The notes under the pieces are model-generated. The model was not told the DNA's origin, ran no database searches, and saw only the letters and a program-made list of their open reading frames with translations. The translations under genes were made by a program, and so were the position numbers. A DNA stretch of 40,363 bases, taken from an uncultured Holophagaceae bacterium. Lineage in GTDB: Bacteria; Acidobacteriota; Holophagae; Holophagales; Holophagaceae. Shown piece by piece: positions 1 to 40,363 of the stretch. How positions within the stretch are numbered: the stretch's first letter is position 1; each line of letters opens with the position of its first letter. The DNA is taken from positions 1 to 40,363 of the forward strand of contig CAIMBM010000082.1 of NCBI GenBank assembly GCA_903839205.1, given 5' to 3'.

Positions 1-322
1 CTACATGGGCCGCTACATCGCCAAGAACATCGTGGCCGCGGGCCTGGCCAGCCGCTGCGAGATCCAGCTGGCCTACGCCATCGGCGTGGCGGAGCCGGTC
101 TCGATCGCCGTGGACACCTTTGGCACCGGCCAGGTGTCCGACGAGGCCATCGTGCGGGCCGTGCGCGAGGTGTTCAGCTGCACACCCAAGGCCATGATCG
201 AGGCCCTGGACCTGCGCAAGCCCATCTACCGCGCCACCTCGGCCTACGGCCACTTCGGTCGCCCCGAGTTCAGCTGGGAGAAGACGGACCGGGTCGAAGC
301 GCTCTGCAAGGCCGCAAAGTAG
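1..322 (+). CDS. metK: S-adenosylmethionine synthase, C-terminal part
   Basis: Makes S-adenosylmethionine from ATP and methionine in the cytoplasm. Only the last ~106 codons are present; the reading frame enters from the left edge (codons start at base 2) and ends at a TAG at 320-322. The visible residues are the conserved C-terminal domain: [14 protein letters not shown], the AYAIGVAEP stretch and the terminal YGHFGR...WEKTD motif, all typical of bacterial MetK. The internal ATG at base 5 is not the start. The gene converges on the response-regulator operon that ends at 370, and I see no clear hairpin in the 47-bp gap. Identification is secure; nothing can be said of its N-terminal half. Confidence 0.95.
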
Positions 323-369
323 CTTTCCACCGGTCCCCAGTCCTTCGTGCCGCAAGCATAAGGCCTGGG

Positions 370-1302
370 CTATTCGCGAAGCAGGCCAGACACCTGCACC
401 TGGTTCCGGCCGTTCTGTTTGGCGTGGTAGAGCGCTTCGTCGGCGTACTTGAGCAGGTCCTCCGCCTGGGGGACCTCGCCCTGGCCATCCCGGGCCGCGA
501 TCCCCATGCTGGCGGTCTTCCTCAGGGTGACGCCGTCGAGCTGGTGCTCGATCTCGGAGAACCGTATGCGCAGGTTCTCGGCCACCTGGAGGGCGGCTGG
601 GACGTCGGTGTGGGGGAGCACCAGCGTGAATTCCTCGCCCCCGTAGCGGGCGGCGAGATCCGTGGTCCGCACGCAGGACTTGAGCATGGCCCCGATGTTT
701 CGCAGCACTGCATCGCCCATGGCGTGTCCGTGGGTGTCGTTCACCTGCTTGAAGTGGTCGATGTCGATCATGACCACGGAAAGGGGCGTCTTGTAGCGCT
801 GGGCCCGGGAGACCTCCTCATCCAGCCGCGACATGAGCCGCCTGCGGTTGGCCAGGCCCGTGAGCGGGTCGGTGATGGCCAGAGCCTCGAGCTGGGCGTT
901 CTTCTCCATCAGCTCGTCCTGGAGGAGCTTCAGCTTGGTGTGGATGCGCACCCGGGCCAGGAGCTCCTTTTCGTGAAAGGGCTTGGTGACGTAGTCGGAG
1001 GCCCCCCGCTCGAGGATCTCGGCCTTGCGGTTGAGGTCGTCCTCGGCGGTGAGGATGATGACGGGGATCTGCTCCAGCTCCTTGCGGCTGGCCTTGAGGC
1101 CCAGGAACTTGAGCCCGTCGAAGCCCGGCATGACCAGGTCGCAGAGCACCAGATCCGGTGGATGCTCCATGATGGTCTTGAAGGCCGTCAGACCGTCCGA
1201 GGCCTCCATGAAGTGCGAGAAATCGCCATCCTTCATGAGGACGGCCTTGATCTCGCTGCGGATCATGGCGTTGTCATCCACGATGAGGATGCGGCCTCCC
1301 AT
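370..1302 (-). CDS. REC-GGDEF response regulator (diguanylate cyclase)
   Basis: A 310-residue two-domain protein expected to make cyclic di-GMP from two GTP when its receiver is phosphorylated. Receiver domain, about residues 4-120: acidic pair D9/D10, phospho-acceptor D55 in LVLCDLVMPG and a conserved lysine in VTKPF. A short coiled linker leads to the GGDEF domain (about 140-305), with the active-site signature GGEEF at 221-225 and an RxxD inhibitory site (R212-D215) exactly five residues upstream, so product inhibition is likely. The ATG at 1302 was chosen because the receiver begins there (MGGRILIVDD) and it overlaps the nagZ stop by one base (TGATG), implying translational coupling. It is the last gene of a four-gene operon; no cognate histidine kinase is adjacent. 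Confidence 0.93.
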   Translation of the reverse strand: MGGRILIVDDNAMIRSEIKAVLMKDGDFSHFMEASDGLTAFKTIMEHPPDLVLCDLVMPGFDGLKFLGLKASRKELEQIPVIILTAEDDLNRKAEILERGASDYVTKPFHEKELLARVRIHTKLKLLQDELMEKNAQLEALAITDPLTGLANRRRLMSRLDEEVSRAQRYKTPLSVVMIDIDHFKQVNDTHGHAMGDAVLRNIGAMLKSCVRTTDLAARYGGEEFTLVLPHTDVPAALQVAENLRIRFSEIEHQLDGVTLRKTASMGIAARDGQGEVPQAEDLLKYADEALYHAKQNGRNQVQVSGLLRE

Positions 1303-2312
1303 CAGGTCTCCTTCGCGGCGCTTTGGAGGCGCGTCAACCAGCCTTCCCAAGACTGTAGATCGAACGGAGGCGCCGGTGGCAGATGGCGGCGCATGGAGCG
1401 GTTGCTCTCCAGGGCCTTGTCGCAGAGCGAGGCCGGCAGTCGCCCTGCGGCCTCCGCACAGGCGGTCCAGCCCCCGGGCGTCTGGCAGACCAGCAGCCAT
1501 TGCTGGCCGGCCTCCAGGGAGCGGCTCACCCGCTCATCCCAGTTCCACTCGGCACAGCCGCCCATCTCCAGATCGTCCGGCAGGAAGCGGCCCCGGAGAC
1601 CCCAGGGATTGTCTTGCACGGAGCCCCGGTGCAGGCTCGCCGGAAGGGAACCACTGGCGGGGGTGCGGAGGTGGGCCACCATCACGAGGCGGTCGGCGTG
1701 GGCCAGGGGGAGGAAGGCCTGAGCATTGCGATCCACCTTCCCGCCGTCCTCCAGGACCGGCAGGCCCTGGTGGCTGTCCAGGGTGGTGCCGCCCAGTCCC
1801 GGGAAATGCTTGAGACACCCCCGCACCCCGGCGGATTCGAGGCCGTGCAGGAAGGCCCCGGCGGCGGCGGCGGCCTCCAACGACACTTCGCTGGCGGCCC
1901 GGTCGCCGATCCCGGCCCCCGGGTGCCCGTCCCAGAGGTCCAGCACGGGGGCGAAATCCACATTGAATCCAAGCATCCGGAGCCCCTCGCCCCAGAGGGC
2001 GCCCCAGGCCGAGCAGGCCCGGGCCCCATCCCGGGTCCAGAGCCGGCGAAGCGAAGGTGTGGGGCCGGTCCAGGGCCGCAGGCGGCTCACGGCGCCTCCC
2101 TCCTGGTCCACGGCCACGGCCAGGGGCAGTTCGGAGCCGAAGCGGGCCTGGAGGCCGTCGATGAGCCGCCGGCAGCGTGCGGGCCCGCCCAGGGGATCCG
2201 GGTCCAGGTTGCGGGCGAAGAGGATGATGCCGCCCGGGTCGAAGGGCAGCGCGACCTCGGCCGGATCGAGACCGAGGAAGCCGGTCCAGAGGAGCTGGTG
2301 CGCGCAGATCAT
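1302..2312 (-). CDS. nagZ: Glycoside hydrolase family 3, NagZ-like beta-N-acetylhexosaminidase
   Basis: A 336-residue cytoplasmic-type GH3 enzyme; no signal peptide is visible. NagZ removes N-acetylglucosamine from anhydro-muropeptides during cell-wall recycling. Visible family marks are VDQEGGAVSRL (~69-78), NVDFAPVLDL, KHFPG (168-172), the general acid/base pair in LDSH (179-181) and the nucleophile region PDDLEM (D246/D247). Departures from the usual sequence: the GHG of the KHFPGHG loop is GLG here, and the usual RSFGSDP stretch reads DRAASEV, so this is a divergent NagZ-like protein. It sits between two response-regulator genes, 4 bp after one stop and overlapping the next start. NagZ is my best call; another GH3 hexosaminidase is possible. 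Confidence 0.85.
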   Translation of the reverse strand: MICAHQLLWTGFLGLDPAEVALPFDPGGIILFARNLDPDPLGGPARCRRLIDGLQARFGSELPLAVAVDQEGGAVSRLRPWTGPTPSLRRLWTRDGARACSAWGALWGEGLRMLGFNVDFAPVLDLWDGHPGAGIGDRAASEVSLEAAAAAGAFLHGLESAGVRGCLKHFPGLGGTTLDSHQGLPVLEDGGKVDRNAQAFLPLAHADRLVMVAHLRTPASGSLPASLHRGSVQDNPWGLRGRFLPDDLEMGGCAEWNWDERVSRSLEAGQQWLLVCQTPGGWTACAEAAGRLPASLCDKALESNRSMRRHLPPAPPFDLQSWEGWLTRLQSAAKET

Positions 2313-2316
2313 CCCC

Positions 2317-3147
2317 TCACCTTACCCGGAGCATGAGCTCAAGGTGCCTGGCGAGGAGGAGAAAGGCAGGGTCGGTTTCCACGAAGGCCGAGCGATCCGA
2401 GAAGCCCAGGTAGAGCCAGCCGGCATTCCCCAGGGGCAGGAAGTGTTCTTCGGGGTAGCCCAGGCCCGGGGCCCTCAGCGGGCCCGGATGAGGCCGATCC
2501 AGCTGCGGAGGGAGGGGCAGGGGTCCACGGGACGCCACGAGGGACAGGAACCCGTCTGCTTTCCGCCGGTAGCAGGCCAAGCCGTCCGGGTGCCAGCGGC
2601 TGCCAAGCCGGTCCAGGAAGGGGTCCAGCGAGGAGGCAAGGGAGGCCGATTCCAGGTTCCCCAGGCTGAGATCGCACAAGGCCAGGGCCTCCTGGTGAGT
2701 CTCCTGGAGGTCTCGGCTGCGGCTCAGGATGCGGTCTTCCAACTCATCCTGGTAGGCCCGGACCTTGCCAAGCAGGGCCGCGTGGTCCAGGGCCCGGTTC
2801 AGCACCGCCTCGATTTCGGCGAGGCGGAAGGGTTTCTGGATGAGGTCGTAGGCCCCCCGTTTCAGGGCCTCGACGCTGGTGTCGAGGGTGGCGTAGGCGG
2901 TGATGAGGATGCAGAGCGTGTCCGGAAACCGGTGCCGGATCGCCCCGATGAGTTCGAGGCCTGTCTGGCCGCCGGGCATGTTGAAGTCCGTGAGCACCAC
3001 CGGGAAGGCCCGCTCGGCCATGCGCGCCAGGGCCGCCTCGCCGCTGGCCACGGCTTCGGCGGAGTAGCCCTGATCGGCCAGGGCCTCAAGGAGGGTCGTT
3101 CGAATCTCGATCTCATCGTCGACGATGAGGATGGGGTCCTGAATCAT
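2317..3147 (-). CDS. Response regulator with uncharacterised C-terminal domain
   Basis: A 276-residue protein. Residues 4-125 are a clear receiver domain: ILIVDDE at the N-terminus, acceptor D54 in VVLTDFNMPGG, ITAYAT, and the lysine in LIQKPF. A helical linker of about 40 residues (YQDELEDRILSRSRDLQE) then leads to a ~100-residue tail that I do not recognise with certainty. The tail is rich in leucine and proline and has a GAF-like look (SLVASRG, GWLYLGFSD), so a degenerate GAF domain is possible. No DNA-binding, GGDEF or HD motif is seen. Its ATG overlaps the upstream stop (ATGA), so it is probably translated together with the HD-GYP regulator. The receiver resembles that of the upstream gene, suggesting duplication. 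Confidence 0.88.
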   Translation of the reverse strand: MIQDPILIVDDEIEIRTTLLEALADQGYSAEAVASGEAALARMAERAFPVVLTDFNMPGGQTGLELIGAIRHRFPDTLCILITAYATLDTSVEALKRGAYDLIQKPFRLAEIEAVLNRALDHAALLGKVRAYQDELEDRILSRSRDLQETHQEALALCDLSLGNLESASLASSLDPFLDRLGSRWHPDGLACYRRKADGFLSLVASRGPLPLPPQLDRPHPGPLRAPGLGYPEEHFLPLGNAGWLYLGFSDRSAFVETDPAFLLLARHLELMLRVR

Positions 3148-4574
3148 GGGACGCGCCCCTGAACCATCGTGCGCTCGTAGATGCGCGCTTCCAGGAAGAT
3201 GCGCAGCACTTCCGCGTCCAGCAGGTTCACCCGGGCCTCCTGATCCAGGATCTCCAGGCTGCGCTCCAGGCTCACGGCGGCCTTATAGGGGCGGTCCGCG
3301 GCCGTCAGCGCGTCGTACACGTCGGTCACGGCCATGAGCTTGCTCTGGACAGGGATGTCCGGCTCGGTGAGCTGGCGGGGATAGCCTCCTCCGTTCAGGC
3401 GCTCGTGGTGGGCCCAGGCGATGCCGGGCACGCCCGCCAGTTCGCTGGTCCAGGGGATCTGGCTGAGGAACCGGTAGGTGTGGGTCACGTGGCTCTGGAT
3501 TTCGTCCCGCTCCTGGGCGGACAGGCTGCCCTTGGAAATCTTCAGCAGGTCCAGGTCCCCGGGATCCATGAGGGCCCGCGCTTCACCGGACCAGTGCTGA
3601 TAGGTGAGGTCCTGCAGGAGGTTCAGCTCATGCGCCACTTCCTGGGGCAGCACGGTGGGTTCATTGCTCCGCCGGACCAGCTCCATCAGCCGGCGGGTGG
3701 TTTTCTCCTCCTGGGCCAGGAGGTGTCCGAGGGTCCCGTGATCGAAGCTTTGCCCCTTGCTCCAGGCCTCCAGCAGGTGATCGCGCAGGGACTCGAGGGC
3801 GCGCTGGTGGAGGCGCTGGTAGATGCTCTCCAGCCGTTCCCCTTCGATCTTCTTGGCCTTGACGAGGACCTGCTCCCGGACCCCCACCTTGCCGAAATCG
3901 TGGAGGAGGCTGGCATACCGGATCTCGCGGATCTGGAGCGCATTGAACTGGAGGCTTCCATAGGGTCCGTTGGGGGTGCGGTTCACTGCCTCCGCCAGCC
4001 CCACGGTCAGCTCGGCCACCCGGCTGGAATGGCCGGAGGTGCTGGGGTCCCGGGACTCGATGGCCGTCACCGAGGCGTTGACGAAGCCTTCGAAGAGGCG
4101 CTCGATGTCGTTCTTCAGTCCCGTGATCTCCTGGGTGCGGGTCTCCACCATCCGCTCCAGGTTCTGCTGATACTCCTCGTTCTCCCGTCGCAGCCGGTAG
4201 TGTTCCAGGGCCCGCTCCAGGCTGGCCTCGATTTCCGCCAGCTTGAAGGGCTTCTGGATGAAGTCGTAGGCGCCCCGCTTCAGGGCCTGGATGGCGGATT
4301 CCGTGGTGGCATATCCCGTCATGAGGATGCCCATGGTCCTGGGTTCCTCCTCCCGGATCGCCCGCAGCAGTTCCAGCCCCGAGAGCCCGCCCGGCATGTT
4401 GAGGTCGGTGAAGACCACCGGGAAGTGCCGCTGGTGCACCAGGGCCAGGGCCTGGGCGCCCCCCTCCGCGCCCTCGGCGGCATAACCCTGGTCCTGCAGG
4501 GCCTCCACCAACAGGTCGCGCAGGTCCGCTTCATCATCCACGATGAGGATTGGGATAGGGAGGTCTAGGGGCAC
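3144..4574 (-). CDS. REC-HD-GYP response regulator (c-di-GMP phosphodiesterase)
   Basis: A 476-residue protein. The receiver occupies residues 8-125 (acceptor D57 in VVFTDLNMPGG; lysine in FIQKPF), then a coiled coil (~126-165), then an HD-GYP domain. The HD pair lies at 225-226 (LLHDFGKVGV), with HHERLNGGGYP at 389-399 and a downstream AVTDVYDALTAADRPY stretch. HD-GYP proteins hydrolyse c-di-GMP at a metal centre. Unusually, about 110 residues are inserted between the HDFGK motif and the following xSHVTHTYRFL helix, and a VLVKAKKIEGERL-type segment (~237-247) is echoed at ~344-356. Start: GTG at 4574, preceded by CGGAG with 5-nt spacing, directly before the receiver. It is first in the operon and opposes the GGDEF enzyme at the operon's end. 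Confidence 0.92.
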   Translation of the reverse strand: MPLDLPIPILIVDDEADLRDLLVEALQDQGYAAEGAEGGAQALALVHQRHFPVVFTDLNMPGGLSGLELLRAIREEEPRTMGILMTGYATTESAIQALKRGAYDFIQKPFKLAEIEASLERALEHYRLRRENEEYQQNLERMVETRTQEITGLKNDIERLFEGFVNASVTAIESRDPSTSGHSSRVAELTVGLAEAVNRTPNGPYGSLQFNALQIREIRYASLLHDFGKVGVREQVLVKAKKIEGERLESIYQRLHQRALESLRDHLLEAWSKGQSFDHGTLGHLLAQEEKTTRRLMELVRRSNEPTVLPQEVAHELNLLQDLTYQHWSGEARALMDPGDLDLLKISKGSLSAQERDEIQSHVTHTYRFLSQIPWTSELAGVPGIAWAHHERLNGGGYPRQLTEPDIPVQSKLMAVTDVYDALTAADRPYKAAVSLERSLEILDQEARVNLLDAEVLRIFLEARIYERTMVQGRVP

Positions 4575-4646
4575 GCCAGCTCCGGATACGCGAACCTCAT
4601 CGGGTCCGGGGAGCCGGGAGGCAAGTTTTGACCTGGAGGCCGAGGA

Positions 4647-4815
4647 CTACTGGACGGCCTCGGTTTCCACCGAGAGCTGCCCGCCCGCGACCACGAGCCG
4701 GGCCAGGCCGCCGGGCTGGAGCTGGCCCTGAAGGACCAGGCGGGACAGGGGGTTCACCACGGCCTGCTGGATGAGGCGCTTGAGGGGCCGGGCGCCGTAA
4801 TGGGGATCGAAGCCG
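4647..4815 (-). pseudogene. Duplicated 3' end of clpB (remnant)
   Basis: A second copy of the last ~56 codons of clpB, including its TAG stop. Bases 4705-4814 are identical, base for base, to 5010-5119 inside clpB (110 of 110). The final 58 bases (4647-4704) match 4952-5009 with 14 differences. In protein terms the divergent tail differs at only three residues (V/I, G/D, T/A), so most changes are silent. Similarity ends abruptly at 4815, where a different GC-rich sequence begins. The frame stays open upstream to about 4916 but encodes nothing recognisable there, so I treat this as a gene remnant, not a functional small protein. Confidence 0.85.
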
Positions 4816-4860
4816 CGGGACCCGCTCCGCGAAGCCAAGCGCAGCGCGGGCCGAGTGGGA

Positions 4861-4881
4861 GGACGCGCCGGGGGCGCGTCC
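4861..4881 (-). terminator. GC-rich hairpin downstream of clpB
   Basis: A perfect 9-bp stem (GGACGCGCC / GGCGCGTCC) closed by a 3-base loop, about 70 nt past the clpB stop. There is no T-run on either side, so it is a candidate terminator or RNA 3'-end stabiliser only. A neighbouring 5-bp palindrome, GCGGGACCCGC, sits at 4815-4825, exactly at the edge of the clpB duplication. Confidence 0.45.
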
Positions 4882-4951
4882 GTTCGCGGGGAAGCAGGCC
4901 CTGCCCGTGAACCCAAGAAGCGCCGGGTGAACGGTTGCAGGGCGAGGGCGC

Positions 4952-7525
<2,574 letters not shown>

Positions 7526-7556
7526 GGAACACCTCGGATTCCAGGATGGATCAAAT

Positions 7557-7586
7557 ATGATATAGATGCACTAATATTTTCTTCAA
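7557..7586 (-). promoter_or_regulatory. Probable sigma-70-type promoter of clpB
   Basis: Read on the minus strand: TTGAAG (7586-7581) as -35 and TATATC (7564-7559) as -10 with 16-bp spacing, or TATCAT (7562-7557) with 18-bp spacing. It lies in the most AT-rich stretch of the window (about 7545-7615), roughly 35 bp before the clpB start. No inverted repeat typical of HrcA/CIRCE control is present. Confidence 0.5.
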
Positions 7587-7669
7587 AAAAATAAAATATT
7601 CAAAAAAGACATGAAGGGATGGTACTTGCGCCGACTCGGCTGCTACACAAAGAGGCAGGAGGGTTCGGT

Positions 7670-8587
7670 GTGGACAGGACCGGCGAGGCTGTAGCCCTGG
7701 GGCTGCGAGGCGACCCTCGGGTCGGCACGCTCTACATCCTGGCTTCGGCCCTCTGTTTCGGCAGCATGGCGATCTTTGCGCGCATGGCCTACGCCTCCGG
7801 TGTGGACATCCCCTCACTGCTGCTCCTGCGCTTCGCCATCGCCTCGGCCCTGATGTGGGGGACCCTCGTCGCGAAACGGATGAAGCTTCCCAGGGGCCGG
7901 GGGATGGTGATGCTCGTGGCCATGGGCGCCGTCGGCTACGCCGGGCAGGCCTTTTCCTACTTCACGGCCCTGACCTACGCGTCGGCGGGGCTCGTGGCGC
8001 TGCTCCTCTATACCTACCCCGCCATCGTGGCCCTCCTCTCGCGCCTGGTCTTCAAGCATCCCTTCACGTGGATGCAGATCACGGCTGTGGGTGTCGCCCT
8101 GGCCGGCACCGTCTTCATCATCGGCAAGGCGGGCGACGGGAAACCCCTCGGGATCTTCTTCGGCCTGCTGGCCGCCCTCATCTATTCCATCTACATCCTC
8201 ATGGGCAGCCGCTTCCCGAAGGATGTCACCCCCACGGCCTCCACCGCCGTAATCACGAGTTCTGCCGCCGTCACCTATTTCGTTGTGGTGGCGGTCAAGG
8301 GTTTCCACCCACCCGCCACGGGGAAAGGCTGGGTCGCCGTCCTGGCCATCGCCCTCATCTGCACCGTGCTGGCGATCCTGTTCTTCTTCGAGGGGCTGGA
8401 GCGGGTCGGCCCGGTGCGCGCCTCCGTCTTTTCCACCATCGAGCCCGTGTTCACGGTCTTGCTTGCCGCCGCTGTGCTGGGCGATCAGATCACGCTGCCG
8501 CGAGTCTTTGGCGGCGTGCTCATCGTGGGTGCCGTGCTCCTCCTGGCCCGCGAAGGCGCCCTGGCGAAGCACGTCAGGCCCGAGTAA
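7670..8587 (+). CDS. EamA/DMT-family transporter
   Basis: An inner-membrane transporter of the drug/metabolite superfamily with about ten hydrophobic segments in two homologous EamA halves (first half ~15-145, second ~160-295). Typical features are ASALCFGSMAIFARMAY near the start, LLYTYPAIVALLSRLVF closing the first half, and SVFSTIEPVFTVLLAA in the second. The substrate cannot be told from sequence. I chose GTG at 7670 because AGGAGGG stands six bases before it; the in-frame ATG at 7619 has no SD and adds only non-hydrophobic residues. That gives 305 residues, the normal family length. It is divergent from clpB, with 170 bp before the next plus-strand gene. Confidence 0.88.
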   Translation: MDRTGEAVALGLRGDPRVGTLYILASALCFGSMAIFARMAYASGVDIPSLLLLRFAIASALMWGTLVAKRMKLPRGRGMVMLVAMGAVGYAGQAFSYFTALTYASAGLVALLLYTYPAIVALLSRLVFKHPFTWMQITAVGVALAGTVFIIGKAGDGKPLGIFFGLLAALIYSIYILMGSRFPKDVTPTASTAVITSSAAVTYFVVVAVKGFHPPATGKGWVAVLAIALICTVLAILFFFEGLERVGPVRASVFSTIEPVFTVLLAAAVLGDQITLPRVFGGVLIVGAVLLLAREGALAKHVRPE

Positions 8588-8757
8588 GCAGACAGTCCAG
8601 GGTCAGGATTCCCCCGGAATATTGCTCAAACCATGGCATTTCAATCGATTTGCCCTTATCCGGCGAGTCGTGATTCTATTCACAACCAAGGAATCAAAAC
8701 AATGCGTATGATTTCCCTAATTCCCCAAAAATGAGGACCCACTAGGAGGCTCGCAAG

Positions 8758-10290
8758 ATGTCGAACCGTATTCTCCATAAAGGCCTCCAGGCCAAGGTGA
8801 TGTCCGCCGAGGCGGCCGCCGCCCTCATCCCCAACGGGGCCGTCGTCGGCATGTCGGGCTTCACCGGCGCCGGCTACCCCAAGGCGGTCCCCATCGCGCT
8901 GGCCAAGCGCGCCCTCGACGAGCGCCTCAAGGGCAAGCCCCTCAAGCTCGATGTCCTCACCGGCGCCTCCACCGGCCCCGAGCAGGACACCATGATGAGC
9001 CTCGTGGAGGCCTCGCGCTTCCGCTTCCCCTACCAGGGTGACGCGGCCACCCGCGAGAAGATCAACGACGGGAAGATCGAGTACCAGGACATGCACCTGA
9101 GCCACGTGGGCTCCATGGTCCGCTACGGCTACTACGGCAAGGGCAAGAACAACCTCGACTTCGCGGTCATTGAAGTGGCCAAGATCCTCGAGGACGGGAC
9201 CGCCATCCCCTCCTCCTCCTGCGGCGCCAACAACGTCTACTTCGAGCACGCCGACAAGATCATCCTCGAGGTGAACTCCTGGCAGGACGAGCGCCTGGAG
9301 GGCATGCACGACATCATGTCCGTGAGCGCCGTCCACGGCGAGCGCAAGCCCATCCCCATCCTGGCCGCCGATGACCGCGTGGGCTCCAAGTACTGGAAGT
9401 TCGACCTCTCCAAGGTCGTGGCGGTCGTGGAGAGCGCCCACCCGGACCGGAATGCCCCCTTCAAGCCCCCAGAAGAGATCCACCGCAAGATCGCGCAGCA
9501 CATCCTCGACTTCTTCGACGGGGAGGTGAAGGCCGGTCGGCTCTCCAAGCACCTCACCCCGCTCCAGTCCGGTGTGGGTAACATCGCCAATGCCGTGCTG
9601 GTGGGCCTCAACGAAGGGCCCTTCGAGCGGATGATCTCCTACACCGAGGTGGTCCAGGACGGCATGCTCGACATGCTGGACTCGGGCAAGCTCCTGGCGG
9701 CTTCGGCCACCGCGTTCTCGGTTTCGCCCGAGGGCCAGGTCCGCTTCAACAAGGACATCGACCGCTACCGCAAGCAGATCATCCTGCGCCCGCAGGAGAT
9801 CTCCAACAGCCCCGAGGTCATCCGGCGCCTGGGCTGCATCGCCATGAACGGGTTCGTCGAGGCCGACATCTATGGCCACGTCAACTCGACGCACATCGTC
9901 GGCAAGGGCATCGAGAACGGCATCGGCGGATCGGGCGACTTCGCCCGCAACTCGGCCTACACCATCTTCATGTCTCCGGCCACGGCCAAGGACGGCAAGA
10001 TCTCCGCCATCGTGCCCTTCGCGTCGCACATCGACCACACCGAGCATGAGGTGAACGGCATCGTCACCGAGTTCGGGTTCGCCGACCTGCGGGGCCGGAG
10101 CCCCAAGGAGAAGGCCCGGGAGATCATCGACAAGGCCGCGGCCCCGGAGTTCCGTCCCTTCCTCTGGGACTACGTGAAGCGCGCCATGAAGAACCCCAGC
10201 GCCGGCCTCCACTCGCCCCACATGTTCGAGGAGGCTTTCGCCTTCCACACGCGGTACCTGCAGACCGGATCGATGCTGCCCAGGAAGTAG
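8758..10290 (+). CDS. Succinyl-CoA:acetate CoA-transferase (acetyl-CoA hydrolase family)
   Basis: A 510-residue cytoplasmic enzyme of the Ach1/AarC/YgfH family. Members move CoA between succinyl-CoA and acetate, linking acetate activation to the TCA cycle; some hydrolyse acetyl-CoA instead. Visible marks: GMSGFTGAGYPK near the N-terminus, PLQSGVGNIANAV (~268-280), the catalytic-glutamate region SYTEVVQDG (E297) and the glycine-rich IGGSGDFARN loop. Length matches AarC-type transferases (about 500). AGGAGG lies eight bases before the ATG. A strong hairpin follows the stop. The 170-bp leader has a possible -10 (TATGAT, 8707-8712) without a convincing -35. In acetate-oxidising anaerobes this enzyme is a common entry route for acetate, which I infer here. 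Confidence 0.9.
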   Translation: MSNRILHKGLQAKVMSAEAAAALIPNGAVVGMSGFTGAGYPKAVPIALAKRALDERLKGKPLKLDVLTGASTGPEQDTMMSLVEASRFRFPYQGDAATREKINDGKIEYQDMHLSHVGSMVRYGYYGKGKNNLDFAVIEVAKILEDGTAIPSSSCGANNVYFEHADKIILEVNSWQDERLEGMHDIMSVSAVHGERKPIPILAADDRVGSKYWKFDLSKVVAVVESAHPDRNAPFKPPEEIHRKIAQHILDFFDGEVKAGRLSKHLTPLQSGVGNIANAVLVGLNEGPFERMISYTEVVQDGMLDMLDSGKLLAASATAFSVSPEGQVRFNKDIDRYRKQIILRPQEISNSPEVIRRLGCIAMNGFVEADIYGHVNSTHIVGKGIENGIGGSGDFARNSAYTIFMSPATAKDGKISAIVPFASHIDHTEHEVNGIVTEFGFADLRGRSPKEKAREIIDKAAAPEFRPFLWDYVKRAMKNPSAGLHSPHMFEEAFAFHTRYLQTGSMLPRK

Positions 10291-10309
10291 CTGGCCCCGT
10301 CACCACCAT

Positions 10310-10340
10310 GAAGCGGCGGCTCCCCCGGAGCCGCCGCTTC
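10310..10340. terminator. Strong bidirectional hairpin between convergent genes
   Basis: A perfect 14-bp inverted repeat (arms 10310-10323 and 10327-10340; left arm GAAGCGGCGGCTCC) with a CCC loop, 19 bp after the CoA-transferase stop and 20 bp past the stop of the opposing FAD oxidoreductase. There is no T-tract, but position and stem strength support a transcription end for both genes. Confidence 0.75.
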
Positions 10341-10360
10341 CATGTCGGCTCCGGCCGTCC

Positions 10361-11452
10361 TCAGGGCGCCGTTGCCTCCGCCAGGGCCAGGCAGGCCGTG
10401 AGACCTGGGGACTCGATGCCGAAGAGGTTCACGAGGCCAGGCAGGCCGTGGTCGGCCTCCCGCTGGATGAGGAAATCCGGCGCCGTCTCGCCGGGGCCGT
10501 GGAGCTTGGGTCGGATGCCCGCGTAGGCCGGCTGGAGTGCGCCGTCCGGCAGCCCCGGCCAGTATTTTCGGACCTCGGCGTAGAAACTGTCGGCCCGGCG
10601 GGGGTCCACGTCGTAGGACTCCTGGTCGATCCATTCCACGTCGGGACCGAAGCGGGCCTGGCCCCCCAGGTCCAGGGTCAGGTGCACACCCAGCGCCCCC
10701 TGGGCGGGGATGGGGTAGACCAGCCGCGAGAACGGGGCGTGGCCCGACAGGCTGTAGTAGTTGCCCTTGGAGAGGTGCCGGGGCGGTACGCTGCCGGGGC
10801 GGATCCCCTCGAAGGCCGCGGCCACGGCCTGGGCCCCGAGACCCGCACAGTTGTAGACCCGCTCCGCCAGGAGGGCCATGGGCTCGCCTCCACCCACAGC
10901 GACCTCGAGGCCCGCCGGAGTGGAGCGTCCGCCGAGCACCGGGCTCTTCAGCACGACGGCGGCGCCAGCGCCCTCGGCGTCCATGCGCAGGGCCCGCATG
11001 AGCCCATGGCTGTCCACGATGCCCGTGCTGGGCGAGAGCAGGGCGGCCGTACAGCGGAGCCTGGGTTCCAGGTCCAGGGCCTCCGCCGCGCTCAGCCACT
11101 CGAGGTCGCCGACGCCGTTGGCCGCTGCCTTGGCCTGGAGCTCCCGCAGGGCCGCCACCTGCTCCGCATCCGTGGCCACAATGAGCTTTCCGCAGCGGCG
11201 GTGATCGACCTGCCTCGCGGCGCAGTAGGCGTAGAGGGCCCGGTTGCCCGCCACGCAGAGCCGGGCCTTCAGGGATCCTGCGGGGTAGTAGATCCCCGCA
11301 TGGATGACCTCGCTGTTGCGGGAGCTGATGCCCGTGCCGATGCGGTCCTCGGCCTCGAGCACCACCACCTCGCGTCCCTGCAGGGCCAGGTGGCGCGCGA
11401 GGGCAAACCCCACCACACCCGCACCGATGACGACACAGTCCACGCGTTCCAT
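10361..11452 (-). CDS. lhgO: FAD-dependent oxidoreductase, L-2-hydroxyglutarate oxidase-like
   Basis: A 363-residue DAO-family flavoenzyme. The N-terminal dinucleotide fold [16 protein letters not shown] (about 7-22) binds FAD, followed by [21 protein letters not shown], which closely matches the LhgO/L2HGDH group, and later by [10 protein letters not shown] and FGIESPGLT near the C-terminus. LhgO oxidises L-2-hydroxyglutarate to 2-oxoglutarate and passes electrons to the respiratory chain. Related amino-acid or glycerol-3-phosphate oxidases cannot be fully excluded. Start: ATG at 11452, where the FAD fold begins. It is divergent from mutS across 82 bp, which must hold both promoters. Confidence 0.82.
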
Positions 11453-11534
11453 GGCTCCATCTTCGCGGCAACCTTGGCCATGTGGGAAGATCATGGTTTC
11501 CCGACGATCCGTTTCACTCACGCCACGAGCCCCC

Positions 11535-14054
11535 ATGTCCACACCCATGCTGCAGCAGATCGCCGGCCTCAAGCGCGAGGCGGGGGAGGCGGTGCTGCTC
11601 ACGCGCATGGGTGACTTCTACGAGATCCTGGGCGAAGACGCCGTGCGGGCCGCCCCAGTGCTGGAGATCGCGCTCACGATGAGGGGCAAGGGCACCGAGG
11701 CGGAGACCCCCATGTGCGGGGTGCCCCACTTCGCCCTGGAGTCCTACCTGCCGAAGCTGCTGGCGGCGGGGTTCTCGGCGGCCATCGCCGAACCCACGGC
11801 CAAGGCCGAGGAGGTGAAGGGGCTGCTGCCCCGGGCCATCAAGCGCATCATCACGCCGGGCACCTGGCTGGACGACGACGCCCGGTGGCTCTGCGCCCTG
11901 CATCGGACGGAGCGTGCCTGGGGTCTCGCCCTGCTGCAGCTGGCCTCGGGCGCCCTGCGGGTGCTGCCAGGCGAAGGGGAGGAGGCCCTGCGGGCCACCC
12001 TGGAGCGCCTCGGCCCCCAGGAGCTGATCCTGGCCGAGGGCGCTGCGGACCTCGCAGAGCTCGTGGCGGCGCGCACGCGGCTGCCCGCCTGGCGCTTCGA
12101 GGCGTCCCGGGCCAAGCAGCAGGTGCTCGCCTTCTTCGGCTGGCAGCACCTCGAAGGCGTGGGACTGGACCCCTTTCCGGCCGCCCTCGGCGCCCTGGCG
12201 GCCCTGCTCGATCACGTGGAGGCCACGCAGAAGGGCCGTCCCGCCCACCTCCAGGGCGTGTCGCTGGAACTGGGCGCGGCGGGCCCCCTCCTGGATGCCA
12301 CCAGCGCCCGTCACCTCGAAGTCTTCACCAATGGTCTGGATGGGGGCCGGGCGGGATCGCTGTTCGCGCTCCTGGACCAGTGCCGGACGCGCATGGGGTC
12401 CCGCCTGCTGAAGGGCTGGCTGGAGCAGCCCCTCCGGGACCGTCCCCAGCTGGAGCGCCGATGGTCCCAGGTGGCCTGGCTCACGGAGGACCGCCGCCGC
12501 GGGCCCATCCAGACCCTGCTGTCCCAGGTTCCCGACTTGGATCGCCTGCTGGGGCGCGTGGCCCTTGGCTTGGCTTCGCCACCGGAGCTGGCCCAGCTGC
12601 GGGAGGGACTGGCCGTGCTCCAGAAGCTGCCGGCCCGCCTCCAGGACGAGGGCTGGGCCTCCGAGGTCGCTGAATTGGAACTCTGGCCGGTCGACACGCC
12701 GCTCTGCACCGCTCTGCTCGGTGAGCTCAGGCGCTGTCTTGCGGAAGCACCGCCCCTGGACCTGGAGAAGGGCGGCGTCATCCGGGAAGGCGTGGATCCG
12801 GAGCTGGACGCCGTGCGCCGCCTGGCCCGGGACGCCAAGCAGGTGATGCTCGAACTGGAGGAGGAGGAGCGGCGCGCCAGCGGCATCCAGAGCCTGAAGA
12901 TCAAGTACAACCGGGTCTTCGGCTACTACTTCGAGATCACGAAATCGAACCTCGCCTCGGTCCCTGCCCATTTTCTGAGAAAGCAGACACTGGCCAACGC
13001 CGAGCGCTTCACCACCGAGAAGCTGGTGGCCTTCGAGCAGCGCCTGCTGAGCGCCGAGAGCGACCAGGCCCGGCTGGAGGCCATGCAGTTCCAGCGCCTG
13101 CTGGCCCTGGTGCTGGAGCACCGGGCGGGCCTCACGGCCCTGGCCCGGGCCGTGGCCGCCCTGGACGTGCTGGCGGCCCTGGCGGAGCGGGCGCGGCTCT
13201 CGGGCTGGTCGCGACCCGAGCTGGGCGAGGACCGCGAGCTGGTGCTGGCGGCGGCCCGCCATCCCATGCTGGAGGCCCGCCTGGGCCGGGAGTGCATCCC
13301 CAACGACCTGCTGTTCTCCGCCGCCCAGCCCATGGCCGTGGTGACGGGTCCCAACATGGGCGGCAAGTCCACCTTCCTGCGCACGGCGGCCCTGCTGGTG
13401 GTGCTGGCCCAGACCGGTTCCTTCGTGCCGGCGGAGCTCATGCGCTTCGGGCTGGTGGACCGCATCTTCACGCGCATCGGCGCCTCGGACCAGCTGGCCA
13501 AGGGGCAGTCCACCTTCATGGTGGAGATGACGGAGACGGCCCGGATCCTCAACCAGGCCACTTCGGCGAGCCTGGTGATCCTGGACGAGATCGGCCGCGG
13601 CACCTCCACCCGGGACGGGCTGGCCCTGGCGGAAGCCATCGCCCTGTTCCTCCGCGACCTCAAGGGCGGCGCGCCCCGGACGCTGTTCGCCACCCACTAC
13701 TTCGAGATGACCAAGCTGGCGGACGACTCGCGGATCCAGAACCTCCACGTGGAAGTGCAGGAGTGGGAGGAGCAGCTGCACTTCCTCCACCGCGTGGCGC
13801 CGGGCCCGGCGGACCGCAGCTACGGCATCCAGGTGGCCCGCCTGGCAGGCCTGCCGAAATCCGTCATCCAGAAAGCCCAGCGCCTGCTGGCCCAGGCGCC
13901 GGAGGCGCCGCCGCGAGCGCCCATGCCCTCCCAGCCAGCCTTGCCCCTGTTCGAGATTGAGCCGGACAGCCTCCGCGCCGAACTGGAGGCCCTGGACCTG
14001 AACCGGATGACACCCCTGGAAGCATTGAACTGGATTTCAGCGAGGCGCCGATGA
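11535..14054 (+). CDS. mutS: DNA mismatch repair protein MutS
   Basis: An 839-residue mismatch-recognition ATPase. Domain I opens with TPMLQQ and the mismatch-wedging Phe-x-Glu of MGDFYE (F28, E30), then connector, lever and clamp domains ([14 protein letters not shown]). The ABC-type ATPase domain carries Walker [11 protein letters not shown] (~603-612), Walker [16 protein letters not shown] and FATHYFEMT. The C-terminus ends with a short [16 protein letters not shown] motif, usual for the dimer/tetramer tail. The start is uncertain: ATG 11535 fits the family but has no SD, while the in-frame ATG at 11493 has GGGAAG just before it and would add 14 residues. The stop overlaps the next start (ATGA). 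Confidence 0.96.
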
Positions 14055-14527
14055 GCGTACCCAGCCACCCGATCCGCCGCAAGGACCGCGCCCTGAGCGG
14101 GGACGAGGCCCTGCTGCTCCTCCAGGAGGCTGAATGGGGCGTGCTCGCCACCGTGGACGAGGCGGGCTGGCCCTACGCCGTGCCCGTGAACCACGCGGTG
14201 GTGGGGGGGGACCTGATCATCCACAGCGCCACCGTGGGCCACAAGCTGGCCAATCTGGCCTTCAACCCGAGGGTCTCCTACTGCGCCGTCACCCAGGCCG
14301 AGACCCTGCCCCTGGAACTCTCCACCCGCTATGCCAGCGTCATCGTCTTCGGCCGAGCGGACCTGCTCACGGACGAGGGGGAGAAGCGGGAGGCCCTCCG
14401 GGCCCTGGGCCTGCGCTTCGCGGCGGCCCACCCGGACCTGGTGGACCGGGAGATCGACAAGGACCTCTTCCGCACGGCGGTGCTGCGCATCCACATCGAG
14501 CGGGCCACCGGGAAGGCGCGCCGCTGA
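14051..14527 (+). CDS. Pyridoxamine 5'-phosphate oxidase-like flavoprotein, Nim family
   Basis: A 158-residue split-barrel flavin-binding protein. The sequence GVLATVDEAGWPYAVPVNHAV followed by IIHSATVGHKLANLAFNPRVSYCAV is the signature of the Nim/PNPOx-like group, several members of which reduce 5-nitroimidazole drugs. The natural substrate is unknown, and most such proteins are just annotated as flavin-binding. Its ATG overlaps the mutS stop by four bases (ATGA), so the two are almost surely co-transcribed and translationally coupled. I see no functional link to mismatch repair. It converges with the hemerythrin-HAD gene, 28 bp away. Confidence 0.85.
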   Translation: MSVPSHPIRRKDRALSGDEALLLLQEAEWGVLATVDEAGWPYAVPVNHAVVGGDLIIHSATVGHKLANLAFNPRVSYCAVTQAETLPLELSTRYASVIVFGRADLLTDEGEKREALRALGLRFAAAHPDLVDREIDKDLFRTAVLRIHIERATGKARR

Positions 14528-14555
14528 CCGCATGCTGGCTGGCGCGGGCTCGCCC

Positions 14556-15569
14556 TCAGAGGGCCACCTTGTGCCGCCTCAGCTCCGTCAGGAGGGCCAC
14601 GGGCGTGGTGTAGGTGATGCCGTGCAGGAGGTGGTCCGTGGCCGCCTGGGCGAAGGCCGGCAGGTCGTCCACGTAGAGGCATTCCTCGGCCAGGAGGTCC
14701 AGCTTGGAAAGGGCATCCTCGAAGAGCCGGGGGTCGGGCTTGCTGGCGCCCACCTCGAAGGAGAGCGTGACGCTGTCGAAGAGCGGGAAGACCTCCGTGG
14801 TCCGGATGGCCCTTTCGAAGTGCCAGGGGCTGGTGTTCGAAAGCAGGCCCAGCTTGTAGCCGGGTTTCAATTTCCGGATCAGGTCGAAGGTGGCGTGGAT
14901 GGGCGTGAAGATGTCCGTGTAGACGCGGATGAAGTCGGGCTCCGGGAAGTCCGTGCCGCAGAGCCTCGACACTTCCCGGTGAAAGGCCCGGGAGTCGATG
15001 CGCCCGGCCTCGTAGTCCTGGGTGAGGGTGCTTTGCCCATAGAGGAGCTCCCCCAGGTCCCCGGCGGGTTTGCCGCAGAGGGAAGACAGCCCTTCCAGGA
15101 ACCGGAGGTTGTCGAATGTGCAGAGGACATTCCCGAAGTCGAAGATGACGGCCCTGGGGGTGGCGTGCTGTCGGAACTGCTTCATGAAGGGGACGTAGGC
15201 CATGTCGGAGCGAAGGATATGACCGAGGAACCAGTGCTGGAGGAAGCCCCGGGTCTCCGCCAGCAGGCGGGGGTCCGAGGGATCGTAGGCCTGGTTGAAG
15301 TCCAGGAGCTGCTGCACGAAGCTCGCATGCTCGGACTCCTGGGGCCCGAGGTCCGGGTAGCCGGCGGCCCTCAGGTAGCGCTCCTCGTTGCGGAAGTGGA
15401 GGAGGGCGTAGCTGCAGAGGCGCTGGAAGATGCTTGAGATCTGTTCGGGCGCGCCACCGCCGTCCATGAGGTCGATGAGCTCATTGAGGAGGTCCAGCAG
15501 CACCCGGTGCTGGGCATCGATGTCCTTGTAGCCGATGCGGTACTGGTCCTTCCACGCGATGTGGGCCAT
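14556..15569 (-). CDS. Hemerythrin-HAD fusion, phosphatase motifs intact
   Basis: A 337-residue fusion. Residues 1-130 are a bacteriohemerythrin fold (WKDQYRIGYKDIDAQH), with iron ligands H21, H58, E62, H81, H117 and D122. The seventh ligand, normally the first His of HxxxH, is Gln (Q77). Residues 138-337 are a HAD subfamily IA phosphatase of the YihX type: motif I VIFDFGNVL (nucleophile D144), motif II LLSNT (S244), motif III SKPDP (K277) and motif IV VDD (D301, D302), all present. ATG 15569 was chosen because MAHIAWKD matches the start of the upstream paralogue and GGGGAGGG precedes it; an in-frame codon at 15626 adds unrelated residues. I infer oxygen- or redox-dependent phosphatase output; the substrate is unknown. 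Confidence 0.9.
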   Translation of the reverse strand: MAHIAWKDQYRIGYKDIDAQHRVLLDLLNELIDLMDGGGAPEQISSIFQRLCSYALLHFRNEERYLRAAGYPDLGPQESEHASFVQQLLDFNQAYDPSDPRLLAETRGFLQHWFLGHILRSDMAYVPFMKQFRQHATPRAVIFDFGNVLCTFDNLRFLEGLSSLCGKPAGDLGELLYGQSTLTQDYEAGRIDSRAFHREVSRLCGTDFPEPDFIRVYTDIFTPIHATFDLIRKLKPGYKLGLLSNTSPWHFERAIRTTEVFPLFDSVTLSFEVGASKPDPRLFEDALSKLDLLAEECLYVDDLPAFAQAATDHLLHGITYTTPVALLTELRRHKVAL

Positions 15570-15650
15570 GCACCCTCCCCGGGACCCTTCCTGGAGCTTA
15601 TCGGAGGATCCTGCGGGAAAGCCCATTCCTGTGGGCCTCCGACCGGATCC

Positions 15651-15675
15651 AAAGGCTGCGTTCGATGCGGCCTTT
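15651..15675 (-). terminator. Possible terminator between the two hemerythrin-HAD genes
   Basis: An inverted repeat, AAAGGCTGC / GCGGCCTTT with a 7-base loop, about 38 nt past the stop of the upstream paralogue. On the minus strand it holds one A-C mismatch and ends in TTT. It could partly separate transcription of the two genes; support is modest. Confidence 0.35.
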
Positions 15676-15712
15676 CAGCCTACCTTCGAAGGGTCCCCGG
15701 AACAGGCTTGGC

Positions 15713-16726
15713 TCAGAACGGGATGCCCATGCGCCGAAGCTCGGCCATGAGCATCACCGGATTCGTGTAGTGGAGAGTCTGGAAATGGGCGGCCTGCGCC
15801 GCGTCCAGGCAGGCCGGGTCCCGGTGGATGAGCATGCATGCCTCGGGGCTCAGCCCCAGCCTGGAGGCCGCCTCGAGAAAGAGGGCCTTGTCCGGAAGCC
15901 TGGCCCCGGCCTCGAAGGAGAACACTTCGGCACTGAAGCGGCCCTCGCTTCCCAGGCGGCCCAACCCCAGGGGTCGCATCCAGGGCGGGGCATCCCCCAC
16001 CAGGCCCACGGGCTGGTGGGCCTTCAGCCGACCCGCCAGCTGCAGCATGGGCGGCACCGGGTGCAGGGCCTCCGCGTAGGACCGGGCCAGGTCCTCCTGG
16101 GGGATGGGGGTTCCGGCCCAGGCCGTCAGCCCTGAATGGAATGGCTCGAGGTCCAGTTGCCCCGACTCCAGGGCCCTCAGAAGCCCCGGGTCCTCGAACA
16201 GGGCGCGCCGGGCCTCCCCTTCCGTTCTGCCGCTCCTTGCTGCCACCAGACTGAGCAGCGGGCCGGCGTCCCAGGTGCACACCACCCCGTCCAGGCCGAG
16301 CAGGATGCCATCGATGGGGGCCGTGGGCAGGGCCCGCCGGAGAAAGGGGGCGTAGTCCTGGTCCGATTTGATGATGTGGTCCAGGTACCAGTCTTTGACA
16401 AAGGCCAGGGTCTCTTCCAGCACGAGGGGATCGTCGGGATCGAAGTCCCGGCCCAATTCGAGCACACGCTGCACGAAGGCCGCGTGCTCCTGGCGGTGCT
16501 GGGCCAGCTTCGGGTAGTCCGCCGCCTGCATGTAGCGCTCTTCGCTGCTGAAGTGGGTCTGCGCATAGTCGCAGAGGGACCGGAAGATCTGCGTGACCTG
16601 CTCGGGCTTCTGGAGGCCATCCTTCAGGTCCGCCAGCTCATTGAGAAGGTCCAGCAGGCCATGATGCTGCGCGTCGATTTCCCTGAAGTTGATGTTGTAG
16701 CGATCCTTCCACTGGATGTGGACCAT
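15713..16726 (-). CDS. Hemerythrin fused to a degenerate (pseudo) HAD domain
   Basis: A 337-residue paralogue of the downstream gene, aligning end to end without a gap. The hemerythrin half (1-130) has all seven di-iron ligands: H21, H58, E62, H77, H81, H117 and D122. The HAD half keeps the fold pattern but has lost every catalytic motif: nucleophile D144 is Gly (ILLGLDGVV), S244 of motif II is Gly (GLVGD), K277 of motif III is Leu (ARLPDK), and the motif IV pair D301/D302 is His-Arg (LIHRDP). It should bind oxygen at a di-iron site but cannot act as a standard HAD phosphatase. A role as a regulatory partner of the downstream phosphatase is inference. It is divergent from a small membrane-protein gene. 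Confidence 0.9.
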   Translation of the reverse strand: MVHIQWKDRYNINFREIDAQHHGLLDLLNELADLKDGLQKPEQVTQIFRSLCDYAQTHFSSEERYMQAADYPKLAQHRQEHAAFVQRVLELGRDFDPDDPLVLEETLAFVKDWYLDHIIKSDQDYAPFLRRALPTAPIDGILLGLDGVVCTWDAGPLLSLVAARSGRTEGEARRALFEDPGLLRALESGQLDLEPFHSGLTAWAGTPIPQEDLARSYAEALHPVPPMLQLAGRLKAHQPVGLVGDAPPWMRPLGLGRLGSEGRFSAEVFSFEAGARLPDKALFLEAASRLGLSPEACMLIHRDPACLDAAQAAHFQTLHYTNPVMLMAELRRMGIPF

Positions 16727-16773
16727 GGTGCCCCCGGAGCTGCTCCCTGGCTTTATCGGGTGGGGGAGGAATC

Positions 16774-16802
16774 GTCACAGTTTCGAAGGGTGGACCTAGA
16801 CT
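16774..16802 (+). promoter_or_regulatory. Candidate promoter of a leaderless small gene
   Basis: GTCACA (16774-16779) and TAGACT (16797-16802) are spaced 17 bp apart. The ATG of the next gene begins six bases after the -10 box, where transcription would be expected to start, and no SD is present. This implies a leaderless or nearly leaderless mRNA. Confidence 0.45.
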
Positions 16803-16808
16803 GTCGGC

Positions 16809-17114
16809 ATGCCTTCTCCCCTCAGCAAGACTCGCATCCGTCTGGCCTGGGCCATCGCGCTGGCCGTGGACGCACTCCAGATCCCGGCGACCTTCGCCGG
16901 GCCCCCGGGCTGGTTCCTGGATGCGGGCCTCGACGTGGTCACCATGCTCGTCATGTGGATGCTGCTGGGCTTCCACTGGGCCTTTCTGCCCTCCTTCCTG
17001 ACCAAGTGGATTCCCTACCTCGACATCGCGCCCCTCTGGACCCTGGCGGTGGCCCTGGCCACCCGGGGGCGTGGTGGACTGGATCCGCCCTCGGCTCCGA
17101 AGGCCGTGAACTGA
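16809..17114 (+). CDS. Small membrane protein, unknown function
   Basis: A 101-residue protein I do not recognise. It has a short basic N-terminus (PSPLSKTRIR) and at least two, perhaps three, hydrophobic stretches: about 11-28, 38-60 (LDVVTMLVMWMLLGFHWAF) and 70-85, with a glycine-rich polar tail. It probably sits in the inner membrane. No SD stands before the ATG; instead a TAGACT box ends six bases upstream. It is divergent from the hemerythrin pair and convergent with the ABC-transporter operon, with only 9 bp between stops. Confidence 0.75.
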   Translation: MPSPLSKTRIRLAWAIALAVDALQIPATFAGPPGWFLDAGLDVVTMLVMWMLLGFHWAFLPSFLTKWIPYLDIAPLWTLAVALATRGRGGLDPPSAPKAVN

Positions 17115-17123
17115 ACTCAGGGG

Positions 17124-17924
17124 CTAGTCCCCCGTCGCGCCCCGGAATTCTTCCAGGTTGTGGCGGCTCTGCTCCTCCATGAGCCATCCGGAGAGTTCCT
17201 TCTTCAGGGCGTTGAAGGCGGGGCCGGCCACGTCCCGGGGGCGGGGCAGGTCGACGGCCAGTTCGCGCTTGAGGGTACCCGGCCGGTAGGTCATGACCAC
17301 GATGCGGTCCGCCAGGTAGAGGGCCTCCTCGATGCTGTGGGTGACGAAGAGAACGGTTTTCCTCAGCTCCGTCCACAGCCGCAGCAGTTCGTCCTGGAGG
17401 TTGCGGCGGGTGAGGGCGTCCAGGGCGCCGAAGGGCTCGTCCATGAGCAGGATGGGCGAGTCGATGGCCAGCACTCGGGCGATGGCCACCCGCTGGCGCA
17501 TGCCGCCGCTCAGGTCCTTGGGGTAGCGCTTCCTGAATTCGTCGAGATGGAGCATGGCGAGCAGGCCATCCACCTTCGAGCGGATGGCGGGCCTGGGCAC
17601 CTTCTTGATCTGGAGGCCGAAGGCGACGTTCTGCTCCACGGTCATCCAGGGGAAGAGCGCGTATTCCTGGAACACCATGCCCCGGTCCGGGCCGGGCTCC
17701 GTGATGATCGATCCATCCACGGTGATGGTGCCAGAGGTGGGCAGACTGAACCCCGCCACGGCGTTCAGCAGGGTGGACTTGCCGCAGCCCGAGGGCCCCA
17801 GCAGGCAGACGAACTCGCCCCGGGCCAGCTCCAGGTCGATGCCACTGAGGGCGCAGACCTCCTGGCCGCCGCTCTGGAAGACCTTGGACAGGCCACGGAT
17901 GGAGATGTGCGCGGACTCGCTCAT
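17124..17924 (-). CDS. ABC transporter ATPase, SsuB/TauB/NrtD type
   Basis: A 266-residue ATPase powering an importer of the nitrate/sulfonate/taurine family. Walker A GPSGCGKST, Q-loop VFQEYALFPW, signature LSGGMRQRVAIAR, Walker B ILLMDEPFGALD and H-loop VTHSIEEAL are all intact. The C-terminal stretch (VMTYRPGTLKRELAVDLPRPRD) is also typical of this subgroup. The ATG at 17924 overlaps the permease stop (ATGA) and starts with MSESAHISIRG; earlier in-frame codons lie inside the permease gene. It is the third gene of a binding protein-permease-ATPase operon. The substrate is not evident from the ATPase. Confidence 0.93.
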   Translation of the reverse strand: MSESAHISIRGLSKVFQSGGQEVCALSGIDLELARGEFVCLLGPSGCGKSTLLNAVAGFSLPTSGTITVDGSIITEPGPDRGMVFQEYALFPWMTVEQNVAFGLQIKKVPRPAIRSKVDGLLAMLHLDEFRKRYPKDLSGGMRQRVAIARVLAIDSPILLMDEPFGALDALTRRNLQDELLRLWTELRKTVLFVTHSIEEALYLADRIVVMTYRPGTLKRELAVDLPRPRDVAGPAFNALKKELSGWLMEEQSRHNLEEFRGATGD

Positions 17925-18739
17925 CCCTGCTCCAGGCCGCGGTGCCACTTCAGCAGGTACGAACTGAGGCGGCTCATGACGGTGTCGATGCCCAGGCCCA
18001 GCAGGCCGATGGTGAACATGCCCGCGATGATCTTGTCAGACCAGAGGTACTCGCGGGCCTCGAGGATGCGGTAGCCCAGGCCGTTGTTCACGGCGATCAT
18101 CTCCGAGACGATCACCACGATGAAGGCTGTGCCCATGCCGATGCGTGCCCCGGTGAAGATGTAGGGCGTGGCCGCCGGCAGGATGATGCGGGTGAACTGG
18201 GTCCATCGGGAGGCGCCCAGGTTCCGGCCCACGCGGAGGTAGATGCTGTCCACGGTCTGCACCCCGGTCACGGTGTTCATCAGGACCGGGAAGAAGGCGC
18301 CGATGGTGATGAGGAAGATCGCGGGCGGGTTGCCCAGGCCGAACCAGAGGATGGACAAAGGAATGAAGGCGATGGGCGGGATGGGCCGCAGCACCTGGAT
18401 GAGCGGGTTGAAGAGGCCATAGGCCAGGCGGCTGTAGCCCATGGCGAGGCCCAGGGGCAGGGCCAGCCCGGCGCCGAGGAGGAAACCCGTCAAGACCCGG
18501 TAGAGGCTGCCGGCGGCATCCTGGATCAGCTCACCGGAGAAGCACCACCGCAGGTAGGATCCCTGGGTGGGATCAAAGGCCTCCAGGGGCCGCAGGTAGG
18601 CCCACCACCTGACCAGCACCTGCGTGGGCGAGGGCAGGATGGTGGCGTTCACCCAGCCCCGGGACGCAAGCAGCTGCCAGAGGGCCAGCACCGCCAGCGG
18701 GACCAGGAGGCCGGAGGCGGCGTGCCGGTAGCGCTTCAT
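17921..18739 (-). CDS. ABC transporter permease, SsuC/TauC type
   Basis: A 272-residue inner-membrane permease with about six membrane spans. The conserved ATPase-docking loop (EAA-type) appears as VGRNLGASRWTQFTRIILPAA (residues ~169-189), and PIPPIAFIPLSILWFGLG is typical of BPD_transp_1 permeases of the sulfonate/nitrate/thiamine-precursor group. The region before the first core span (residues ~45-80, RPLEAFDPTQGSYLRWCFSGE) is somewhat longer than in SsuC. It starts 7 bp after the binding-protein stop and overlaps the ATPase start by four bases, so all three genes are one transcript. Confidence 0.92.
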   Translation of the reverse strand: MKRYRHAASGLLVPLAVLALWQLLASRGWVNATILPSPTQVLVRWWAYLRPLEAFDPTQGSYLRWCFSGELIQDAAGSLYRVLTGFLLGAGLALPLGLAMGYSRLAYGLFNPLIQVLRPIPPIAFIPLSILWFGLGNPPAIFLITIGAFFPVLMNTVTGVQTVDSIYLRVGRNLGASRWTQFTRIILPAATPYIFTGARIGMGTAFIVVIVSEMIAVNNGLGYRILEAREYLWSDKIIAGMFTIGLLGLGIDTVMSRLSSYLLKWHRGLEQG

Positions 18740-18746
18740 CCCCGGC

Positions 18747-19709
18747 TCACTTCACCTTCAGCTGCCGCTTGGCCTCGGTGAGGAGGTCCAGCTTCACCCA
18801 GTCGGCGGCCTTCGGGGGATGGGCCATCCGGCCCACGCCGTACTTCAGCATGAGGTCCGTGGTGACCTGCACGTGGGCCAGGGTGATGTCGTAGCAGAAG
18901 GGCGAATTGCCGATGGCGTCCTGGTAGTCCTCGGCGCTGATCTGGTTCTTGAACATCACCTCGCGCACGTAATTCTCCGCCACCTTCGGCTCGTCGATGA
19001 ACTTCCGGGTGGCCTCCACGAAGCAGAGCAGGAAGCGCTGGGCCACGTCCCGGCGCTCCCGGTAGAGCTTCTCGGTGATGACCAGGGCCCGGATGGGCTC
19101 GCCGATGGGCGTGTCGTAGGGCTTCAGCAGCTCCACGCCGAACCTCCGGTGGAGGGCCTGGGAACTGTAGGGCTCGCTCTGGCACATGGCGTCTATGTTC
19201 TTCGCCAGGAGGGCCTGGTTCAGGTCCGCGAAGGGCAGGTAGAGCACCAGCACGTCCTTGCCGGGCCGGTCGGACCAGGAGAGCCCGGCCTTGGCCAGCT
19301 CCGCTAGCAGCAGCACCTCCTGGGCTCCACCCCGGGCCACGCCGACCTTCTTCCCCCGGAGGTCCTGGAGCGACCTGATGCCGGAGCCCGAGCCCACCAC
19401 CAGGCGGGCCCCGCCCCGGGCGAAGCCCGCCACCACGTAGATGGGCACCCCGGCGGCCCGGCCCGCGATGGCCGCGTCCAGGGCCGCGGCGCTGGCGTCG
19501 ATCTCCCCGGCCACGATGGCCGGGTTGATGTCGATGCCTTTGGGGAACACCCGCTCCTCGATCCTCAGCCGGTACTTCGGGGCCAGCTCCTTCATGTAGG
19601 AGACGGCGCCGTAGTGGGCGAACTTGAGGTTGCCCAGGCGCACCAGGTCCTGGGCCCACAGGGACGCGGCCGAAATCACGATCAACAACAGCAGAGCCTT
19701 CAGGCGCAC
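18747..19709 (-). CDS. ABC transporter substrate-binding protein, SsuA/TauA/NMT1-like
   Basis: A 320-residue periplasmic binding protein. A signal peptide (VRLKALLLLIVISAASLWAQ, cut after SLWA) precedes a two-lobe NMT1/SsuA-like fold: LRGKKVGVARGGAQE (~105-120), DAMCQSEPYSSQAL and FVEATRKFIDEPKVAENY. Family ligands include alkanesulfonates, taurine, nitrate and pyrimidine precursors; none can be assigned here. I chose the GTG at 19709 because CGGAG precedes it with 7-base spacing and the signal peptide starts there. The farther in-frame GTG at 19751 lies upstream of a likely -10 box. It is first in its operon. Confidence 0.9.
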   Translation of the reverse strand: MRLKALLLLIVISAASLWAQDLVRLGNLKFAHYGAVSYMKELAPKYRLRIEERVFPKGIDINPAIVAGEIDASAAALDAAIAGRAAGVPIYVVAGFARGGARLVVGSGSGIRSLQDLRGKKVGVARGGAQEVLLLAELAKAGLSWSDRPGKDVLVLYLPFADLNQALLAKNIDAMCQSEPYSSQALHRRFGVELLKPYDTPIGEPIRALVITEKLYRERRDVAQRFLLCFVEATRKFIDEPKVAENYVREVMFKNQISAEDYQDAIGNSPFCYDITLAHVQVTTDLMLKYGVGRMAHPPKAADWVKLDLLTEAKRQLKVK

Positions 19710-19735
19710 GGTTCGACTCCGGGTGGGGTGAGGCC

Positions 19736-19741
19736 ATTCTA
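19736..19741 (-). promoter_or_regulatory. -10 element of the ABC importer operon
   Basis: TAGAAT on the minus strand, 26 bp before the chosen GTG start. No good -35 is seen at 16-18 bp spacing (GGCTTC or nearby). On the other strand a similar TAGACT (19810-19815) stands before the acyltransferase gene, 37 bp from its ATG. Confidence 0.35.
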
Positions 19742-19852
19742 GGCGAATCACTCCTGGAGAAGCCCGACATAGTCCGACAGGAACCAGGATTTGTTCAGGC
19801 CGAAGGCCCTAGACTGGGTACTGTCCTGCTCGCCCTTTCTGACTGCCACCCC

Positions 19853-20461
19853 ATGATCTATTGGCTGACCCACACCCTGGCGCGTGTCGCGGGCCGCATC
19901 TTTTTCCGGCACCGCATCCTGCACCGGGAGTTCCTGCCCGAATCCTCGGGCGCCATCATCGTGGCCAACCATGTGAGTTTCCTCGACCCGTCCATGGTCG
20001 GAGCCTGCTTCCGGAATCCCATCTATTACTTGGCCCGCAAGTCCCTCTTCAAGGGCTTCCTGGGCTGGCTGCTGCCCCGCATCCAGGTGCTGCCCGTGGA
20101 CCTCGGCAAGGGCGACCTCGGCAGCATGAAACGCATTCTGAGGCTGCTCAAGGAGGGGCATCGCGTGCTCATCTTTCCTGAAGGAACCCGCTCGCCCGAC
20201 GGGACCCTCCAGGCGGCCGAGGCCGGCATCGGCTTCATCATTGCCAAGGGAGACGTACCCGTGATCCCAGTGCGGATTTTCGGCGCCCATGAATGCTGGC
20301 CGCGGACCTCGACCTGGCCCCGACCCGGGCGCATCACGGTCGTGGCGGGGCCCGCGGTCGATTTCTCCGGCCTTTCCCCGGACCTGGCGGGTCGTGACCG
20401 CTACCAGGCCTGTGCCGATCTGGTCATGCAGGCCCTGGCCGCGATCCGGCTGGAGGCTTGA
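19853..20461 (+). CDS. plsC: 1-acyl-sn-glycerol-3-phosphate acyltransferase (PlsC family)
   Basis: A 202-residue membrane-associated acyltransferase that adds the second fatty acid to lysophosphatidic acid in phospholipid synthesis. The catalytic HX4D motif is in NHVSFLD (~40-46) and the glycerol-phosphate binding motif is FPEGTRS (~107-113), followed by GIGFIIAKGDVPVIPV. An N-terminal hydrophobic stretch (IYWLTHTLARVAGRIFF) probably anchors it to the inner membrane. The protein is short (typical PlsC is about 240) but complete in the core domain. A related lyso-lipid acyltransferase is possible. It is divergent from the ABC operon and convergent with the methyltransferase gene, 8 bp away. 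Confidence 0.88.
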   Translation: MIYWLTHTLARVAGRIFFRHRILHREFLPESSGAIIVANHVSFLDPSMVGACFRNPIYYLARKSLFKGFLGWLLPRIQVLPVDLGKGDLGSMKRILRLLKEGHRVLIFPEGTRSPDGTLQAAEAGIGFIIAKGDVPVIPVRIFGAHECWPRTSTWPRPGRITVVAGPAVDFSGLSPDLAGRDRYQACADLVMQALAAIRLEA

Positions 20462-20469
20462 GGTCAGCC

Positions 20470-21060
20470 TTAGCGCTTCCGCGCCACCAGCAGGTACTCC
20501 CGTCCCGAACGGCGCGGGTGGCTGTTCACGGCTTCGCCCAGGTGGAGCACCTCGAAGGAGGCCTCGGACAGGCTGCGCAGTTCGGCCATGGGCATGGCAT
20601 GGGGCGGTCCCGGGCGGCCGTTCACATCGTGGAAGAGCACGGCCATCCAGAGGCCGCCGGCCCGCAGGTGGTCGGCGCAGGCCTGCACGTAGGCCGGACG
20701 CCTGCCTGGTTCCATGGCCACGAAGCAGGTGTGGTCGAAAATGGCTGCCCAGGGCCCCAGATGCGTGGCGAACCAGTCCGCCTGGGACCAGGCGACCCGT
20801 CCGCCATAGCGGTGCATGGCCCCCTGGATGGCCAGGGGCGCGAAATCCAGCCCCGTGACCGAGAAGCCGAGGGCCTCCAGTTCCGCCGCATCGTGGCCGT
20901 AGCCACAGCCGGGCACCACCAGATCGCAACCCGGTTTCAGGCCCAGGGGGAGCGCCAGCCCCAGCAGTTCCGCCACGAGGGGCGTGGCTCCGTCCATGTC
21001 CCACCCAGGACGTGCCTCTTCCTCATACAGGCGGTTCCAGTAGTCCGGATGGGTGGTCAT
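20470..21060 (-). CDS. TPMT-like SAM-dependent methyltransferase
   Basis: A 196-residue class I methyltransferase of the thiopurine S-methyltransferase group. Visible: YWNRLYEEEARPGWDM at the N-terminus, motif I LVVPGCGYGHDAAELEALG, GLDFAP as motif II, and FDHTCFVAMEP, all characteristic of TPMT-like bacterial proteins. These methylate thiols and, in some bacteria, selenium or tellurium compounds; the actual substrate is unknown. ATG 21060 overlaps the stop of the YcaQ-like gene (ATGA), so it is translated downstream of that gene. It converges with plsC. Confidence 0.87.
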   Translation of the reverse strand: MTTHPDYWNRLYEEEARPGWDMDGATPLVAELLGLALPLGLKPGCDLVVPGCGYGHDAAELEALGFSVTGLDFAPLAIQGAMHRYGGRVAWSQADWFATHLGPWAAIFDHTCFVAMEPGRRPAYVQACADHLRAGGLWMAVLFHDVNGRPGPPHAMPMAELRSLSEASFEVLHLGEAVNSHPRRSGREYLLVARKR

Positions 21061-22238
21061 GGCAGCTGCAACTCGTCGGCTCCCAGGAAGGCGGCCAGGC
21101 GTTCCAGGGCCTCCTCCAAGTTCTGTTTTCGGGATTTCGTGGCCTTCACGCCCGGTTCCCACCAGAGGCCCTTGATCTCCAGCAGGCCGCGGTCCCGGTG
21201 CAGCTTTGGATCCAGGCGGCCCACGAACCGATCCCCTTCCAGGATGGGCAGGACGAAATACCCGTACCGGCGCTTGGGTTCGGGCACGAAGGCCTCGAAG
21301 CGGTAGTCGAAGCCGAAACGGCGGAGGGCCCGGCTGCGGTCCCGGAGCACGGGATCGAAAGGGCAAAGCAGGCGGGTCCGTTCCGGTGCTTCCGGCAGCT
21401 TGGCCAGCCTCGCCTCCCAGTCCGCCAGGGCGAAGGCCGGGCGGACCGCTCCGTCGGCGTCTTCGACCTTCACCGAGAGGATGCGCCCGGCCTGTTCCGC
21501 CCCGGCGCACCAGGCCTTGGCCTCCGGGACCTCGATGCTGTCCCAGAAATCGGCGAGCTCCTTGGGGCTGAAGACCCAGAGCCGCTCGGCCGCGGTGCTG
21601 CAGGCCCATTCCAGGTGCTCGGCGGGGTCCGGGCAGGGCAGGGCGTGCTGGTCCGGCAGCACCCGTTCCGTCAGGTCATAGACCTTCTGGAAGCCGATCC
21701 GGTGGGGGATCATGAGCTCGCCGCTGCGCCAGAGGAAGTCGAGGGCCGCCTTTTGCGGCTTCCAGCCCCACCAGGGACCGCGCTTTTCCGGATGCTCGAA
21801 GTCCGAGGACCTGAGGGCCCCCTCCTGCTCGATCCGGGCCCTCACGTCCCTCGCCACCTGGGCCCCATCGGTGCCCCGGAAGTGGTACTGCCACCAGGCA
21901 TGGGCGTGGATCCGGGCCCGGTCCCGGGTGAACCGGGGCTTCCAGTGCCGGAAGAAGGCCGTGGGGATGGCGGAGGCATCGTGGGTGAATCCTTCGAAGA
22001 GGCTCCGCCTGCCCTCCAGCAGCTTCTTCAAGTGCTCAGGGCGGTAGCCGTCCAGGCGACTGAACAGGGTGAGGTCGTGGGCCCGCGCCACGACATTGAT
22101 GGTGTCCACCTGCACGAAGCCCAGCCCCTCGATGAGAGCCTGCACCGACGCCGGGGTGGCCCGCCGCCCGGGATCGGCCCGCAGTCCCTGGGCCCCCAGG
22201 AAGAGAGCCTGGGCGGCGGTGCTGGCGAGCAAGGGCAT
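21057..22238 (-). CDS. YcaQ/AlkX-family DNA glycosylase (winged-helix, HTH_42)
   Basis: A 393-residue protein of the HTH_42/YcaQ family. E. coli YcaQ unhooks DNA interstrand crosslinks by excising alkylated bases; relatives include AlkZ. The N-terminal helices carry GFVQVDTINVVARAHDLTLFSR, where Gln-Val-Asp matches the Q-x-D catalytic motif of the YcaQ/AlkX branch (AlkZ has Q-x-Q). Later marks are PWWGWKPQKAALDFLWRSGEL, LCPFDPVLRDRSRALRRFGF and YGYFVLPILEGDRFVGRLD. I start it at ATG 22238 (MPLLASTAAQAL); the 25 residues from an in-frame ATG at 22313 would be encoded by an intergenic repeat. It is co-translated with the methyltransferase. Confidence 0.86.
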   Translation of the reverse strand: MPLLASTAAQALFLGAQGLRADPGRRATPASVQALIEGLGFVQVDTINVVARAHDLTLFSRLDGYRPEHLKKLLEGRRSLFEGFTHDASAIPTAFFRHWKPRFTRDRARIHAHAWWQYHFRGTDGAQVARDVRARIEQEGALRSSDFEHPEKRGPWWGWKPQKAALDFLWRSGELMIPHRIGFQKVYDLTERVLPDQHALPCPDPAEHLEWACSTAAERLWVFSPKELADFWDSIEVPEAKAWCAGAEQAGRILSVKVEDADGAVRPAFALADWEARLAKLPEAPERTRLLCPFDPVLRDRSRALRRFGFDYRFEAFVPEPKRRYGYFVLPILEGDRFVGRLDPKLHRDRGLLEIKGLWWEPGVKATKSRKQNLEEALERLAAFLGADELQLP

Positions 22239-22281
22239 TGAATGAGCCAAGGATGAACTCGGTTGAACCCAGATGATGCCG

Positions 22282-22311
22282 CATCCGTGTTCATCCGTGT
22301 TTATCTGTGGC
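22282..22311. repeat. Three-unit 10-bp-period repeat
   Basis: CATCCGTGTT occurs twice in a row (22282-22301), followed by a related third unit, TATCTGTGGC. It lies 44 bp upstream of the YcaQ-like start, between that gene and the chemoreceptor stop. A diverged copy with the same register is found at 30421-30450. Confidence 0.65.
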
Positions 22312-22352
22312 AAGAATTCGGATTTTCGCGGTGAGACCCGCCTCTCTTTTCC

Positions 22353-23882
22353 TTAGAGGCGGAACCGGTGCACGAGGAACTGGAGGCCCTCGGCCACCTT
22401 GGACAGGTCCTCCGCGGTCTTGGAGATCTCGACCACGGTGGCGGCCAGCTCATGGGTGGCGGCGGCATTCTGCTGGAGCTTGCCGGAGGTCTGTTCCATC
22501 AGCCCGCTCACCTCCTGGCAGGCCTCGCCCTGGCCCCGGTTGAGCCCCGACACACCCTGCACCTGACTCGAGACCTCCTCGATGCGCACCCGGATGGAGT
22601 CGAGCCTCCCGAGGGTCTTGGCGACCCCCTCGTTGCCCCGGGCGACCGCCTCCTCCGTGAGGTTGATCAATTCCCGGATCTCGGTGGCGGCCTTGGCGCT
22701 GCGCTCGGCCAGCTTGCGCACCTCCTCGGCGACCACCGCGAAGCCCTTGCCCTGGGCTCCGGCCTTGGCCGCCTCGATGGCGGCGTTGAGGCTCAGGAGG
22801 TTGGTCTGGCGGGCGATGTCCTGGATGACCTGGACGGCGCGGATGATCCGCCCCGTGGTCTCGCGGATGGCTTCCATGCCCTCCTCGGTCTCCTTGCCGG
22901 CCCTTGCCCCCTCCTCGGTGTCCTCGGCCGCGGCTTGGGTCCTGGCCTCGGTCTCCAGGGTGTTCTGGTCCAGCTGGTCGAGGTTGGCCCCCAGGCGCCG
23001 GATGGCCCCCTGCACGCCGCCGCCGGCCCGGAGAAGCTCCTCGCCTACCCTGGCGGTGTCTTCGACGGTCCGCTGGATTTCTTCTGCGGTGCTGGCCATC
23101 TCCGTGGCGCCGGAGGCCACGCTCTGCGAGGCCAACTCCACCTCGCGGAGGGCCTGGTTCAGGCGATCCACCATCCCGTTGAAGGTCCGGGCCTGCTGAC
23201 CGATCTCATCGTCGGTCTGGGCCTCCGCCCGCACGGTGAAGTCCCCCTCGGCCACCAGGGCGAGGGAACGGCCGAGCCCGTCCAGGGGGTTCAGGATGAC
23301 CCGGCGCACGAAATAGAAAATGAGGATCCCCATCAGGACCAGGGTCAGCAGTCCGACCAGGACGGCCTGCCACTGGAAGGACCGCTCCTGCCGCTGGAGG
23401 TCCGCCGTGGACTGCGAGATTCCAAAGACCGCCACGAAGTCGCCCACGGGGCGGCCGTTGAAGGCCGTCATCCCTAGGGCCTGGTGGCAGGACTGGCAGC
23501 CCTCCTGGAGCCGGCCCGGCGCCAGCATGTAGGACCAGGGGGCCCCGTCCGGGCCCGTGTAGCTGCCCCGGTAGCTCTCCAGGGCGGGATCCGCCTGGAA
23601 GGCGCGGACGGCCTGGCGCTCCACATCCCCCTCAGGCCCCGGGGAGATGGCGTCCAGGGGCACGCGGTGATAGGCCTGGCCCACCTTCTTGCAATAGGCC
23701 TCGGCCTCCCAGTGCAGCATGTAGCGGGCATTGGTGCCCAGGGCCAGGAGGTTCGCCTCGAAGTCCCTCTTCGCCCTGGCGCTCTGGGTGCGACCCACGA
23801 GCAGGGTGAGCAGGACGATCAGGGCCAGCAGGGTCCCCGCCACGGGCAGGAAGAACTTCATGGCCAGGGTTTTTGGACGCAC
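22353..23882 (-). CDS. Methyl-accepting chemotaxis protein with c-type heme sensor domain
   Basis: A 509-residue chemoreceptor. One membrane span (~8-30), a periplasmic domain (~31-170), a second span (~172-192), HAMP (~193-250) and a full cytoplasmic signalling domain whose tip reads [18 protein letters not shown]...[14 protein letters not shown]. The periplasmic part resembles the DUF3365/Tll0287-like heme sensor fold and contains CQSCH (~129-133), a CxxCH c-type heme motif, so redox, gas or oxygen sensing is likely. No C-terminal CheR-tethering pentapeptide is seen. Start is ambiguous: GTG 23882 has GGAG five bases upstream; GTG 23888 and ATG 23861 are also in frame. No che genes lie nearby. 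Confidence 0.92.
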
Positions 23883-23974
23883 GAGCACTCCAGCGGGCCG
23901 ATAAGGCCAGATGGGAATCCATCGTCACCCATGGCCTGAATCGTAAATTTATGTCATTTAATTCGAATCCATGG

Positions 23975-24003
23975 ATTTAATAGTCCGACCTGGAGGTTGC
24001 CAA
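23975..24003 (-). promoter_or_regulatory. Promoter of the heme chemoreceptor gene
   Basis: On the minus strand TTGGCA (24003-23998, five of six to the -35 consensus) and TTAAAT (23980-23975) stand 17 bp apart. The start of transcription would fall near 23968, giving an ~85-nt leader that contains the AT-rich palindrome ATTCGAAT (23961-23968). Confidence 0.55.
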
Positions 24004-24009
24004 TGCGGG

Positions 24010-26357
<2,348 letters not shown>

Positions 26358-26386
26358 GGTGGTCTCCTCTCGGAAAGGGGAAGCAA

Positions 26387-27028
26387 TCAGGCGCGCACCA
26401 GCAGGTGACGGGCCAGCCAGACCTGCAGGCGGCCCAGCAGCAGGGCCAGATGGAGGGTGAGGGGCAGCAGGAACAACCCAGCCAGGCCGCACAGCACCAG
26501 CGCCAGGTCGGGGTGAGCGACCATCCAGGCACCGCCACCCACTCCCAGGCTGATAGCGCCCGGGGCGAGGAACAGGCGGGCCAGGGGCAGGGCCAGGAGG
26601 CCCAGGCCCAGGGAGAGCAGGGTGACCATCAGGGTGAAGTAGGCGATGCCCAGCGGCAGGTGCAGCAGGAAGTAGAGGAGGCTGGTCCAGGTGCGGCGGT
26701 CGCGGACCAGCGCCTTCACTCGCCCCAGCCACCCTTCCCCTTCCGGCAGCAGGGCCGGGGCCTCCGCGGTGCCCCCGCCCACCAGGAACTTCAGCAGGTG
26801 GGTTTCAGCCACGGCCAGCAGGCGGGTGCCCGCCAGGAAGGCCAGGGCCACCGGGAGGCCGATGATGAGGATGGCCAGGCCCAGGCTCAGGGAGAGGCCG
26901 GCCACCGCGAAGGTGAAGGCGAAGCAGCCGGTGGCGAGGGAGAGCAGCAGGTAGAGCAGGGTCGTGTAGGCGCGGCCGGTGGCCAGGACCTCGAAAAAGC
27001 CGGGATGGGTCGGGGAAGAGAGGGACAT
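26387..27028 (-). CDS. Stand-alone Sensor-like membrane protein
   Basis: A 213-residue integral membrane protein with about four to five hydrophobic spans in two repeated halves: ~20-65, then ~115-205. The layout (RAYTTLLYLLLSLATG; RTWTSLLYFLLHLPLGIAYF; ALPLARLFLAPG) resembles the 'putative sensor' membrane domain usually found at the N-terminus of histidine kinases. Here it has no kinase part. GGAG precedes ATG 27028 by five bases. Neighbours are the M14 peptidase (90 bp upstream) and the DUF4342 gene downstream. The assignment rests on overall layout, so it is moderately certain. Confidence 0.72.
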   Translation of the reverse strand: MSLSSPTHPGFFEVLATGRAYTTLLYLLLSLATGCFAFTFAVAGLSLSLGLAILIIGLPVALAFLAGTRLLAVAETHLLKFLVGGGTAEAPALLPEGEGWLGRVKALVRDRRTWTSLLYFLLHLPLGIAYFTLMVTLLSLGLGLLALPLARLFLAPGAISLGVGGGAWMVAHPDLALVLCGLAGLFLLPLTLHLALLLGRLQVWLARHLLVRA

Positions 27029-27118
27029 GGAGGCTCCGGGGTTGTCCCAATCTACGGGCTCCGGCCCCGGCGGGGTGGCCCCAACCGGCGAACCGTGAGC
27101 CGGGACCGGCCAGTGAGG

Positions 27119-28651
27119 TCAGCCCAGGGCGGGCACCCGCCAGAGGGCCAGTTCCTCGCCCAGGCCGGGCGCAGGCAGCAGGCCGTTCTCCACGGCGCCG
27201 TCATCGCTTTCGGGTTCGCAGAGGTAGACGGCGACGGCGCCCAGGGGCTGGTCCGTGGGCACCAGGGCCCAGCCGGGGGGGACAGTCCGGGGCCCCCGCC
27301 GCCAGGAGACCGAAAGCTCACCGACGGCCTCGGCTTCCAGGATGGCGCGGCCCCCCTTGGAGCCCAGGCCCTCGACCACCGGCACCTCCACCTCGAAGGT
27401 ACCCACGGCTTCGCGGAGGGTGAGGCCGTGCAGGCGGAGGTGGGCGGCCATGCGGGCGGGCACCAGGTAGGCCGTCGGGCGGTCCACCACGGTGCTGCCC
27501 ACGAAGCGCCCCAGGTAGGGAAGGCTCAGGGCGGTGGGGGCCCCGTCCAGGGTGCGGGGCGTGCGGGTGAGAATCTCGATGGGGCTCTCGAAGCGCTCCA
27601 GTCCGTAGCGGATGGCGATGCGCTCCCGGGGGGTGATGGACTCCGCCACGGTCTGCACCACCTCGTCCCGGTGGGCGGCCACGTGCCTGAGCGTCTCCAG
27701 CATGAAGGCGTAGGCCGTGCGCACCCGCTCGGCGAAGCTGATGTAGGAATAACACTCCAGCAGCAGGTCCATCCGCCCGGTGAGGCCCCGGTAGTTGCTC
27801 CCGAAGCGCGGATGGTGGGGGTAGGTCATCCAGCCCTCCCGCACGGGGGCGCCGGGCTCGGCCTCGCGGTCCGCATCCAGGGCCCGCTCGTCCTCCACGA
27901 AGTTGCCGTACCAGCCCGCATCCAGTCCATGGTTGGCCTTCAGGGCCGCGGTGACGGGCGGCAAGAGGCGCTCCCGCATGTAGCGGATGGGCTCGCCCCG
28001 CCCGCTGTCCACGGTGTGGGGGATGTCGTAGGTCATGGAGAAGCGGTGCACGGACCCGTTGGTGGCGTGGTTGTCGATGGTCAGGTCCGGCGCCCAGGGC
28101 TGGCAGACCCGGGTCTGCAGCAGGCGCATCTCCTCGCTCTCCAGGCGCAGGTAGTCGCGGTTCAGGTTGATCTTGGCGGCGTTCACCCGGGTCCCCACCC
28201 CGCTGTCGGGACCCAGCTGGCCCGTGAGCTTCGGCAGGTGCAGCCGCCGGTTGCCCGGGTCGATGGCATCGTTGCCATCGGGATTGAACAGGGGCGCCAC
28301 CACGAGGGTGAGGTCCGCCAGGATCTGTCCTGCGTCCAGGCCGGGCCGGTCCTCCAGCAGGTCGCGCACCAGCATCAGGCAGCCCTCCTTGCCCTCCACC
28401 TCGCCGGCATGGATGCCGCTGATGACCAGCACCACGGGGCGGCCCAGGGCCCGGGCCTGCTCCGGGGTCCTGGCGCCCTGGGCCGAGAGCACCAGCAGGG
28501 GCAGGTCTCGGCCCTGGGGGCTTTCGCCGAAACTGGTGACGTGCAGACGCTTGTCACCCAGGGCCTGGAGCCCCGCGATGAAGGCCATCACGTCCGCATG
28601 GCGGCTGGTCTCCTCGTAGCGGGTGGCTTCGGCGCGGGTGAGCAGGGACAT
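27119..28651 (-). CDS. M14-family zinc carboxypeptidase
   Basis: A 510-residue metallopeptidase. The M14 zinc site is visible as HxxE in GIHAGEVEGKE (H81, E84) and H195 in DNHATNGS. NLNRDYLRLES supplies the conserved substrate-binding Asn-Arg pair, and a glutamate in LLLECYSYIS is the likely catalytic base. Residues from ~330 on form a separate C-terminal part with no known motif. No signal peptide is seen, so it may be cytoplasmic or exported by other means. Start: ATG 28651 with AAGGAG five bases upstream, chosen over an in-frame codon two residues earlier. Substrate unknown. Confidence 0.87.
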   Translation of the reverse strand: MSLLTRAEATRYEETSRHADVMAFIAGLQALGDKRLHVTSFGESPQGRDLPLLVLSAQGARTPEQARALGRPVVLVISGIHAGEVEGKEGCLMLVRDLLEDRPGLDAGQILADLTLVVAPLFNPDGNDAIDPGNRRLHLPKLTGQLGPDSGVGTRVNAAKINLNRDYLRLESEEMRLLQTRVCQPWAPDLTIDNHATNGSVHRFSMTYDIPHTVDSGRGEPIRYMRERLLPPVTAALKANHGLDAGWYGNFVEDERALDADREAEPGAPVREGWMTYPHHPRFGSNYRGLTGRMDLLLECYSYISFAERVRTAYAFMLETLRHVAAHRDEVVQTVAESITPRERIAIRYGLERFESPIEILTRTPRTLDGAPTALSLPYLGRFVGSTVVDRPTAYLVPARMAAHLRLHGLTLREAVGTFEVEVPVVEGLGSKGGRAILEAEAVGELSVSWRRGPRTVPPGWALVPTDQPLGAVAVYLCEPESDDGAVENGLLPAPGLGEELALWRVPALG

Positions 28652-28684
28652 GGGCACTCCTTCCGATTCAGGGCCGGGCCGGGA

Positions 28685-28891
28685 TCACAGGCTCCGTTTC
28701 AGCACCTCTTGGCCCATGTGGGTCACCCGGTACCGTCCGATGGCCCGCTCGCGAACCAGGTCGTGGCGCTCCAGGTAGGCCAGGTCGGCATCCGAGGCCC
28801 CCGCCTTCACCAGATGATCCCGCGCCACGTCCGGGTGCTTGGCCACCACCTGGAGCAGGGTGATCTGGCGGGAGGAGATGGGTTCAGCCAA
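28685..28891 (-). CDS. Small winged-helix-like protein
   Basis: A 68-residue protein with the look of a winged-helix domain: ISSRQITLLQVVAKHP, ASDADLAYLERHDLV as recognition-helix region, then ERAIGRYRVTHMGQEVLKR as the wing. A DNA-binding or antitoxin-like regulator is conceivable but unproven. The start is a TTG at 28891, supported by GGAG five bases before it and by the beginning of the helical pattern. It lies between DUF2164 (46 bp upstream) and the M14 peptidase gene, in the same direction. Confidence 0.65.
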   Translation of the reverse strand: MAEPISSRQITLLQVVAKHPDVARDHLVKAGASDADLAYLERHDLVRERAIGRYRVTHMGQEVLKRSL

Positions 28892-28937
28892 GGGAGCTCC
28901 TGGGACATTGCCCGGCGGGACGGACGCTAGGGGGATG

Positions 28938-29225
28938 CTACCGCCGATGGTCCGGCTTGCGCGGGATCCCTTTCTTCGGACCGCCCCAGTAGCTGGTCTC
29001 CTCGGCGAAGCAGATGTTCTCCAGGTCCGACACGCGCTCCTGGAGGCAGGCCTGGGCATCGCTGATGGCCTGGTTGTAGATGGCCGGGCCCAGCTCCTTC
29101 AGGCAGAAGGTGAGGAAGGTCCCGGCCCCCAGCTCGCCGAGGCTCTCGCCGTATTCCTCGGCCACGAAGCGCTGGATGGGGCCGTGCAGCCGCTTTTCGA
29201 TATCGGGGGGAAGCTTGATGTCCAT
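28938..29225 (-). CDS. DUF2164 family protein
   Basis: A 95-residue protein. The core IQRFVAEEYGESLGELGAG, then FCLKELGPAIYNQAISDA and RVSDLE, follows the DUF2164 pattern (a conserved 'GP-YNQA' helix). Function unknown. ATG 29225 was chosen because the conserved region starts with MDIKLPPDI and GAGG lies just before; nine extra residues from a codon at 29252 look spurious. The C-terminal tail (WGGPKKGIPRKPDHRR) is basic and longer than the conserved domain. First gene of the minus-strand group ending at 26094. Confidence 0.82.
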   Translation of the reverse strand: MDIKLPPDIEKRLHGPIQRFVAEEYGESLGELGAGTFLTFCLKELGPAIYNQAISDAQACLQERVSDLENICFAEETSYWGGPKKGIPRKPDHRR

Positions 29226-29350
29226 GGGGCCTCGCGAGATCGTCTCATTCAAGAGTGTGGCTGCAGTTCGCCGTGAGACGAAAGGATGGACCAGGGACCG
29301 TCGAACCCCGGGCGGATGGAGCCTGCTCCAAGATCGAGGTAGAGTCAGGC

Positions 29351-30325
29351 ATGCCCCAGCGTGTCCTCCTCACGGGTGCCACCGGTTTCATCGGCCGGAA
29401 CCTTCATGGTCCGCTGGAGGAGGCTGGTCATGATGTCCGATGCCTGACGCGACAGGTCGAGGAGGCCCGGCGCCTCTGGCCCCAGCGGCGGTGGGTGGGT
29501 GGCGACCTGGGCGATTCCGCGTCGCTGCCCTCGGCCCTGGAGGGATGCGACACGGCCTATTACCTGGTCCACGGCATGGGTGCCCACCGTCCGGGCTGGG
29601 CTGAAGAGGAGCTGCGATGGGCCCGGAATTTTGCCCAGGCCGCGGGCCTTGCGGGGGTCCGCCGGATCATCTACCTGGGGGGAGTGGCTCCCCAGGGCTC
29701 CCCCTCCGAGCACCTCCTCTCCCGCCTGAACACCGGCGAGACGCTCCGGGCTGGCCCCGTGCCCACCCTGGAACTCCGGGCCGGCATGATCATCGGCGCC
29801 GGCAGCGCCTCCTGGACCATCGTGCGGGACCTGGCGGCCCGGCTGCCCGCCATGGTGCTCCCCGCCTGGCTGTCACACCGGAGTGAACCCGTGGCCATGG
29901 AGGGTGTCCTGGCGGCCCTCTTGGCGGGAGCGCACTTCGACCTTCCGGAGAGCACCTGGTGGGACATCCCCGGCCCCGAAGCCCTTTCGGGCAGTGAAAT
30001 CCTCCTTCGCCTGGCAGCGGTCATGGGTCGCAAACCCCTGCTCCTGAAGATCCCACTCATCACCCCCCGGCTCTCGTCCCACTGGATCCGGCTGGTGACG
30101 CGAGCGGACTACTCGGTGGCGCGGGAACTCGTCGAGGGGTTGACCTCGGACCTGCTCGCGACCCGGCCCGGCTACTGGGAGGCGGCTGGCCTTCCGCCTC
30201 CCTTGGGGCTGGAGGAGGCCATGGGGCAGGCCCTCGCCGCCGAGGCTGGGACCCTTCCCCGGGCGGGGAGGGTCGCGGAGACTCTGGCGGGCTGGCTCAC
30301 CCCGCGGAACCATCCCTCGAGGTAG
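29351..30325 (+). CDS. NAD(P)-binding epimerase/NmrA-like protein
   Basis: A 324-residue short-chain-dehydrogenase-like protein of the atypical YbjT/NmrA kind. N-terminal Rossmann motif VLLTGATGFIGRNL (~5-18), VGGDLGD, then AYYLVHGMG and RIIYLGGVAP. The second half (~150-320) has PVAMEGVLAALLAG and a WWDIPGPEALSGSEIL stretch typical of these proteins. No catalytic Tyr-x-x-x-Lys pair is obvious, so it may bind NAD(P) without classical dehydrogenase action. ATG 29351 begins right at the Rossmann fold. It has no SD; TAGAGT ends five bases upstream, suggesting a leaderless transcript. Confidence 0.82.
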   Translation: MPQRVLLTGATGFIGRNLHGPLEEAGHDVRCLTRQVEEARRLWPQRRWVGGDLGDSASLPSALEGCDTAYYLVHGMGAHRPGWAEEELRWARNFAQAAGLAGVRRIIYLGGVAPQGSPSEHLLSRLNTGETLRAGPVPTLELRAGMIIGAGSASWTIVRDLAARLPAMVLPAWLSHRSEPVAMEGVLAALLAGAHFDLPESTWWDIPGPEALSGSEILLRLAAVMGRKPLLLKIPLITPRLSSHWIRLVTRADYSVARELVEGLTSDLLATRPGYWEAAGLPPPLGLEEAMGQALAAEAGTLPRAGRVAETLAGWLTPRNHPSR

Positions 30326-30401
30326 TCGCCGCCGGGCATGGTTGTCGGGGTGGGGCGCCGCCTTCAGCAGGATTGGCCTTCCACCCCTTCAACAGGCTGG
30401 T

Positions 30402-31004
30402 TCAGCCCCCATCGGCTGTTGATCGGTGTTCCTCGGTGTCCACCGGCGGCTTGTTTTCTTCTTCTTTGCCGGCCCCTGGACCGGCGGCTCCCTTCGGCTG
30501 GGCGAAGCGCTGGGCGCGCAGGTGGAAGTCGTCGGTGAAGGTCCGGCGGATGAGTGGGGGCGGAGCCGTCTCCGCCTGCTCCCGGGCCTTGCGCAGGCGC
30601 CAGAGTGCCCAGATGGCAGGCAGCAGCAGGACCAGCGGGTATTCCAGCAGCAGGCGGCGGGGGTTCAGCAGGTACTGGGTGGGGCGCAGGCCGTCGGAGT
30701 ACCAGGCATTGAGGATCCAGGCCTCGTCGTACTCGTGCAGTTCGGCGGCCTCGGCCTTGAGCATGCGGAGCACCTCCTCGTCCTCTCCCTGTTTCACGGT
30801 CACATAGTCGGTGATGGCGCTGCCAGGATCCCGGTCCACCCCCTTCACCATCACCCGGGCCACGCTGGGCCGCTGCAGATGGCAGAAGGGGTTCAGGGCC
30901 AGGAGGAGGACCTGCACCAGCAGGATCCAGAGGATCGCGGCCACCAGCACCCAGAGGCTGAGGAGGGCGCTGAAGCGGACGGCGGGGCGGGCAAGGACGG
31001 ACAT
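30402..31004 (-). CDS. Two-span membrane protein, unknown function
   Basis: A 200-residue protein I cannot assign. A first hydrophobic span (~10-36, SALLSLWVLVAAILWILLVQV) is followed by a likely extracytoplasmic domain of about 90 residues, a second span (~132-148, YPLVLLLPAIWALWRL) and a charged cytoplasmic tail. The tail's last part (PPVDTEEHRSTADG) is encoded by a diverged copy of the repeat at 22282. ATG 31004 starts just before the first span, has no SD, and lies six bases after GATACT, a possible -10. Divergent from the hybrid kinase; whether they act together is unknown. Confidence 0.72.
   Translation of the reverse strand: MSVLARPAVRFSALLSLWVLVAAILWILLVQVLLLALNPFCHLQRPSVARVMVKGVDRDPGSAITDYVTVKQGEDEEVLRMLKAEAAELHEYDEAWILNAWYSDGLRPTQYLLNPRRLLLEYPLVLLLPAIWALWRLRKAREQAETAPPPLIRRTFTDDFHLRAQRFAQPKGAAGPGAGKEEENKPPVDTEEHRSTADGG
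30421..30450. repeat. Diverged copy of the 10-bp-period repeat
   Basis: Units GATCGGTGTT, CCTCGGTGTC, CACCGGCGGC align in register with those at 22282-22311 (2, 3 and 4 differences). This copy lies inside the 3' end of the membrane-protein gene on the minus strand. Confidence 0.45.
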
Positions 31005-31074
31005 GAAGGAAGTATCGCCGATCCCGAGCCCGGGGCCGGAGGGGAAGACCTTCCCCGGCCCGGACTCCAGATTT

Positions 31075-31103
31075 TTGCCAGGCCGTCGAAGAGACTTCAG
31101 AAT
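31075..31103 (+). promoter_or_regulatory. Promoter of the hybrid histidine kinase gene
   Basis: TTGCCA (31075-31080) and CAGAAT (31098-31103) with a 17-bp spacer; transcription would start only about seven bases before the ATG. Just upstream is the inverted repeat GGGGAA-GACC-TTCCCC (31041-31056), which could be an operator shared with the divergent gene. Confidence 0.5.
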
Positions 31104-31116
31104 CACTCCTGTCGAC

Positions 31117-33783
31117 ATGTCACCCATCGGTACACCCCTCCTGCCTCCAGGTCCGCCCAGCCCCATGGGACCGCACGGATTCCCCCTCGACTCCGTTCCC
31201 ATCGGCATCGCCCTGAGTCAGGGCGGAGTCTATCTCCAGGTCAACACGGCCTTCCTGAGCCTGTTCGGGCACGAGACCAGCTCCGAAGTCCTCGGCGGAT
31301 CCCTCCTGGACCACATTGCACCGGGCCAGCGGGAGCTCCTCCGGAAGAGAAACGAGGAGCGGGAGAGGACGGGCTCCGGACCGGTGGAATACGAGACCAT
31401 GGGACTCCGCAGGGACGGAACCGCCTTCCCCATGCAGGTCCATGTCTCCAGCGTCCCCCTCGCCCTCGGCATCGGGACCCTGGCCTTCCTCACGGACATC
31501 TCCGGGCGCAAGGCGGTCGAGGCGCGGCTCCTGGAGAGCGAGGAGAAATTCCGGGCCTACGTCGAGCAGTCCATCGACGTCATCTTCACCCTGGATGCCC
31601 AGGGGACCTTCGCCTTCGTCTCCCCGGCCTGGGAGCGGCACTTCGGCTTTCCCGCCAGCGAGGTCCTCGGGCGTCCCTTCGCGCCCTTCGTGCACCCCGA
31701 GGACGCGGGGCCCTGCCAGCACCACCTCCTGCGGGTCCTGTCCACCGGGCGGGCCGAGACCAGCCCCCCCTACCGCGTCCGCCACGCCGACGGGTCCTGG
31801 CGCCGGTTCGTGGCCAACGGTTCCGCCATGGCCTCGCCCGGCGGGGCGCCCGTCTACCTCGGCGTGGCCCATGACATCACCGAGGTGCATGCGGCCCAGG
31901 AACTGCTGCAGCGGGAGCGGAAGAACGCGGAGCGCTACCTCGACGTCGCCCAGGTGATCCTGGTGGCCTTCGACGACCAGGCCCACATCACCCTCCTCAA
32001 CCGGAAGGGCCATGCGGTACTCGGCTATGAGGAAGGCGAACTGATGGGCCAGGACTGGTTCCGGGTCTGCCTCCCTCCGGAGGAGTACGAACCGGTGAGG
32101 GAGGTCTACAGGCGCATGCTGGCCGGCGAGATCGCATCCCTGGAATACAACGAGAACCCCATCCTGCGGAAGGACGGGGAGCGGCGCATCGTGGCCTGGC
32201 ACAACGCGGTCGTGAGGGACGAGGCGGGCCGGATCACCGGGATCATCAGCTCAGGGGAGGACATCACCGAGCGCAAGCAGGCCGAAACATTGCTGCGGGA
32301 AAACGAGGAACAGCTGCGCGTCATCTTCTCGGCCTCGGACGCTGGGATTGTCCTGGTGTCGGACCAGGGGGTGATCACCTTCGCGAACCAGGGCATGGCC
32401 GACCTGTTCGGCCTGACGGTCCAGGAGGTGATCGGCACGACCTACACGTCCCATGTGCATGAGTCGGAACTGCGGGTCAGCGATGCGCGCATGTGGCGGA
32501 TCATCAAGGGCGAGATCCAGAGCATCTCCGTGGAGCGGAGGTACCTCCGGGCGGACGGCACGACCTTTTGGGGTCACCTGTCCGGGCGCCGGCTGGAACA
32601 CCCGGATGGGAGCCTCCGCGCCCTGGTGGGGATCATCACCGACGTCACCAAGCGCCGGGAGGCGGAGGAGCAGCAGCGGCTCCTCGAGGCCGAGCTCCAC
32701 CAGGCCCAGAAGCTGGAAAGCCTGGGCAGCCTGGCGGGCGGGGTGGCCCACGACATGAACAATGTGCTGGGGGCGATCCTCGGCCTGGCCTCGGCCCACA
32801 TCGAGGACCAGGCACCGGGGAGTCCGGCTGAAAAGGCCTTCGAGACCATCATCAAGGCGGCCGAACGGGGCGGAAACATGCTGAGGAGCCTGCTCAGCTT
32901 CGCCCGCCAGACCTCCAGCGAGGTGCAGGCGCTGGATTTGAACCTGATCCTGCGGGAGGAGGTGCACCTCCTGGAGCGCACCACCTTCGCCAAGGTCCGT
33001 CTGGTCATGGACCTGGACCCGGACCTGCGGCCCATCCGGGGCGATGCCAGCGCCCTGACCCACGGGTTCATGAACCTCTGCGTGAACGCGGTGGATGCCA
33101 TGGACGAGAAGGGCACCCTCACCCTCCGGACGCGGAACCTCGACCCTGACTGGATCGAGGTGCAGGTAGAAGACACCGGGGAGGGCATGGCCAAGGAGGT
33201 CCTGGACCGCGCCCTGGACCCCTTCTTCACCACCAAGGAAGTGGGCAAGGGCACGGGCCTGGGCCTCTCCATCGTGTACCGGACCGTAAAGGCCCACCAC
33301 GGCGAGATGGAGATCCGGAGCGAGCCCGGCCAGGGCACCCGCGTGGTGATCCGCTTCCCGGCCTGCGAGGTGGATCCAAGTACAGAGTCCGCCGGAATCC
33401 TCCCGATGGCGGCCACCCCCAGGTCGCTCAAGGTGCTGCTGGTGGATGACGACGAACTGATCCAGAGTTCCATCGGGGGCCTGATCGAACTCCTGGGCCA
33501 CCAGACCACCACCGCCCCGACGGGAGAGGCCGCCCTGGCCCTGATCGAGGCCGGGCTGAGGCCGGATCTGGTCATCCTCGACATGAACATGCCGGGCATG
33601 GGCGGGGCGGGAACCCTTCCCCGCCTGCGGACCCTGCTGCCCCTGGTGCCCGTCCTGCTGGCCACGGGACGCGCCGATCAGGCCGCCCAGGACCTGGTCC
33701 TGGCTCACCCCTTTGTCTCCATGCTGTCCAAGCCCTTCGGTCGGAAGGAACTCCAGGCCCAGCTGGCGCCCTACCTGGGATGA
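31117..33783 (+). CDS. Hybrid histidine kinase with four PAS domains and receiver
   Basis: An 888-residue cytoplasmic sensor kinase; no membrane span is visible. Four PAS/PAC units lie at about 15-135, 145-262, 275-390 and 400-520, each closing with a typical TDIS/HDIT/EDIT/TDVT segment. HisKA follows, with the phospho-accepting histidine H545 in GGVAHDMNNVLGAI, then HATPase with GTGLGLSIVYR and FFTTKEVGKG, and a C-terminal receiver (~770-888; DDD near its start, acceptor D822 in LVILDMNMPGMGG, lysine in LSKPFG). ATG 31117 is chosen because the first PAS begins soon after and a promoter lies just upstream. The ligand cannot be deduced. It could signal to the orphan receivers at 370-4574, but this is speculation. 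Confidence 0.94.
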   Translation: MSPIGTPLLPPGPPSPMGPHGFPLDSVPIGIALSQGGVYLQVNTAFLSLFGHETSSEVLGGSLLDHIAPGQRELLRKRNEERERTGSGPVEYETMGLRRDGTAFPMQVHVSSVPLALGIGTLAFLTDISGRKAVEARLLESEEKFRAYVEQSIDVIFTLDAQGTFAFVSPAWERHFGFPASEVLGRPFAPFVHPEDAGPCQHHLLRVLSTGRAETSPPYRVRHADGSWRRFVANGSAMASPGGAPVYLGVAHDITEVHAAQELLQRERKNAERYLDVAQVILVAFDDQAHITLLNRKGHAVLGYEEGELMGQDWFRVCLPPEEYEPVREVYRRMLAGEIASLEYNENPILRKDGERRIVAWHNAVVRDEAGRITGIISSGEDITERKQAETLLRENEEQLRVIFSASDAGIVLVSDQGVITFANQGMADLFGLTVQEVIGTTYTSHVHESELRVSDARMWRIIKGEIQSISVERRYLRADGTTFWGHLSGRRLEHPDGSLRALVGIITDVTKRREAEEQQRLLEAELHQAQKLESLGSLAGGVAHDMNNVLGAILGLASAHIEDQAPGSPAEKAFETIIKAAERGGNMLRSLLSFARQTSSEVQALDLNLILREEVHLLERTTFAKVRLVMDLDPDLRPIRGDASALTHGFMNLCVNAVDAMDEKGTLTLRTRNLDPDWIEVQVEDTGEGMAKEVLDRALDPFFTTKEVGKGTGLGLSIVYRTVKAHHGEMEIRSEPGQGTRVVIRFPACEVDPSTESAGILPMAATPRSLKVLLVDDDELIQSSIGGLIELLGHQTTTAPTGEAALALIEAGLRPDLVILDMNMPGMGGAGTLPRLRTLLPLVPVLLATGRADQAAQDLVLAHPFVSMLSKPFGRKELQAQLAPYLG

Positions 33784-33825
33784 CCGGCGCCGCCCAGTCG
33801 AGGTGCCGGGGCTACCATGGGGCCC

Positions 33826-35064
33826 ATGTCCCCGATGACTTCTCCCTCCGCGCCCCTGGGTCCTGACGGCCGGCTGCTCTTCGCCACCCGGGCGCTGCGC
33901 ATGTTCTCCTACGGCTTCCTCTCGGTGGTGCTGGTGCTCTACCTGGCTGGCCTGGGCTTCAGCGAGGGGCGCATCGGCCTGCTGCTGACCCTCACCCTGG
34001 CGGGCGATGTGCTGGTCTCGCTCTGGATCACCCTTCATGCGGATCGCCTGGGGCGGAGGCGCATGCTCATCCTGGGCTCCGCGCTCATGCTGATGGCCGG
34101 CGTGCCCTTCGCCCTCAGCGGGGACTTCACCGTCCTGGTGCTGGCCGCCACCGTCGGGGTCATCAGCCCCTCGGGCAACGAGGTGGGGCCCTTCCTGGCC
34201 ATCGAGCAGGCGGCCCTCTCCCAGGTCCTGCCCGAGGCGCGCCGGACCGGCGTGTTCGCCTGGTACCACCTGGCCGGAGCCTTCGCCACGGCCCTGGGCG
34301 CCCTGGCCGGAGGCTGGACGGCTCAGGCCCTCCAGGCCGCGGGCCTCAGCCCCGTCGCCAGCTACCGGGCGTTGGTCTACGCCTACGCGGCCATGGGGCT
34401 GGTCCTGGCGGGCCTTTTCACCGGCGTTTCCGGCGCCGTGGAAGCGCCCCCCTCCTCCGTGGTCGCTGGCCGCCTGGGATTGCACGCCTCCAGGGGGGTG
34501 GTGTTCCGGCTGTCGGCCCTCTTCTCGCTGGATGCCTTCGCCGGCGGTTTCGTCATCCAGAGCCTCGTGGCCTACTGGTTCCACCGGCGCTTCGGCGTCG
34601 AGCCCGGGCTGCTGGGCTCCATCTTCTTCGCGGCCAACCTGTTGGCGGGCCTCTCCGCCCTCTACGCCGTGCGGCTGGCCGCGAAGATCGGCCTCATCCG
34701 CACCATGGTCTTCACCCACATCCCCTCCAACGTGCTGCTGATCCTGGTGCCGCTCATGCCCAACCTGCCCCTGGCCATCGGCGTGCTCCTGCTGCGCTTC
34801 AGCATCTCCCAGATGGACGTGCCCACCCGCCAGGCCTACACCATGCAGGCGGTGGCGCCCGATGAGCGGTCCGCCGCCGCCGGCGTCACCGGCATCGCCC
34901 GCACCACCGGCGCCGCCATCTCCCCGGTGCTGGCCGGACCCATGTTCGCCCTGCCCGCCCTGGCCGGCCTCCCCTTCTTCCTGGCCGGCGGCCTCAAGCT
35001 CCTCTACGACCTGCTGCTCTACCGGAGCTTCAAGGCCTCGGATGCGGGGGCGCCGGAAAAGTGA
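33826..35064 (+). CDS. MFS transporter
   Basis: A 412-residue major-facilitator protein with about twelve hydrophobic spans in two halves. The MFS motif A loop appears as HADRLGRRRMLILG after the second span. Other recognisable parts are ISPSGNEVGPFLAIEQAAL, LLRFSISQMDVPTRQAYTMQAV and GAAISPVLAGP. The substrate is unknown; efflux is common in such proteins. Start uncertain among ATGs at 33817, 33826 and 33835; 33817 overlaps a possible -10 (TACCAT) and is unlikely. It follows the kinase by 42 bp. Confidence 0.85.
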   Translation: MSPMTSPSAPLGPDGRLLFATRALRMFSYGFLSVVLVLYLAGLGFSEGRIGLLLTLTLAGDVLVSLWITLHADRLGRRRMLILGSALMLMAGVPFALSGDFTVLVLAATVGVISPSGNEVGPFLAIEQAALSQVLPEARRTGVFAWYHLAGAFATALGALAGGWTAQALQAAGLSPVASYRALVYAYAAMGLVLAGLFTGVSGAVEAPPSSVVAGRLGLHASRGVVFRLSALFSLDAFAGGFVIQSLVAYWFHRRFGVEPGLLGSIFFAANLLAGLSALYAVRLAAKIGLIRTMVFTHIPSNVLLILVPLMPNLPLAIGVLLLRFSISQMDVPTRQAYTMQAVAPDERSAAAGVTGIARTTGAAISPVLAGPMFALPALAGLPFFLAGGLKLLYDLLLYRSFKASDAGAPEK

Positions 35065-35131
35065 ACGGGCCCAGGTCCCGGAATGGCACAATCGGGTCGT
35101 CAATCCACCCACTCACCCCAGGAGGTTTCCC

Positions 35132-36220
35132 ATGGCCACCCGCGCGCTCTTCGGTACCACCCTTTGGACCGCCGCCCTGCTGGCGGCCTCGGTCCTGTCC
35201 GCGGCCCCCCCGCAGGAGGCCGCCAAGGTGGGCTTCGTCTACGTCGGCCCCGTGGGCGACTCCGGCTGGACCTACCAGCACGACCTGGGCCGAAGGCAGA
35301 TGGAGGCCAACCTCAAGGGCAAGGTGGCCACCCGCTTCGTGGAGAACGTGCCCGAGGGTGCCGATGCGGAGCGGGTCATCCGCGAGATGGCCCAGGGAGG
35401 CGCCAAGGTCATCTTCGCCACCTCCTTCGGCTACATGAACCCGGCCCTCAGCGTGGCCAAGCAGTTCCCCAACACGGTCTTCATGCACGCCACCGGCTAC
35501 AAGACCGCCCCCAACCTGGGCATCTACAACGGCCGCTTCTACGAGGGCCGCTACCTCAGCGGTGTCCTCGCCGGGAAGATGACCAAGAGCAACATCGCCG
35601 GCTACGTGGCCTCGTACCCCATCCCTGAAGTGGTCATGGGCATCAACGCCTTCACCCGGGGCATGCAGAGCGTGAACCCCAAGGCCGAGGTGCGTGTAGT
35701 GTGGGTGAACTCCTGGTTCGATCCCGGCAAGGAGCGGGAGGCCGCCCTGGCCCTCATCACCCAGGGGGCGGACATGCTCACCCACGAGACCGACTCCGCC
35801 GCCGCCAACCAGGCCGCCGAGGAAAAGGGCGTGAAGGTGTTCTGCTACAACTCCGACGAGCTGAAGTACGCCCCCAAAGGCCAGCTGGGCGGCGTGCTCC
35901 TCACCTGGGGCGACTACTACACCAAGGTGGTGGGCGAGGTGCTGGCGGGGACCTGGAAGTCCGGCAGCGTCTGGGGCGGCCTCAAGGACGGCTTCATCAA
36001 GATGGCGCCCATGAGCGCGGCCGTGCCCAAGGATGTCCAGGCCCATGTGAAGAAGCTGGAGGCCCAGATCGTGGCCGGCAAGCTCCACCCCTTCACGGGC
36101 CCCGTGGTGGACCAGGAGGGCAAGGTGCGGGTGGCCGCAGGCCAGACCATTTCCGACGTCGACCTGGAGAAGATGGACTACTTCGTCAAGGGCGTGGCTT
36201 CCAAGATGCCCGGGAAGTAG
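35132..36220 (+). CDS. BMP-family ABC substrate-binding protein
   Basis: A 362-residue periplasmic binding protein of the Bmp/PnrA group, whose characterised members bind purine nucleosides. A signal peptide (1-23, ending SVLSA) is followed by [59 protein letters not shown] and [15 protein letters not shown], all typical. AGGAGG stands six bases before ATG 35132. No permease or ATPase gene accompanies it here. Directly downstream is adenine deaminase, 37 bp away and on the same strand, so purine capture followed by salvage is a reasonable inference. Confidence 0.9.
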
Positions 36221-36257
36221 CCCAACCGCAGACCAGAAGAACCAGGAAGGACGCGCC

Positions 36258-37268
36258 ATGGACCTGAAGGCGTTCATCCGGCGGCTGCCCAAGGCCGAGT
36301 TGCACCTGCACATCGAGGGTGCCCTGGAACCCGAGATGATGTTCGACCTGGCCCGCCGCAACGGCGTGGTCCTGTCCTACCCCAGCGTCGAAGCGACGCG
36401 GGCGGCCTACGCCTTCCGGGACCTGCAGTCCTTCCTGGACATCTACTACGCCGGCGCCGCGGTGCTGCTGCATGAGCGGGACTTCTACGACTTGGCCATG
36501 GCCTACTTCCACCGCGCCCGGGCGGATGGCGTGGTGCATGCGGAGCTGTTCTTCGATCCGCAGACCCACACGGCCCGCGGGGTCGCCTTCGAGACGGTGC
36601 TGGCGGGCCTCGAGCGGGCCGCGCAGGATGCGGAAGCGCTGCTGGGCATCAGCTCCCGGCTGATCCTCTGCTTCCTGCGCCACCTCTCCGAGGCCGAGGC
36701 CTTCGCCACCCTGGAGCTGGCCCGGCCCCACCACCACCGCATCCATGGCGTGGGACTGGATTCCTCGGAGCAGGGCCATCCCCCCGCCAAGTTCGAACGC
36801 GTCTTCGCCTGCTGCCACGACCTGGGCCTGCGCCTGGTGGCCCATGCGGGGGAGGAGGGGCCGCCGGCCTACGTCTGGGAGGCCCTGGACCGCCTCCGGA
36901 TCGAGCGCATCGACCACGGCGTGCGGGCCGCGGAGGACCCGGCCCTGGTGGCGCGGCTGGTGCGGGAGCGCATCCCCCTCACGGTCTGCCCGCTCTCGAA
37001 CGTCAGGCTCCGCGTCTTCCCGGACCTGGCCCGGCACAACCTCAAGCAGCTGCTGGACCGGGGGCTTTGCGTCACCCTCAACTCCGACGACCCCGCCTAT
37101 TTCGGCGGCTACATCGGCCAGAACTTCCTGGAGGCCGCCGAGGCCCTGGGCCTGTCCCGGAGCGACCTGGTGACCCTGGCCCGGAACAGCCTCCAGGCCA
37201 GCTTCGTCACCGATGCGGAGCGGGCCCCCTGGCTGGCGCAGTTGGAGACGGTGGCCGGGGAGAGCTGA
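36258..37268 (+). CDS. Adenine deaminase (adenosine deaminase family)
   Basis: A 336-residue zinc enzyme converting adenine to hypoxanthine and ammonia. Zinc ligands: H16 and H18 (ELHLHIEG), H196 with catalytic E199 (VAHAGEEG), H220 and D277/D278 ([11 protein letters not shown]). The HIEGALEPE start, the [17 protein letters not shown] stretch and [11 protein letters not shown] separate the adenine-deaminase branch from true adenosine deaminases. AGGAAGGA lies before ATG 36258. It follows the BMP-type binding protein by 37 bp, apparently as an operon for purine use. It is convergent with the hydrolase, 4 bp between stops. Confidence 0.9.
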
Positions 37269-37272
37269 GCCG

Positions 37273-37971
37273 CTAGATGCGCTCGGCAAAGTCCCGGAGG
37301 GCCTGGGCGCAGGCCTGGGGGCGGGCCTGCAGGAGCCAGTGGGGACCCTCGAGGGTGAGGGTCTCCAGGCCGGGAAGGTGGGCCCGCAGCCAGCGGATGG
37401 CGGCCCGGGGCACCAGCCGGTCCCGGCTTGCGCAGAGGGCCAGGACCGGCACCCGGATGCGGGCGAGGAGGGCCGTGTGATCCAGGGCCAGCACGGCCAG
37501 CAGCCGGGCCTTCAGTGTGGCGGCGGGAGCCTGTGGAAACATGGTCCGGGCCAGGCCGGTCAGGGCCGGGGTGTGCCACTTCCCAAACAACAGGAACCGG
37601 AGCAGCAGCGGGGGCAGCCGCGCGGGAGGGAGGGCGCGGAGGAACGGCGCCGTCCAGGCCAGGGCGGGCCTGGGATTCCGGGCGAAGCTGCCGCAGAGCA
37701 CCAGGCCGCGCAGTCCCGCGGGGGCCTCCGCGGCCAGGGCGATGGCGACGGGGCCCGAGAAGGATTCCCCCAGCAGGAGGAAGGGCTGGTCCGCCGGCAG
37801 TTGCGCCCGTGCGAAGGCCAGGCACTCGGCATAGGAGGTCAGTTCCGCCGGATAGCGCAGCACCAGCGCTTCCAGGCCCTCCAGGAAGGGCAGGAGCGGC
37901 TCGAACATGAGGCCCGTCCCGTCCAGGCCGGGCAGGAGGACCAGGAGGGGAAGCTCATGGGTAATGGGCAT
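37273..37971 (-). CDS. Alpha/beta hydrolase
   Basis: A 232-residue serine hydrolase. LVLLPGLDGTG near the N-terminus forms the oxyanion region, the nucleophile elbow is GESFSG (~69-74), an acidic residue follows in CASRDRLVP (~182-190) and the histidine is in EGPHWLL (~211-217), completing the triad. The substrate is unknown. GAGGA stands before ATG 37971. It probably shares a transcript with the YbaK gene, 69 bp upstream. Rich in Leu, Ala and Pro but with no membrane span. Confidence 0.85.
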   Translation of the reverse strand: MPITHELPLLVLLPGLDGTGLMFEPLLPFLEGLEALVLRYPAELTSYAECLAFARAQLPADQPFLLLGESFSGPVAIALAAEAPAGLRGLVLCGSFARNPRPALAWTAPFLRALPPARLPPLLLRFLLFGKWHTPALTGLARTMFPQAPAATLKARLLAVLALDHTALLARIRVPVLALCASRDRLVPRAAIRWLRAHLPGLETLTLEGPHWLLQARPQACAQALRDFAERI

Positions 37972-38040
37972 GGACGGGGTCCTCGATCGCTCATCGTGGC
38001 CGGGACCGAGGGGCTTGTACCCAGGGCTCGACAGGAGACG

Positions 38041-38496
38041 CTACATGTCCACGAGCTTGGGGTGGACCAGCCGATCGAAGTCCTTGTAGGCCATGCTGAT
38101 GAGCTCCGTGTGGGAACCGGCGTTGAAGGCGATGTGATCATCCTCCGCCAGATGGGGCTCCACGAAGACCGGCATGCCGTAGAGGTTCCCGAAGGGCGGC
38201 ATGGCGCCGGGCTCGCATTCGGGGAAGTCGGCGATGAATTCTCCCTCGTGGGCCAACGCCACGGTTCCGGCCCCCGTGGCCTGGCGCAGGCGCTCCAGGT
38301 CCACTTTCCGGGTGGCCGGAACCACGGCCATGGCCAGGGTGCCGTCCATGTTCACGAGCACGGTCTTGGCCATCTCCCGGCCCGGGATGTGGGCCGCCCC
38401 GGCCACGGAGGTGGCCGTGAAGGCCAGGGGGTGCGGGATGATCGCGTGGGCCACTCCGCGCGCATTGAGGTATTCCTTGAGCTTGGTGGTGGGCAT
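38041..38496 (-). CDS. YbaK/EbsC-family aminoacyl-tRNA deacylase
   Basis: A 151-residue trans-editing domain protein that clears mischarged tRNA (Cys- or Ala-tRNA-Pro in known relatives). Visible: HIPGREMAKTVLVNMDG (~37-53), CEPGAMPPFGNLYGMPVFVE (~97-116) and FNAGSHTELISM (~125-136), the core YbaK/ProX signatures. Start: ATG 38496 with GAGGAGG shortly upstream; a longer reading from 38574 would enter non-coding sequence. Which amino acid it edits cannot be told. Confidence 0.88.
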   Translation of the reverse strand: MPTTKLKEYLNARGVAHAIIPHPLAFTATSVAGAAHIPGREMAKTVLVNMDGTLAMAVVPATRKVDLERLRQATGAGTVALAHEGEFIADFPECEPGAMPPFGNLYGMPVFVEPHLAEDDHIAFNAGSHTELISMAYKDFDRLVHPKLVDM

Positions 38497-38590
38497 GGCA
38501 GCCTCCTCATTGGAAAGCAGCCCAAGGATGGGTTCCCGACGGGGCAGGCGCCATGATAACCAGGACATCCTCAATGCCCGGGAGTTCCCC

Positions 38591-39514
38591 TCAAGGACCT
38601 CCCAGGGCCTTCCGGGAAGGGGGAGGCCACCCCACCCGGCCGCCGAAGATGTGGATGGCCAGGCCCCCCAGGATCAGGCCCGCCGCCGCCAGGTGGCCCG
38701 GGGTGAGGGTCTCGCCCAGGGCCAGCCACGCCGAGCTGATGCCGAAGACCGGCACCAGCAGCGAGAAGGGCGCCACGGCCGAGGCCCCCTTCTTCACGAT
38801 GAGCCAGTTCCACAGGCCGTAGCCCACCAGGGTGGACATGAAGGCCAGGTAGGCGATGGCGCCCAGGCTGAGCCAGCCCAGGTGCCGCAGGGCCGTCAGC
38901 ACCACGGTCCTTCCCTCGAAGGCCCAGGACAGGGCCAGGAGCGGCAGGGGGGATACCAGGCTGGACCAGACCATGAGGCCCAGGGTGTCCACCCGGCCCA
39001 TTTTCTTGGTGAGAAGGTTGGCGGCGGCCCACATGAGGGCCGCCAGGAGCAGCATCACCAGGGCCGACAGGGGCATGGTGAGCCCCCCCTTGGGCGTTCT
39101 GGCCCAGCCCATGAGGGCCAGCCCGGCCCCGGACACCAGGAGCCCCAGGGCGTGGTGCCAGCGGAAGCGCTCACCGAAGAAGGCCACCGCCAGCAGGGCC
39201 GTGAAGAAGGCCTGGGACTGGAGAATGATGGAGGACAGGCCCGCCGGAGCCCCCCACCGGATGGCCGTGAAGAGGAACCCGAACTCCCCCACCCCCAGGA
39301 AGAGGCCGTAGGCCACCAGCAGCCGCCAGGCCACCTGGGGCCGCGGTACGAAGAAGACCGCCGGCAGGGCCGCCAGGACGAAGCGCAGGCAGGCCAGCAG
39401 GAGGGGCGGGACCTCCCGCACCCCCACGGCGATGACCACGAAGTTGAAGCCCCAAAGCGCCGTGACCACCAGGGCCGTGGCCACGAGGAGGGGAAGCGAA
39501 AGCGTGTCCTTCAT
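38591..39514 (-). CDS. EamA-family transporter (amino-acid exporter-like)
   Basis: A 307-residue inner-membrane protein with about ten spans in two EamA halves. TALWGFNFVVIAVGV at the N-terminus, CLRFVLAALPAVFFVPRP, SSIILQSQAFFTALLAV and SLLVPVFGISSAWLALGE resemble the YdcZ/EamA O-acetylserine/cysteine exporters more than the 7670 transporter. Substrate not known. ATG 39514 lies directly before the first span and AGGAT stands upstream. It is divergent from an acyltransferase gene. Confidence 0.87.
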   Translation of the reverse strand: MKDTLSLPLLVATALVVTALWGFNFVVIAVGVREVPPLLLACLRFVLAALPAVFFVPRPQVAWRLLVAYGLFLGVGEFGFLFTAIRWGAPAGLSSIILQSQAFFTALLAVAFFGERFRWHHALGLLVSGAGLALMGWARTPKGGLTMPLSALVMLLLAALMWAAANLLTKKMGRVDTLGLMVWSSLVSPLPLLALSWAFEGRTVVLTALRHLGWLSLGAIAYLAFMSTLVGYGLWNWLIVKKGASAVAPFSLLVPVFGISSAWLALGETLTPGHLAAAGLILGGLAIHIFGGRVGWPPPSRKALGGP

Positions 39515-39623
39515 GGGATCCTTTGGGGGCCGGCCATCCCCCATTCTGCGGGGACTGGCCACAGAATCCACCGATTCACGCAGACGGGACCAGGCGCCGG
39601 CGGAGGATCGCCCCGGGGGGCCC

Positions 39624-40363
39624 TTGCACCGGAACACCCGCATCGATGTCCTCAGGGGTGTGGCCATCCTCATGGTCATGCTGCTGCATTTCACCCTGGC
39701 CTACCGCCTGGGGGACAGCCCGCTCACCTGGATCCTCCCGGGGCCCTGGCTGCGGGCGGCCCTCCTCAACGGCAACTACGGCGTCACGATGTTCTTCGTG
39801 GTCTCGGGCTACCTCATCACCTCCATCTCCATGGAGCGCTACGGGGGACTGGACCACCTGAGCGCCCGGGGCTTCTACGCTTTCCGCTTCGCCCGGATCC
39901 TCCCGCCCCTGCTCCTGGCCCTGACCATCATCGTCCCCCTCGGCCTGCTGGGGCGGCCCTCCTTCCGCAACGCCGCCCAGGGCGCGGTCCTGCCCCGGGC
40001 CTTCTTCCTCACCGTCCTCCTCTCGATCCTCACCTTCTGGCACAACCTCCTCATGGCCGCCCGCGGCTACTTCAACTACGCCCTGAACATCTACTGGTCG
40101 CTCTCGGTGGAGGAGGCCTTCTACCTGGCCTTCCCCCTGCTCTGCGTGGGCCGGAAGCGGCAGCGCCTCTTGATCGCCGGGTGCCTCCTCGCCCTCGGGG
40201 CCGGGCCCCTCTACCGGCAGGTGCACCGGGGGGACGAGATCCGCTTCATGTACGGCTACCTGGCCTGCTTTGACGCCATCGCCCTGGGCTGCCTCACGGC
40301 GCTGCTGGCCGGGCGCTTCGACCTGGACGCCCTCCGTCGGCCCTGGGTGCAGGCCGCCGCCGC
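39624..40363 (+). CDS. Acyltransferase 3 family membrane protein, N-terminal part
   Basis: The frame runs open to the right edge of the window. RIDVLRGVAILMVMLLHFTLAY, NYGVTMFFVVSGYLIT, FYAFRFARILPPLLLAL and NIYWSLSVEEAFYLAFPLL are hallmark segments of the acyltransferase-3/OafA group, multi-span enzymes that O-acylate cell-surface sugars. The start is uncertain: TTG at 39624 precedes the conserved RGVAI motif without a clear SD, and no ATG in frame lies upstream near it. The C-terminal half is outside the window. Confidence 0.85.
   Translation, partial: MHRNTRIDVLRGVAILMVMLLHFTLAYRLGDSPLTWILPGPWLRAALLNGNYGVTMFFVVSGYLITSISMERYGGLDHLSARGFYAFRFARILPPLLLALTIIVPLGLLGRPSFRNAAQGAVLPRAFFLTVLLSILTFWHNLLMAARGYFNYALNIYWSLSVEEAFYLAFPLLCVGRKRQRLLIAGCLLALGAGPLYRQVHRGDEIRFMYGYLACFDAIALGCLTALLAGRFDLDALRRPWVQAAA

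Follow-up and report, generated by a model that had tools for sequence, protein, structure and literature searches.

Two adjacent genes on a 40,363-nucleotide stretch of DNA from an uncultured Holophagaceae bacterium (the window) each encode a hemerythrin domain joined to a HAD-type domain. In one protein the HAD half has lost its catalytic residues, and in the other the iron site has lost a ligand. An earlier note on this DNA had read the two as a sensor/effector pair that decayed in opposite ways. This raises two questions: (i) whether the two proteins depend on one another, and (ii) what a hemerythrin attached to a non-catalytic HAD might do.

Two hemerythrin-HAD proteins in the window

The description of two hemerythrin-HAD open reading frames of 337 residues that align without a gap was borne out, with both frames on the minus strand. 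We refer to the upstream gene as class A and to the downstream gene as class B:

15713..16726 (-): class A gene, hemerythrin plus pseudo-HAD, 337 aa (P0002)
16322..16726 (-): class A hemerythrin domain, residues 1-135, with seven of seven di-iron ligands; matches NF033749 (bacteriohemerythrin)
15716..16321 (-): class A pseudo-HAD, residues 136-337; G144, G244, L277, and H301/R302 replace the catalytic D, S, K, and DD
14556..15569 (-): class B gene, hemerythrin plus HAD, 337 aa (P0001)
15165..15569 (-): class B hemerythrin domain, residues 1-135, with Q77 in place of the iron-ligand His; matches NF033749
15339..15341 (-): class B codon 77 (Gln)
14559..15164 (-): class B HAD domain, residues 136-337, with D144-F-G-N-V, S244-N-T, K277, and D301-D302; assigned by PF00702, alignment with 2i6x, and predicted structure

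An ungapped alignment of the two proteins returned every residue that had been named for either copy. Class A carries the full seven-residue di-iron set (H21, H58, E62, H77, H81, H117, and D122); in class B the set is incomplete, with Q77 and the remaining iron ligands intact. The catalytic HAD residues D144, S244, K277, D301, and D302 are all present in class B. The claim that class B has all four HAD motifs holds for the subfamily of the solved HAD 2i6x, with the correction that motif I is D-F-G-N-V, aligning with D-L-G-G-V of 2i6x, and not D-x-D. The two proteins are 51% identical over residues 1-135 (hemerythrin) and 29% identical over residues 136-337 (HAD). Homologues favor position 15569 as the class B start; an alternative ATG at 15626, in the same frame, would lengthen the protein by 19 residues.

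Profile searches gave the same division. Both proteins exceed the cut-offs for the Pfam hemerythrin family (25.3 bits; 59.9 for class A and 52.9 for class B) and for NF033749 (84 bits; 125.4 and 110.1, respectively). Against the Pfam HAD family PF00702 (cut-off 26.4 bits), class B scores above at 51.2 bits and class A below at 19.6 bits. Class B falls far under the cut-off of the YihX glucose-1-phosphatase equivalog, NF006991 (45.9 versus 295 bits). AlphaFold2 models had a pLDDT of 90.9 and a pTM of 0.85 for class A, and a pLDDT of 93.7 and a pTM of 0.84 for class B. In the class A model, the hemerythrin half matches DcrH-Hr (Z 19.7, 1.6 Å over 133 residues), and the best match of the pseudo-HAD is 3cnh (Z 21.6, 2.6 Å over 197 residues). 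Because the model is confident and matches solved HADs, we expect the class A pseudo-HAD to fold as a HAD domain.

Distribution and selection of the two classes

We searched for homologues in the genus (47 genomes), in the family (77 genomes), in 297 genomes sampled across the phylum, and by a pattern-based scan of GTDB contigs, which reaches close relatives only. The window genome (G000) is 85.5% complete, with 4.6% contamination. Full-length hemerythrin-HAD fusions were confined to Holophagaceae, both among the 297 phylum genomes and in the GTDB contig scan. In the genus and family searches, the full-length relatives fell into two groups, class A and class B; a third group of relatives consists of lone HADs that are 47-61% identical to the class B HAD. 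Class A was found in 8 genomes of two Holophagaceae genera (G000, G032, G063, G065, G013, G016, and G009, with G075 from the other genus), and class B in about 20 copies from 18 genomes.

The iron ligands read HHEHHHD in all eight class A proteins, and the catalytic HAD positions are all lost in all eight. Position 144 is G (A in G075), 244 is G, 277 is L (P in G009), 301 is H (G in G075), and 302 is R. Since the residue pattern of the window protein recurs in every class A orthologue, it is more than chance. The class B HAD set is kept in nearly all proteins, the exceptions being scattered and conservative: S244A (G004b) and D301N (G017). A residue table of all copies confirmed that the HAD and iron losses are class-specific, with no random mixes. 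The characterization of class A as a hemerythrin with a predicted non-catalytic HAD (full ligands, catalytic positions lost throughout), and of class B as a hemerythrin whose HAD appears catalytic and whose iron site is altered (HAD motifs present, Q77), was upheld. We note that the frame of the G017 class B gene (L100:7312-8325), which encodes Asn301, is intact except for a TAA at codon 14; this could reflect recent pseudogenisation, a sequencing error, or a start at a later codon.

Class A forms a single clade with support of 100/100 in the HAD tree, from which G010 was left out, and 100/100 in the full-length tree, which takes G010 in. The class A stem branch is long in the HAD tree (2.06 changes per site) and short in the hemerythrin tree (0.16), which indicates that the class A HAD half underwent one rapid change and settled afterwards. 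Judged from sequence, the hemerythrin-HAD family is composed of two old classes.

Codon models were applied to both halves of the two classes. For class A, omega was 0.082 in the hemerythrin and 0.115 in the HAD (0.076 in the closest trio, which is the safest figure, as the wider sets are probably close to synonymous saturation). For the Gln77 subclade of class B, omega was 0.072 in the hemerythrin and 0.060 in the HAD; the main His77 subclade gave 0.064 in the hemerythrin, and the lone HADs gave 0.092. Omega = 1 was rejected in every set tested (2dlnL 178-747; 178-395 for the class A HAD sets), and omega = 0.5 was likewise rejected in each (2dlnL 98-393). Selection is purifying throughout both classes, in both halves, and the Gln77 subclade is not relaxed; the idea of complementary losses by opposite decay was not supported. 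Pseudogenisation of either copy was ruled out by omega values far below 1.

We also weighed the reading that class A is a degenerating duplicate that retains its hemerythrin and is losing its HAD half as a passive remnant, and consider it unlikely. The long class A stem is restricted to the HAD half, and omega of the HAD is somewhat higher in class A than in class B (0.115 versus 0.060). Tree lengths for HAD and hemerythrin are 4.82 and 2.60 in class A versus 4.49 and 4.66 in class B; measured against the hemerythrin of the same protein, the HAD thus evolves faster in class A than in class B, so some relaxation remains. The G009 class A gene (L093:6950-8026) has an in-frame deletion of ~64 residues over the HAD cap region, with the C-terminal tail still conserved; either tolerance of such a loss by a non-catalytic module or erosion in progress would account for it. 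In G063 and G065, an adjacent related gene has wholly lost its HAD. However, a passive remnant is difficult to reconcile with the strength of purifying selection on the class A HAD itself, with the confidently predicted HAD fold, or with the finding of no in-frame stop among the eight class A genes. Moreover, 48 of 202 HAD positions are invariant across seven class A proteins, which span two genera, class-specific replacements among them (including G244, L277, R302, Q311, Q316, and T317).

The genomic slot and the question of a pair

Most family copies lie in one slot, bordered by mutS on one side and an NMT1/SsuA-type ABC transporter on the other. In the window, the surroundings of the two genes are as follows:

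11304..14054 (+): mutS-like long ORF, conserved slot border; named from its own sequence, without a family-library scan
14051..14527 (+): pyridoxamine-phosphate-oxidase-like (PPOX-like)/Nim-like flavoprotein, part of the conserved surroundings
15570..15712 (-): gap of 143 bases between the class A and class B genes
16809..17114 (+): small hydrophobic ORF, 101 aa, beside class A on the opposite strand
17124..19751 (-): NMT1/SsuA-type ABC transporter (ATPase, permease, and binding protein), conserved slot border

A consensus scan of the 143-base gap found no sigma-70-like promoter or terminator. Homologues of the 101-aa ORF adjoin the slot in many relatives, and this ORF had no match in Pfam and NCBIfam. 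We set aside function prediction from gene neighbors, as the genes for the ABC transporter and the PPOX-like and mutS-like proteins do not add up to a coherent pathway. Copies outside the slot have different neighbors (MarC, AhpC/TSA, and ferrochelatase). In a different genus, L103 (G073) and L115 (G074) share a syntenic place that is filled by either a hemerythrin-HAD gene or a lone HAD gene, adjoining MarC and AhpC/TSA family genes.

The contents of the slot vary: a lone HAD, class B, class A (G009, G013, and G016), class A with a hemerythrin-only gene (G063 and G065), or both classes. Where both are present, class A precedes class B in transcription order in G000 and follows it in G032. The hemerythrin tree places the hemerythrin-only genes with class B at modest support (82/83), and no active HAD relative was found in the two genomes that carry them. 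A search of the class A-only slots found no class B remnant. The mutS tree is too weakly resolved to speak for or against class A plus class B as the ancestral state of the slot. The slot of other species with a lone active HAD indicates that the hemerythrin is dispensable at this locus there, which counts against the reading that we favor below.

The proposal of an obligate sensor/effector pair was not supported by this comparison. Class A and class B occur together in two of the eight class A genomes, which does not exceed the chance expectation (Fisher p = 1.0 within both genus and family), and obligate co-occurrence was ruled out on these figures. Class A is alone in four genomes and beside a hemerythrin-only gene in two; five of these six genomes without class B are 93-99% complete. 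The model behind the proposal makes class A an oxygen sensor that controls the active HAD of class B in trans, the two forming a heterodimer or hetero-oligomer like known pseudoenzyme-enzyme pairs. Pseudophosphatases that work through heterodimerisation are known (PMC10211241), the two genes are adjacent and on the same strand in both the window and G032, and purifying selection acts on both classes alike. In addition, four of the eight class A loci have another hemerythrin-bearing relative adjacent to class A (full class B in two, hemerythrin-only in two). Nevertheless, regulation of class B by class A appears improbable, given that class B is missing from most class A genomes, that co-occurrence is at chance level, that gene order is reversed between the two shared loci, and that the neighbor of class A in G063 and G065 has no HAD at all, with no trace of class B in the class A-only slots. 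In the window genome, the two proteins may associate.

The expectation that both copies would be found together with the same complementary losses likewise failed. G032, the other genome with both classes, has two class B copies that both keep His77, and Gln77 is the mark of one class B subclade whose other members occur without class A; hence Gln77 is independent of class A. Across all class B copies, residue 77 is either His or Gln and nothing else, and on a residue-masked full-length tree its distribution takes two changes, one His-to-Gln gain and one reversion in G073. We take residue 77 to be a terminal ligand of one iron, by analogy with known hemerythrin structures. Gln77 is expected to alter the di-iron site of this class B subclade, with altered oxygen chemistry, rather than to abolish it. 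Gln at this ligand is also present in stand-alone hemerythrins of the same genus that are unrelated to class B. The pattern HHEQHHD occurs in 2 of 46 distinct other hemerythrins of relatives (the scorable part of 50 rows, leaving out three duplicates and one empty row), and a window-genome copy, L003, read by eye, is a third. Taken with the class B subclade, these stand-alone proteins point to a recurrent natural variant at the iron ligand.

A separate hemerythrin group, with a W-D-x-S-F-S-V-G start, has Gln at the ligand position of class B; it comprises L003 (G000 contig 94), L130 (G012), and L134 (G035). The window genome, of about 3.1 Mb, has 15 hemerythrin-like matches, many as neighboring pairs.

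A putative non-catalytic regulator and its relation to known systems

Both classes share the four-helix fold of bacteriohemerythrin and DcrH-type signaling domains (NF033749, PF01814), and class A also has the identical seven iron ligands. The arrangement of an N-terminal hemerythrin and an output domain resembles that of hemerythrin-GGDEF proteins, as described in the main text of PMC4919030, which gives MCP, GGDEF, and HAMP-MCP as the commonest hemerythrin partner domains. In contrast to DcrH-type signaling hemerythrins, the output here is a HAD or pseudo-HAD, and a class B subclade has Gln at one iron ligand. Class B resembles YihX-like HAD subclass IA phosphatases (PF00702; 2i6x, 3cnh, and 8pno) in fold, in motif I (D-x-G-[NG]-V), and in the S-N-T, K, and DD motifs; the hemerythrin fusion sets both classes apart from that group, and class A is without any of its catalytic positions. 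A pseudophosphatase is a phosphatase fold without catalytic residues that is kept by selection (PMC10211241), and class A, with its predicted HAD fold, fits this description. The cases described in the accessible portion of that source are mainly eukaryotic and Cys-based, whereas class A is a bacterial HAD with a predicted oxygen-binding domain. Literature searches that paired HAD with hemerythrin or with pseudophosphatase found nothing relevant.

The explanation we favor, with moderate confidence, is a lineage-restricted Holophagaceae hemerythrin-HAD family in which one class is now a conserved pseudophosphatase, likely an oxygen- or redox-responsive non-catalytic regulator. The class A HAD became a pseudo-HAD along one long stem branch and has stayed conserved from then on. 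Its di-iron hemerythrin would bind oxygen, making class A an oxygen- or redox-responsive protein, and the folded non-catalytic HAD may serve as a binding or oligomerisation module that provides the output. Class B would be a YihX-like HAD phosphatase, and its attached hemerythrin, as an oxygen/redox module, may modulate the phosphatase activity. We propose more tentatively a specific form of this idea, an oxygen-regulated pseudophosphatase of Holophagaceae in which the oxygen state of the hemerythrin might be relayed via the non-catalytic HAD to another protein, the sister class combining a catalytic HAD with a re-ligated Gln77 site. Least probable of all is that class A has turned into a new kind of enzyme or a ligand-binding protein whose former active site (His301-Arg302, Gly144) handles a non-phosphate-monoester compound; its class-specific invariant residues (those listed above and others) would suit such a role, but G075 has Gly in place of H301, G009 has Pro in place of L277, and position 144 holds no conserved nucleophile-like residue in place of Asp.

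With class A read as a conserved pseudophosphatase, one syntenic locus holds a natural series: a lone HAD, a hemerythrin with an active HAD, a hemerythrin with a pseudo-HAD, and a pseudo-HAD fusion with a lone hemerythrin. This series allows the addition of a sensor domain to an enzyme, and then the passage of that enzyme to a non-catalytic output, to be tested. The recurrent His-to-Gln change at a hemerythrin iron ligand similarly offers a natural test of the role of that ligand in oxygen binding.
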